Below, piece by piece: positions 1 to 64,000 of a stretch of DNA of 64,000 bases (its first letter is position 1; every line of letters starts with the position of its first letter). The notes beneath the pieces are model-generated. The model saw only the letters and a program-made list of their open reading frames with translations, was not told the DNA's origin and made no database searches. This stretch comes from Cadophora sp. MPI-SDFR-AT-0126 (taxonomy: Eukaryota; Ascomycota; Leotiomycetes; Helotiales; Ploettnerulaceae), in contig JAGMVK010000002.1 in NCBI GenBank assembly GCA_020747065.1, forward strand, positions 3,038,001 through 3,102,000. Direction: 5' to 3'. A program made the position numbers and the translations under genes.

Positions 1-708
1 AGTTCAGGCTCAGCGTTCATGCTCTGTGCCTCCTTCAATTGGTTGACAGTGGTAAGGAAATCCGGAAGTGTTCCGGTATTAAAGAGTGCATCCACCCTAG
101 ATTTCGTTGAATCCTGGTTCTTGAAACACTCCAGCAGCCTCAGGGTCTTAGTCCGTTCCGACGGCTTATCCCCTGGCTCACAGTTGCCAATCTCAAGTTG
201 AATCCGACTGAGATTAGCAGCCACATCATCCACTGATTCCCCGTTGCTCTGATATCCGTGAAAGTTCCTGAGCAAGCTCAGCAAGTACGATTCTCCTCTC
301 CTCTTGTGAATCCGTTCTAAGGTCTTCTAGGCTGTGTAGGAGTAATCGCAGTCGAGAATGTAATCCAAATTAGCCTATTGAGCAATTTGTGCGTATCATT
401 GCCAAGGCGAAATCTTTCTTGATTGCGTAGTCTTTAATAAAATCAGCTGGAGAGCCTTTGACTTCTTTTGAACTGGATTGGGAGGATAACGCTGCCGGTT
501 GTGCAGTACCGTCGGAGCTGGATATAAGAGCAGCAATCGTGACGTGCTTGCTTATCACGGAATTTGGGTCGGCATTGACCACATCCCATAGGCTCTTCAA
601 TCGGAGGAAATCCCTTAGGATAATGCTCCATCTCCTATAGTTGTTGTTATCGAGCTTTTCTGTCTTGGGGACAGTACCGAGGTCCAATAGCTTCTCGTTG
701 TCAGCCAT
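1..708 (-). pseudogene. Copia Gag (UBN2-type) pseudogene
   Basis: The ATG at 708 opens a frame with the Copia Gag signature LDNNNYRRWSIILRDFL followed by LWDVV. This frame closes near 370. The neighbouring frame continues with recognisable Gag sequence (YLLSLLRNFHGYQSNGESVD, then a KDQ/LLECFKNQDSTKSR-like stretch) to the window edge, but contains two TAG codons where TGG or CAG would be expected. One frameshift plus two nonsense codons make this inactive. Gag would package element RNA in cytoplasmic particles. The family call rests on the conserved motif; pol is outside the window. Confidence 0.7.
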
Positions 709-840
709 AGTGTCTCAAGTGGTATGTGTAATGTGTTTCCACGGGAACTCTGCTATTCAGTACTTGACTGCACTGAAAACGCGTGGAACACTGATTAGTT
801 TAACGTGACTAGTGCAATGGCTCTCTCGGGGCTCATAACC

Positions 841-1088
841 TATTAGCAACTCAGGTTCTTATTAGGTAGATAAGCGGAATTTAGGCACATAGACACCAGT
901 TAATGAATTGATGCAGAGTTATCCCATTAAGACTACAACTAAATAGGTGTTTATATAAACCGTTAAAGGATAGGCAACAGTAGGCAACGGTAAGCAACAA
1001 TACCATACAATAGGTAGAAATGCACCATAATTGACTCAACAATCATGTGATGAACACATGACCATTAGTCATACGTCATATGCTAACA
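841..1088 (-). repeat. 5' LTR of the Copia-type element (248 bp)
   Basis: On the minus strand it begins TGTTAGCATATGACG and ends TAATA, probably a C-to-T changed form of the canonical TAACA. The bases next to it (828-840, minus strand GGTTATGAGCCC) look like a Copia primer-binding site. The second LTR is outside the window, so the ends come from the motifs and from the interrupted NLR frame. Confidence 0.65.
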
Positions 1089-2677
1089 ATAATCCGAGAA
1101 GCTCGTTGTCACGTGCTCGAGATATGCTCCTGCTGTGGATAGAGCAAGTAGTAGGCCGTCTAGTTCCTTGACGAGTGCTATAGCATCAGGATCTACCTTA
1201 TCAGTATTATCTTTACTCTTACTATGAAATCATACCGATATACCCTTTTCAATATCCCTACGTCCTGACATGTTAGACAATATCTCCAGACCTTCCTTAA
1301 CATCTGGCAATTTCTGAACATAGATTCGTGTACCTTGCCTGACTTATGACGACCGCGTCGTAATAATGATTAAGCCGTGATCAGACCGAGGGAGGAATTG
1401 ACGTATATCGACCGCCGAGTCATCGGAATTGCCAGGTGTCTGAGGATTATCGAAGTTATCGTAGATCATTAGCCACCTTGTGTTCCGCGCGAAGTCCAGC
1501 CAGCCCTTGACCACACTGACAACTTAGTCGAGGTCTTTATCATAGTCTACGCTTGATAGCATACTAGTTGAAGGGTGATACCTTAGCACCTGCTGAGTAA
1601 CGTCCCGAAAACTCAGCTTAAGAGAGTTCTCGTTATTCGCGTTCAACCAGAAGATCGCGGTATACTTCTCCTTGTGCCGTCTGGCATATGTGATTGCCAG
1701 CTGAGTCTTTCCCATACCCCTAAGACCATGTAAGACGACACAGGATCGACTACTGTGATCCTGAAGCAGATCGTGCATCTTCGATAGCTCCTGCTCTCTA
1801 GCAACAAACTGTGTAGCTCCAGGAAATGACGCGAGGTTGAGCCCGACGGCAAACTGTTCGAAATCGATCCCTGTGCTGGTCAGCGTCGTTGCTTCGGTAA
1901 ACAACACATCTATGTAAACAACTTACCCTTGTACAGCCTGTGAATCTCATCCTCTAACCGCCTGAATGCCTGGTCCCTTCTCTCACCGTAATTTGGCACC
2001 ATAGACACATCGAAGATCCCGATTAAGCAGTACGCTTCATCTTCTTCAATAGTAGTATTCCGGTGCTCTGCCCAGGATCTCCGCTCTTTGATAGTAAAAT
2101 TTGATAATATATCACCTCGGAGAGCTTTGTTTGCGATGCCGGTAATGTCGTATATCTGAGACTCAAGCGACAACTTATTCCCTAGTCGCCTACCCTCCGA
2201 GCTAAAGAAGTCAACTAGCCTTAGTGTAATAAGCTCCTGAAGCGTCCAACCTCGAGTGAACCAACGGCTATTCCTAAAGGCTTCCTCCCATGCCCTCTGG
2301 TTATCTACCCCGTTGTCAGGCTTGGAGATATCCGAAAGGTAGACGTAGCAGCGCGCAGCGTTCTGATACCACCGGAACATAGAGTTGATCGCCGCGCCAA
2401 GCTCGACCAAATTCTTTTTATCGATGCAGCAAGTGTTGACCCAGAAGTATTCCAGTCTATCGTCTGCAGCCTGATTTGCGCAAAACTGTATTTTCCTCTA
2501 CCTAGCTTTGTTCACAGTCTTGCTCTTGTCTTTGCCCTTCTTCAAGTCTTGATAGATGACCTCCTCTTTTCCCTAGGTATGAGAGAGTATTGCGTAGGCA
2601 GGGACTTCGCCGCTAGTAGGTTCACGAAAGGCGATCTCGCCGTTTGGTTTGTGTTGCAAGAGGCGTATAAAAGACAT
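1089..2677 (-). pseudogene. HET-NB-ARC NLR (heterokaryon-incompatibility type) pseudogene, 3' end lost to the Copia insertion
   Basis: The start codon is at 2677 (MSFIRLLQ, then YAILSH). The HET domain follows with ANQAADDRLEYFWVNTCC, AINSMFRWYQ and RWFTRGWTLQEL. A 56-bp intron (1871-1926, GTAAGT...CAG) leads into NB-ARC: P-loop GLRGMGKTQLA, Walker B-like WLMIYDNFDNP, then GLIIITTRS and KELDGLLLALSTAGAYLE. TAG codons at 2573-2575 and 2498-2500 and a TAA at 1524-1526 break the frame; the first falls where HET proteins have SHRW, so TGG to TAG. A further break lies near 1340. The frame ends at SFSDY against the LTR, so the C-terminal part is lost or lies beyond the element. HET-NLRs trigger cell death in non-self recognition. 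This copy is non-functional. Confidence 0.85.
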
Positions 2678-3533
2678 GCTGGAGGTTTGCGACCGATCTC
2701 GTAGCAGGCGCGACTCGTATTACTCGTTCGGCATATTGCGCAAGCATTGCGATTCAAGGTCGACAGGATGTGAAGCAGTCGTTGAAGGACTGATAGTGAG
2801 ACGGATGTGCAGTCGTTGTTGTCTGCGACCGCCACGAGGCTGTATCGTGGCGTAGCCTGCCTAGCCACTTGCATATCGAAAGCAGACAGAACGCGAAGGA
2901 CGCTTCATTGTATAGGAAAACTTACATGCTAACTTACAAACTGGATTCTAGGACAATTTTTTCACTGGTATTAGGGTTAGATACCGGCTTCTACAAAGTC
3001 GAAGAGGAGTAAGATACTGCAGGTAGAGATCAAGGGGGCGGGACGGTTTTAAAAGCATTCACGGTCGCTGAAAGAGGGACGGGACTGCTTTGCACGGCTA
3101 CTATTTTGCTCTGCTCGGAGGATATCGGGAAGCGGGATTTTCCGGCAGATCCACCACGCGCAGCCACAGATTTTATTATAATTTTACCGAAATTACTATA
3201 ACTACACCGCCGCTGACCACGATCCTGGATCGCTTGATTGGAGGAGGTATCGGCCCATGTGGCGACAGCGTATGACATAGCGTGCTCTGGCCGCCACAAC
3301 ACTGAGAATAACTTTTTAGCATCATGATAAAACTCGGAAATCCATATCTAATCGTTCTATGAGTTTAAAAAGCGAAAAGAGCTTGATGGTGGCGTCGCGG
3401 GTCGAGCGGTCCTATCACACGTTAATAACAGGCTCTCTATATTATTATTGGGCAGCGACGACGCGATTATAATATTCGGAATTAATAGGCTAGGAGTGTT
3501 CGGGAGAAGGGATGTAATACAACTGAAATAAAA
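2678..3533. other. Upstream flank of the dead NLR; no other gene seen
   Basis: Open frames here are short and overlap on both strands without a recognisable motif. The interval separates the NLR start codon from the TIR end at 3638 and probably holds the old promoter and leader. Confidence 0.4.
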
Positions 3534-3638
3534 ATAAATAGAAATTTTAATGCATTCACAAATTTTTAGGCGCTTGAACTCGAAGTACCTACGTTTTGTC
3601 TCGTTACAGGGTGCGTCTCGGCACGCAGGGATAGACGT
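3534..3638. repeat. Solitary TIR end, same family as the NLR-bearing element at 45411
   Basis: Read on the minus strand from 3638 it begins ACGTCTATCCCTGCGTGCCG and is followed by TA at 3639-3640. It aligns with the left TIR at 45411 (ACGTGCATCCCTGCGTGCCG), including an inner block GGTACTTCGA(C/G)TTCA(A/G)GC, with weaker similarity to about 105 bp. No partner end is visible in 1-3530, so the partner is either lost or lies before the window, beyond the Copia insertion. Confidence 0.65.
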
Positions 3639-3669
3639 TAATTCTTTCAATACGATCGGCCCCATTTTT

Positions 3670-4560
3670 CCTCACCCGCCAGCAGGGCAAGGTCATCAAT
3701 CGATCCTGGCCTAGCCCTGGCGATCCACGCTGCCTCGCTATCCTCGACATCACGACAAGGTTATCCTATCTGGACTAAAAATTTTGGCTCCTATTTTTTC
3801 TCATCCACTGCTGGGTAAGGTCATCAATCGACACTAATGCTGAACTCCATTTTTCTCATCCTCCAGCAGGGTAAAGTCATCAGATTGTACTAAATACTCT
3901 GAGTTGCATACTCATCCTCTAGCAGGGTAAGGTATTCAATCTGTACTTAACCCTTTAAGACCCATTTACTCATCCTCCAGCAGGGTAAGGTCATCAAATT
4001 GTACTAAATACTTTGAGTTGCATTTATTTATCTTCTAGCAGGAAAGGTCATCAGTCTGTACTAAACACTTTCGAGCGTACTCATAGCAGGGTAAGGTCAT
4101 CAGATTGCACTAAACACTTTCAAGCGTAGCAGGGTGAGTTCATCATCAATTGTGGCAATGTTTTCTCGTCATCTACTAGCAGGGTAAGGTCATCAGATTG
4201 TACTAAACACTTTCAAGCGGACTCATAGCAGGGTAAGTTCATCATCAACTGTGGCAATTTTAAGCCCCATTTTCCTCATCTTCTAGCAGGGTAAGGTCAT
4301 CAATCTGTACTAAACACTTTTGAGCGTACCCATTGCAAAGTGAGTTCATCAATCAAATATAGCAATATTGAGCCCCACTTTCCTCATCTTTTAGCAGGGC
4401 AAAGTCATCAGATTGACTTTCGAGAGTACCTCTAGTAAGATGAGTTCATTAATCAACTGTGGCACTGTTGAGCCCCATCTTCCTTATCCTCCAGCAGAGT
4501 AAGGTCATCGATCCGAACTAGACACTGTCAGTCTATTGCTGTGTAAGGATCAATGCTGCT
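3670..4560. repeat. Degenerate minisatellite with AGCAGGGTAAGGTCATCA core
   Basis: At least 14 copies of a core close to AGCAGGGTAAGGTCATCA recur every 40-60 bases (for example near 3683, 3811, 3864, 3922, 3980, 4086, 4180, 4286, 4394 and 4493). Between cores lie related spacers such as CTGTACTAAACACTTT and GAGCCCCATTTTCCTCATC. Copies are diverged and unequal. A shorter array of the same core is at 17375-17600. Confidence 0.85.
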
Positions 4561-4858
4561 CCGAACGTCATCAAGGCACCACCAGCTGAACCTCTTGAGG
4601 CGCCGAAAACTGTCATCTGGACCCGCAGCAAGTCATCACAGTAATGCAATCAATAGAATGCAAATTCTACCTAACGACATTGGGCAAACTTGACTCGTGG
4701 AGAACTGGAAAAAATGATGAGAACTTTACTTGAATAATGTGGCAGAGATGATTATAGGCCAGTGCGCGGGTGGTGTTCTCTAGTCGTAAGTTGTACGAGG
4801 TAGTTGCTTCAGAACACGGCACTTTGTGATTAGAGATAGTTGCATTTCCTCTGCAACC

Positions 4859-6014
4859 ATGACAGAGAACATCTGGAATATCATGGGCGATGAGGTTTCT
4901 CAAAAGTCCCCATATGACCATAATATTCCACAAAGCGAAAAGGGAAGGATACAAAATAGGCTCAACAAAAGGAGAAGTCGGAAGAGGCTGAAGCTGAAGC
5001 TCGCAGCAGCCGCATCATGTAAGATGGAAGCTCTCTTCACACTTTCTTTTGGATTTATGTTGACTTAATTTGACCAGTAGGCGAAGAACCTGAGCTGAAT
5101 AGTCACAAACACATCACTCTGGAACCTACAAATACATATCAACTACGAGGGAGAAATGTGGTTCCGAAATGTGGCCAGCCACCATTGAGTCAGAAAGGAG
5201 ATCGCGAATCTACAATAGTTACTTGTGGACGCTCGGTGGATAAAGCACGAATGGAGTCAACTTCAGAGGAAGGTATAACCATCATGTACCCCTCAGACGC
5301 CGTTCGGGGCTCAAGGAGACCGGATTATCCATCTCAAGTGCAAACTGAAAGACAAAACGACTGCTTGGGGGCTCAGTCACTTCACACGACGAGTGATACC
5401 CAAAAATCAGATATTAACATTGTTCGGCCGGTTTTGAAAGCTCCTCAACAGTGTCGAACACCCAGCGACAAACAAGAGTCCGGTCAACCGATGTTAACGC
5501 CGACAGCAAGCGACAGGACTGTTGACGTTGCCCGTGGAGCCCTGGATCACCTCTTGTCTATCTCACCAGAAGTTCAAAGCGAAGGCGACTCTCAGAGCCT
5601 CTGTTGTATTCCGGCCAGACCTCAATTGCATACTCACGTTCCAGGCTCAACCCAAGATTTAAACGCCACTCTTGCTCAATTCCGTACCCACTTCCAACAA
5701 GTTTTGAATTCGTTCAAGCTCCTCTGAATAAACTTCAGGATCGTACGACAGATTTAGAGCAAGAACTTCACAGAAGGCGAAGTGAAGTTATGAGACTAGG
5801 AAGATATGCAGCGTGGATGATGATCGACATCGAAAAAATATTAGAAGCAATTGAGGGGATAGAAGTGGATACTACGGGAATAGAAACATTGCTGGTCGAA
5901 ATTTCAAAGGCGACTCAAAGGCGTGCTGAGGAGAAGATGCGACTTCTTACTAGGGTTAAGGGTCTTGAGAAGAATCTCAAGGCACTACAAAATATTGTAA
6001 TGAGCATAAGTTAG
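4859..6014 (+). CDS. bZIP-like basic-region protein with C-terminal coiled coil
   Basis: Exon 1 (4859-5018) ends in a basic stretch, GRIQNRLNKRRSRKRLKLKL, whose N-x7-R spacing matches the DNA-contacting half of a bZIP. A GTAAGA donor at 5019 and an AG at 5080 define an intron of about 62 bp. Exon 2 is in phase and encodes a polar, Ser/Pro/Gln-rich stretch. The tail from about 5739 (KLQDRTTDLEQELHRRRSEV onward) is a charged coiled coil in another frame. A 38-bp GT...CAG segment (5701-5738) would join the frames at phase 0 if spliced; otherwise there is a frameshift. Total about 350 residues. The basic region and coiled coil are far apart, unlike a canonical bZIP, so DNA binding is inferred only. 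Confidence 0.5.
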
Positions 6015-7788
6015 TTATCAACGCAAATTGTCTGTTGACTAGAAGAACAAGACTTCTATAAAGTCTTCACAATGCTACACATATCGACTCACTTTATCGC
6101 CGCCAACTTGCCCAGGCGCCTCTAATTGATCGACCAGATTCTCCAGCTCCCCTGACCTCATTAACACCGCCACCAACATTCCCATTGTTTTTCCCAGCTC
6201 TCCCCAACCTTATCTACCTCCTTCCCAAACTTATTCCACCACTGCCACTGGTTTCCCCATCACTTCCATCACCTCCATCGACCCCCCCCCCCCCACAAAT
6301 ACTCCTTAATATGATTCTCTTAAGAACAACATATATTGGGCTCCCTCCCACACAGACCTTCGTATCAAACGTCGTCTCCAACTCCCCTTCCACCACTTTC
6401 TCTCCGTAGGGGTAATCGTAAAGGCTGTTCGGGGTTCTGTAGGAGAAACGAAGCCTCGTGTGATTCGCAGCAAGGGGCCGGAGAATTGCACTATTAAGAG
6501 TTTCTCGGCTTGTTTTTGGAGGTAGTCGATTCTCTTCTTTTTATTCCGATGCCGGGAGCGACGGTGGTCGACGACGAGACAACATATCGGCCTAGTTTGA
6601 GGTCGAGGAGGGAGGCGCTTACGCAGATGTAGCGGAGAGTGAGCGCTTGGTTGTCGGCAAAAGCGAGGCCTGTGGGAAGAGTCGGGGAGAATTGGGATCT
6701 GTGGTGTGGTGTTCGACCAAGCTCGGTGGGAGGCGTTGGAATAATGGCTGTATCGAATCAAAGCGCGCACGGAGGATGATCTCGGTCTGAATCGAAAATC
6801 ATTTTGGTGAAGGCTAGCATACTGTACTGATTCGTAATTTGTAGTCTGAGAAGACTCGAGTCAGCCTCACAACAGGGGAGAATCTTGACCAGAGTGTGGT
6901 GGCGTTGACGGGCGTGTCTTCTCCAGCATCTAGCCAATGAAAGCTCGGGACATCTCATCAAAGGCTGAATTATACCCGAAACTAGGAAGGATCATGTTGA
7001 AATCAGTAACAGAAACGATAGAGGAAGATCGTCAATGCGAAGGTGATGGGATGGGTCGCCACAGCCGCGAATTTCGCGAATTTCGCGTGTTTAGCGCGGC
7101 GCAACGCGCAATTATGAAAAGTGCGACGCTCAGCATGCCGAGAATTCCAATGGCTACAATTCGAGGGGCTCCTATAAAGGATATCTGAAATATTATTACG
7201 GACGAGAATAGCAAGGACGAGGCGTTCCAAATCATTCTGGTATTTCATTATCAAATTTATGCAGCAACACGACGAAGCTTTCATTAGGCTTATCTGATTA
7301 GATATAGAGGGTACGTCATATGGTACACAGCTGACATTTATATATGTGATAGCAGCAGAGGAGACGTGCAGATTTCGCTGTCCATCATCTCGAACTGGGG
7401 GGAGATTTGGAGGGGACACAAAAGGGTGCTTACTTGAGATGCGGAAATAAATGAGCTTTTCCTAGTCATGATAGATTGGTCGCAAGGCTGTCCACAAGGA
7501 TCTTTTGTGAAGGCAATCTATGCTAGAAATGCACACGACGAGTATTTTACAAGTTGCAAAGTTTCAGGAAATGAAATCGATGTAGTTAACATAGCTGTTT
7601 TTGACCCACTTCTAAATTGACCCAAATTGTCGCGGCATGGGAAAAGGAATATTGTATGGATCGAGGATCTCTTTTGTTGCACGTCGCAAAATTAAACACA
7701 GCCTCTTGTCGTACAAGGGCTGATGCGGGGTTGACTTAACCCCACATCTTTATTGGTTAGCGTAAGTAAAAGGGGATCAAAACAAATA
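6015..7788. other. Intergenic stretch with no supportable gene
   Basis: Open frames overlap on both strands and none carries a family motif. There is a poly-C run near 6282-6295 and a small palindromic CGCGAATTTCGCGAATTTCGCG-like patch near 7066-7086. One minus-strand stretch around 6560-6700 reads like coding sequence (LTLRYICVSASLLDLKLGRY) but has no clear start or end, so it may be a relic. Confidence 0.4.
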
Positions 7789-8219
7789 ACGTGGTTTATC
7801 AGCGAGCGGCGCATATCAGCGAGCGACGCACTCTAAACCCATACAAAATACGTTTGTGCCACCCTAGTAAAGTCCTTTAATACTTAATAGAATTTTATAA
7901 GATTTTAAAGTTAGTCTATTTAGCCTATAAAGAAACTATATTGAAATTTCTAGAGACTTCTTATATACAGTTATTAAGTTATTAAAGAAATAGATAAAAA
8001 ATTCTGAATACAGGGGTAATTTTAAGCGAATCCCTTACTATAAGCTTAGGGTATCTAAGATTTAGACCTAGGTAAACTTATAGTCTAAGTAAGCTAGATT
8101 TAAAATTTTATAAAATTCTATTAAGAATTAAAGGGCTTTACTAGGGTGGCACAGACGTATTTTGTATGGGTTTAGACTGCGCCGGTCGCTGATATGCGCC
8201 GCTCGCTGATAAACCACGT
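7789..8219. mobile_element. TA-flanked MITE, 431 bp, with ~120-bp TIRs
   Basis: The left end ACGTGGTTTATCAGCGAGCG is repeated inverted at the right end, and inverted identity is high for about 120 bases on each side (through CTAAACCCATACAAAATACG and CCACCCTAGTAAAG). TA dinucleotides flank both ends (7787-7788 and 8220-8221). Just inside each end are two tandem 17-bp repeats of the type TATCAGCGAGCGGCGCA. There is no coding sequence. The structure suits a non-autonomous derivative of a TA-targeting (Tc1/mariner or pogo) transposon. Confidence 0.85.
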
Positions 8220-8543
8220 TACTTATAATGTTGATAGTTAAGAGGAGAACAATGTACGACCGCTCACAAGTGCATCTGAAGTAAGTTTTCAGTTACGCTG
8301 TCATGGTGAAACTAAAGATGTTGATTAAATGGCTTTCGTTGTACGTCTAATGACACCAAGATATTGTTTCAGGATTTGAAAGCCGCCGCCAATCGCTTAT
8401 TCCTTCTTATCGTTAGATGGCTCACTTGCATAGCAGTAGCATCAGAAGACGTCTTCGTACTGTATTGGTTCCAACGGATCTTTCTCTGGCGTCAGATCTT
8501 ATTTGAAACCCCTGAATTGACAACAAAGTGTGATGTGGAGTTG

Positions 8544-9190
8544 TCACAGTGGTTCAAAAGATCCCGCCATATCCCTTCGGCAAAAAGTAGAATCTACCGG
8601 GTTCTGATATATTGTGTTAATATCATTTCCAGATTTGACTGGGCTCGATTGGCATTCCAGATATCGCCGAAACATGTACTGATCGGGGGGACTGAACGGT
8701 GACCAAAGATTTGTTGGTTGCTCTTTCTCATAGAAGCCATCGGGAGAAGATGAACAGTCGTCATCACTCAGCATCGGCGAGGTAAACTGCTTGGGAATGT
8801 CCGCCTGCAAAGAGAAAAGTTGGTGAGACCACGAGCCACTTTTATTTGTGAATGGAGCATCTGTATGTTGGTTCGCTTTTGTCCTGCAGTCGGTCTGCTT
8901 AACCTGAGCGTGTAGTTGCGTTACATCATTTGACAAGGTACTTGCTTGCCGGTCCAATTCTGCGAGTCGCCTCTTAATATTCTGCCCTAGTAATCATTTA
9001 GCATGTAATTCAATAAAAGGTAAGATATGTACTTACGATATTTGCGTTGAGCGATACGATTTTGCTTACGTCTCCGTTCGACATTGTCGGAAATCTTCGT
9101 CCGGTCTTCATTTGGGAATGTAAAGCAGGACTTAGAACTTGCCCTAGTGAGCGTCCCTGACTGGCTTGAAATTGTTTTCATTTCCATCAA
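8544..9190 (-). CDS. AP-1-like bZIP transcription factor (198 aa, one intron)
   Basis: Exon 1 (9190-9037) and exon 2 (8986-8544) are joined across a 50-bp intron (GTAAGT donor, TGCTAAAT branch site, TAG acceptor). The junction falls inside the basic region and restores RRRKQNRIAQRKYRQNIKRR, a canonical fungal bZIP basic region (N-x7-R). A short leucine-zipper-like segment follows: LAELDRQASTLSNDVTQLHA. The C-terminal ~120 residues are Ser/Pro-rich, as in an activation region. The protein should bind DNA as a dimer in the nucleus; targets are unknown. It starts at MMEMKTISSQ, and either of the first two Met codons could be used. Confidence 0.8.
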
Positions 9191-9811
9191 GCTCCTCTGT
9201 AGATCTGTAAATTGCAGGATGTGATCGAATCTAAACCTCTATCTCTCACCACTTGTCTTTAACCTCATAATGTAAGACTTGAAGAGAAGCCCCGATGCAG
9301 CCCAAGTCCATTGCGGACTCTCTGAGAAGGTCCTGCACAGTCATCAAGACTAGTAATTCCAATTTTCTTTGGCGCGATATTCAACGCTCCACCGGATGAC
9401 GAATCTTCCCGCTCACGAAAACTTTTGGCCAAATATCGTCAGCTTTTCAAGATGCCTTAATCGAGATCAACATCGTTACCAAAACAACGCACAGGTCCTA
9501 GACATCACTCAATATAACGGATACTATATGAACAGAAATATAGCATATTTACAAAGTGTTCTTTTCGATAATTCTCTTATGGAATTAACTATCACGGTTT
9601 TCTCTTTTCAACCAACAACAGACTCCTATATAGCCTTCCAAGTGTTCTAAAAATTGATCGGTGGTGTGCAATGATGACTAGTGTTTACATCGTGAACCGC
9701 ATTATTTAAGTCATCATGGCTTAAGGGGCCGAAAATCCTATTCATACAGTGCTTGGAGTACACATTCAAATGAACGGAACCTGAGTGACCACTTTTATAT
9801 TACAGCTTAAC
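9191..9811. other. Intergenic; upstream regions of the bZIP and orphan genes
   Basis: A plus-strand open frame at 9369-9650 has no motif and is probably chance. The stretch lies between two outward-reading genes (bZIP minus, orphan plus), so it probably holds both promoters. Confidence 0.35.
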
Positions 9812-10432
9812 ATGAGCATTCTTCTGCACACTTTAAATGAGAACTCTGTTAAAGTCGGCCGATTTATCACCAGCGTTGACCAAGTATCTCAAAATTACCA
9901 TGATCCTCTCTCAATAAGGAACCACAGCGTCCTCGGTCACCATGACGACTATCGTACCGTTAGCAACCCTAGCTTTGTTTCACCTCAGAAGTCTCTCCTG
10001 TCTATCTTATTCAGACGTACTGCGTTGAAAATTTGCATGACTCCAGAGCATATCGATACGAGCACTCTCAAAGATCCTAATATGTGGCTTAAGAAAGCAA
10101 TACACTTGCCAGCTACACAAGCCTGGCTCGAGAAGGCCTTCGAGCGATACAACCATATATACATGATTGTTAGCGTGCATACAGCGACAAATGCCAGAAT
10201 TCAAGCAGATTTACGTCATAAGAAAACGGGCAGGCTGATGGGACGATCGGAATACGTGGCTTCGGGAGAACAGATTTACGCCTTTGAATACTACAAAATC
10301 TATCGTGGGGGGTTTTCAAACCTGGACTTTAACAAATATAAGTTAGCAGGCGGCTGTTGTTCGTGGCCTTTGATGGAGAGGCATGTTGTAAAGATGGCAG
10401 ATGGTTTATGTCAAATTCTTCTGGCAGACTAA
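9812..10432 (+). CDS. Orphan fungal protein, 206 aa, possible extra 3' exon
   Basis: The ATG at 9812 (MSILLHTLNENSVKVGRFI) is chosen because the strongest protein-like sequence begins there. Recognisable features are an N-terminal VGRFITSVDQVSQNYHDP block, a central PATQAWLEKAFERYNHIYMI segment followed by VSVHTATNARI, and a GEQIYAFEYYKIY block near residue 160. I recall similar block order in uncharacterised fungal proteins but cannot name a family. The C-terminus after about residue 185 is unlike the rest, and a frame at 10357-10596 overlaps it, so a frameshift or an unseen intron may have replaced the true end. An AT-rich TIR element begins 167 bases downstream. Confidence 0.55.
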   Translation: MSILLHTLNENSVKVGRFITSVDQVSQNYHDPLSIRNHSVLGHHDDYRTVSNPSFVSPQKSLLSILFRRTALKICMTPEHIDTSTLKDPNMWLKKAIHLPATQAWLEKAFERYNHIYMIVSVHTATNARIQADLRHKKTGRLMGRSEYVASGEQIYAFEYYKIYRGGFSNLDFNKYKLAGGCCSWPLMERHVVKMADGLCQILLAD

Positions 10433-10598
10433 CGGTCTCACTCGGCTGGGGGGTATCTAGAAACAAGCATAGCTGTAAGAAAACTTACAACCACCGACTG
10501 CTCAATCATATAATCAGTATAAGCATGTGTAAGCTATCTAGGTTACTTGCCGCCAGCCCCAATGCACCACCTCGGATTTTCTTGTCACTAATGTAGTA

Positions 10599-11384
10599 AG
10601 AGTTGCGGCCATTGCTCCCGGCCCCCCTCAAGCCAGAACATCAAAAGTTTAGGACTTTATAATTTCACGACACATTAAAAAAACTCTTAAATTAAATCAA
10701 TTCTTATACAATACTGTTTGATAATGCTCTTTGCTTAATTATATTCTAATGTTTGTCACCCAAAGCGGAGAATTCAACACGTATAGATAAGAGTACATAC
10801 AGATATTAAGTCTCTATCTTGTATTACAATTATTTCCATCAAATTCTAATTGTTTTAAAATTCTACACATACGTGTTAAAGTTTGGCTTAAATGGTTTTA
10901 TAAAACTTTAGTTTATTGCAATATCAATGTTTTCTGTATTATTATTGAATTTTCAAAACGTACCAAAATTGCAAAATCTAACATTTTCGCTTAGAAATTC
11001 CACATTTATACACATTTAAAACTTTCTTATTAAATCAACAGGTGATAGTTTTACGTTCAAACTTGATTTTACAATAGAAATATACTTTTCATCTTTCTTA
11101 TACTTTTTAAAATGAAGGTTTATTAATTTTTAAGCTTAATATTAGGATTTAAATGAGAGACATTCTGGACAATTTGAAGCCTTTGTATAAGGTGTAGAGA
11201 TCTAAATTCTCAGTGGTACATATAGTAAATTTAGTTAAATTATCTTTAAGAACAAATAAATTCCTATTCATAATCCCATCTTTAAGAAATTTGATGGAAG
11301 TTCAAAAAAGTTACAAAATGTTGAAGATAGTGGGTTTTCGGGCGTTCTCGCTTAAGGGGGGCCGGGAGCAATGGCCGCAACTCT
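10599..11384. mobile_element. AT-rich TIR element, 786 bp, TA target duplication
   Basis: The left end AGAGTTGCGGCCATTGCTCC and its continuation CGGCCCCCCTCAAGC reappear inverted at the right end with one or two changes (about 37 bp TIRs). TA flanks both sides (10597-10598, 11385-11386). The interior is strongly AT-rich with no coding sequence, in sharp contrast to the GC-rich ends. It could be a MITE or a RIP-eroded internal-deletion derivative. Confidence 0.85.
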
Positions 11385-12486
11385 TACAAATACTCCCCAA
11401 AGCCGGCGACGTCTCTAAGGATGCTACAATAAGTTACTGCTGTTGAACGCCCATTCTTTGCTCCAGGAATCATCTGGCTCCATTTGCAGGCTCTGAGAAT
11501 CGTGTTCGCCTTCCCCTACTTTTATACCACTAGCGTTAAGCCATACTTGACTTACATTTCAACAGCGGAGGCGACAACTGGAACAAGATTCAGTAAACGT
11601 AAACACATGAAACACTAACAGGGCTGGAAGCTTCTTCGACCGGACTAACAAGCTCAGAATTCAGACACGACGAATTTATAAATTACGGGTTACATTTACA
11701 GCATATATAGGACATTACAAATAGTCCCTCTCCACTCTTCTGAATCGCACTCCTATCCCACCAATATATTACTGCCATCATTTTGTCTTTCTGAAACAAC
11801 TCCTCCACATGCAATATATACCAATAAAAAGGAAGAGCGATAACAGAGCTAAACAAGCCAACACAGCATTATTGCTCTTTGTAGCCCGGCTTGACAGTTG
11901 CGTGTGATGTGTCTTGTTGGCGTTGTAGAGGAAATTTTTGAACGGCTGAATTGCGGTGCCGCTTGTATTTGGAGCAATGAAATACGACTGATGATCAACA
12001 ACAGCAAGTTGCTTCTTAAAGGTGTCAATAAGGTCAGAAAAATTAGATTGAATAGGGTTGGATTAAAATGAAACCCCTCTCTCGAGGTGTGGCCATGTAT
12101 AACTCTCGCCCTCAAGGAGAATTGTATAGAAGACACTAAGAAGTTTACCACTATTGCCAGCACTAGAATCAAAACTGGAGAGGGTTAGTGCTGTGAAATG
12201 GTTTAGGAAAGCAACAGCACTGTAGAAGCTCACCTAATGGCACCCTCAAACAATAGCGTTGCCTCCTTGGTCTCCCCGCGCCATGCTTCCCAAAACCAGG
12301 CGCTTGCCGAAACCACAAAAAATCGTGTGTTGAACTGATTATGAGAACATCGCATATTTATTGAAGCTGCCTTATTAATCTCCTTTCCCGAGATAATAAT
12401 CTATGGGCGCCAAACTGTAGGCTAGCGGCTGGTCCGACACCACATCAATTCGTGCATTCAACGAACATAATGTGACGTATACAATC
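11385..12486. other. Downstream flank of the SCC2-like gene; no supportable gene
   Basis: Short open frames only, including a hydrophobic minus-strand frame at 11849-12172 without a motif. The part next to 12487 probably contains the 3' untranslated region of the SCC2-like gene. Confidence 0.4.
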
Positions 12487-15400
12487 TCATCTTTTGCGTT
12501 GGACCTTCCTTCTTTTCTCGCTCGACCGATTCGGAGGAACCTTCCTCTTCCGACCCTTCACTTTATCGCCTTCTTTCGCACCCGTCAGTGTTGGGGTCTT
12601 TTTGGGTAAAGCACTACCATCTAATGCAATGACTTCGGAACATATACCTTCGTGAAACAACTCAATGAATGCACGACATATGTTAAGCATGTTTTGTTCA
12701 GAGTCTAGAGTAGTCATCACCATGGAATTGCTCTCCCAAAACGCCCGTCCGTCGATACCATCAACCTTGTTTGGCGCTCTACTCGAGTTGTTGGACGCCT
12801 CTTGGGTAATGCTAGAAGAGCTACACGAGAGGCCGTATTGTTGGCGAAGGTATGTCATCGTATCCCAGAGGCCTGAGAGGGTCGTCGAGGATGCTGCTAA
12901 GGTCCGGAGACGATTAAAATCAATATTTTGGCTCTCTGCAATAGGTGTTGTTTGGCCTAGTAGTTCCGTTTCAATAGCATCCACGACAGCAATACCGGCT
13001 CTGGTAAATACTCTCTCCATGGCGAAAACGGTTGCATTTAGCTCTTCCGCAGATGCATATTCGAAAAATGCTATGTTCTCAAGAATGAATTGAGAACGCT
13101 GAAGATGTTGTGGCACATCAATCGATGAACTTGGAGACAAATCAGGTTCAATTCGGGCACATAAGCCTTCAAAGAACTTCTTCCGGCCTTTGATTTTACC
13201 AGCCTTCGTTACCTCCATCATCCGGTGAAGTATAGAGAGGTAAGGATCGCAAGTTGCGCCACGCACATTGTGGACTACATCTCGCTGGTACTCGTATGCG
13301 ACTTCCACTGCTCTCAGGTGTTCGTCTTTAATTATACTTTCAAACTTCTGGTGAAGTGTCTGATGCGTAATGAAAGATAATTCAGCAATTTTCCTGTTCT
13401 GAGAAGTCTCCAAAGCTATACAAATCTGTGCGCACTCTTTTGGATGAAGAAGACCCTGTCGTGCCATGCTGGCAAGAATGTCAGTTGCTAACAAAGCTTG
13501 ATCACCCTGCGTAGCTAGTGCGATCCGCATGAGGTCCTTCCTATTGCTCGCAAACATCTGGGTGATGGATGCGGCGACTCCGTCAAGTTGGCTGGCCCCG
13601 ACATGGTCCAACTTGGTGGCCACTCTGCTACTGACTTTGGAGTATTGTTCTTCGGCTAGAAGAAACTCTTTGAAAGCCTGCAGAATGACAGTCTCCAGCA
13701 GAGAGTTCTTCTCTTCAAAAGCCTCCTCGAATAGTGTAGTAACCACTGATGACGTGAAGTGTTTAGGTCGCACCTGGCAGACCATGCAAATGGCATCCAG
13801 GGCGACTTTTCTCAAGTCCACTGGCTGTCCAGAAGATGAGAACGGCAAGAAGGTACCAATCATAAAGTCGGAGACGGAGTGGCAGTCTGTGAATCTCATT
13901 TGGAAATGTTCTAGCTGTGCCTCAAAATGGCAATACCTGCCACACATACCAGCGATAAGCAGGAGCTTCTTGACTTTCCGTACGGCTTCTTGCTTGGCTG
14001 GATCATGGAAGCAGAGATCCGCCATATTTCGAATATGCTCAAGGCAAGATAATGTGATAGTTGTGAGAGGTTTGATGTCTTGGAGGATCTCGCTGATGGT
14101 CCACAAGCAAGGAATCACTTCACTGAGAATTGCCCGATTAAAGCGAGTTATCTGCTTTATGAGATCTGTGCTCATGGATCTGAGAAACGCTGGGTCAACG
14201 TCTGATACCCGAGGGAGAGTGCGGTATAAGATCAAGATCACACGTCGGTATATCATCATGTCATCCCCAGTGCCAATCTTGCCAACGTATGGTTGTAAAA
14301 GTTGAATTTGCTGGTTTGTGAAAATATTGGCGTTGGTTTTGGCAAATATTAGCAATAGTTGAAAAGTTGCCGCAACATCCACTGTAGTGTTGCCTTTAGC
14401 GGTAGATTTGTCAATCATGTTAAACATCCTCGCCACAAACAACGAATAAACTCTGAAGGTAGCTGATCCCCGTGAAGGATGTAGGAGGATGGCTTGTAAT
14501 GCTGTGGTGAAAATGGAAGGCAGGCGGCGATCCTCCTGAACGATTTTCGCCATGAGACAGACATGACTGGTCGTGGCCAGTGTCGTTTTAGAAGAAACTT
14601 TCTTAGTCGATGCTGGCAGATGCGGCGATATCCATATTTCCTCGATACTTTGACTAGCTAGTTCTCGAACGGACTGGTCCAAATCTGCGGCACGATACAG
14701 GAGAGCCTCCGCGATTCCGCTCCTGGCATTAGCTTCTGGATTTTGGAGATATATATCCTTTAAAATCTTCATCGCACGCTTGCGGACAGCCACGCTTTCA
14801 TCGGTAACACGGCGCAAGATATTGGGCATCATTTCCACTCCGAGCTCCGGCGTCAGCTCTATACATTTGCTTATGAGTCTCAGAGACGACTCACGCACTG
14901 ATACTGAAATATCTTTGGTACGGCCACATATCAAAGTCTTTACAGCGGGTGTGCGACCGATAAGGAACGGATCAGCTTCCAGGATATGGAGCACCACTTT
15001 CAGGCTCCTACATCGAATTGACGCATGGGGACTCTTCGCAGAGTCTAGAATAACTTCTAGCAGTCTGCTAAATGACTCACAAAACTGCGAACGCAGCAAT
15101 GTCAAACTGTAGGCCACTCGAGCGTTACTAGCAGTAACACAATGAGGGTCAAACGCTTTTGGCTCGTAAAGTTTTCCGGCGATTATCTTCTGTAGTCTTG
15201 TTGCCAAGAGGCTACGCTCCTGCCTATTGTTCTTAGGGTCCGTATCGATGCCCGTGGAATCATATGCACTAAACGCCCATTGTGCTGTGAGATATCCGAC
15301 AGCGCCGTGCGTTTGCGGCTCCAGAGCTGATTGCAATGTCAGGAATTCGACCGACGCATGGAATGGTCCTCCCAACGACGTGATATCCTCAAGCCGAGGC

Positions 15401-16992
15401 TTCAACTGCAACGATTCCTCTATCGTTTTTCTGGGACACCAACTAAGGTTCGTCTTGAAATCTTCGGATTGGGTTGCATGCCGAATATTGAAGTTTAAGC
15501 CCGAGATCGCTGCTCCCATCAAACCAAGAACGTCAACAGCCATCAATTTCACCGTTGACGTAGTCTTTTCTGCCTCCAATAATCGAATCATCTTGAAAAG
15601 AATGAGACGAAGCAGGAGCTCAGCGGCCGGCCATTCTGGGCAATCGAAACTTCTGACAAAGTCTTCTACGAAGATGTAGAGAAGATTGCGAAATGATTCG
15701 TCTCTAGTCTTGGTAGGACTCAAAGCTCTGCCTATAACAAAGTCTATAATTTGCATAGCAATGTTTGTCGCGGTGTCAAGCAACGGAGAAACAAGAGCAG
15801 ATAGCGCTTGTACAATCATCGGCTTGCCTTTCTTGGCACTCTTTTTTAATGAGGGTTGTCTGACAGCTGTTCTGAAAGCTTTCAATCTATCAGCCTCCAA
15901 AGACAACTCGCTCGCCAAAGACGTATTTCCCTCGTTGAAATGGCTATCGTCATATCCGCTAGCCGCTGACTGAATGATCTGCATGATCAAGGCTGAAACT
16001 ACTTGAATACTTCCCCCCTTTAGAAGCTTGAAGTCGCGAGAGTTCTGTGAAGCTGACGTTTTCTTCAATGAGGTCAATATTTCATTGAGAATGCTCGGTC
16101 TCCGAGTGGGATGGTAGTGGAAAACCTGTCCAAGCACATCCAGGGCTGCAGTGCGTAACTTTTTCAGCCCTGTCTTCTCTGCGCCATTATCCGCGAACAG
16201 CAAAAGAAGTGCAGTCCATTCGAGTGTATCCAACACTGTTTCGGGAAACTTGACGCCCCCTACCAGTGTTGCCAAAAGTCCAAGAATTTGCTCGCATGCT
16301 GATATAAGAGCAGTGAATGGCTTTGTGGCCGCAAAACTTTGCAGTTGATTGGCCGGAATGAGGGTTGGAATAATGCAGGTCTCCAAGACATTTCTGAGAG
16401 CATCGGATACAATCTGAAAAACGTTTCCGGAACACAGCTGTATCTCTTGACGACCTCCAGACCTGATGAGTAGGCAGATGTATCCCGATAGAAGTCCACA
16501 GTCAGACATCATTGCCTGATGTTCTCTTCCTGGGTTGTCTTCAAGTTTAAACTCGATGATTCGCGCAGCATTTAGACGTTCTTCGCATAATTTTCGCAGC
16601 CTCAAAATATCCTCAAGTGGTACTTGAGACAAGCTGCTGAGAGCGAGAACCTCCCTTAGATGTTGTTTGATGTTCGACAGAACGGAATACAGGTGGCCAA
16701 TCCTATCAATGTCGATCACTTGGAATTCGCTAGCCGTGTCCGGTATTTCCTTCTCAATTTTGAAAGCCTCCTGAAGAGAGCGATAGAGGGTTTGGGCGGC
16801 AGCTTTTTTATCACAGTCATTATACCCTGAACCTTCAGTTCCCACTTCCACAGACATGCTTGGCAAATCCAAATCGGCGTTGCATTTTGCCCCTTTCATA
16901 GCTGGCGAAATTGCATCTGGCGAAATCGTATCTGGTTCAACTTTTGAATTAGCCAAGATGAGCACTATGAATAATTGGGAATCCTGACACAA
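12487..16992 (-). CDS. scc2: Cohesin loader SCC2/Mis4/NIPBL-like protein, intronless 1501-aa frame, N-terminally short
   Basis: SCC2 with SCC4 loads cohesin onto chromatin, so it is needed for sister-chromatid cohesion and for loop organisation in the nucleus. The frame reads as alpha-helical HEAT repeats. The cohesin-HEAT block is near residues 650-700 (SPHASIRCRSLKVVLHILEA, then VRESSLRLISKCI). The Nipped-B C-terminal domain is about 985-1290 (KVKKLLLIAGMCGRYCHFEA; then FLPFSSSGQPVDLRKVALDA). The C-terminus is a basic nuclear-localisation-like tail (KGRKRKVPPNRSSEKRRK). The start MCQDSQLFIV is weak. The proline-rich N-terminal region that in relatives binds SCC4 is not seen upstream; a stop at 16993 and repeat-like sequence follow. 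Either an upstream exon is unrecognised or the gene is 5' truncated. No internal stop or frameshift argues for function. Confidence 0.85.
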   Translation of the reverse strand: MCQDSQLFIVLILANSKVEPDTISPDAISPAMKGAKCNADLDLPSMSVEVGTEGSGYNDCDKKAAAQTLYRSLQEAFKIEKEIPDTASEFQVIDIDRIGHLYSVLSNIKQHLREVLALSSLSQVPLEDILRLRKLCEERLNAARIIEFKLEDNPGREHQAMMSDCGLLSGYICLLIRSGGRQEIQLCSGNVFQIVSDALRNVLETCIIPTLIPANQLQSFAATKPFTALISACEQILGLLATLVGGVKFPETVLDTLEWTALLLLFADNGAEKTGLKKLRTAALDVLGQVFHYHPTRRPSILNEILTSLKKTSASQNSRDFKLLKGGSIQVVSALIMQIIQSAASGYDDSHFNEGNTSLASELSLEADRLKAFRTAVRQPSLKKSAKKGKPMIVQALSALVSPLLDTATNIAMQIIDFVIGRALSPTKTRDESFRNLLYIFVEDFVRSFDCPEWPAAELLLRLILFKMIRLLEAEKTTSTVKLMAVDVLGLMGAAISGLNFNIRHATQSEDFKTNLSWCPRKTIEESLQLKPRLEDITSLGGPFHASVEFLTLQSALEPQTHGAVGYLTAQWAFSAYDSTGIDTDPKNNRQERSLLATRLQKIIAGKLYEPKAFDPHCVTASNARVAYSLTLLRSQFCESFSRLLEVILDSAKSPHASIRCRSLKVVLHILEADPFLIGRTPAVKTLICGRTKDISVSVRESSLRLISKCIELTPELGVEMMPNILRRVTDESVAVRKRAMKILKDIYLQNPEANARSGIAEALLYRAADLDQSVRELASQSIEEIWISPHLPASTKKVSSKTTLATTSHVCLMAKIVQEDRRLPSIFTTALQAILLHPSRGSATFRVYSLFVARMFNMIDKSTAKGNTTVDVAATFQLLLIFAKTNANIFTNQQIQLLQPYVGKIGTGDDMMIYRRVILILYRTLPRVSDVDPAFLRSMSTDLIKQITRFNRAILSEVIPCLWTISEILQDIKPLTTITLSCLEHIRNMADLCFHDPAKQEAVRKVKKLLLIAGMCGRYCHFEAQLEHFQMRFTDCHSVSDFMIGTFLPFSSSGQPVDLRKVALDAICMVCQVRPKHFTSSVVTTLFEEAFEEKNSLLETVILQAFKEFLLAEEQYSKVSSRVATKLDHVGASQLDGVAASITQMFASNRKDLMRIALATQGDQALLATDILASMARQGLLHPKECAQICIALETSQNRKIAELSFITHQTLHQKFESIIKDEHLRAVEVAYEYQRDVVHNVRGATCDPYLSILHRMMEVTKAGKIKGRKKFFEGLCARIEPDLSPSSSIDVPQHLQRSQFILENIAFFEYASAEELNATVFAMERVFTRAGIAVVDAIETELLGQTTPIAESQNIDFNRLRTLAASSTTLSGLWDTMTYLRQQYGLSCSSSSITQEASNNSSRAPNKVDGIDGRAFWESNSMVMTTLDSEQNMLNICRAFIELFHEGICSEVIALDGSALPKKTPTLTGAKEGDKVKGRKRKVPPNRSSEKRRKVQRKR

Positions 16993-17374
16993 TCACCGAG
17001 TAGTTTTATATCCTTCCATTATTTGCAGAGGCTCGGAGCTTAAGGGAGGTGGTAAGGGAAGTTGCATCCTTGAGGAATAAGTCATGTCTACATTTTTGTA
17101 AATTTCAATTAGACTACGACTAGTATCGCTCATAGTGGTCGATATCGCCGACTGGAGACATCTGGTCATCATTAGCCAAGGACATCCAACACGGCCTGCC
17201 TGCTGGTGTTTGTCTGGATCCACTCTTTATGACCTGCATTACTCGTGGACATTGATGAACTGTATTGAAGTGGGACCTGCATTGAAGTGGGGCTTGCATG
17301 TTCGAAATTTCGCGTGGCGGGATGCGAGTTACCCGCATCGGTCAGGTCCACGCGACAGTGAGCCCAATTAGCCT

Positions 17375-17600
17375 CAGAGGGTAAGGTCATCACTCCGCAC
17401 TAAAACTTTGAGTCGCTCATCCAGCAGCAGGGGAAGGTCATCAATCCACACTAATACTATGAGCCCCAATTTTTTCAAGCAGGCAAAGGTCATCAAATCC
17501 GCACTAATACTTTGAGCCAGCAGGGAAGGGTCATCCTCCGCGCTAAAAACTTTAAGTCCCGTTTTTCTCATCTACCAGAAGGGTAGGGGTTATTGGCTTG
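17375..17600. repeat. Short second array of the GGTAAGGTCATCA minisatellite
   Basis: About five copies of the same core as at 3670-4560 occur near 17375, 17423, 17481, 17519 and 17574, with spacers such as CACTAATACTATGAGCCCC. The array lies between the SCC2-like gene and the Zn2Cys6 gene. The rest of 16993-17942 shows no supportable gene. Confidence 0.8.
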
Positions 17601-17942
17601 GCGATAGGGTATCCGCTGCCCGGAGCTTGGCATCTACGGGTGAGGCCAATCGAAACATCAATACCCCTGACCATTGCCATCACCGAATCAACTTCATCAA
17701 GCGGCTGACGCGATGAAGGTATGCACTCTTGCCGTCCACAGGCTGAGGATTGAAACTACCTTCATGTGAATGGCATTGAAAAATCTCAACAGGATCTGCA
17801 TCCAAGTGGAGACTTGACTTTCTGGTCGGTGGTACAGTATATACTTACCATCCGATCAAGAAGCATACATATACAGGTTATCGATGGTCGTCTATAGATT
17901 CATCGTTGCACAATCCATTCATCAAGTTGTAGTACCAGCAAT

Positions 17943-19627
17943 ATGACCAGTCCTACAAGCCAGACTCCGAGAAGGAGGTATGTTTGCCATGAAGAACACC
18001 AATTCGCATGTTGACGTTAGCAGCCACACTAAATCTCGTAACGGATGCGCAACGTGTAAGCGTCGACATATACGGTGCGACGAAACCTCGCCCCAGTGGT
18101 ATGTCCCAAATTGTTACCCGTCCATCACTATTGGAACCAGCAGTAATAATTGTCCCCACAGCAACAACTGTACGAAATACAAGCACCGTTGTCCATACCA
18201 GGATGTGCTAGAAAACGAACAGCAAGAATCGATTCTTATTAGAGCCAACTTACTGTGGACCTCTGATGTTGAGACTGAAGTTCTGAGTTGGCAACAGGTT
18301 GGACGAGCTTCATTCCCAAGTCTATGTGTCTTCCCAGCAATTCCCTTTGAGACTTTCTCCCTTGAAGATCTACGCTTGATCCACCATGTTGCTTCCATCT
18401 CAAGCGAACTCTGTACGAGCGATAGTAGCAACTTCACAATATGGGTCGGACAAGTACCACTGTAGGTTGTGGAGCTGGTGAGAGACGCTCAAGTGCTCAA
18501 ACGCTGACACATTGATGTAGTTTTCTCGAAATTGGGGCTACGTACAGCTTTGTAATGCATTCCTTATTAGCTCTGTCAGCATCACATCTGGCATGGCTTA
18601 CTGGCTGTCCACTTACGTCTAATATGGCCTTTGAGCACAGAGGACTTGCACTTAAGGGTCTCCATGAAGCGATCGGGTCGTTCTTGAGAGAAAATTCAGA
18701 TGCCGTTCTCGCAGCATCTCTCCTGCTATCATGGCAGGCAACTGAGTGGTTAGTACAGACAAAGCGGTCCCGGCACTTCTCTAATCCAGTTTAGGCGTGA
18801 TTGGACACGACTAATGCATGGAACTTCTTCTGTAAGCTTCGAAAATGCTCTAGGAAGCAATTTGTGAGTAGCTAACATATTCATAGATAATCGATGCGAT
18901 GCAGCCGTGGAAGAATGAGTCCCAATTCGAAGACTTTATTGCAGAAAAGAGCACATTTCCAACTGCACCACCATCTCCTGATACGCCTTTCAATTGTCCC
19001 AAGCACGCAGATCTAGATGCTCTTCGACTCGCCTCTGTGCAACTTCGAGAAGTGGAAGCTTATTTGAAGGAAAATATGGAAGGAACTGAAGCCATTTCAC
19101 AACTGATCAATTTCGTCGAAGGACTTCGAACATTGTCGCCGAGTGATACTACTACTCAAAGATTCGACATGCTTGATCCTCTCAGAACGTGGCTCCTCTG
19201 GCTTCCCGTCATGTACGTGCAACAAACGCAAATGCCGCTCTCTACATTTGTCGTTCTAGCATACTACTATACGATTGCGTTAATAGTTGAGCCACTGTTC
19301 CCAGAGGTCGGCGCCGCCTACTTTGGCAGTCTTTCCTTAAATCCAATCGAAGAAATTGCACGACGACTGGTCTCTCTGAATACTTGCCAGACTTCCCAAG
19401 TGGATCTTCATACTGCACTCAACTTCATGGCGTATCCTATGGACATGGCGTGCAAATTCAGAATCCGTATGGGTTTGGCGCTGCCAGAACGGGTGGCATT
19501 GCTCCGAAAATTCATTTACACTCATCGTGTCCGCGCTATGGGGCGGGAGCATGTCGTGATTACTTCCGGCTTGGCACCTGCCGCTATGAGTTCACTTTCT
19601 CTCGACGTTGTGCAGAAAATCATGTAG
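17943..19627 (+). CDS. Zn2Cys6 transcription factor, 471 aa, five introns
   Basis: A fungal binuclear-cluster regulator. The exons I assign are 17943-17977, 18024-18098, 18162-18461, 18521-18748, 18795-18831 and 18887-19627. All introns are 46-63 bp GT...AG and the sum is in frame. Splicing restores MTSPTSQTPRRSHTKSRNG followed by the six-cysteine cluster CX2CX6CX6CX2CX6C (residues about 20-48), closely like Upc2-type sterol/hypoxia regulators. The middle region has the helical LLALSASHLAWL block common in this group. The N-terminal exon is only 35 nt, and the Met at 17980 lies inside the first intron, so the ORF starting there is not the real start. Target genes cannot be read from the context. 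Confidence 0.9.
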
Positions 19628-19952
19628 TATAGTTGGATAGATACTTGGTTGCAGTTCTTCGGCCTAATCACTCATTGGGCTGGTTGAGAGTAGAAATAAG
19701 CTATGATTGAAAGGCAGAAAGGCAACTCTTTGATGTGAATGCTTTCTATTCCGCCGGTGAAGTGTATCACTTGGCATTGAGGTCTGATAGTGGAGAATTT
19801 ATTACTAACAAAAGCTGAACCTTCCGAACGCCGCTAAAGGAGCATATATCCTAGTATTATCTAGTGCATGATCCAAAACAAGACCCGGCTCGAGCGAGGA
19901 CCGAGATCCTTTCAGAGTTTTTCATGTTGCAAAATCCACCGAAAAAAAGAGA

Positions 19953-21802
19953 TCAAGAAATACTCTTTGCTTGCTCCTTGGGGACTTCGATTTCCTCTTC
20001 CGGATTAGGATTAAGGAGGTAAGCCAACGGAGCCCAAACTCTCCAGTGCAAAATCCCGATGTGAGCAATTCTCTTGGCAATCTCGGATATCTCCTCCTTG
20101 GGCCCATTTTCTTGAGTAGGGGAAGTGCCTGGAAGAGTAGCCGCTTCGAAGATCTGTAAACTTGTTAGGGGTGTGTAGTTGATGACGAGCTTCTTCAACA
20201 CAGGGCCCAGCTGGTTCAGAACGCGAGTTTCTGCTTCCTGGTAAACTCTAGAGCGGGGATTGGAGAGGTGGAGAGTTAGGTGTGATTCAATTTGTTGGAG
20301 GAGGGTGAGGGGTGTTGTCGTTGAGTGGAGAATTTGAAGAGCGAGAGACGGTAAAAGAGAGGTCCATTTGTCGTTGGAGGTTGACGAGGAAAGTATAGTG
20401 AGAAGGAGAGTTCGGACTTGGGAAGTAGGACGGCCGAAAGGTAGTGAGAGACGAAGTGGTGTAGGAGAATGCGTATCTGGCGTGGAAGCGGTTGATGAGG
20501 GAGACGATCGCGGATCTGATGGGACTGTTGACAACGTGGCCGTCTTGAGGTATATGCTTGGGTTTTGGTGTAGTAAAGTGATGCGGTTGGGGGACAGCTG
20601 GGAAGGATAGCACAATATCGTTCGCATGTGATGGGGTGTGGAGACCACAGAGGTCGTTGGAGTGTCTTCTCGTGCAGTATTACAAGTATCTTATAACCCG
20701 CTCTGCCCATCTAAGTTGTGGTGAAGGCACATACAGATTTCGAGGTTGATCAAGTCCAGTATATCAGAGCGGAGCTTGGTTAAACGCTCCTCATCGAACA
20801 GAAAGGTGTGTGGAACCATTTCAGAAGCCTTTGATGGCAGGATAAAATGCACTAGGGCATTAATAAAGTCCCAAGTGTTCCCTTCACTGTTGGGTGACGA
20901 TTCCGTAGGTGCTATGTCTGGCCAGAGGCTGGCTTGGCGAAACCATGCATTTGCTCCTGTAATGTCAATTCTTCCATCGGCAATCCTTTTCATGAAGAAT
21001 TTTTGCTCGAAGTGGACAGTGTCCTCGATCAGAAGTGGTCGTAGACAACGGATTTGATGATAGGCCACATCCTTCCAACATAAGTCAGTATGAGCAGAGT
21101 CAGAGTTTTCTCGGAAAAACTTACGAGCTTCATTGCTTCCAATACTCCAAGCAAGTCTTGCATGCCAGCTACTAGTAAAGTTACATCTCCATTTCGATCG
21201 CCATTACTAAGTTGAGTAACCATTTCGTCAACCCAGCTGTCTCGCATTGGGGCGCAGTGGCATTTCAGGAGTTGGGATAGCCACGCTGCCAGCTTCTCTG
21301 CTCCTTTTTGAAATTGTTGCATCAGTAATTCAATGTTGAATGTCTCTTCAACAGCTGCGCGATCTCGTTGCGGAACCAAAGTCTCTAGTATGCCTTGAAT
21401 GGCCTTCAAGGTCGCTGGTAAACACCATCCAGTGTCTCCAAGGCCCCTCTCAAATTGCGCCGGGTGCAGTCTGTACTCCTGAAGTTGCACTCGCATTGTC
21501 TCCCAGAAATCTTCTGCTCTTTGTATTTTCCTTTTCTTCTCGCCGTCAAGATTTGGTCTAAAGTGCAGGTCCGGGTCGAAGTTGATATCATGTCGTAGCT
21601 TTGGATTGTTGACGATCTTATTGACATCGAGTTCACTAAGCTTTGCTTTGGTGACAGGTGGCTCTACAGCGGGTTGGTGCTCCTTCGTACTCGACTTCGC
21701 AGGTTTACCCGTTGTGTAGTTTTGGAGCCTTCTCGGCAGAGGCCAAATAACGCTCTCATTCTTGTGCAGCGCGTCTGCCGCGGAATTGATGTATATATAT
21801 CC
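19953..21802 (-). CDS. TCP11/SOK1-family protein (5' end uncertain, one in-frame TAA)
   Basis: Family members include yeast Sok1, linked to cAMP-PKA signalling. The open frame from about 21802 carries PPVTKAKLSELDVNKIVNN, PKLRHDINFDPDLHFRPN and DDFW-like EDFWETMRVQLQEYRLHP. A 53-bp intron (21072-21124, GTAAGT...AAG) restores LEAMKLDVAYHQIRCLRPLL and IEDTVHFEQKFFM. After LDLINLEICMCLHHNLDGQS an in-frame TAA appears near 20691, and the same frame then continues with DKWTSLLPSLALQIL and IGILHWRVWAPLAYLL to the stop at 19953. The TAA could be a real nonsense mutation, an unrecognised intron or a sequence error. The start is not resolved; a 100-aa minus frame at 22108-21806 could hold a first exon. 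Confidence 0.75.
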
Positions 21803-22354
21803 TCATCATTCCATAGCTGTTGTTTTCAGGGGCAGGGATATCCATTTATCTTTGTGGTTGTGATCATCTCCCCCAGCCAACTCTGGAACCCTACCGCGAC
21901 GAATGGTTATAGGAACGCTTTTCGTACGGGCGATGGTATTAACGAAGCGCGAGCGTATGGAGTTTATCTGCAAGCCATTAATAACAGTACAAATCTTCTT
22001 ATCAAATAAGAAATTTGATTTAATGTGCGATTCTCGTAGACGCAGGACGATTGTGGACTGTTCTACATCATCGGAACCGCGAGAAGATATCTCGAGGAGT
22101 GCTATCATGAACCAGATCTAGGAGGGCAAATACGACTTACTTGCATTTTCGTGTCTCGAATTAATTTGAGGGTGCAGAAAGGAGTGGAAAGCTCGATTTA
22201 GATATATCGGAGGTGAGGCTGCGGATTGTTGGTTGGTGCCTTAACCGACTTCCCTTATATCCCATCGACCGCCATCGCTTGCGCATTTTAGCCTGACAGG
22301 GGGTTGAGCCAATCAGAACGCCGCATTTCGGGGTTGGATACAGTCAATTCTACT

Positions 22355-24115
22355 CTACTCTACAGCGCCATGATACCTATCAAAACAAGGGCCTTCTTTA
22401 CAAAGGTGTACGTTACACTGTTTACAGCCAAAATATACTGTACTTCGCTTTCCAAAGCTCTGAATATTCGCCGAGGTTTCCCCTAAAACTACTCGCCGGC
22501 GCTTTCCATACCTTTCCCCTTGACACGCTTTACAATCACCTCTCCACGTCATTCGTAGCTTCTGATGGCGCTCAGCCGGAATAAGAGATTCGTCAATATT
22601 TCCGTGTGAGAAACGCCTTTTCCTCGTGCCTAACGGAGACCCAGTAGAGTGAAGCAATGCTCGTATGATTTCTTTCCGGAATTTGACCTGTGTTGTCCAC
22701 CGATCCTCGTCTTCAACTTGCCAGTGGTTCTGTACGTTGGCATGTATCGATATAAGGTAAGAATTGACTAGAACCGTCTGAAGAAGCCAATTCCAAAGAG
22801 CTTGCCATCCTCCACGACGAATTGGCCTATCTCCGGAATTGTAGGACTTGAGTTGGTCCCCGACGTCGACAGCATTCATGAATTGGTTGTAAAGCCACGC
22901 AAACGCGGGCTCATCTAATTCCTTGCTATTCTGCTCTCCAAACCATGGTCTAGAGATAGCCGCATTTGAAGAGGTTTCACTTAGTTTATGGCGAATCGTA
23001 GAGACAGTACCAGAGCTATCGTTGCAATTCATCATGAAAAGCGTAGGTGCGTTATCGTTCCAAAGAGCCTGGGTCACAGTATTGTTGGTGTTACAGGCTA
23101 TAAAGAGAGCGTTGTACGGTATCCGGGTCTCTGATTTCTTCGCATTTGCCTGCAAAGTAAGGAGCCTTTGCACGATCCCGGAATCCCGTCTTGCTGTACC
23201 AATAGCACCGAATCCAAGCTCCCGGAGGTACATCATCAGCTTATTCGACACGAAGAGATTGTCTAGCAATACTATGTAATTTGCGGGAGGCAAACGACAC
23301 AACAGATGCGGTACAACAGCCTGCGTACGATTTCCAGAGAGGCCGGCACCTCTATTCGTCTTTAGCCCTCCAAGAGCTACAGGAGCTCGCACGCCCTCTA
23401 GCCCCTGAGCTCCTTTAGAATGCCAGGTCCACTGTAAAAAGTAGCCTAATTGGGCGACTACCCATACTTTATAGCCTGTCGGTATAGGCTTAGAAGGTAT
23501 AGTTGTTGTTTCAGAAGCTCGTCCGGTAAAGCGTTGCATACACTCGTCCACAGTAACGTTCCGGCCTGGTGTCCAAAGCCGAAGGGATACTCTTTGAACG
23601 TGGGAATTGAGTGGTTCTACCCTCTCAAATAGGCGTAATCTCGTGCCCTTAGGTGGAGGGGCACAAAGACAGAATCTCCGGTGTAAGATTTCAAAGCGAT
23701 TCCGTGACATATATTTACGTACTGCGTGTTGCGGGCTGTCCTCATCTGTAGACCAATAGTCCTCTATTTGATTCTCTATATGTAGCCCCATATAGATCAA
23801 TATTCCGAGGTAGACTTTAATCTCAGGAAGCGTAGTATCGTACTAACTGTGAGAGCGAGAATGAGGTTTAGACAAATCAGGCTCTTTGATATTTTTATTT
23901 GTAAAATCCACTATTTCCTGGAGTATTTCATCTGTAAAAAAGAGAGAGAATATAGCAAAAGGATCAGTAGAACTGACGGAAAGAGGTAGCTTTATTTGAG
24001 GCTGGAAATCGAGGCAATGGAAAGGGATAAATAGTCCGGAACCTTCTTTAATCGGCTTCGCTTTAGGTCGGTACGTTCCATCAAGAATAGGATCAGGTTG
24101 CATATCTTCCGCCAT
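22355..24115 (-). pseudogene. piggyBac transposase with a single in-frame TAG
   Basis: DDE transposase of the piggyBac family, which cuts and pastes at TTAA. The likely start is MAEDMQPDP at 24115. The N-terminal part has FIPFHCLDFQPQIKLPL and DEILQEIVDFTN. A lone TAG at 23843-23845 follows; the frame continues uninterrupted with LPEIKVYLGILIYMG, GRNVTVDECMQRFTGRA (catalytic Asp block), NYIVLLDNLFVSNKLM and FMNAVDVGDQLKSYN. The cysteine-rich C-terminus (CKACQGERYGKRRR... CKQCNVHLCKEGPCFDRYH) is the expected zinc-binding tail. The stop is probably a TGG-to-TAG change. About 587 residues if read through, close to full length. Confidence 0.85.
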
Positions 24116-24261
24116 CTTTTCTGTGCTAATTTGAGTGAGAATTGCTCTTGATTCAGCACAAGAACGATCATATGGAGGGTGTGTTGATGTGCCGTTGCGA
24201 GGGGTAACGATCCTTGTAAGCCCCACCACGCTAAAATGCGTGTATGGCGGTCGATGGGATA

Positions 24262-26421
24262 ATCCCGCCCCGGCTATAAATCCCGCCCCAACAACATTTT
24301 GCACCTGACTTCTAAAAATCGTAACTTCACCAAAAATAAAGATATAATTACAAGTGTTGAAGCAAAGTTGTATTAAATCTTACTTGATCGATTGAATTAG
24401 ATCAATTCTACAGAATATATCGTGCAGGTATTTTAATCTTCCGTCCACCTCGACTTTTACGTGACAACCCCGCATCCTCCCCCTTTGTAATTGAAGTACG
24501 GCAACGATTCCCCAGTGGTAGTTTGACGATCAAGGAGGGTTTTGAAGCAGGTTGCTTAGTTGTGGGCTTAGCGCAAGCCGGTTTCTTTGTCTTAATTGCA
24601 TCAGATTTGACTGGTAAAGAGTGTGATTTTGGTGTCTTGGGCGGAATTGGGTTCGCTGCCGCCAGATCCTTGACTAATTGCTTCGCAGCTTGCCTCTGTT
24701 CCTTTGCAATTTGTTCCTCTCTCTTCTTGAGGGCATTCGCAGCTCGCTGTACCTTGCGTTGTTCTTTAGCTTCGTCCTCGAGCTGTTGGAGCCTCTCTTT
24801 TTTGGCTTGAAACTCCACGGCTTTAGCAACTGTATCTGCCGCCCAACACATAGCTCCAGTATCGTCTTCTCCACATAAATTGAGTCTCTTGCCTTTCTTA
24901 CGCTTTTTTTGCTCTAGAAGGAGTGCTTCACGAAGGCCGTGGTTCTCGTGGACAACAATAGACTTCTCTGCGGCAAGAACCAGAAGTGCTTTGGAGGCTC
25001 GATCCGCACGCTCTTTTGAAGGAGACCGCTGGAACCGGATTGTGAATTGTCGTATTGCCTTAGTCGTAAGAGGTGTCCTTTCAGTCGTAGGACGTGTTTT
25101 TGGCAGGGAAATAGGCTTCCGGATCTTTGCCAAGATGATCTCTTTGTCAATGGGCCAAATGCCGGGTTTTGCAAACGCGTGAGTAATATTGTCCTCCGTA
25201 AAAGCAGCCTCCCAGGCACTCTTAAAGAACCTGTAAAAGAAGCGTTTGGACATTTGGACGTAGCCTAATCCTTTCGACATGAGTTGATTGACCTCCTGGG
25301 AGTAGTAAGTTGCCAGGGGTTGGAATAAGCCGACGTCCAAAGGCTGAAGCCGGTGAGTTGTATGAGGGGGAAGAATCAAAAGGATGATCCTATGGGTTTC
25401 AGCCCAACGGATAAACGCCATATTAACATGGCTAGAATGCCCATCAAGTAGCAAAAGACGATGTTCTCGTGGCGACGAAGGTTTAGTGTGTTTCTCAAAG
25501 ACTTCTTGTAGCCACTTCATTCCCATGGCTATAGAACTCCACCCATTTTCGGAAATAGAGAAATAACACTTGTCTCCAGGCTTCACATCTTGCATCCACG
25601 TGTCTTGTAACTCTTTAGAATCACCCCTATATATAAGAAGTGGAGGAATCCATTTGCCAATTGCAGAGACGCAGGCAAGGCAACTGACAAACTCTCGATT
25701 TCCGTCTTGCTTTGCCTTTGTAACTCGACCCGATTGTATGCCCCTAGGCTCATAACTCTCTTTACAGAAGAGCAAAAACCCATTATAAATCCCTTCTCGT
25801 CGAAATTCCAGATATTTTCGGGTTTGATTGAGTACTTAGAGACGACGTTCAATAACTGTAATTCAAACGTATACAATTAGCTAGAAACTTAATTAAAAGA
25901 CAAGAACAAAAGCGCAGGGTAATATACCAGCTGGAAAAAGAGTACAAACATCGGAATATACTCGGCAGAGAATCGTAGGTTGTCGATATTCCGAAGGTAG
26001 GCACTCTTTAATTGCGCCTTATGGCGACGGACGAAAGTACCAGTCCAATTCTTGCCTACACTACTCCCTCGAATCTCTTCAGCTAAGCTCTTGACCATAC
26101 AGCTCGTTGGAGGTAGACCACGATCAGTTAGATAGTTGATTCGATCGATTAAAACCTTTTCTTGAGCGTGGGTAAGAGCTTGCTTCCAAAAAGCGGTAGC
26201 ATCCTGACGAGAGCGTGTCAAGCCACGAATCCTTTTAGAAATCGACGTTCGGTCGCATTTGAACTTAGCAGCCGCGGCAGAATAATCTGCAACTTCTCCT
26301 CTTTCAATTGCAGCAATTGCCGCAGAAATCGCTGCCGATTTGTCCGCTCTAGCCATGATTTGGTGGAGTATATGGGGGGGTGGATCACGAATTTAGACGG
26401 GATTCTTAGCAGGGGCGGGAT
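24262..26421 (-). mobile_element. pogo/Fot1-type transposon nested in the piggyBac element (2160 bp)
   Basis: TIRs ATCCCGCCCCGGCTATAAA (left) and ATCCCGCCCCTGCTAAGAA (right, inverted) are each followed by a second ATCCCG(C/T)C copy about 18 bases in. TA flanks both ends (24260-24261, 26422-26423). It contains one transposase gene on the minus strand. Size, TA target and gene content fit the pogo/Fot1 branch. Confidence 0.9.
24408..26356 (-). pseudogene. pogo/Fot1 transposase, one intron and one single-base frameshift
   Basis: N-terminus: psq-type helix-turn-helix (GEVADYSAAAAKFKCDRTSI) followed by a CENP-B-like DNA-binding domain (RGLPPTSCMVKSLAEEI, then NWTGTFVRRH). A 72-bp phase-0 intron (25856-25927) precedes the DDE catalytic part: NIWNFDEKGFIMGF, LLLLDGHSSHVN and PPHTTHRLQPLDVGLFQPLA. 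The C-terminus is a long Lys/Ala-rich coiled coil. Frames switch at a five-T run near 25780, between FIMGF and CKESYEPRG, consistent with loss of one base. There is no other lesion in about 640 residues, so inactivation looks recent or could be a sequencing homopolymer error. Confidence 0.85.
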
Positions 26422-26438
26422 TATGTAAGGGGAGCCGG

Positions 26439-28814
26439 TTAGGATAAGACGCCTCACGAGCCCTTCAACGTCGGGTGAAAAACGGCGGCTTGGACGGCGG
26501 TCGATATTGGGATAGAGCAACTTCGACTGGTTTTGACGCAAGGCGGTCGTTAGTGAAAGAACGTCCTCATTTTAGCGGAGCGCAATTGCCTGCTGAGAAT
26601 TTCTAATTCTAAGATCCCTAAGTCTTTCAATCATTCACTGTGCTTTGCACTTTGTAATTCCGTTTTGCCCGATCGAGTACTGTATACTCTCCCTCAAAAT
26701 CACTCCGGGCAACTTTTTCGACGGCGTAAGGATTTCTCCATCATATAATTTCTCAAATTTCTTTCTTCCTGCTCCCAACGTTTCGGTGTGTCATTTTCTT
26801 CGCTATCGTACGCAATCGTGCCGCCGTCGCGTGGTCGAGTGTTCAGAGAATATCAAAAGCCCGCAAGTCAAACTGTGGACCTTCCACAAGACTCGCTACG
26901 AAGGTCCATCCGATAAGTCGTAATAGATGTTTACCACTTCCCATATGGTATCAGGGTCGAGACTTGAAATTTAAGGAATAGGAGCCTGGAACAACCCTAC
27001 AACAACCGATTGCAACGGACACTAATTACAACCCAATCTGTTGTGAACGCAAACATTCAAGCTGTCAGCGAACAAGCTGCGATGTGTCCGGCAAGAAAGG
27101 TGAGATGAGAGAGTTTGACAGGCAGATCAGTATCACGATAGTTTCGACCCCACTGGTGAACTCAACGGTCCTTCCTAATCTTGGAAGTGGGACTCCATCG
27201 CCTTACCAGTCAACCTGATGCGCAAATCTACCAGCCTGGAGAAGAATGCTAAAACGTTTGATGGCATTGTCGACCCTGATTCCGTCGAGAAGTGGAGCAT
27301 TAGTCGGCAGAGCTCTCACCGTCGCTGGAGGAAGGGAGTGGTGCTGGCACAGGTTCTGCCCCAACGTCCGCCTGTTAAGTTTGGGCTCTATAAGAGACAG
27401 CAATGTAAGGCAACTGATTGTATTCAAGAACAGTAGTTTACAATGTCTGGCAACCATGTACCCAAGTGATGATGACACGGACGCATCAGGGCATCTTACC
27501 GCATACTAATTTGTATCAGCAAATGTGCCTTGGCCTGTACGCTCCATCATCAGGTTATATCAGGCATTCCTTGGCGTAGCCCCTTTCACGCAATACACTC
27601 TGGGAGGCTTTCCAACACCGCCGCCCCATCTTGTTCGATTGTTTCGGTAATTCGTCGCCATAGGTATCGGGCCGCTACACAGCATCGAATGGCGGAACCA
27701 TCTCTTCGCTACCAAATCTGCAAACTAGTTGAAAGAGGAACACGATGTAAGATTAGCTAAGAGCGAGCAGATGGAGGTCGCTGCAGATGGCGACGGAAAG
27801 GAGTGGAGCGACTGGTTGGCGATGCAGGATTGAATGGTTGGGGAGAGGGCAATTGATGTCTAGCGGGGGTGAGGCGGGTGAGGCTGGGGTGGGGTGGGGT
27901 TTGTGATGGCACCGGAAAGAGCAGGGTTTGGGATGGAGGGAGGATACTCTTCGCCCCCTAGACCAACTTTCCTAATATCTCGATGATGCATCGAGAGGGA
28001 GGAACACCGGAGGCCAATGATGCAACTGAAACAATACGTCTGTCTCCACAGGAGATGTGAATTTGGAAGCTAATTCCCTGCTGAGTGAGTCCTTCAAGCC
28101 ATAGGGAATTCCTCGCCAAATCTCAGTAGACAGATGCGAAGTTACATTTGCAACTTGACAACTAGCAGAGAAGTCGGAAACTGTGATGGGAAAGACGACG
28201 CTCGCGGTCTGTGATACGGATGCGAGAGCGTCGTCTGTGATACGGATGCGAGAAGTAGTCCTATTTCCAACAGACACCTAGCATCGCAAATCAAAAGCGT
28301 ATATATCCAAATACCGCTCCTCATCTCCCTTAAATCAACCATGACTGCAGCTTGATGAGATAGGATTAAAAAAAATTGTTATTCATGGTTTACTGTACAA
28401 GTAGAGGGCGAATTGGGTGTCGCTAATATTATTGATAACTTTTTTAAGCGGGCTCCACTTCCGGACATGTGCACCCTGGCCTGGTTGTACCCTAAGGTAC
28501 CGATTGTCATCATGGAGCGGAGCCAATTCTTCCTCATTCCACTTCTTAAGCCAAAGTTTACAGGTACAGATTCTGATGACTTCGCACTAAGGAGAAAACC
28601 CTATATAAGACCATCGCCACGTTTGTCTTCACCAAGATTTTGGTCCAACGGTACCGTGGAAGGCAAATTGAGTATCACTAATTTTAAGTTATATTTCGTC
28701 CAATTCGCTAATACCTATAGACGCTTCATAGCCTAGTCCGAAAGGTTTAAAAGCAAATACTCCAATACGTATATTAATGCTTTTAATTTTTCAAAAAAGC
28801 GTGAGCCGTTAGGA
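26439..28814. other. 2.4-kb stretch without a supportable gene
   Basis: Open frames at 26645-26923 and 27203-28342 have no motif and conflict between strands. A direct duplication of about 26 bp (GTCTGTGATACGGATGCGAG) lies at 28204-28255. Two diverged copies of GGCGAATTGGGTGTCGCTAA (near 28408 and 28662) run in the same direction, which may mark an old repeat. Confidence 0.35.
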
Positions 28815-29330
28815 ATGAAATCACCCAAAAAGAAGAAATCGACTGAAGCTGTTGACGATATGAAAATGGACGTGTCAAATATACATCTCGACGGTGAAGA
28901 GCATAAAGATGTTCCCGTCTATGATACGTGTGATGAAGTTCGAAAAAAAATCAGAGCCTTCCTCTGCCAGGACGGTGTAACTCAAGCAGTATTTCTACGG
29001 GAGATTGCGAAGACATTTGGCAATGGGCGAAAAATCCAGGCCAACATGCTGAATGAATTCTTGGGTAAGAAAGGTCCCAATTCAGGGAACTTAAGCAGTG
29101 TATTTTATGCAAGCTATGTCTTCTTCGAAAAGATGAGAATCAGAGACGGCAAGCCAAAGACTGCATTCAGGGAGGAGATGGAAGACATCTGGGATGGTGT
29201 CTTGGATTGGAGACACCATAAACCGGGCTTTGATCGCAAGACAAGGCATAACACTAGATATCTCTGTGGGCCTGGCTATGTACCGGTTGTTGATAAATAT
29301 GGTCGTGTTACTACTCAATGTATGTACTAA
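28815..29330 (+). CDS. Small fungal protein, 171 aa, DUF7726-like
   Basis: An intronless frame starting MKSPKKKKSTEAVDD with a lysine-rich N-terminus. The core VYDTCDEVRKKIRAFLCQDG, VTQAVFLREIAKTFG, SGNLSSVFYASYVFFEKMRI and FREEMEDIWDG, ending in GYVPVVDKYGRVTT, matches my memory of a fungal domain of unknown function annotated as DUF7726. The helical core resembles a small DNA-binding fold, but no function is established. It is intact and has normal base composition, so it is probably a live gene. Confidence 0.7.
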   Translation: MKSPKKKKSTEAVDDMKMDVSNIHLDGEEHKDVPVYDTCDEVRKKIRAFLCQDGVTQAVFLREIAKTFGNGRKIQANMLNEFLGKKGPNSGNLSSVFYASYVFFEKMRIRDGKPKTAFREEMEDIWDGVLDWRHHKPGFDRKTRHNTRYLCGPGYVPVVDKYGRVTTQCMY

Positions 29331-30001
29331 TCAGAAATTGTAGTAAACAGAATGAGGCTCAGTCGCTTCTTTAGCAGTCTAGTCAGCTATTTTATTCTGT
29401 ATATTGCTATCTTAATATTCATATTTGTGGGTCAAAGTTTAACAAAGCGCTCAATCGCGTGTTCTGTGATACACGTGACTTTTTAAATCATGATGTGCCA
29501 TAATTGCTTTCATAAGGAAAGTTGGCAAAATTGACCTTTCAGCTATTAAGATATTAGATGCGAGTAGTAGAATTGGCAGAAATTGGCTCTGCTATGTGAT
29601 GGCAATTACCAGCGGTAATTACCTTTGGAGTACAACCAGGGAAAGGTGTACGGCTACAAGCATCAGAAAGTGGAGCCCGCTTGAAAAAGTTATCTATAAA
29701 ATTAGCGACACTCAATTCGCCTTCTACTGTATGTCGACAGGTAATATTAAAGTTAGGCTAGTTGATGGGTGGAAAGACGGATCGTAAGAGGCGTGAGGAG
29801 AGCGAGGTATTTGATGAGAGTACCTCTTGGCTCCGAGCTCCTGTCATCATCTACGTTTTAGTATCTATATCACTATGAGATAACTCACAGTTATCTAGTT
29901 CACTATTAATTTCTTCAGCTTTCCAATATTTTTAATACAGCTTCAAAACCTTCACATGGTGCGAATTCCTGAGTAGCAATAGCCAAGTCGACTCCATCGC
30001 T
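29331..30001. other. Intergenic, no supportable gene
   Basis: A 63-codon frame at 29596-29787 has no motif. AT-rich sequence with a CT-type leader just before 30002 fits a promoter for the next gene. Confidence 0.3.
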
Positions 30002-30538
30002 ATGGCTTTTCAGAAACTCCAATCAAGGCTTCCAGAAGCTCTGGAGAAACCAAAGCTCGACCCAAAGGCCTGTCCAACAACACTCAAGAGCGCTAAAACC
30101 TGGCCAACTTTCCCGTGCTCGCTGTGGTTTGAAACCAAGGCGAAGGCTCACGTTATATGTGTCAACTGCCGGTTTGAGGAGAAGAGAGACTGGCATGGTA
30201 AAATTGTTGGTCATGGTGTTCATGGCTTTCTCAATGCTTTCTTCGCAATGATAAAGTACAAGAACAAGGCAACGAATATGGATAGTCCGTTAATGGTGCT
30301 AATACACACCTGTGCGCAATGTTATGAAGACCAGAGCTGGCACAACGATGCTCTCCAGATAGATCGTATTATCAAAACGACGTCAGGAGGTTTGATCTTA
30401 GAGTTGTCACATAAAGCGGTTGAAGAGGTGGTTGGGAGCAGGGAAATAGTTATGGAGGGAATTCTTATGAACACAGTCAAGACTATTGGAGCGGATGGAC
30501 AGGAGCAGGAGTGGTATATGTCTAAGCCGCTATTCTGA
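30002..30538 (+). CDS. Hypothetical protein, 178 aa
   Basis: An intact intronless frame starting MAFQKLQSRLPEALEKP. It has two CX2C-like pairs (CVNC near residue 60, and CAQC near 105) and HGVHGFLNAFFAMIKYKNK between them, which could form a small metal-binding site. No family recognised. Codon use looks ordinary and there are no stops, so I take it as a real gene of unknown role. Confidence 0.6.
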   Translation: MAFQKLQSRLPEALEKPKLDPKACPTTLKSAKTWPTFPCSLWFETKAKAHVICVNCRFEEKRDWHGKIVGHGVHGFLNAFFAMIKYKNKATNMDSPLMVLIHTCAQCYEDQSWHNDALQIDRIIKTTSGGLILELSHKAVEEVVGSREIVMEGILMNTVKTIGADGQEQEWYMSKPLF

Positions 30539-33500
30539 TCATATTGTATAGAGTGTTGAGATTCCCTAATGCAACTATTGATAATATAATTTGTGATCTT
30601 GTTGTAGCTATGGACAGCTTCGCGACAAGGTTATGGAGTTGCTTCACTTTTCTTCACCATCAGATTTGACGGGGGACCAAGAATTTGGTCTCGTCCCGGA
30701 AAACGGCACAGCCGTCGAGGCAGACCTCAACAGTTTTTCAGCCCCTTTATGTCTCGTTATCTTACATATTTGGACGAAAGAAGCAACTATTCCTTGTTGC
30801 GCTGTTGCACTTCACGGGTCGGTTCTGTAGTGGCTGCACTGGCAAAGAGTTTTTGCACGATTCTTTGTCGGACGAAGTTTTCAAGGCGTGGGAGCTGGTG
30901 GGATTATCTCTTTGACGGGAGTTATTATAACTGATATTGTGGCTGGGAAGATGCTGGGGAGAAGCGGCGGTAGAGATTTAGATATTTGTGGGTCTTGGGG
31001 ATCCTGGGGAAGACTTGGGTGGGCTGGGGTGGGTGCGGTGAATCTTGGCGGAGATTGGGAGAGATGGTGGCAGAGCGGCGAAACAATATGTTGGTGATGC
31101 ACCTCTGGCACCACTGTATACTCTGCACATCCTCTATAGTACTCCGGACAGGTGCAACGCATCCTGCCAACATCTGCACATCCTCTTAGCCAGCTCCCCA
31201 ATATCCGCCGCAAGCAAGCGTCTCCCCACCCCTCCAAGCTCCTTCAACAGCACCGCATATCAACCACCCGTTATCTATTAAGAATCAAACGCGCAGTTGA
31301 CATCTATAATCTCCACCAGCGTCTCCTCGGCATCTACTCACCCCCATAATATTGCCTTCGGCAGTCCCCGCACGCCCTCCAAACCCGTTCACCGAAGACT
31401 TCAAGGCCTCTTTCAATATCTACGCCTCTCCTAGCATCTCTCCAATCTCTGCCAACAGCCATGTCTCCACCAGCGTCTTCCAAAGCGGCTGCCCAATTCC
31501 GCCCATATCCACAACCCTTTACACAATCCGGACCGACTTCAGTACTCCGCAATTATATGGTGAGACTTGGAATGCCGTTATATGTGGGATTCTCTTGGGA
31601 TGGGGAAGATTTTGGTGCTGTCGAAACCAGTACTGCTAGCAGGTGCTGGAACAGGTACACAAGTGGCGGTTACCAAAGTTTCAATTCGAAGTGTGGAGTA
31701 CCGAAGACTTGCGTCTTGGGAGCTTAAGCGGCCAATTTACCTTTAGGCATTCCTAAGACCCTTCTCCACCCTACCCGGCAGCAATGGGCTCGACGCCGCC
31801 GTAACCAACTCATCGTCCTAGACTCTAATCCTCCGTTAGGCCCCGCCTCCCAAAACCCAACATCTGCGGCGGCGACGCCCTAACCCCAGGACTCAGCTCC
31901 AGACATACCCAGCTGCACCGTCGCCGACAAACCCAACACCTGCCCGCATTATCAGCGCAAACGTCTGCTTATTATTCACTACCTCCGCGCCTACTCTAGC
32001 CAGTCTTGGCCGTTTGTTGCCGGCAACAAGATTGAGGGAGCAGACGCGGATCTCGTCAGCCTTATCTATGCCAATGCTTCATGTCGATCATCGAGCAGAA
32101 GTATTCGACTGCGCCAAGGGACTTTAACGGAGATGATGTTGTAGATCATGACGAAGGCGTCGGAGGCATGTTGAAGTTGGCCAAAATGCCCGTAGTACTC
32201 CTCCTGGTCAGCGGTGTTGGTGGAGGGAGAGGAGGTAGGCGCGACCGCCGATGAGGCGCGTGATGGTGTAGAGGTCTTCAATGGTGAGGCGGTGTGTGAT
32301 GGTGATTCGGGTTGGTTCGCTGTTTCTCGCCAAGGTGGAGAGTTGGGAGAAGTTCATATCGCCAGACACGTCGGACGCAGTATTGTTAGCAGACCTAGGG
32401 GAACTTGGGACCTGGACAGAGGAAGTAGAACGGATGACAGGAAGGTGGCTATGCTGCTCGGCTTTGATCTTCGGTCGCAAGTCACTACACAGAAAAGTAT
32501 CGGAGGTGAAAGCAGCTTTGCATGGCAAAAGTTAAAAATACAGTAAATGCACGTATTTCGCATTGGAACCCAGTTCGACAGCTGCCCACCCTTGCATAAC
32601 TTCCTAATGTCCACTGCTGATATTATTCATCTCCATATCTTCATCAAACCAAACGCAGTAAGACTATCACCCAGTATTATACAGCCAGGGCCAGCCAGGG
32701 AGGGATAGTAGCACAACGCTCGGTATCATTCCTTTGGAAACCGTGGTTGTTGCAGGAGACGGGAAGTGAGATCTAACATGCAGTATTATATCGCAGTCGT
32801 TCTTCAAATGATGTCATCGATTAGAGAGGTCGGGACATTCGAGGGAGGGTATATTCGAGGGAGAGGTATATTCGAGGGAGGGGTATGTTCGAGGGAGAGG
32901 TATGTTCGAGGGAGGGTAAGGTAACTCGAGTGTGCAGAGAGGAGAGCCTTGATTGCTCGCGATGTGAGTATGAGAATATGTTCGAGTGTGGAAGTTTCGA
33001 AAAGTGTATGGCGGTCCGGGCCAAAAGTGTTGAAGATAGTCGAGGTATAGCCCTGCGAGGCAATTAGTGATATCAGACGTAAAAGATGAGGGAGTGGACC
33101 AGCTTCTCCCACGCACGGCCAGCGTGCTGAACATGAAAGGAACATGATTTGGAGGGGATGCGCTGTGTCTTAAATGAAGAGGTCAGGTCTGGCAGCCTTG
33201 GCTGAGCCAGCTTTCCTCACCGAACTTTCTCTCACCGATATTTAGTTGGGCTGCCTAATTCGCGTTGGAATTGGATACCAATCATTTACATCCGATGACA
33301 ACGATTGGCTATCGTCTTGGGCTGTGTTCGCTCACCGAGATTTTGAAGCTGAGGCTGTTGCCTACGTGGCTGCCGAACTTCTTACCGAACCAATCCTCTC
33401 CTCAGAAGCTACTACTGCAACGACACAGCCTCAAGACAAACCCTCCGCTTAAGGCTTGGGCGCTCATGCTCCGCCGTCGACCCAGCCACTGCCCTACGGA

Positions 33501-34770
33501 GGTACGGTTGGTCCCGAAGATCTGGTAGCGTATGAACAAAGATGCAGCGCCCTGGTGAATCGCCTTGCCGCAGCATTAGTCCGAGCAATGCAAAAATGAG
33601 GCTGACATCGGACAAAGCATTTCCGTCACTAAGATTTGAGCCGCCAACTGTTGAACTGGTGGGGCATAGGGGTTATCAACCAATGTCTGCTGCCTGTCAC
33701 TATTTGCAGTTGATCATCTTTTATCGGTGACCGATAGAGAGCTAGGATGCAAAATAAGGTCCTCTGATACAAGTATGAGGCAGGGGAAGCAGAGCCTCGT
33801 TCTGTCATCTTCGTCGGCCTTCTGAGCTGTCCATCTCGAGGGAGTACTTCTTTGAACATGATATGGTTATCTTTGAAATAGCATATCATAAAGTCCAGCA
33901 CTTTTTTTTAAAAAAAAAATTTGAGATAGAAATTGTGAATTGTATTGACTGTAGCCTCATGGCATGAACTCGGGTTGCTTCCAACGATACTCGCAGTCTG
34001 GAGTCGCGTTCTCCGCTACGAACTGTTCCCCTCTACGTAAACTACCCTTTTCTTCCATCAACTCCAATATAAAAATTTGGTCGGATATATTTCAATCGCT
34101 ATTCTATTTTTTTTATTCTCAGCCGAGATAGGAATATTGATTCCGACTGAATAAACACTGGTGCTTTAGTAACTTAGAGAGGCACAAATGGAACGCAGGC
34201 AAAGCGCTAGCAAGGCGCTCAATTTCAGGGATCAAGCCCGTAGTCGGTGAGAAATAAGGCTTTCTTCAACAAATGACCTACCGCACTGCCAATTTCAGGG
34301 CGGAAACAGCCCACTGTAGGCATTCAAAAGCGTACTCTCGGGACCCAGGCTCAATGCAGTTTTCTATATAAGGTCATCGTAGCCATCCGATTCCAAACTC
34401 CTCTTTCTATTCTTCAGCACACTGGCTGGGCGGAAGATGCTCTAGAACTTAAACTTAAAGTTCTCGGCATATCACTCTCTTAATCTCTAACACCCACTAT
34501 CGCCGAATATACAATTTGCGCTTCGGAGAACTTGATGTTACCACCAACCCCCTTTCATTCATCAAAACCTTGGTTCTCAGCCGTGTACCGACATCACCTT
34601 ACGATCCGAACATGATCTCAAATACACTTGCGACATTCGGCAGTTTCACGCCAGATCATTTACATCCTCTTTCTGTTGAGATTTTCAGCTCCCCGAGCTA
34701 GAGGTCCGGTCTGGAGCATATAATGAAGGCTCCTCCCACCTGTAAATAATGAAAAATGGTATGGAACATC
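30539..34770. other. 4.2-kb stretch of unrecognised, partly low-complexity sequence
   Basis: Both strands carry overlapping short frames, none with a secure family motif. Minus-strand fragments between 32520 and 31900 (for example RITITHRLTIEDLYTITRLI, then EEYYGHFGQLQHASDAFVMI) look protein-like but shift frame, so an eroded gene is likely here. A plus-strand frame at 33246-33452 is also unrecognised. Confidence 0.35.
32835..32920. repeat. 17-bp minisatellite (TATATTCGAGGGAGAGG-type), about five copies
   Basis: Successive units TATATTCGAGGGAGAGG, TATATTCGAGGGAGGGG and TATGTTCGAGGGAGAGG follow with no spacer, differing by single transitions. Confidence 0.85.
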
Positions 34771-34779
34771 AACCAATTA

Positions 34780-35560
34780 GGAACCGAATTTTTCTTTTAA
34801 CAGATTTGAGGAGGAGGAGCAGCAGATCCAATTACACCGGTTCGAGCAATGATGGGATAGCATGGTCCAGGTCACAAGGACAGGAGGAGGGAAGAGTTTG
34901 TTGTTCATGTTGCCCGCATATTGTGTGCCTTGTGGGTCACAGTTGTCATCGCCCCGTTGGTATCATCAAAGGAGGATTTGCAGCGTCGATGTGAGGAATT
35001 GAAGATCTATTCGACGATTTGGAGCAGTCGTCGACTGAGCTGTACAGAATCAGTGGCTTTGGTCATACCGGAATCCTCATTGAGCAAGGATTTCGTACGT
35101 TCATTAACGGGGTTGCAAGGCACATTCAAGTTGGACCGGGTAGTTGTGGACGAGGCCCATTGCGTATCGGACAACAGACCCAAAGTCCGGTCCAAGATGA
35201 GGAAGTTGGGTCGAGTTTTGGTCCGATCGTGTAACTCTGTTGGTGTTTTTGACTGCCACTGCCGCTCCGGGACGCAACCGGGTTTTTCAAGTTGATGCAG
35301 ATCCCGGCAGAGGAGGTCCACATGTAGTACGCCACTCCAGGGAAGATCATTGTCTACGGGAGCAGGCCGAATCCCGGCATAGCCGCATTTTCCGGCAATA
35401 ACCTTGTCTGTAGCAGGACAGTCAACAGTTGCAGGCCAGCAATGGCAACGTAGCAGTTGGTCAATGAGGAGCAGCAGGAGGCTATCGAGGTCAGTGAGTT
35501 CCGTCAGCATTTGGAGCTGTGGGTCAGTCAGTGTCGGTTATCCATTTGCAAGGACGTCGA
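34780..35560 (+). pseudogene. RecQ-like helicase relic (telomere-linked-helicase type)
   Basis: Walker A (RTGGGKSLLFMLPAYC) is readable near 34880-34920. A shifted frame then gives VVIAPLVSSKEDLQRRCEEL, LVIPESSLSKDFVRSL and the DEAH-type box LDRVVVDEAHC (35130-35165). Another frame gives FFKLMQIPAEEVHM near 35300. The end (NEEQQEAIEVSEFRQHLELW near 35465-35525) matches C-terminal sequence I associate with fungal RecQ-like repeats. At least two frameshifts and several stops make it dead. Such genes are often subtelomeric or dispersed, but no telomere repeats are seen here. Confidence 0.7.
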
Positions 35561-35766
35561 GAGCAGCAGCATCGATGTAATGTGGCATGGCTAGATTTGT
35601 TACAATGGATGACCAGGTTTCCATCTGCTTGCTTGGCTTAGTTCACCCAAAGAGCTATATACCTTCAGCTAAAGCCGAGTCGAGTTTCTGTATTTAAGCC
35701 GTTCCCGGCTAGCAAGAATACCTTCAAATTGTTCTGCCTCTCTGCTAGAAAAGTATCTTTTCTAAT

Positions 35767-36345
35767 ATGGGTTCTTGTTCTTATATCCATCATGGCGACG
35801 ATTATGATTCCACTATATGGAAACTTTTATTTCGGAACACAGAGCGGCTTGATGAATGGGGCAAATCTGGAATGAAGTTTATTATACTTGGATCTGAGTT
35901 ACAGAGCGTCCTAGAGCCTGATGGGTGGATTAAGCCGACTGATGGTATTCCGGTATTAGCAATAGCTGCTATATCGACTGGACGGTTCAGTAAGGCCGGC
36001 TGGGACAGATTTATAGACTCACTTCAACCTCACTCGTACAACGAAGGAAAATATGAAGTTCAGTTTAACAGTCTGAACATCAAGTTGAACGTCTACAACT
36101 TGTTTTACACAACATCATCACACAAGACTATACTTATCATGAGCCCTGAACGACTGTTTTACGAGTATTATAAGAGTGGAACTATGCTTACGTTTTCGAC
36201 ATGCGCTACTATGTACGGAGGTGGTTTACAAAGTAATCAAGACAACAACTATCCCGGACCAATTTTGAAAGACAGCGATGGGTGTTATCGGATTCAACTA
36301 AATTGTTCTGGCCGAGTTTATCAGCTGCATATCAGGAGCTATTAG
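35767..36345 (+). CDS. Hypothetical protein, 192 aa
   Basis: An intact intronless frame starting MGSCSYIHHGDDYDSTIWK, with no stop or shift and an AT-leaning composition. Features seen: SGMKFIILGSELQSVLEPDG, then PVLAIAAISTGRFSKAGWD, and a Tyr-rich central part. No family recognised and no signal peptide. It lies between the helicase relic and the hAT element, so it may be lineage-specific. Confidence 0.55.
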   Translation: MGSCSYIHHGDDYDSTIWKLLFRNTERLDEWGKSGMKFIILGSELQSVLEPDGWIKPTDGIPVLAIAAISTGRFSKAGWDRFIDSLQPHSYNEGKYEVQFNSLNIKLNVYNLFYTTSSHKTILIMSPERLFYEYYKSGTMLTFSTCATMYGGGLQSNQDNNYPGPILKDSDGCYRIQLNCSGRVYQLHIRSY

Positions 36346-37919
36346 GTGGTTAATTATCTTTAGTTTTAGCTGCACTAGGCATACTTTGCAGGATATTACA
36401 TTAGCACAGCTCTCCTTAACTTACATAGCTCCTAGTGCTTATGAAGATCATGAATAGAGATAACTTACTTTGGGTTATACAGTAGGACCGAAACTGGATT
36501 TCCCAAGCACACTCTTTTAAAATATTGCGCCCTACTTTACTAGCGCGATGCTTTGCCATTTAGGTAATTAAAGCGCAATACAAGGGTAATTTTCTGAGGT
36601 AACTTACCTCCCTCTAAAGTCAACAACCATTTCTACAGTACGCGTGCGCAGCATCACTCCTTTATTAATGGCTAGTATATCCGTCCACTCCATCCGCCGT
36701 TCCATCCTCTCACTCAATCGATTAATCGATTCATCCTCCATTCCCCTTGCCCTTCTTTTCTTCCCATCGCAACTCTCAGGGTTTCGAACGCTACAAATGA
36801 TGGCTGACAGTATGTTTGAGTGCACCGAGCCTGGTTGCGAGTTGACGTCTGCATTCTCGCTTCACAACGCAATGACACTCCGACTCACAAGTTCTGCGTC
36901 GAGCATGTAAATGATTTGGCGATAAAGAAGAGGAGCGAGACCGAGAGTATAACTAGCAACACATTTTTCATCTTCTAAAAGTCGCGAGAACGTCCAGCTA
37001 CGAGATAGAGCAATTGGCTGCATAGGCTTCCACAGGGGAGCACTTCAGCACTTTCACCAATGCCCCGACGGAGGACGCCCGCACCAGTCCGATCTTGAGC
37101 AAATTATCACCCGCAGTCTACACCTTGAGTGCAATTGGGCCTAAGCAAGCGATTACGGACCTGAAGATGTAGGTGAGTTCAATCGTGGCCAAGCGTGCAA
37201 ACAAGGGCATGGCCGAGAGTGGCGTTGTGATGGTGGCCCATAACGGATCTGGACCGGAAGCAGACTTGTCGAGCATGATGATATATAGCAGTTGTACGAG
37301 TCGTTGTGCACTCCACTGCCGCAGGTGGATGTTGACATTGGGGGGAGTTTATGATAGACATACAGACGAAGCTACTTTGCCGGATTAGCAAGATTAACTC
37401 TAATACAGCGAACCCTCAAGCTCGATCTCGTTTCACTTAAAGCTGCGCAAGTTGATAGGTGCTATTCAACTCTCGAGGGTGACTCATCTGTACAGGAAGC
37501 TTTATTACGCATTGGAGTGAGTCATCAATGTGGCTTCGTTGGTACCTTGAAATGGGAATAGCCTCACCATGGATGAAATGACTGCAAAGTTATCATTAGT
37601 GAGACAACACGCTGACGAAATAGTATGATAGCTTTAAGATCTGTGAGACCCGGTAACTATCAGACCATAATAAATGACCAATTGAGAATTGAGTATCTTT
37701 TCATAGCTTGCCCCTGCTTTGCACTTACGCTGCCACTGTGGCACGCCAACCAATCAGCTTGGGGCCGCCTCAGATCGTCCCACATCGAGACAACGCTAAA
37801 AAGACGACACTTCTCTTTATCACTTCTCTTTATCACTTCTCTTTATACCGCACTTAGAGAGAAGCACTACATCCCCTTTGACGTTCCCGTACAATGTCTT
37901 CGAATCGAGCTTAACCAGG
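36346..37919. other. Intergenic; possible relic and a short CT-rich tandem repeat
   Basis: Near 36800-36915 a plus-strand frame reads FECTEPGCELTSAFSLHN and the next frame HKFCVEH, a Cys/His pattern split by a frameshift, possibly an eroded zinc-binding gene. At about 37806-37849 the unit CACTTCTCTTTAT is repeated three times. Otherwise nothing is supportable. Confidence 0.35.
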
Positions 37920-40900
37920 GCTCCGAATAGTGCAACTAGTGCGTTTGAATACATCAAACTGCTTAATTAGTGCGTCTGACTTGGCCACACTGAACTACTA
38001 GTTTGTTTGACTTAGCTATACTAAACTACTAGTGTCCCTGAGATACGTAAACTGCACTATTAGTTTAGTTCGTCACGGTCAAACTAAACTATAGTGCAAA
38101 CTGTAGTCCAAACTAGTAGTGTGGCCATAATAATCCGACTTGCGGCTCGCCGTCCTCCCACTACCTCTAAGCTTCCCAATACCGTACTCGATTTGTTACA
38201 CTATCCTCCTTGCTAACCCCTCTCCTGAATGTTAAGCATTAGAGATGGTGTCAGTAGCTGCCGTATTAATATAACGACACTAGAATCCGCAATTAGATAA
38301 TCGCATATCTGATGTAGCAGAAAGCTTACCTCCGATGGGACTATCAGAGCGCTCTTGTCCTAGGATCGTAGGTATTCTAAGAGATTCAACGTTTCGGTGT
38401 TTATAGATCCTCGCTGGTCGGTCACCGAAAGTTTAGCCTTGGAGAAGAGTCGTTCTGTCTTAGTAGACATAGGCGCAATTGATAGAATATCAATAGCTAT
38501 TAAAGATAAGTTAGGGAACCGTCGTCGCTGCGCTGATTCTAACTACTATTTCAACGGATCCGATACTATTATCATAGGTTCACGGCAGTATACTTCGTAC
38601 TCATCGTTATCCATGTTGAAAATTGTTGCCTTTTGCTCTTTCATCCACATTTTGTACCTATTTATTCGCCTTGTAGTTAGCTCGTGTGCCGAACCTAGCC
38701 GAAGAACGGGACAAGTGGTTGATTTGTACGTCTCCCTCTATAGTTCCCCTACCCGAGCCTTAGCTGTCTTAATCCATTTATTCTTGTCCTCCTAAGTGTT
38801 TTCCATGTATGCCCACTTGAGGGAAGGATTTAATACCGTTGCTGCTGAATAGATTAGCGAATTTTCCGTTAATTCATAGTAGTCAGCTAGTTTAGCCCAT
38901 GCAGTCTCTATTATCGTAGCTAAGTGTGGGATAGTGGTGGCTTTCTTAGCGGCCTCGATGTGATGCAAGAGATAGTCCATGGCTGGTAGAACGTTAGAGA
39001 TGGAATTTCCCATACCCTCGTTTGCTATTGTCGCGTCATGAAATGGCTCAAGAAATTTGAGAGTCTTAGCTAAAGTTACCTAGTCAGAGGGAGTCAGAAC
39101 GTCGTCTTGCAGACCTGGCTCCTGAGCACAAAATACAGTGACAGCTTGTCGGATTTTAGGCTTGAGGGCCTATTCGACTATACTGTACTATGAATTCCAA
39201 CGAGTGTCATTGTCGCGTCGTAGCCTTAGACCGTTGGTGAGACTAGTAAACGTTTGAAGTCGCTGGGGGGTCTAAGTGATATAAACCACGATATTATGTA
39301 GCTTACTAATCGCCCCTCGCTTTCTCTATTGCTCTACTTCCTTATTAGACGGTCTATGGTAGGAATCTGTTGTGGGGGGTCGCTTTCTAATGAGAAACGC
39401 TATTACAGCTAGGTGAATGATGTGGCTAAAACAGCGAAGCCGGTGAGGAAGGGGATTGTAGAAAACATCGAACTCGCGTTCTAAGTCGTCGGAGACTTTG
39501 TCGATCATGGTGTTCATGTTCGCAGCATTATCTATCATGAAGTATCCAACTTTTGACGCTATACTAAATTCTCGTATGAACTCCATGATAGCTTCTGCTA
39601 TGTTCTCGCCGCTGTGCTCTCCTTCTAATTCTTTTATCCTCACTACTAGGGACTGCAGACCGTGGTTCTTCCGTAACGAATTGAACTGTGAATCCGATTA
39701 CGCCTAAACAATTTAGCGATATCCAGTTATCGGGAACAAAGTGGATTGACGAGAGGGCATTCTGTAGAGCTCGCTTTATAAACTCCTTTTTGTTGTTATA
39801 GGCCCATTATAAGTCATTTTTAACCGTGTCGCCATACCTCGGGAGGAGATCATTAGCAGCCGGACGAATATACCGAATAAACTCGCGAAAGGCTGGCTGC
39901 TCGACATGAACAAAGGGGAGGCTGCAAGCTACTGTGTAGCGGTAGTACAATTCGCGCAGAGTGGCTTGGTCTAGGGTATCTTCCTTTTCTGTGACCTTGC
40001 GTTTCTTGGACATAAGAGTTTCATTAGCTAGGAAGGCAGTAATGTCTGTAAGACGACTTTGCGTCACTTCCCGCCCAGTCTCTTGCCTCCCGGAAACGAA
40101 TATCTTATGTTCCTTCCGTAAATGATTGACGATAGTGGACGACCTACCAGAGTAATTGTATTTCTTCGTTCTTTTCTTGTCGAAGCAGGGCTGATAATGC
40201 CACCATTTCGTCCCATTAGAATCGACCCAGGCTCCCGGGTTACTTTTGCCTTCCTCTCTTCGATAATACTGCTAAATAGGAGACGTTTTGCGGGACGCGC
40301 TAAAAGGTAGCGAGGAGGATAGTGAATCATCCGTATGGCTAGTACTATCAATAGCACTAGCAGTCTCGCAGTGATCCACGATAGAGGGTATGGTTCACTA
40401 GAGACGGCACGTAGATAATAAGAGTGGTGATCATGGGAGTCGGGCGGATTAGAATTCTTGGAAATTCTTGGAAATTGTTGCAGCACATCCGGTCGCTTGT
40501 GGCATCTTTGGTCTCTCGGCTTCAAGGGTGGTAGATATAGAGGTAATATAGTAGACTGCTTCCTCTCTTGTCTATTCTAGCACTTGACGGTGAATGACTG
40601 CAAATACCTAGTCTAAGCTAAACCAGAGAGCCAGAAATTAACTACTTCCACTCGTCGAATGTGGCTACTTATACTTGGAAACAGACTAATTCAGAAGTCC
40701 TAGAGGTATGGTTCGTACTATAGGTTCCAAATCGTTCTTGGACGCCTCTATTAACTTCCTAGTTTAGCACCTATCTAAGATTCTAGGTCCGTCGGCTAAT
40801 AATTGGCTAGGGTAAAAATTGATGTTGATAATTCTAGGCTCTTGTTAGGAAGAGAATTTTTCAGTTACGTAATACTTTAATGATTAATGCGGCATGATAA

Positions 40901-41356
40901 CTGTATAGAGTGATTATCAATTTCGCCACGCGCTCTCGACGCGACTGACGCGTCGGATCGCGTAGGTCGAAGATACTCTGTAGCGAGCAACATAACAAAC
41001 TTGGAAAGATATTACCTGACCTACGCTGAATTTGGACGGTCTGAGTCAAGGCATGCATGGATTTCTAGCACGTCGAGCGAGAAGATTAGTGGTTCCCCGC
41101 GCTTTAAGCTAAAACGCGAGTATAACGCGATGTCCCGTGACTTAGACTAATGGTGTGACTGCTAGTCCGCGACCTTCGGACTGGACTACTGGTCAGTGTG
41201 GTCGAGTTACACTGAACCATCAGTGTAGTCTGAGAGGCTTGCACTGGACCAGCAGTGTATCTGAGAGATGTACACTAAACCAACTAGTCCACGGACTACC
41301 AGTGCAAACTGTAGTTTGCACTGGTAGTGCAGTTTATGGCGCGCACTATTCGGAGC
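37920..41356 (-). mobile_element. hAT transposon, inactive (about 3.4 kb)
   Basis: A 14-bp sequence GCTCCGAATAGTGC at 37920-37933 is inverted at 41343-41356. Inside both ends are clusters of short repeats (AAACTACTAGT, GTGCAAACTGTAGT types), typical subterminal binding sites of hAT transposase. Between them is a decayed hAT transposase on the minus strand. I cannot see a clean 8-bp target duplication, so one flank may have been rearranged. Confidence 0.7.
38385..40330 (-). pseudogene. hAT transposase pseudogene (BED finger to hATC domain)
   Basis: From high to low coordinates: a BED-type zinc finger (SNGTKWWHYQPCFDKKR, then STIVNHLRKEH, 40250-40110); SLPFVHVEQPAFREFIRYIR; catalytic-core pieces VGYFMIDNAANMNTMI and HRLRCFSHIIHLAVI; ELTENSLIYSAATVLNPSLKW; and the C-terminal dimerisation motif TERLFSKAKLSVTDQRGSI (38490-38400). 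Many stops, mostly TAG, separate these blocks. The order is that of a full hAT transposase of about 650-700 residues. The stop pattern suggests RIP-like decay. Confidence 0.85.
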
Positions 41357-41821
41357 GCTGGAATGAATTCGCAAATGCAGTCGAGACTTGAGTAAAATGC
41401 TCAAGTTTAGTAAAATTTGTGGACATTTCCGCCAGTCTTAGTGCGGGAAGGCAGTTCTCCATAACTACCTTCGCCAGAGGTGCTCGAAAGCTGATGTTTG
41501 CAGCAGCATAGATGATCAATGTAACACTCATCTCAATTTCCTCGAGCACTCTCTTGTCGATACCGAAACCTTTCTCGGTCATATCACCAGGAACAAGGAT
41601 GATCCGTCCAGAATTTATCCGATCTTGTATTTGGTGGAACTGATTTGGCATGGTGTGTCTCCATCCTTCCAAGGACTTGCTCACTGGTCCACGAATCAGC
41701 AGATAGAGCTTTTGTAACTCAAGCACGACCCCAAGTTTATAGAGCAGGCAGCCCCTAAACCACCGGTTCCACTGGTCAAGAACACAACTTGGTCCGTATA
41801 AAATTCGTAAATTCCTGCCAT
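41357..41821 (-). pseudogene. Fatty acyl-CoA reductase, N-terminal fragment cut by the hAT element
   Basis: Starts MAGIYEFYTDQVVFLTSGTG with the nucleotide-binding glycine motif (GTGGLGA). After a one-base shift it continues LYKLGVVLELQKLYLLIRGP, VPGDMTEKGFGID, TLIIYAAANISFRAPLAKVV and HFTQVSTAFANSF, the NAD(P)-binding-4 (male-sterility) domain of fungal fatty acyl-CoA reductases. These reduce acyl-CoA to fatty alcohol at membranes. The frame ends against the hAT terminal repeat, and I could not find the missing C-terminal part at the other end (37919). A relic of about 150 of some 400 or more residues. Confidence 0.8.
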
Positions 41822-42693
41822 GGATAATATTGACAAAAGTGTTTCTGAAGTGTTCAAACTAAGAGGCACAACACTCACCGAAGTAGCCGTATTTATACTC
41901 GAGCAAAAACTGCATATCTAACCTACATATTTGGAAACCAGTCAGCTCGCGTGGGCAAGGTTCATTATGCGGACTCTTGCCTTTAATCCCTCGGCACCTC
42001 TTTGCGTTACGGGCGTCGCACTCGCACGTGGCTGAGATCTGGAGCGCATAAAATTAATCCATCTCACAACCACAAATAAGGTTAAGATCATCAAAACAAA
42101 ATATTTACAGTACTGTAAGATGGTTATGGATAACTTCTGCTTCGTACACCGTATTGACCATCGGCCTCCGCACCGGCAACCGTACACGGTCATCGATGTA
42201 TGCATACGGTGCCCGTAACTGTATATAAAACCAGCTAGAATTTCCACAGCTTTAGACCAATCAATCAATCATTAATCGCTGTCATCTGGGTTAGACTGCG
42301 ATTACTGTACCAATGTACAGCTTCTTACTTACGCACTTCTAAACTTTTCCAGAAGTCATCTTGGTAAGACGCTTGCTTAATCAGGAAGATTACGACACAT
42401 CTATCTGTGACTTTTCAAGGATCGACGATCATCCTTCAATCATTCAGCAGCAACTGTACATTACATAATTGTCGTGTCCATACAGGGATAACCGACGATG
42501 GAAAGGTACGAGGCACTGAGACTTTGACTGATCATAGTTATTCAAAAATACAGCTCGGTATCCACAGACTATAGTATCTAACATTCTAATTTAACCTTTG
42601 ATGACAAATTACTTTCCGCAATAATCAACAGCTTCTTTTACCGCGTTTCCACTACTGTATAATATTACGCATGGTAAATCGTTGATAAGTCTA
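41822..42693. other. Intergenic, no supportable gene
   Basis: A 108-codon minus-strand frame (41942-42268) with one hydrophobic segment has no motif and probably arose by chance. Confidence 0.35.
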
Positions 42694-43051
42694 ACGTCCG
42701 TCCCTGAGTGGCGGAAAACCCGGTGTGCCGGAAACGACCAATGAGATCGCAAGGATCGCGGATTTTTCTCTATGTCCTCTTTAAATCAGCCACAACAAAA
42801 ACTTTTTATATTTAAAGTTAGCAATAAGTTTATCACACGAGTTCTATTTATACAGCGACTTGTGAATGTTGAAATTCGTCTAATTTTCCGGCACATAGGG
42901 TTTTAGTTGGTTTGTGGCAGCATGCTTAGATTGAACGGAGCTAGGCTACCTCGACAGGTATTATATACCTGTGGGCACGTGACTGTGTGACTGATGACTA
43001 AGAGACCTGGATTGCCTGAACAACAGGTTTCCGCCACGCAGGGACGGACGT
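42694..43051. mobile_element. MITE, 358 bp, CGTCC-family TIRs
   Basis: The left end ACGTCCGTCCCTGAGTGGCG is matched inverted at the right end (ACGTCCGTCCCTGCGTGGCG). TA flanks both sides (42692-42693, 43052-43053). Two tandem 17-bp units (CCCTGAGTGGCGGAAAA, then CCCGGTGTGCCGGAAAC) lie just inside the left end. The inner block GACCAATGAGATCGCAAGGA is shared with the MITE at 48307, placing both in one family. It is non-coding. Confidence 0.85.
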
Positions 43052-43191
43052 TACTAGTGATGAAAACTGAAACTATATTTACTATCTAGTAGCCAAGAGA
43101 TTACTCTGTTGAGGGCCTTAGTGGCTATTAACTTCGTCATATTCACTTCTATTTGATAATCCTGGCTCTTGGTTTGGAAACGATTAGCTGC

Positions 43192-43834
43192 TCAACTGCG
43201 ATGAGAATTGACTGGAGAATTGGTTGGAGCTATGGGGAAAGGATGAAGTAGTGACTGATCAGCCAAAGAGTTACCGTCAGCCTCAATATCGACACAGCCA
43301 AGAGCTGCCGCGTCAAACTGAGAAGCCAGATCCTCAACCGCATTGATGCTTTCGTTGAAGAGAATGAAATTGATTCTGCTCAATCCGGAAGGTACTGGTA
43401 CCGGCGCCACAATTTGAGAATGTTCGAGTGATCGCCCTTTGGGAATATCCCTCTGGTTATCTCGCGGCAATGTATTGCATGTGGATCCATAGGATGGAAC
43501 GTCGAGGATGTTTAAAACCCTGCCAGTCGTAGGCTCGATTATAATGGCATTTGTAGAGTCATAAGAGACTTGGTATCCATTCAGTATGTACTATATTGAT
43601 GTGAGCAGAAAATTGCCTCATAGTGCGCCTACATACGTAGTACCAGTATCGCTTCCCCGGTTGCAGAATAGTGGCTTGAAATTCGAAAGTGTTATTCCAC
43701 GTAGAAGCTTCGTTGTCTTCCTTGACTTTCATAAGAGGGAGCTGTCTTGAGTAAAGGTCCCATGAACCGAGGATATGAGCACATCTAATAGTTGGTAGAG
43801 TTTGCAATGTAAATGATGCGCGAGTTGGTATCAT
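43192..43834 (-). CDS. CBM48/AMPK-beta glycogen-binding-like protein, 198 aa, one intron
   Basis: Exons 43834-43637 and 43590-43192 join across a 46-bp intron (GTATGT...TAG) to give GKRYWYYYILNGYQVSYD. The N-terminal domain (HILGSWDLYSRQLPLMKVKE, then WNNTFEFQATILQPGKRYWY) is the carbohydrate-binding fold of AMPK beta subunits and related fungal proteins. The second half (IIIEPTTGRVLNILDVPSYG, then PVPVPSGLSRINFILFNESI) is low-complexity and unrecognised. There is no kinase-interacting C-terminal domain, so a role in the Snf1 complex is not implied. It starts at MIPTRASFTLQTLP and is intact. Confidence 0.75.
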
Positions 43835-44437
43835 TTTGGGAGGAGGTCAGATGGCCTGCGGGATTGCTGTCGGTTTAGAAATGGAATTGGCCAGCGTGAT
43901 GAGAGGTTATCCGTGGCACCAGCAGTGCATCTTGGTCAACTCCTTGACCTTGGTACATGAGCCATCTTATGAATTTGACAAAGCACTTGATTGCATACAT
44001 AATGTCCGGGAACGACAGCGTGGCAGTTTTCAGACAGCCGCTTCTTAGAAGCGCGCAGTCATCACTGAATGGTGCAGGACTGCTCAAGAGCTTTGATTAA
44101 CCTTAATCATTGATAGTGATTCCTACTCCTGGTGAAAGAAACTGTCACACCACATTTCTGACCAAATATTTGATATAGGAGATCCTGGAGGTCCGGGCTG
44201 AAGCTGGCAATGATGACATTGTGTAGAGCAAACGAAAATACAGTCAGACAAACACCCCACCTGTCAGCAGTAATCCTTGAAAGTATGGATGGCTGAAAAT
44301 GGGAGATCCATGGTTACATGATGACTTCAAAAGATCCACGAAATGATGACTTTAATGCGCAGTTTGCAGTAGCGCGAATTGAGATGAGAGAGATCAATTT
44401 TGATACTGTAATACGGTCTTAAAGATGAAGACTCAAT
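43835..44437. other. Intergenic between the CBM-like gene and the SAP ORF
   Basis: The overlapping frames at 43836-44087 on both strands lack motifs. Probably promoter sequence for the two outward-reading genes. Confidence 0.3.
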
Positions 44438-44713
44438 TTGAGGCTTGTACATACTTTACTTTCGGGCTGGAGATCTCAGCATCTGAAGCATAGAAGCAAG
44501 GAGAGTTCCATAGCATTTGTTACTACTTCCACTATGCTTCTCCCGGAAATTGCTGAGATAATCATGTCTGATTCTATAGGGGACGATCTCACTCTTAAGC
44601 AGCTAGATAAAATTGCGGCACTCCACAGTCTTCCAACATATGGTTCCAAGGCTGACCGGGTCCAACGCCTTATACAGGCATTAGGGCGAGAAAGTTTGTT
44701 CGAATTCCTTTAA
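44438..44713 (+). CDS. Small SAP-motif protein (up to 91 aa)
   Basis: The C-terminal half, DDLTLKQLDKIAALHSLPTY followed by GSKADRVQRLIQAL, fits the two-helix SAP motif that binds AT-rich or scaffold DNA. The best start may be the internal Met before SDSIGDD (about 44564) rather than the first codon. It could also be a single exon of a larger gene. Intact but short, so support is modest. Confidence 0.45.
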   Translation: MRLVHTLLSGWRSQHLKHRSKESSIAFVTTSTMLLPEIAEIIMSDSIGDDLTLKQLDKIAALHSLPTYGSKADRVQRLIQALGRESLFEFL

Positions 44714-45010
44714 GTAACTTATGCGATAAGTATATTGACAGTCAAATAGCCTTTATTCTAGTCTCATCGAGAATTCGCAGCGAAAATCTGGATGATGTAA
44801 CCGACAGTAGCTCTGGACCGGCTGCAGAACTGGCAATCGCCAATAGTGGAGCCGATAGTTTCAGGGCATCTGTACAGCATACGACTTTAGCAGTTTCTAG
44901 ACCAGGTCCTTCTGTGTGGATAAATGTCAAATAGAGGCTTATCTAAAATTATTGTATAAACTAGACTACCTTCCCCAACGAACCCTATTGTCGGAACAAG
45001 GGAACAAGAA

Positions 45011-45035
45011 CCTAATCGGGCTTAACCCGATTAGG
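45011..45035. repeat. Perfect 10-bp inverted repeat with 5-nt loop
   Basis: CCTAATCGGG is followed by CTTAA and its exact inverse complement CCCGATTAGG. It lies in the 44714-45410 gap, which otherwise has no supportable gene. It could be a binding site or transcript hairpin; no function is inferred. Confidence 0.6.
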
Positions 45036-45410
45036 TACGTTAGCCGAAGAGAGCGTCCTTAAGAGCTCTCTTCCACCTGCAACCTCTTAATTCTACACCT
45101 ATTTGCAACAACATCAGAACAAGAGTATACTCTTAATAGGCCATACCCCTGTGAAACCAACACCTATTGATACTCAATCGCCACACAACCAAAGCTGGAG
45201 AACTTTCCGAGACAAAACCTTGAGAACCGGATGCTTTTCCTTCAGGGATTTAAGGAGACAGATAAAGAGCAGCAGCCGAATTCCCATTTTAACCTACGCT
45301 TGGTTCCGCTTCATTCGTTGGGAGGAACTTCGTACCGGGCTCCTACATTGAAAAATTTGACGGACATGATTTGCACCGCCTTATTGAGAAATTGTGGAAA
45401 AGTCGAACTA

Positions 45411-45490
45411 ACGTGCATCCCTGCGTGCCGGAAAACCCTCCGTACCGGAAAAACTAACAGGTACTTCGACTTCAGGCATCATAAAACCTA
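45411..45490 (+). repeat. Left TIR of the NLR-bearing segment
   Basis: About 80 bp. Contains two tandem 17-bp units, CCCTGCGTGCCGGAAAA and CCCTCCGTACCGGAAAA, directly inside the terminal ACGTGCAT. Confidence 0.8.
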
Positions 45491-48306
45491 CGTAAAGTAT
45501 AAAAATTCTCTATAATGTTTTGAAAGTTAAATTATATGGCCATTCTAAAACACCTTCAACCTCTTTTACTAGAAAACCATATTCATGTCGTCGCCGCTAC
45601 GGCTGATTTACAAAGGGTCTCATTTAATAGCGAAACGTACTTTTTCTCATCACCGCTTTATCTTTAGGCTCTCAGTGATTTTAATACCTATAAATGATCT
45701 CATTCGAGCTCTTAAGCCCCCTAACCATATAGGAAGTCGTTGTTAGCCTTACTGCTGCTGTGGCGTGTAAATCTCTACATGATCGCCACGCGATTCGGTA
45801 CCTCAGATCGAAGCGAATGACGATCTTGGTGGGGAGCAGCCCCGCCCACCCCGCGTAATCTCCTGCCTGAGATTCATGGCTGCATAATCGAACTCCAAGG
45901 ATCGGAAGGTAAATTAAGGATCCTAGATTCTGTTTTTATCATCCACCTCTATTCCTTCAGCTTCCATTGCAGCGACAGAGACAAATCATGCTCAACCGAA
46001 ATTGACTTCGAATATGATATGCCTATGGCTTCCAGAATTCCAGCTTACTGTAAGCGACTGGCCGGTCTTGCGCGCTTCCAGTGATGTACGACAATGTCGT
46101 TGACGTGAGGCTGCCTCAGCTGGAGCCTGCCAGCCTCAACAAGACGCTTTCTCCAACCTCACTCCGCATCTATATTGATTCGATAGCTTAACAACTACCC
46201 GAAACCCTACCCCACTGCGACCCTCGAACCTTTCGAATAATGCGTCTGCTACAGTCTGACGACGACGGCAATTTCAGCCTGACCGAATTCTTTGACGACG
46301 ACATACCCAAGTATGCTATACTTTCACACAGATGGGAAGCGGGGGAGGTCACTTTTGCAGATCTGATGAATGGCACTGGCAAGGACAAGACTGGCTACGG
46401 TAAGATAGAGTTCTGCGGAAAACACGCCAGGAGTGACGGCCTGGAATACTTCTGGGTGGACACATGTTGCATCGACAAAGCGAGCAGCGCCGAGCTCTCT
46501 GAAGCTATCAACTCGATGTTTCGCTGGTACCAGAAAGCGACTAGATGCTACGTCTACTTATCTGATGTTTCGGTACGAAAGCGGAAGGCAAGTGATACGT
46601 TTGCCGAGTGTTCTTGGGAATCTGCGTTCCGAGCAAGCAAATGGTTTACACGAGGCTGGACTTTACAAGAACTCCTTGCTCCAAGATCAGTTGAATTCTA
46701 TTCCCGGGAAGGCAAGAATCTAGGTAATAAGAGAACCCTCGAGCAACAAATCCACGAGATTACAGGAGTCCCTGCCATAGCGCTTCGAGAAAACTCCCTC
46801 TCCCAATTCGACGTCGATGAATGATTCTCGTGGGCAAAAAGCCGACAAACTACACGCGGAGAAGACAAGGCATATTCGCTCTTTGGGATCTTCGATGTCC
46901 AGATGCCACTTCTTTATGGCGAAGGAGTAGTCAAGGCGTTTCTGCGGCTCCGGGAGGCAATTGACAGACCTTTGAAGAGTAAGTCCTATCCTAACGACTG
47001 ATGCCGAACGCACCTCCTGGCAAGTCGCAAAGGTCCAAGCCGACCCCGCGCTAATGACGTCCCGACCCGCAGAACGACCAGAGACTCCACCGAACCCGTC
47101 GATCGTCATACCCTTTAGTCGCGACGCAGACTTCGTCGAGCGAGGGATACTTGATCAGATTCACCAGAAATGCGCTGTCTCAGGATCTCGGACCGCGCTC
47201 GTTGGCTTGGGCGGCGTCGGGTAAGCGCAAACGCCTTTATTAATATACATTGCTGACTGTTTTAAAGCAAATCGCAACTCGCAATCGAATACGCCTATCG
47301 AACTCGAGACCGCTCGCCGGAGACATGGGTGTTTTGGGTCCACGCAAGTAACGCTGCCCGGTTTGAGCAGAGCTTTCGAGATGTTGCAGACCGTGTCAAG
47401 ATCCCAGGGCGGCAGAACCCAACGGCTAATATTTTCCAGCTAGTGTACGACTGGCTGTGTGACGAAAGGAAAGGGAAGTGGGCTCTACTACTTGATAATG
47501 TGGACGATGCTGGCTTCCTCGTCGAGGCTCGAAGGACTGGGCAAGATGGGCAAACAAACGGCATAGAGAGCGGGAACCCACGGTCGCTCGTGTCCTACCT
47601 TCCGCAGTGTCCGCATGGATCGATTGTCATAACGACGCGGAGTGAAGATGAGGCTCTGGAATTAGTCGAGCCGCGCGACATTATCACAATCGAACCGATG
47701 AGATATGAAGATGCGCTGAAGCTTTTCGAGACCAAGCTGGGAGGGGATGACGACAGCAGTGATAAAGCCGATGCTACTGCTGAGCTTCTAGTAGCTCTTG
47801 AGTTCATGCCGCTTGCTATCGTCCAGGCAGCTGCATACATCTTACGGAGGAAACCACGATATTCCGTACGAGAGTATCTTCAGAGCTTTCGGGAGAGCGA
47901 TCTTAAGAGAACGAGTCTTCTGGACTACAATGGCAAGCAGCTCCGTCGAGACAAGGAGGCGAAGAATTCGATCATCGTCACATGGCAGATATCGTTTGAT
48001 CACATCCGCAAGGTTAGATCATCGGCGGCTGATTTACTGTCGCTCATGAGCTTTTTCGACCGGCAAGGAATCTCGGATACCCTACTCCAAAATCGAAGTG
48101 AGCAGATGATATCGAGGCCAGACCATAGGGAGAGCGCGGATGGTAACTGTGTTGGTAGTGATACTACTGACAGTGATGACGACGACAAAGATTTCGTATC
48201 ACAGTCTTCTATGGGCGATAAGTTCGAAGAGGATGTCTCAGTCTTGCGAAATTACTCGTTCATCTCCGTTAACGCCAGTGGCACTACACTCGAAATGCAC
48301 GGACTA

Positions 48307-48552
48307 ACGTCCCTCCCTGCGTAGCGAGACACCCTGCGTGGCGAGACAGACCAATTAAATTGGACGAATTACGAAATCGACAGATCGCTATATTAAGAGG
48401 AATAATGTGACGAATATTTTACTAACTCTAGATATAAGTAATTTTTATTGTTGTTGGTTTAAAAGAGAAATTACGAAGAAAACTTCAGAATCCTTGCGAT
48501 TTCATTGGTCTGTCTCGGCACACAGGGTGTCTCGCTTAGCAGGGAGGGACGT
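48307..48552. mobile_element. MITE, 246 bp, inserted in the NLR coding region
   Basis: The left end ACGTCCCTCCCTGCGTAGCG and the inverted right end ACGTCCCTCCCTGCTAAGCG extend as TIRs of about 49 bp to GACCAAT. TA is duplicated at 48305-48306 and 48553-48554. Removing the element and one TA restores the reading frame exactly. Internal tandem 17-bp units CCCTGCGTAGCGAGACA and CCCTGCGTGGCGAGACA are seen. Same family as 42694-43051 (shared GACCAATGAAATCGCAAGGA). Confidence 0.92.
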
Positions 48553-48935
48553 TAGTGCAGTTAGCAACGCGAAAATGGCTTGAAGCTCACGGACAGACAG
48601 AGAGGTGGAAACAGCAATTTATCAGGAATCTTTGCGTAGTGCTTCCAACGGGAGAGTACGAGAACTGGGAGAAGTGTCAGGCACTTTTCCCACACGCACA
48701 ATCGGCAGCAGCACAGAGGCCGAAAGAACCAGATTCTCTACCGGAATGGGCTTCAGTACTATATAAGGCAGCATGGTACGCGTGGAGAATGGGAAAAGGC
48801 GTAGAGACAGAGAGCATGGCGGTTCAGGCGATGAAGGCCAGAAAAAAGATTTTCGGTCAAGAGCACAACGACACGTTAAGCAGTATGGCAATGGTAGGCT
48901 TGGCTTATAAGCTTCGAGGGAAATGGGCCGATGCC

Positions 48936-49313
48936 GAAGAGCTAGAGGTGCAAGTGATGGAGACTCGCAAGACGAAACTCGGCGCCGACCATCCTTCCAC
49001 GCTGACGAGCATGGCCAACCTCGCGGCGACATACTGGAATCAAGGCCGGTGGAGTACTGCCGAAGAGCTGTTTGTGCAAGTGATGGAGACTCGCAAGACG
49101 AAACTCGGCGCCGACCATCCTTCCACGCTAACGAGCATGGCCAACCTCGCGTCGACATACCGGAATCAAGGCCGGTGGAGTGATGCCGAAGAGCTGGATG
49201 TGCAAGTGATGGAGACAAGCAAGACGAAACTCGGCGCCGACCATCCAGACACGCTGAGTAGTATGAATAACTTGGCGTTCACGTGGAAGGAAAATGGCAA
49301 AGAAACAGAAGCC
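48936..49313 (+). repeat. Three tandem 126-bp TPR-coding repeats
   Basis: Units start GAAGAGCT at 48936, 49062 and 49188, exactly 126 bases apart, and differ at few positions. Each encodes a 42-residue TPR (motifs KTKLGADHPSTLTSMANLA and YWNQGRWSTAEEL). A more diverged unit follows and one precedes. Such high identity suggests recent repeat turnover in the recognition region. Confidence 0.9.
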
Positions 49314-49421
49314 GTGAGACTTATGGAAGAGTGTGTACGAGTACAGAAACGTGTCTTGGGACTTGATCATCCAGATTCTATATCATCTTGTAAAACTCTA
49401 GATGCATGGAAGGCTGAGTAA

Positions 49422-50076
49422 GTGGATATTGTATTGCCAATGCAAAGAAAGTACTGAGATAGGTGAATTTCATACATTTTCAAGCGTAATATGACAACTT
49501 GACATAAATATGTACAATGGAATTAATCGTTTATAATTTAAAAGTACTCAGCATGGATGTATGCCTCCATCGCAGGTAAATGTCACATGTCCTTATGAGG
49601 CAGGGCTTGGGGAAATGCAAGCCCGGATCCGGGGACTTTGCCCACGCAATGGCTAAGCTGGATGTGGCGTTAGCCTCTCCAGTCCCTTGTAGCTTTTATG
49701 CCTAAGGCGTGACACAAGAACTCCGTAGTGTGTTCCCCACCAAGATCGTCCCTCGCTTCCATCCGAGGTACTGATCCGCGTGGCGACCTTGCATGAATTT
49801 GGACGCCACAGCCGCCTTAACGCTGTTAACGATCTCCCGCATAGGGGAAAGCTTAAAGAACTCGCCTGAGACCCTTCAATGAGTTTAATGATAGTGTAAG
49901 CTTAGTGGTGCAGCTATAGTAAAGAAAGTCTGTTACGTTACCAAAGGAGACTCTTTACAAATCAGGTGTAGGGCGACGACGTGAACATGATTTTTTCAAT
50001 CGGAGACGTTTGAGGTGTGCGGGAGTGGTTACAGAAAACAAATTCCAAAAAATTGGACGAGATATTCCGGTGCGCA
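49422..50076. other. Downstream flank of the NLR inside the TIR segment
   Basis: No open frame with a motif. Likely the 3' untranslated region plus spacer, GC-richer around 49590-49830 and AT-richer near the right TIR. Confidence 0.4.
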
Positions 50077-50156
50077 TAGATTTTATGATGCTTGAAGTCA
50101 ATGTACCTGTTTGATTTTCCGGCACGTAAGGTTTTCCGTTACGCAGGGATGGACGT
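50077..50156 (-). repeat. Right TIR of the NLR-bearing segment
   Basis: Inverted match of the left TIR. The two 17-bp units here read CCCTGCGTAACGGAAAA and CCTTACGTGCCGGAAAA on the minus strand. Confidence 0.8.
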
Positions 50157-50221
50157 TATTCGATTTCACTTCGCAGATTTACAACACAGGCTAATAGGTA
50201 CTAGAGGTTACCGATATACGG

Positions 50222-50518
50222 TTGTATCGATGGGAAACGCGTTTCATCGATCCTAACACTGGTCGATCGTGGACAGATGGCTACAAAATCAAAACTTTCC
50301 TTAGCACCCCTCCTGCGCTAGATAGCGTTTATCTTGAATATAGCTTGGGGCCGCCTTTGCCGAGTCTAGAGATGTTTTTTACATTTAGGTTCGCGGTTGA
50401 CATCCCTACACCTAAGCGCGTACTTGAAAGCGACGAATCTGAGGCGGCACCTAGAAAGTCTGAAGTTGCGGCTAGACGGCACATGGAAGCCATTGGAGCA
50501 GCAGGTGAATCAGAGTAA
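50222..50518 (+). CDS. Hypothetical protein, about 98 aa, possibly first exon of a longer gene
   Basis: Starts MYRWETRFIDPNTGRSWTDG just outside the right TIR. It is charged toward the C-terminus (LESDESEAAPRKSEVAARRH). A second frame downstream (about 50559-50774: ELLRRSNQMEIAMSEAIYKM, then WKKWLPSFLTMV) is also protein-like and could be a further exon, but I found no splice pair that keeps phase. No family recognised. Confidence 0.4.
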   Translation: MYRWETRFIDPNTGRSWTDGYKIKTFLSTPPALDSVYLEYSLGPPLPSLEMFFTFRFAVDIPTPKRVLESDESEAAPRKSEVAARRHMEAIGAAGESE

Positions 50519-50774
50519 ATTCTATAGATCAGTGGGGGGTACCGAAGAATAACTAACGATTGAGGAATTGCTGCGAAGGAGTAATCAGATGGAGATAGCA
50601 ATGTCGGAGGCCATTTATAAGATGAGATGGATGGTGTGGAAGAAATGGCTTCCTTCTTTTTTGACTATGGTACACGAAACAAGCAAACGTAGAAATGGAC
50701 ACCGGGGGATAATTCGAGAACACGATTGGGAATGTATGTTGGTTCCACCAGCTACGCCCGACCATGGTTTGTAA

Positions 50775-52133
50775 CGCATGCGGCTTCATGTTGACGACGC
50801 TTTGCCCAGGCGCAGTCAATAGATGGTCGATTGTTCGGTGATATTGGTGAAAGAGCATCAAGTTCAAGGCTTTGTAATCTTCAAAAGGCAGTTATATCAA
50901 TATAAGCTAGCTGTTATAGGGAAGCAGGTAGGTTCATCGCTAGTCCAAAAAGGCTGACTGCCATAATTCTAAACATGACTGATCCCAGCTTATGAGCAAT
51001 CGTTGTGAACATATACATTTTACTTCCTTCGCGGGGTACGTTTCGCTTGCTGATCAGTTTTGTGGACCTGGACTTGGTATGCATATCTGGCTGCAAGCTA
51101 GGTTTGACTAAATAGTCCCCTGGAGTTGCGGATTCTGTGGAATATGTATCCATGATGATTTGGCTGAAAGCGAGATGTTTTAGCATTGACTATAGGAATT
51201 TTGATGATGTCTGACTACTTGTAGCAAGGCCCCTGAACTCAGACAGTGCAATATGAAGTAGCCTCTTCGATTCCCATAATGCGGCGTGTGCGAGGTATAT
51301 TCTTCGGCTATCTAAAGCATGTCAGCATTTGCAGTTGACCTTTCAGTTGGTGAGCGAATGGAGGTGAAGGAATATGCTTGTCATCAACGCTGGCGAAGAC
51401 TTCAACATGACTTGCATGGTTATTGTTGCATACTGCACTGTACCGCAGGGCTGATTTCTTGATTTGTTTATGAGAACTAAGAGTCAGACCCTTAGAACTT
51501 AAATATCTTTAGAATTGCGATTCAAGACATTTTGTATCATTTTGATGTTCTGGCACAATTACTGTATATGCTTATTGCACCCGGGAGGCTTGACGGAAGA
51601 GACCAGGGGTTTAAACACCCGAAATAATGTCCTGGCATTCCTGGATTGTACTGTACTGTGGTAAATGCGCAGACTCTGCTCATTTTGCAGTAATTCCTCC
51701 CTGTATTAGAATCATTATCTCTCGCCCCAACGCGCCCCAGGCTTTGCCCGCGTCACGGTCTTGACTAAACGCGGGCAGCTTGATGCCGGATTTCGTTGGC
51801 CACGTACTCAGTCAATCATAACAATATACCTGAATAAGGAGTTAGTGTATATTTCGATATGGAGCTCTAGAGATCCTTGTGTTTGGGACACATCAACAAG
51901 ATCAGATAATTTTGGCAATTAGGGTAACCGGACATTCATCCGCATCAGGGGTTTGCTGGTTGCATTTTCATAAGGAAACATTTGAAACAATGGTAAGATT
52001 AGAGAAGAAGATTTATAACAAAAGGAGTAAGTGCATAATGCTAAAACAGAAGAGCCTACAGTGCAATGAAATTCTATCGACCAACCGTTACGCCATAATT
52101 GTGCTCCACATGATCAGATTATAGCATGACAGA
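50775..52133. other. Intergenic, no supportable gene
   Basis: Only short motif-free frames on both strands. Confidence 0.35.
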
Positions 52134-55100
52134 TCAGGACCGGCGTCTTTTGGGTGTGTTGTTATTTTGGCCGTGGAAACGTCTTTTAGCAACCTTTGAA
52201 GCTCCTTTACATTCACGTGCGAGTCTGGTGAGATCATCTGGTTCAGTAGGTCCGTGATCTGCACGACCAAAAGGATTATTCCACCCTTGCGCTTCTAGCA
52301 GTCCGTTGACTGTAAAAGGTGATGCGCTTATATTTCGACCTTCGCTCATAGATTGCTTGTTATTACCAATGCGGAGAGAGATAGGAATCAAGCTGTCAAG
52401 ATCTCGAACTCTCAGCTCTACTTTGACTCGGAAGAGTTTGGTGGCTGGATCAATATTTGCCGGGCTATTAATAGGACCTGACAGAGGACGATGTGCAACA
52501 TAAAACTTTGACCCGTCCTCTGTTAGACTATTGAGAAATCTGAGAAGTTTGTCGTCCTCTTTGTGACCTGGGCCTATGATACATAAGATCTGGCCCTGGC
52601 AACTAATGTGGCTCCTGTTTCTAATTGGCCTTGAGGTCAGCTCGAAGTAAAATAATGTAGAGATAAGACATTCTGCGAGTTCATCTAAAGATTTGCTCTT
52701 TGTGTACTGTTTCCTTGTCTCGAATTTGAGAGGTGCCATGGTGCTGACATCGTCCAGAGCAGGGGTCTTTCCTTGAAGCTGTGTATTGAGACGAAAGTAT
52801 CGGTTCTTGATCTCTTCAGCTGCGCGGTTCCATTGGTTAGGGAGATCGTAAAACTTCTGGCCATCCATTGTGCTTAAGAAAGATTCTAAGCATCTTGTGA
52901 TGAAGCCGCTGCGCCAGAGTCCCCGAGGTTGCTGTACGTCGTGGAGGGCAGTAGCCATTGGAATTTCCGCACGGCTCAAGTCAGTAGGGATTACCGGCGA
53001 GCTAAACAGAGGCGATGTCTCCGTGGGAGATGTGCCATTCATATTAACATCTTCATCGACCTGGTAACCCGTTCCCAAAGAAAGAACAACGTCTGGTTCA
53101 ACGATTGTAGGCCATAAGGCACGCGCCTCGGAGATAGCAATGTCAATGGGATTGTTCCTCCATAATCCACCATCTTGAAAAGTACCAACACCGTCAATGT
53201 GGTGTGGCCTGAAGTACCTATGAGTATGTTAGTATCTGGTTTAGCATGTTGGCGCCTCGTATCATACCATGGCGCGGCGGAAGTGCACCTGGCCCTACAA
53301 ATTTTGTCAGTTTCTTCAAATGTGTAAAGTATTTTAAGCACTAACGCTTCCCATACGCGAACTCGATTAGAACTGTCGTCTGACAGCACATGTCGGTATC
53401 CTTAACAGAAATTAGCCAGGTTTTATGATGCATGAGCATACGTACCAGACCCCGACAGTCGGGAACCAATACCATTATAATTGGCAAAGACCAATTCTGC
53501 ATTGGGAACTCCTGTTACTGTGATTCCAACCTTAGCTCCCCTGGATGTTGCTGCAGAGTGGTCCATTAGCGATACCTCATCTCCAAACTGAGTACGAAGA
53601 GCTTCTTCAAGGTTATGAGCCGAGTATAGAGAATCTGCGAAGTAGGATATGAGCAGTTCCCTCAGACGAGAGAAAATGGAAATTGAAGACACAAATCCAC
53701 GATCAAAAGCTTTGTGAGAAAGGTTTTCAAAAACCTTCACACATTCTGTCACTGGCAAGCCGTTTAAGAACATAGCCATAATGATGAGCCCGCCTGAGAC
53801 ATTTAGTACAAGATAGTAGCTATAGGTGATAACTTACCCGAGCTGGTTCCAAATGCGACATCAAAAAGATCTTGAACGGGGAATTCAGGCAGGTACGGCT
53901 TGAGTTTCTGCTCCAACAGCAACAGAGACTGCAGTGGGATGACTCCACGAACACCACCACCATCTATTCCAAGCACGTTCACACCTTTGGTCTTAGGTTT
54001 GAATCCAAATTGTGCCCCCTGGGTATCTTGGGAGCAAAGAAAACAGGACTGGACAGTGAACCTGTGCGGATCGTTATCTAAGACAGTGCCAAAACGTTGA
54101 ATATCAATTCCACAGAAAGAATGTCCACATGGTAGACCGTACTCTGGTCTTCTGCAAAGACACATCAGACAAGTGGAATCACTGTGAATGTCCTTCCAAG
54201 TATCTTTAAATGACAAAACGGTGTGCCTGTGTGATTGTTTAAAGTCTTCGCGACTGTTCACAAATTTTGTCATGTACAGCTCGCCGATTACTTCCTCTAT
54301 GGAGAGAACTGCCGTTCTTGTCGCTCGTGAGAATACTTCCATGGCTTTTCTCCATGAAGTCTGATAGAGAGTTTGGAAAATCTTGACCGGATCAAAACCT
54401 ATTGAAGTTGTTAAGTTAGCGCTTCATCAGGTATATTACGTGAACTCACCATGCATTCCAGGAGGAAAGCTATCGAGCAATATACAGGAAGCAACAACTG
54501 GTAGTGCGAATCTATTAATCTCTTCGGCAGTCTGGAATTGCTTCACAAAATCAAGAAGATGTCGTTTAAAATGAAGGGATACTGGGTTTGACAGCCGGGA
54601 AGCCCTGATAAAATTAAAGTGCTTCCCAGTATTTTGAATGAAATGATTATAAGCATAATCGAAAAAGGCATTGAAATGTTTCCCTACGAAGTGCATTCGT
54701 TGCTCGATTCTGGAAAACCGAACCGCGTCTGATTCATTGAGCAAGCGATCCTTAAGAGGTAAGTAGCAGAACTCCTCGCGGATCTGATCATTTGTAAAGA
54801 GATGATGGATACCAACATAGGAGAATGCTTCGTTAATTGGCCTTGTTGTCTTCTTCCTTAACAACCGGGAAAATTTCGTCTTCCAGCGACTTTCCCAACA
54901 CTTGTCAGACTTAGTAGTCGTGGAATCCTCAACAACTATAAGTAACCTTGGGTAGCAAAAGGGAGGAAGAGAGCGGTTGCTAAAGTTATTGAGCCACAGT
55001 GCTATAAAGTCTGCGATGCTGGCCAAACCACCAAAATCAGATAGAAAGAGACAGACAATATCTGTGAAGGGGCTTAACAGATTGGCGTAGATATTTGACA

Positions 55101-55488
55101 AAGTGCCGTTGAGATCATCTCCAGCCCACTGGAGGTTCTGGCTAACAGGTTCAAGATCTGAGCATTGTTCAGTGTCTCTTACATTGTTTTCGACGTTGGG
55201 AATCGGTCCATCCGCGAATAACAGAGGTCTACGGCTTTGTATGCTTTGAGCTCCCGCATCTAGACGGAGATGGATCTCTCCACAATGACGGCCATTTCGT
55301 TTGGACCTTAGAGGTGTCGCTAGGTAACGCAAGGCTTTACTCTTGGAGGACTTGCCGACGAAGAGTATCAAGCTCGGCTCGCCATGTGTCTGACTTAGGA
55401 TCTCACCAAGGCGTGGCGTTTTTTGCAGAGCTACCTCCTTGTCTCGAAGATAGGGCTCTAACCAGAGGGTATGCTGTTCGCTTCTCAT
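52134..55488 (-). CDS. Patatin-like phospholipase, 1037 aa, five introns
   Basis: A Ser-Asp dyad lipid acyl hydrolase. Exons I assign: 55488-54450, 54398-53838, 53793-53446, 53400-53346, 53294-53268 and 53217-52134. All introns are 44-51 bp and the total is exactly in frame. A ~450-residue N-terminal part is unrecognised. A Cys/His cluster CLMCLCRRPEYGLPCGHSFC (near residue 435), with a later CFLC pair, resembles a RING or half-RING finger. Patatin follows: oxyanion loop GIDGGGVRG (about 488), catalytic Ser in GTSSGG (about 533, codon restored by splicing) and Asp in FQDGGLWRNNP (about 689). The basic C-terminus (KVAKRRFHGQNNNTPKRRRS) looks like a nuclear signal. All catalytic motifs are intact. 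Patatin domains also occur as effector domains of fungal NLRs, but this protein has no NB-ARC. Confidence 0.9.
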
Positions 55489-55742
55489 GATTATTATGTT
55501 GGCGGAGTACTGTAACCTGTCTTCCTACGAAATAAATACAACTGGTTTATATGCATTTGAGTTCAGTATTCAATTAGTATAAACCAAATCGATATTTTTA
55601 GTTTGAATGGCTGACATTCTGAATTGGCAGAAAGAAAACATCTGATGACATATGGTCGAGATATCCAAAAATAGAAGCTATACACAGAAATAGAAACTCA
55701 AATATACGGATCCGATGTCTGGTTAAATCTACTTTGTGTGCA

Positions 55743-56039
55743 ATGCATATTGTACCTGAAACTACAATGGCCCTCGATCCTCCAAGAGATTCCAGGCGGC
55801 GAACAGAAACAGCAAACGTTTTCAAGGTGCAGACTGGTACGCCGATCATAGATAGACGTGTTGAAAGGAGTAGTGCCAATCGGCTGAAACGAGAAGTTAT
55901 TTCTCTGAAGGTAGAGAACCAGAATCTCCGCCAGGAGCTCCTGGAGTTGCAGTTGCAAATGCAGCAGCAGAAAATGAAGATATTGGCAGCTTTAGGTGAA
56001 TCTATAGGGGATTCAGGAGTTCCGAAAGGTTTTTTTTGA
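55743..56039 (+). CDS. Small basic/coiled-coil protein, about 98 aa
   Basis: The central segment RRVERSSANRLKREVISLKV followed by ENQNLRQELLELQLQMQQQK has leucines at heptad spacing after a basic patch, a bZIP-like layout but without the N-x7-R signature in the usual register. The start may be MHIVPETTMALD or the internal MALDPPRDS. It lies 254 bases upstream of the patatin gene and is transcribed away from it. Confidence 0.45.
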   Translation: MHIVPETTMALDPPRDSRRRTETANVFKVQTGTPIIDRRVERSSANRLKREVISLKVENQNLRQELLELQLQMQQQKMKILAALGESIGDSGVPKGFF

Positions 56040-56228
56040 GATATTTCATAGCTACTTACAAGCAAGATCTTAATTGGGCCGTTTGTCCTTCATACGGGCT
56101 ACTGTGCTTACAATATCAAGTGGTTCGCACATGATCATGGAGCAGAAGAGATCACAGTTTCTGAATGCAAAGTTTGACACATTTGACACACCGTTATATA
56201 TGCAAAGGTATTCAAATATTATGTCTAA

Positions 56229-57083
56229 CTAACCCGCCTTTGTCGATCGCTTGTTTGGCTTTTTAATTTTGTGAGATTCCTTCAGTCGATCTAGTGCCTG
56301 CGTCGTCTCCACCGCCCACGAAACCAATGAGGGAAGGTAATCCTCAATCCCACGTAGTCTTGTTTCTAGATTGTCTCTCTCACCTGTAGCCTTCTCAAGT
56401 TGAGCAGACATACTAAGAACCTCATCTCGAAGAGTATCAGTGCAAGCTATTGTTTCCATGTTCTCACTGTATTGTGTAAGTGAGCGAATACTCGAGTTCG
56501 GGATATTATCATCTAGGTGGCTATTTGGATTAGATTAGTAACTATGATCAGGAAAGAAAGGGCCCGTAGTGTACCTTTGTTGAAGTGTCTGAACCACATC
56601 TTTGAGCCGTTCAACTTCCGAACGCAGTACTGCCACTTCATTGCTGTGATCAGTCTCCATTCTGTATTGATAGCTGGATGTATCATATGAATCGAAAAGT
56701 TGACTTGTTATAGATGACTCTGTAACTTGAGGAAATGGTATAAGAGAGACATTCGTTGAGAAAAAGGAAGGTGAGTTTGGAAAATGAGACAACGAGAAAA
56801 CTGGTTGTACAAGGTTCGAGGAATCTGAAGAGGGGGGTTGAAGGGAGTTGAAATCATAAGGAAAGGACGAATGTGAGAGATCCGACTTATTGATGGTCTC
56901 GAAGCATGGCATGTCTAATGTCGGTATGCTGCTACAGGTTGAAGCCACAACTGACAAATTTGAAGGGAAAACAACATATTGATCGCAATCAAGACATTTG
57001 AAAACCTGACGGGCGACCATAGGCGTTTCTTCGTACATGGTGTGAGAGTTACTTTGGGATGAAAGCTCGGACATACCTGACAA
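56229..57083 (-). CDS. Coiled-coil protein, 266 aa, one intron
   Basis: Exons 57083-56575 and 56520-56229 join across a 54-bp intron (GTACAC donor, TACTAATC branch site, TAG acceptor) and restore VQTLQQRSHLDDNIPNSS. The N-terminal half is Ser/Pro/Phe-rich with one CLDC pair. The coiled coil runs from EVAVLRSEVERLKDVVQTLQ through EVLSMSAQLEKATGERDNLE to LDRLKESHKIKKPNKRS. No family recognised. Its promoter region (271 bp) is shared with the divergent coiled-coil gene at 57355. Confidence 0.6.
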
Positions 57084-57354
57084 CGGTCTTCGAGGTTTTT
57101 GCAGGCCAAGACAGAGAATAGTTTTCTATTTCTGCCATGATCTCCAAGGAAGCTATCACTTCTAATAGTTCACTTCTGGAAGTCTGTCAGCCAACTCAGA
57201 GACACTAGGTTCTAATTTCAAAGGGGCAGTGCTATCCTATTTTTAGAGGGCAAGTGGCTTAGACGAATTCTACTATTGTACGACTTCTCAGCTCGAGATA
57301 TAATGTCCAACAAGAGACATATTCCGCATTTCTACAGCCCTTCAATCAAGAAAT

Positions 57355-57804
57355 ATGTCTTCTTCAAACTACTACGATGGTGGGTTAATCGAGGTCGGCC
57401 CATCATCTCCCCCTACCTCAATCAACTCGGACGGCCGAGAGAGCTACGAGGAGTCAGACTATGTCTATATAAAGTACCGTATTGCAAACAAACGGCTGTC
57501 ATCCATGGAGAATGAAATCATCGAGATGAAGACCACAATTGACAATTACGCTACGCTTATTCAGAACGAATCGCAATTTCGCGAGATGTGCCAGCTAGCC
57601 TTGCTTGATGAACAAATCAAGCATAGTGAATGCCGTGCGGCTTACTTGAGATTATTGCAGTTTTTAAATTCTCGGCTTCAATCCGGTGTTGGAGAAACAG
57701 TGGCTCAGAAGAGCCAAATCGAGCATCTTCTCATGGTGATAGGACAATTAGAAATGAAAATACAGAATATGAGGGAACAGCACTCTAGGGCTCTTTCCGT
57801 ATAA
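57355..57804 (+). CDS. Coiled-coil protein, 149 aa
   Basis: An intact intronless frame starting MSSSNYYDGGLIEVGPSSPP. An acidic/Ser-rich N-terminus is followed by a long coiled coil (IANKRLSSMENEIIEMKTTI; LLDEQIKHSECRAAYLRLLQ; IEHLLMVIGQLEMKIQNMRE). No family recognised. It is divergent to the gene at 56229-57083; the layout suggests co-regulation, and the two products could pair, but this is inference. Confidence 0.55.
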   Translation: MSSSNYYDGGLIEVGPSSPPTSINSDGRESYEESDYVYIKYRIANKRLSSMENEIIEMKTTIDNYATLIQNESQFREMCQLALLDEQIKHSECRAAYLRLLQFLNSRLQSGVGETVAQKSQIEHLLMVIGQLEMKIQNMREQHSRALSV

Positions 57805-59099
57805 GGCGTGAGACATTGGACAGACGTACGAGTAGAAGGAGCCCGAGGTTGATTGACTTGATCCTCCGTAAAATGTGTTTTTTCGACGCCTGGAAGAAAT
57901 ATAACTTGCTATGAAATAAAAAACGAGTGGGATTGTCAGTGCCATGATGCGACATGGGTATATGATTAATATGTCTAGAAGCTAGAGGTAACTTAGACTC
58001 GAAACCCAATTCACTCTAGTACACTTCAGCACAAGTACCGTTTAGAGAGCTCCTACAGTAAATGAATGCCATTATTGAGACCAGGGTTTCCTCTGGCAGT
58101 GAGTGAATGCACCTTTCCAGCCACTTGACAACAGCCCAAGTCATCCTGGTCGATATTTTGAAGGCTCTCATTGTGAATAGATACATCTGAGTGGATTCTC
58201 CTCTGGGATACAGCACAGTAATGAGGGACAGCACTCTTTCAAGGTATCATACAATACATATCCAACCATACTGTAAGAATACAAAAGAGAAGTAAGTTAT
58301 GGTTGAAACTCAAAGCCTGTTAAGCAGAATTCCAGTCGTTATCTTAGATATACGTGTGGAAGAACTAATGTTTCACAAATTGTATTTTGAAGACTTTTCA
58401 TGTAATTTAACATGAAGATCAAGATGTACTCGAAACTGGTAAACCCCGCTGCCATCTCATCATCCGCTGTACACCACTATGGCCATCCTTTGCTCCCAAA
58501 TGCGCTTCCTGCCTCATGATGCAGTTTCGATGCTATTCTAACCAAGTTGATTAGCACTGTGAGAAAATAAAATGTCACTTTCCAGGCTGACATACCTGCA
58601 TTATCCTTTAGTGGTAAAGATTTATGCCCACCCAATCACTTAGGTAGATGTGGCAGAGGTCTTATCGGGGGTGGTCCCGGACATGGTGGAAGCTGTGGAG
58701 CTGACGATGAGGTCCTCAGGAAAATGCGATTTATAGACATGACTAAGGTATGTATGCCAAACTTGTCACAATCGATCGAGCAGTTGAATTATCCTTCAAG
58801 AGTGTCAAGAAAGATACAGTACTGTACCGTACTGTAAGGAGATATAAATCCGCGAATAGTGGTTTCCAATGTCATCAGTCATCAATTAGGATCACGGTTG
58901 TCCAGAGTCAAGGTCATCAGCGTCCAGACAATGTCATCAATGTCATCAGATATGGGCCACAAACAAACAGGGGGTCAATAACCGTTTCTCATAAGATATT
59001 TGGATAAATCTTCGTCCTCTAATCCAATGCATAACTTACTCTAAGATCTTGCAATACAGATCTTATCATATCCTGTCCAAGTCGACGTTCTACTTCTAC
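57805..59099. other. Intergenic, no supportable gene
   Basis: Short motif-free frames. Near 58870-58945 ATGTCATCA and AGGTCATCA words recur, weakly like the GGTCATCA minisatellite core elsewhere. Confidence 0.3.
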
Positions 59100-59274
59100 T
59101 CAGGCTTTCGACCATAAACAACACGTCTGTTTGAAAATCAGTAAAGTATCTGGTACTATTAAAGGACCGAACGTACATCGGTATGTAACAATGGATACTT
59201 CGATCGTCGAGATTTTCCTCAACATCCTTGAGCAGTAACTCCACCTCTTCTTCCGTCCACCCATATGCGGCCAT
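59100..59274 (-). pseudogene. Possible SAM-methyltransferase C-terminal relic
   Basis: The frame MAAYGWTEEEVELLLKDVEE followed by NLDDRSIHCYIPMYV resembles the extreme C-terminus of secondary-metabolism-type SAM methyltransferases (WTxEEVxxLLxDVxxxLxDRSIHxYxPxYV). Nothing upstream gives the catalytic domain, so it is a fragment at best. Confidence 0.35.
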
Positions 59275-59596
59275 TTATAATGCATTTGGGAAACATTTCG
59301 CAAGTGCATCCCAGGCTCGCGAACGCAAAACGATATAGGCTGTTGATGGCATTGTCAAGTCCAGACTTACAGCTGCTCTAAGCCTAAATTCTCAAAGGTA
59401 GTCTACTAGTCTCATTGTCAAAGTACGGGCAATGGCAATTATCAACGATGAACTTCAACGCAAGAGATATAGCTATATATGCCATGCAACGGGGAACTCC
59501 TCTAAATCCGAGGATCCTACTGATCTTTGCAAATAGTCTCCTTGCCAGTAGCGGGATAGTAGCCCCGAGGAAACGCAACTGATTACGATCTATTTT

Positions 59597-60091
59597 TTTC
59601 TTCAGGGTTGTCGACTATCGCCCTCCCAGGATGAAGCACAGTCTTTGTTTTCCGCAATCAATCTGTCATGAGTACCAGCAACAGACAGATCTCCATCACG
59701 GAGCCAAAAACCCTGTCTACACGCTCGACTGGCGACTTTCGGTGGCTTTGAAACAAGGAAGCTTTTCGAAGATCCTCAAGAAAGATTCACTTACGCAATC
59801 ATGTTAATGGTCTTAGAGATCTTCAGTATGTCAACAGCTCGTTGGAAAATCTTTTCCGTCTCGTGATCAAAGGGCCCTATGGCTTCATCCAACAAGACAA
59901 TTTTGCAGCCTCTGATCATTATCTTGGAGATGGCTACCATCATCTTCTGTCCTCCACTTAGGCGTGATCCTGACTCTCCTACATTAGAATCGTACCCAAC
60001 CTGTTCAAATGTGTCATGGAACCCCAAGCTCCGAGCTGTCACTTCAATCTGTTGCTTGCCAAACGTTTCATTTGCAAATGTCAGGTTCTAA
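59597..60091 (-). pseudogene. ABC transporter nucleotide-binding domain fragment
   Basis: Readable blocks, high to low coordinates: NLTFANETFGKQQIEVTARS, the ABC signature GESGSRLSGGQ, Walker B KIVLLDEAIGPFDHETEKIF, and after a frame change WLRDGDLSVAGTHDRLIAEN. This is the C-terminal half of an MDR-type (ABCB) domain. The residue after Walker B differs from the usual DEAT/S, the H-loop segment is damaged, and membrane segments and Walker A are absent, so it is a relic. Confidence 0.75.
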
Positions 60092-62398
60092 TACTTGGTA
60101 CCAGTGAATGCATTGGAATCGTAGCGCAAACCATCATGCATAGAGATTGTGCTTGCAAAGACAAGATACAAATGGGCATAATTGCAAGGAACTTAATGCG
60201 GCTTGTTATATTATACGACTTAAGCAGTGAGGGAATACATTTTACATTTTACATTTACAATCTCATCAATATCTGGTTACGTGGAAAACAAGTCCATTCA
60301 CTCATGGAATGTGAGCTATTGAGTCATTGAACGATACCCGGGATACTACCGTTAATGATATACCAGCCTCCAAGGCGCTCGGTCATCTGTCAGATATTGT
60401 AAAACATAATCCTTCTCTGTAACATTATGATTAGACATTGCGAATGATGCGAAAGAGGTTCACCTTGCCAAGATGCTGTATATGTGATTGAAAAGCTGAT
60501 TGAAAAGCAGATATGAATTGTCGTGGTATGTAATTTCGTCCCAGAATGTCCGACCCTGTGACGCCCATCCCAGGCACTTCTATGGCTTCTTGGACGACAT
60601 CTTGCATTCGAAGTTGTTCTGAACGAGCCATTGCTTCTGATAGAAAACTCTTCGTGATTTGAATTGAATGTCCTTATGGCAATTGTATGGGAAACTCCTC
60701 AACTGGAGCTGAGTAGATGGATGGCTGGAAAAGCTAGACGGTGCACAATCTGGTCTTGCGCAATAGTATCTGACCGATACTGTGGATCTATAGTTGCAGA
60801 TATTCAGAAGTAAGATTCATTCCATCTAATGTCTAAGAAGGGTTCTGGGAAAGGAGAGTCTTGCTTGAAGCTATCGTAAACAACTGTGTTTAAGTGAGAA
60901 TTTGTTGTCGAGGTCGAATGCTGGAGAAAGGGATGAGATAGATCCGTTTGTAGACGTGAATGAAAGTCTGTAGATAATTTACTTACATCAGGACATAGCC
61001 ATAGGTAACAATCAATGGGTATAACTCAGAGTCTTTAAAGAGAGTCCTGGCATGGCTGTATTGCTGTTTTGGACGTCTGTGGTCCAACGATAACTCCAGT
61101 ACAGAATGAGATTTTGGGAGAGCGAGGCACAACATCAGCTGATAAAGAAAGTCAGTCCATGCTCAGAGTAAGAAGTTGTTCATTTCAATGGTTATCGGTA
61201 TTATGGTACTTGTTGTTCCGTTGTTTTTCATCAAATCTGGGTGGAGGTTGTTGAATGACCAACCGTGCACCCTCCATACAGTATATTGGTCGGGGTCCTT
61301 GACTCCATAGAACAGGAATAATTCAACATGCTCTGTAATTTAAGAGAGGCGATGATGTACCCGCAGGAAGGGTCTCGAGAGAGGAAGGGGGCCGGGGGGG
61401 AGGGGTGGGGGGGGATTAAAAGGAAGGGGAAGAGTCTGGAAACCCAAATCAGCTCTCTCTCTCTCATTCAACCTTGCCCATCATTCAAAATTGACAAACT
61501 CATTCTAGCTCTAACCATCGGCATTGACGTAAAGGTATCGAGTGCACAAACCTCATTATCTTCGATCATTCTCAAGAAAGACTGCAGGAGGCAGTGAGTT
61601 TGGACAAATTGTCAAACGTCAAATGCCGTACGGGAATTCTGGTCAGCTACATCACAACAGCCCAGATCGAGAGATCCAGAGAAGTTGCAATGAGATTTAT
61701 GGTAAGTTCCTAAAGTCCTCAGGCAGAGGGCTCTCTCTTAAGTAAGGTATTCGAGAAGCATAGATAGCACTAGGTTTTAGAAGACTCATTAATATAATAT
61801 TACAAGGATCTTCCAAGATGCATGATTTAGGATTCGAAAGCCCGCAGTATCTCATCTCTTGATTCAGTAATGGGAATGTTCTTGTTGCTATCTGAACTCC
61901 TGTCATGTAGCTGTCATGGCAGACTCGGGTTCCTCAATGTCATGCACTTTGCAGCATGCGATTAGTATGCAACTGTAGTACCCCAAGCTTCAATCTTAAT
62001 CCTTGTGGTCAGATGGATCCAGTTCATTGCAGCCAATCACTCCTTCACGCCTCGGTGGTGGCGTCAAGTTGATGCAATAAGCCTACAATGAAACTATGAA
62101 GTACTCGCATTGATGTAGAAATGGACGAATGAATGGGTAGGATAGTATGGCTCGGATACATTATAAATGTGCCATTCATGTGCTCTGCATATCAGGCGAC
62201 ATGACTCTCTAATGGTCGGGTAATGAGTTATGCGATAATCGCCACGGATATTTCCAGCACACTGACATGCCCGACCAACAGCCCAGACAAGTATCTCTAT
62301 TGTGATAGACAGCAAAGCAAACAGCAAGACCACAATATATTCTGCACCGCTAATCCATCTCGTCGACAAAGGTTATACTCATTCATCTGAAGAGGTCC
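60092..62398. other. 2.3-kb stretch without a supportable gene
   Basis: A 66-codon minus frame (60431-60631) and a 91-codon minus frame with a hydrophobic N-terminal segment (62094-62369) lack recognisable motifs. Simple sequence: a G-rich run near 61380-61420 and a CT run near 61455-61466. Confidence 0.35.
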
Positions 62399-63034
62399 CT
62401 AAACAAATCCAAATCTGAGTTTTTGGAGGTCTGGACCGAACACCCAATCTCCTTCTGTCCCGGGTCCTACCTCGGGACTTAATTCGGTTTTTACAGGTAT
62501 TCTCGCCCATGTCTGACAGCTGGGGCTCGACAGTCGAAGATTGCTGAAGGAATGAATCTCCTGCTGAACCAGGTCTGCTCTCTGACGCAAGAAATCCGAA
62601 TAGATTTCTCGATGATATTCCCATGTTGCAACAAATGATTGCAGAGCTTCTTGATTAACGGAACAGCCCTGATGAAAAGGTAATATGTGGCTTATACTTG
62701 TCAGCGATGTAGCTCTACTACATAGGAAGAATGCTTACATGTCGACAACCTTGGTAGGGGATATACGCCGTTTCATCTCAAACTTTGCGGTATCTCCTAC
62801 AGCGTTCCACAATCTGCATTGTATTTCGTCTTCGTCCGGTTTGATAAAATCTCCAACCTCCTTGGGCACTGTGGAAGGTATGGCTATGCCGCCGGTTCTG
62901 AAAACCTGGAGCGGATTGCCAAGAGTTACTGAACTCCAAGGGCTGTAGGGTGATGGTGGGACGATAAGAACATGGAATTCGATCGTTGAGGTTGGTTCGA
63001 GCTTGGCTGATGAGAAGGCGTTGTTTTGGAACAT
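62399..63034 (-). CDS. Hypothetical two-exon protein, about 184 aa
   Basis: Exon 1 (63034-62750, MFQNNAFSSAKLEPTSTIEF onward, with EVGDFIKPDEDEIQCRLWNA) and exon 2 (62668-62399, GCSVNQEALQSFVATWEYHR to the end) are both protein-like and join in phase across a GT...CAG interval of 81 bp. The donor GTTGTC is weak, so the junction is tentative; a nearby GTAAGC donor would not keep phase. No family recognised. Confidence 0.45.
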
Positions 63035-63871
63035 GGTGAGAGGTAGAATGACTGCTGTAATTCAGGTCTTGTGTTCTGATGGTCCTCGCGAGCAAATATT
63101 GAACTTCTTCATGGGAACCAGCCTTTTGACATGCAGTCCTCCGGAGTTTAAGGGTCGGTTAGACTTCACAGGATCCAGAGGGGTTGCCTAACTCGAGCCT
63201 TAGTGGTCATTCATTATCAGGTGTGCACACGGAGGGTGCCAAGTTAAAGAATCATTCATTGTCGGAGAATATCTTCTTGGCGGGGTATAGCCCATGCCGT
63301 TTTTCCAAGACAAAAGTCAAATGGAAGGAACCTGGTGAACAATTTGGGTGATAACGTTGACCGTACCTCAAATGTCTGGAAATATTGAGTGCGCCACCCT
63401 GCCAGCCTACGCATTTTCACCTGGTTAGCCAAACCCGGGCCTGGCTTGGTGCCTTCCGATTGGTGAGGATACTGTACGGTATGTATGCACTCCACCCTCA
63501 TTCGGCAAAAGAAAAAGAAATACACAATACCGTGGCTGATCAGGGTCTTCATTGGAGACGCCGCGAAAAGACTCACTGGTTATTACGTCTTTTCAAGGAT
63601 CATGCTGTCTCAAATCCTAGGTATTACAGACAAAGATTGCCACCCTCCCCCCGAAGTACTCCGTAAATTGCATGAACCGACGGCCGGTACCTTTGCGGTG
63701 ATGAACAATTCTTCACAGACATTCGCGTATTCTCACCCCCGCTTATCAGCCTAGCACATGGCAAGCGACAGCCACGCTTATGTAGCACTGACATGGGCCC
63801 ACTTCTGATCTGGTGAATTTACGAATGCCAGCCAGGATGCAGGGATGCCTGTTGGCGCCATCTCACTCAAC
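63035..63871. other. Intergenic, no supportable gene
   Basis: Overlapping frames at 63256-63754 on both strands, none with a motif. Confidence 0.3.
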
Positions 63872-64000
63872 CCACCTCGTTTTTGCAGCACCATCCACTT
63901 CGCTTTTGCACCACCATCCACCTCGCTTTTGCAGCACCATCCACCTCGTTTTTAGAGCACCATCCACTTCGCTTTTGCACCACCATCCACCTCGCTTTTG
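63872..64000. repeat. 23-bp minisatellite, at least five copies, runs off window end
   Basis: Unit CACCATCCAC(C/T)TCGCTTTTGCA plus C or G, repeated head to tail from about 63889 after a partial unit. Copies differ by single bases. The total length is unknown. Confidence 0.9.

Follow-up and report, generated by a model that had tools for sequence, protein, structure and literature searches.

Within the 64,000-nucleotide stretch of Cadophora sp. MPI-SDFR-AT-0126 DNA that was analysed (the window), a non-autonomous TIR element, designated E1, occupies positions 45409..50158 on the plus strand (4750 bp, counting the TA at both ends). It was delimited by its ends, its TA flanks and its homology to E2, an element of the same contig at a distance of about 213 kb, which is homologous to E1 over the full length. 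The outer arms of E1 (45409-45490 and 50077-50158, 82 nt) are 85% complementary, and the inverted ends of about 80 bp claimed in a preliminary description of this DNA are real. By gapped alignment (310/445 identities, 15 gaps), arm homology extends to about 430 bp per side, and hence the earlier reading caught only the best-conserved part. The left arm covers 45409..45838 (plus strand, 430 bp, the outermost 82 bp best kept), and the right arm covers 49731..50158 (minus strand, 428 bp). A TA is present at each flank of E1, as had been described. The 150-bp flanks showed no match elsewhere among the loci compared. A near-palindromic join of the flanks had also been claimed, and this is unsupported as a feature of the family. 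In 17 elements (E8 excluded), the left flank matched the reverse-complemented right flank at a mean of 2.47/8 positions as compared with 2.27/8 for re-paired flanks, a value reached in 29% of 5000 shuffles; the comparison was ungapped and is therefore blind to symmetry with a one-base shift, such as that of E1. The palindromic target site was rejected, because the matches were no higher than in re-paired flanks. A separate small element with the same kind of termini lies outside E1 at 42692..43053 on the plus strand (terminus-like sequences at 42692, plus, and 43031-43053, minus).

The cargo of E1 is an NLR gene on the plus strand. Its HET exon is placed at 46240..46978, with limits inferred from P0002, the gene of E2, and from splice signals; the Pfam HET match covers 46240-46821 (4.2e-14). 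Intron 1, which forms the HET|NOD boundary, is placed at 46979..47072 from its GT..AG ends and from P0002, and exon 2, with the start of the NOD, at 47073..47220 from P0002 homology and splice signals. Exon 3 (47268..49421) was assigned by profile matches to the remaining NOD, of the NB-ARC type, and to the TPR sensor. The TPR match is at 48561-49418 (2.2e-61). The NOD piece at 47266-48321 matched only DUF7779 (1.4e-5, under its curated cut-off), and NB-ARC was also matched in E2, the intact relative (4.1e-6). The product of P0002 carries HET, NB-ARC and TPR in one gene, which is the fungal NLR layout, and E1 holds its broken counterpart. The break is twofold: an in-frame stop lies at 46822-46824 inside the HET exon, and a 250-bp MITE with termini of the same kind as those of E1 is nested at 48305..48554 (plus strand), where it was inserted at a TA within the gene and splits exon 3. 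The HET-NB-ARC-TPR gene of the preliminary description holds as to its domains; that it is broken had been missed there, as had the transposase of relatives and the mosaic look of the copies. A whole-genome scan for DDE_1 gave 128 matches and none in E1 (45409-50158), in agreement with the reported absence of a transposase. This rules out autonomy, so that a non-autonomous derivative is the only option left for E1.

Recurrence of the termini and their cargo

The preliminary description had suggested a search for the TIR throughout the genome and for other TIR pairs around NLR genes. With 3 or fewer mismatches allowed, the 31-nt terminus occurred 56 times in 54 Mb at dispersed positions, and the same pattern reversed did not occur (0). 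NLR or HET genes of several architectures were enclosed by 11 of the 15 non-overlapping inward-facing terminus pairs, the 15 being the 17 listed minus two that overlap others; one pair, C12:3129846-3139964, was read to about half (L040). E15, L042 and L043 were left out of this count because they had been chosen for a NACHT near a terminus. E16 carries a HET-WD40 gene. In the ORFs scanned, 3 of 16 complete long elements had no recognised NLR or HET gene, namely E5, E7 and E10 (kinase, DUF7587, weak F-box). The frames of E7 (382 aa) and L034 (606 aa) and the short frame of E5 matched no Pfam or NCBIfam family; the second frame of E7 (152 aa) lay outside the scan.

As a control for enrichment, the termini were shifted by 20-300 kb along the same contig in 5000 rounds. 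A NACHT was found within 3 kb inside a terminus in 7 cases, as compared with a mean of 0.95 for shifted termini, and this number was reached in 1 of the 5000 rounds. The NACHT set comprised 105 of the 111 NPHP3_N rows, after exclusion of six that were second pieces of one gene. Among the best 38 of 124 HET relatives, taken as the HET subfamily, 13 exons had a facing terminus (shifted mean 0.22, maximum 4 in 5000). One of the 38, on C37, was entered by its far end, which leaves the counts as they are because that contig carries no terminus. The NACHT genes lay inside rather than outside the termini (7 versus 0 within 3 kb, 8 versus 2 within 5 kb), and HET genes in general gave no such contrast at 3 kb (2 versus 2, with 150 of 447 candidates scored). 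A scan for NB-ARC gave 19 matches, a number too small for such a test. RIP-type change was strong in only one of three copies compared, L024 (487 C>T/G>A versus 63 in the opposite direction, GC 28%); as the strong signal was absent from the other two, E1 and X, RIP was rejected as a general source of divergence.

Transposase-bearing relatives and empty sites

E11 is a complete relative with both family ends, which contains DDE_1 and HTH_Tnp_Tc5 with one NLR on each side, and a transposase is also present at X. A tract of 7 kb, comprising transposase, NLR and right end, is common to two places (86.75%). No arm or MITE match was found around the E11 transposase. From the lack of such matches and from the shared tract, a separate nested transposon was rejected and the transposase was treated as part of E11. 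At the second place of the tract the left part is missing and E8 adjoins. The first half of the transposase gave no match against solved structures. L035 is a separate element with DDE_1, 46-bp TIRs that are 97.8% alike, TA flanks and family-like termini; the two of its ORFs that were scanned gave no HTH match at E 0.1. Its TIRs are similar but not equal to the long arms, so that its transposase is only a putative mover of the NLR elements.

The flanks of 18 elements were joined and compared with the extracted loci. Three joins (E10, E16 and MITE1, the MITE nested in E1) matched siblings across the junction, and each of these elements has a TA at either end when the site is filled and a single TA at the empty site of the sibling. 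The empty site of E10 lies in the arm of E11 (91.7% over 252 bp), that of E16, the HET-WD40 carrier, lies in other arms, with 83.6% over 201 bp as the best match, and that of MITE1 lies in five NLR paralogues (72–83%). The joined flanks of E1 matched only themselves among the extracted loci. Thus, the single-TA empty sites, to which the preliminary description had pointed as a check, exist for E10, E16 and MITE1 and were not found for E1. The target TA was duplicated upon insertion of these three elements, and E1 shows flanking TAs only. The other joins were one-sided for E2, E8 and E15, short and one-sided for E5, E9 and E13, and matched only themselves in 9 of the 18 (among the extracted loci). 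Insertion of E2 into a MITE, and of E15 into another element, were both rejected, since in each case the right flank matched and the left flank was not found.

Module mosaics of the cargo genes

The identity between copies changed at the intron between HET and NOD. E1 and E8 are 86–96% identical as far as the intron and 40–64% beyond it; conversely, E2 and X are 52–64% identical as far as the intron and 76–92% beyond it. In a blastn search with E1, the homology to E8 stopped at 47005 and that to X started at 47010, which places the module junction of E1 about here, in intron 1. E2 and E8 share the left part (1-1647) and the right arm around unrelated middles. Homology was unbroken over 857 bp between L047 (C4) and L043 (C34). 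In the HET tree, E1 groups with E8 (98/94). The AU test rejected E8+L043 at p 6e-5 and, modestly, E1+E2 at p 0.026; the groups tested were picked after the identities had been seen. On these alignments, the cargo genes are DNA-level mosaics, in which related HET exons are joined to different, unrelated NOD-sensor modules with breakpoints in the HET|NOD intron. The copies appear to have exchanged the sensor half of the NLR gene at an intron. The dN/dS values were 0.10–0.26 in 12 cargo pairs and 4 transposase pairs, E1 not included.

Origin of the family and comparison with known systems

The preferred explanation, which we consider very probable, is that E1 is a non-autonomous and inactivated copy of a Fot1/pogo-type (DDE_1) family of long-ended (about 430 bp), TA-inserting TIR elements, which carries and reshuffles NLR genes. 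The earlier proposal of a TA-inserting TIR element with an incompatibility-type gene as cargo gains support from the recurring pairs and the single-TA sites of the siblings. Two other explanations were weighed against it. Independent MITE insertions could flank NLR genes by chance in repeat-rich NLR regions, the two ends never having moved jointly. Small elements with the same termini do exist, also in the window; the region of C12 at 3.08-3.49 Mb concentrates 24 of the 56 termini together with several NACHT genes; and HET genes are close to repeats in another fungus, according to an excerpt of PMC6034849. However, dispersed copies show one unbroken stretch of homology that starts at the terminal TA, includes the arm and the 5' region and reaches into the HET exon, and E10 and E16 are missing as whole units from the sibling sites. 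The local-shift control and the inside position of the NACHT genes also argue against chance flanking, which we regard as highly improbable.

Alternatively, the NLR genes could have been duplicated by ordinary chromosomal events in which the ends were passengers; the transposon would then be incidental, and the shuffling that of any fungal NLR. In favour of this explanation, 17 of the 38 best HET relatives showed neither terminus nor arm; L046 was read and the other 16 come from search lists, which give lower bounds for the presence of ends. On the other hand, E1 and E2, as well as E3 and E14, are alike as elements but not in their 150-bp flanks, and the mosaics share both ends around unrelated middles, as in E2 and E8. 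This explanation is quite unlikely.

For the transposon family, the following course is inferred. A transposase would move the NLR-bearing elements by cut-and-paste, acting either in cis, as in elements of the E11 type, or in trans. The copies may recombine or switch template during gap repair, at points in the arms, in the HET exon or in the intron between HET and NOD, and such exchange would yield new receptor architectures as well as deletions, for example HET-WD40 without NOD. The cargo class may be kept by selection on the receptors, whether to the advantage of the host or of the element. In a stronger reading, on which our judgement is evenly balanced, this would be a dedicated 'receptor transposon': a TIR family that repeatedly took up incompatibility-type genes, including several unrelated kinds, keeps them constrained and acts as a recombination scaffold, with copies nesting and with exchange at the HET|NOD intron joining and spreading new effector-sensor combinations. 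A benefit of the NLR to the element itself is also conceivable, for instance if the NLR penalised loss of the element or kept rivals out.

The E1 family presumably belongs to the Fot1/pogo type within the Tc1/mariner group, a type with a DDE_1 transposase and with TA as its target. The family resembles this type in its TA flanks, TIRs, relatives with DDE_1 and HTH_Tnp_Tc5, and MITE derivatives with similar termini. It differs in the arms of its NLR carriers (about 430 bp), in their cargo of full-length NLR genes, for which dN/dS was low among the compared pairs, and in that E1 is without its own DDE_1 transposase. NLR genes are known among the cargo of the Starship elements of Pezizomycotina, which are giant elements with many genes. 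Excerpts of PMC12134995 describe one NLR in a Gaeumannomyces Starship, and this paper gives sizes of up to about 700 kb for Starships. Both are fungal mobile elements with NLR genes, but the family described here consists of TIR elements of 2–18 kb at TA, with DDE_1 instead of a tyrosine recombinase, in which the NLR or HET gene is often the sole recognised cargo (one gene in the 4750 bp of E1). No DUF3435 captain was found in the Pfam matches listed for the pieces of E1 or the other cargo ORFs scanned. One DUF3435 is present at L026:2-2203, where it lies beyond the mapped ends of the element. Pack-type elements (Pack-MULEs and their kin) are non-autonomous TIR elements bearing host genes; here, unlike in these, the cargo consists of whole receptor genes of a recurrent functional class, and not of chance fragments. 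The HNWD/NWD genes of Podospora (het-d, het-e, het-r) are HET-NACHT-WD40 genes whose repeats are exchanged between members (excerpts of PMC1805685 and PMC4986451), and a transposable-element relic precedes one pseudogene (PMC1805685, same excerpt); they differ in that the excerpts of PMC1805685 and PMC12222747 describe no TIR unit. No account of NLR genes being carried and reshuffled by a TIR family of the Fot1/pogo type was found in our literature search.

The mosaic copies suggest one way for fungi to assemble new immune receptors. A small TA-inserting receptor carrier with modules joined at an intron would be a concrete vehicle for this, and the filled and empty sites of such a family would be scorable in populations and crosses.

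The element of the window and its family

The segment in the window, designated E1, spans 45409-50158 and has inverted ends of 82 nt that are 85% alike, with TA present on each end. In gapped alignment, the end homology reaches about 430 bp per side (310/445), and these long ends are called arms. The interior holds one HET/NOD/TPR gene (Pfam), and DDE_1 was absent within E1 in a whole-genome transposase profile scan. The preliminary description of a TIR-bounded, TA-flanked segment with an NLR as sole cargo and without a transposase therefore holds, except that the gene is not intact: it is disrupted by an in-frame stop (46822-46824) and by a 250-bp MITE (MITE1, 48305-48554), whose termini are similar to those of E1.

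The same description had proposed a genome-wide TIR search. The source genome comprises 53.96 Mb in 38 contigs (denoted C), and the window occupies C12:3038001-3102000. In this genome the terminus, i.e., the outermost 31 nt, was found with up to three mismatches at 56 sites, and its reversed control at none. The kind of element had been recognized correctly but understated; E1 belongs to a family. The two E1 arms gave at least 50 and at least 42 matches, and an arm of another subfamily at least 47. Stretches of the genome (denoted L; 20 + 5 + 4 + 4) were read, and the complete long members are designated E1-E16.

Family elements are nested in each other (L020, L021-L023, L016, L017, L041): E10 lies within E11, and E16 within an arm. 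For E8, E2 and E15, nesting in other family elements was seen on one side only. Recombination among copies would be favoured by this arrangement. The window also contains a second broken HET-NB-ARC gene (1344-3640, minus strand; HET at 1937-2665 with internal stops) of the HET subfamily of E1. A terminus-like site (3618-3640) faces it from 975 bp upstream; the far end was not found, and the gene is probably another family copy. At C12:3391844 and C12:3402835 lie two HET relatives, one on each strand, that score identically and share their stops; together with a corresponding pair of NB-ARC matches, this suggests a large inverted duplication.

Cargo genes and their positions at the termini

The cargo was diverse. 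HET-NB-ARC-TPR genes of type 1 are carried by E1 and E2 (C12:3296110-3300489), and those of type 2, 24-30% identical to type 1, by E3 (C33:3034451-3039753) and E14 (C36:2756092-2760608). Type-1 NB-ARC-TPR without a HET exon of the E1 subfamily occurs twice in E11 (C12:3465331-3482988) and once in X (C12:3213532-3220546), a tract beside E8 with its left part missing. HET-NACHT-WD40 was found in E8 (C12:3207745-3213532) and in the incomplete L042 and L043, HET-NACHT in E12 (C12:3302140-3307164), and PigL_N-NACHT-ANK in E15 (C34:2943290-2947258). E4 (C33:132288-135677) and E16 (C12:3357819-3361440) hold HET-WD40 without a NOD (WD40 from Pfam, HET from protein and translated alignment), and E6 (C15:570006-575019) and E13 (C12:3277737-3281059) hold HET genes outside the E1 subfamily. 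E9 (C12:3332936-3339430) carries NACHT-WD40 and, in head-to-head orientation, a separate PigL_N/SesA gene. About 480 bp separate the two frames (L018:7137-8738, minus; L019:3716-4675, plus), which are perhaps a receptor/effector pair in a single TIR unit. The cargo of E10 (C12:3465431-3472196) comprises a kinase, DUF7587 and a weak F-box, and scanning of ORF frames gave no recognized cargo gene in E5 (C15:34233-36444) and E7 (C36:682109-686042).

Thus, 13 of the 16 complete long elements contain an NLR or HET gene. Because E15 was fetched owing to a NACHT near a terminus, the pairs found via the terminus alone give a less biased count, 11 of 15 (E1, E2, E3, E4, E6, E8, E9, E12, E13, E14 and E16); the others are E7, E10, a MITE of 578 bp and a pair spanning 10.1 kb, of which a part was read. 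Paired ends enclosing NLRs, which the preliminary description had suggested looking for, accordingly exist elsewhere in the genome.

As a control for regional chance, the termini were moved 20-300 kb along their own contigs in 5000 rounds. NACHT was present within 3 kb inside a terminus in 7 cases, against a shifted mean of 0.95 (attained in 1/5000), and a HET-subfamily exon had a facing terminus within 1100 bp in 13 of the best 38 of 124 relatives (shifted mean 0.22, maximum 4). NACHT inside versus outside termini was 7 versus 0 at 3 kb and 8 versus 2 at 5 kb; a broad HET list showed no such contrast (2 versus 2 at 3 kb; 150 of 447 candidates scored). Including other-subfamily arms, a family end is present in at least 18 of the 38 relatives, and an end or remnant in at least 21 after addition of two with arm remnants (L044) and the second gene of the window. 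The other 17 were judged from the matches listed, giving lower bounds, apart from L046, which was read and has no family end. The location of NACHT and HET-subfamily genes at family termini is not regional chance.

Rough pairwise counts (dS up to 1.5) gave dN/dS of 0.10-0.26 in 12 cargo comparisons, E1 not among them, and 0.17-0.25 in 4 transposase comparisons. One copy (L024:2001-7724; GC 28%, TpA/ApT 1.56) carries heavy changes resembling those of repeat-induced point mutation.

Transposase and empty sibling sites

X and E11 have in common a 7-kb tract (86.75%) that encodes DDE_1 and HTH_Tnp_Tc5 as well as an NLR and includes the right end. E11 has both ends, with the outer 102 bp 94% alike. 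A separate DDE_1 element, L035:1473-4881, has 46-bp TIRs (97.8% alike) and TA flanks; it begins TAACGTCTGTCCCTGTGTGCCGAGA, similar to the family start, and the transposases of L035 and X share 64% identity. A DDE_1 transposase of the E11/X and L035 type may move the NLR carriers. In the window, a DDE_1 match in a 475-aa open frame (25173-25694, minus strand) is only distant kin of this transposase. The transposase gene contains an intron-like stretch (about 135 nt) that is 94% alike between L016:2509-2643 (minus) and L035:2880-3010, with exon dS of about 1.4-1.5; hairpins are predicted in it, a weaker match lies near E13, and it is a candidate introner-like element.

Eighteen joined flanks, i.e., the sequences left if an element is removed, were compared with the loci read, all in one genome; these are comparisons of sibling sequences and not observed events. 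Those of E10 span the junction in the E11 right arm (91.7%, 252 bp), those of E16 in other arms (best 83.6%, 201 bp), and those of MITE1 in five NLR paralogues (72-83%). The best siblings of all three have a single TA at the junction; some more distant sibling arms of E10 and E16 have a different dinucleotide. E16 holds HET-WD40, so an empty sibling site exists for at least one carrier of an immune-type gene. Matches were one-sided for E2, E8 and E15, and short and one-sided for E5, E9 and E13. Nine of the 18, including E1, matched only themselves among the loci read; an empty single-TA site was thus recovered in sibling sequences for E10, E16 and MITE1, but not for E1 itself.

Mosaic receptors

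E2 and E8 are 78% identical from the left end to 1647/1629, with no further match until the right arm (80%), and E2 matches X only from 1673 onward. The annotated intron 1 of E2 (about 1641-1732) lies between HET and NOD. In 50-bp windows, E1 and E8 are 86-96% identical before the intron and 40-64% past it; the values for E2 and X are 52-64% and 76-92%. Among the ten HET exons compared, E1 and E8 group together (98/94), with E2 next (100/99). The AU test rejected E8+L043 (p 6e-5), E8+L042+L043 (p 1e-4) and E1+E2 (p 0.026); E3+E14 was not rejected (p 0.46). These results together indicate that, of the ten, the HET exon closest to that of E1 belongs to a gene whose sensor half is unrelated. E12 and E14 match in the HET (76%) and at the two ends (78% and 73%), but not in the middle, and E8 and E9 match over 812 bp of NACHT at 89%, more loosely farther on. 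On a plain reading of these alignments, exchange in the intron between HET and NOD would account for the mosaics.

Passages of earlier papers state, citing previous work, that Starships carry NLR cargo (PMC9815663), and describe one Starship case with an NLR (PMC12134995), combinatorial NLR domains (PMC4986451), gene clusters as a diversity source (PMC12258605), HET genes close to repeats (PMC6034849) and a transposon relic adjoining one NWD pseudogene (PMC1805685). Titles and abstract beginnings among the full-text matches listed, mostly from non-subscription journals, described no DDE TIR family with NLR cargo, which is no proof of absence. E1 is very probably a member of a TIR element family carrying NLR/HET genes. 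The stronger reading, that the family is a dedicated transposon shuffling receptors, seems to us evenly balanced between true and false.
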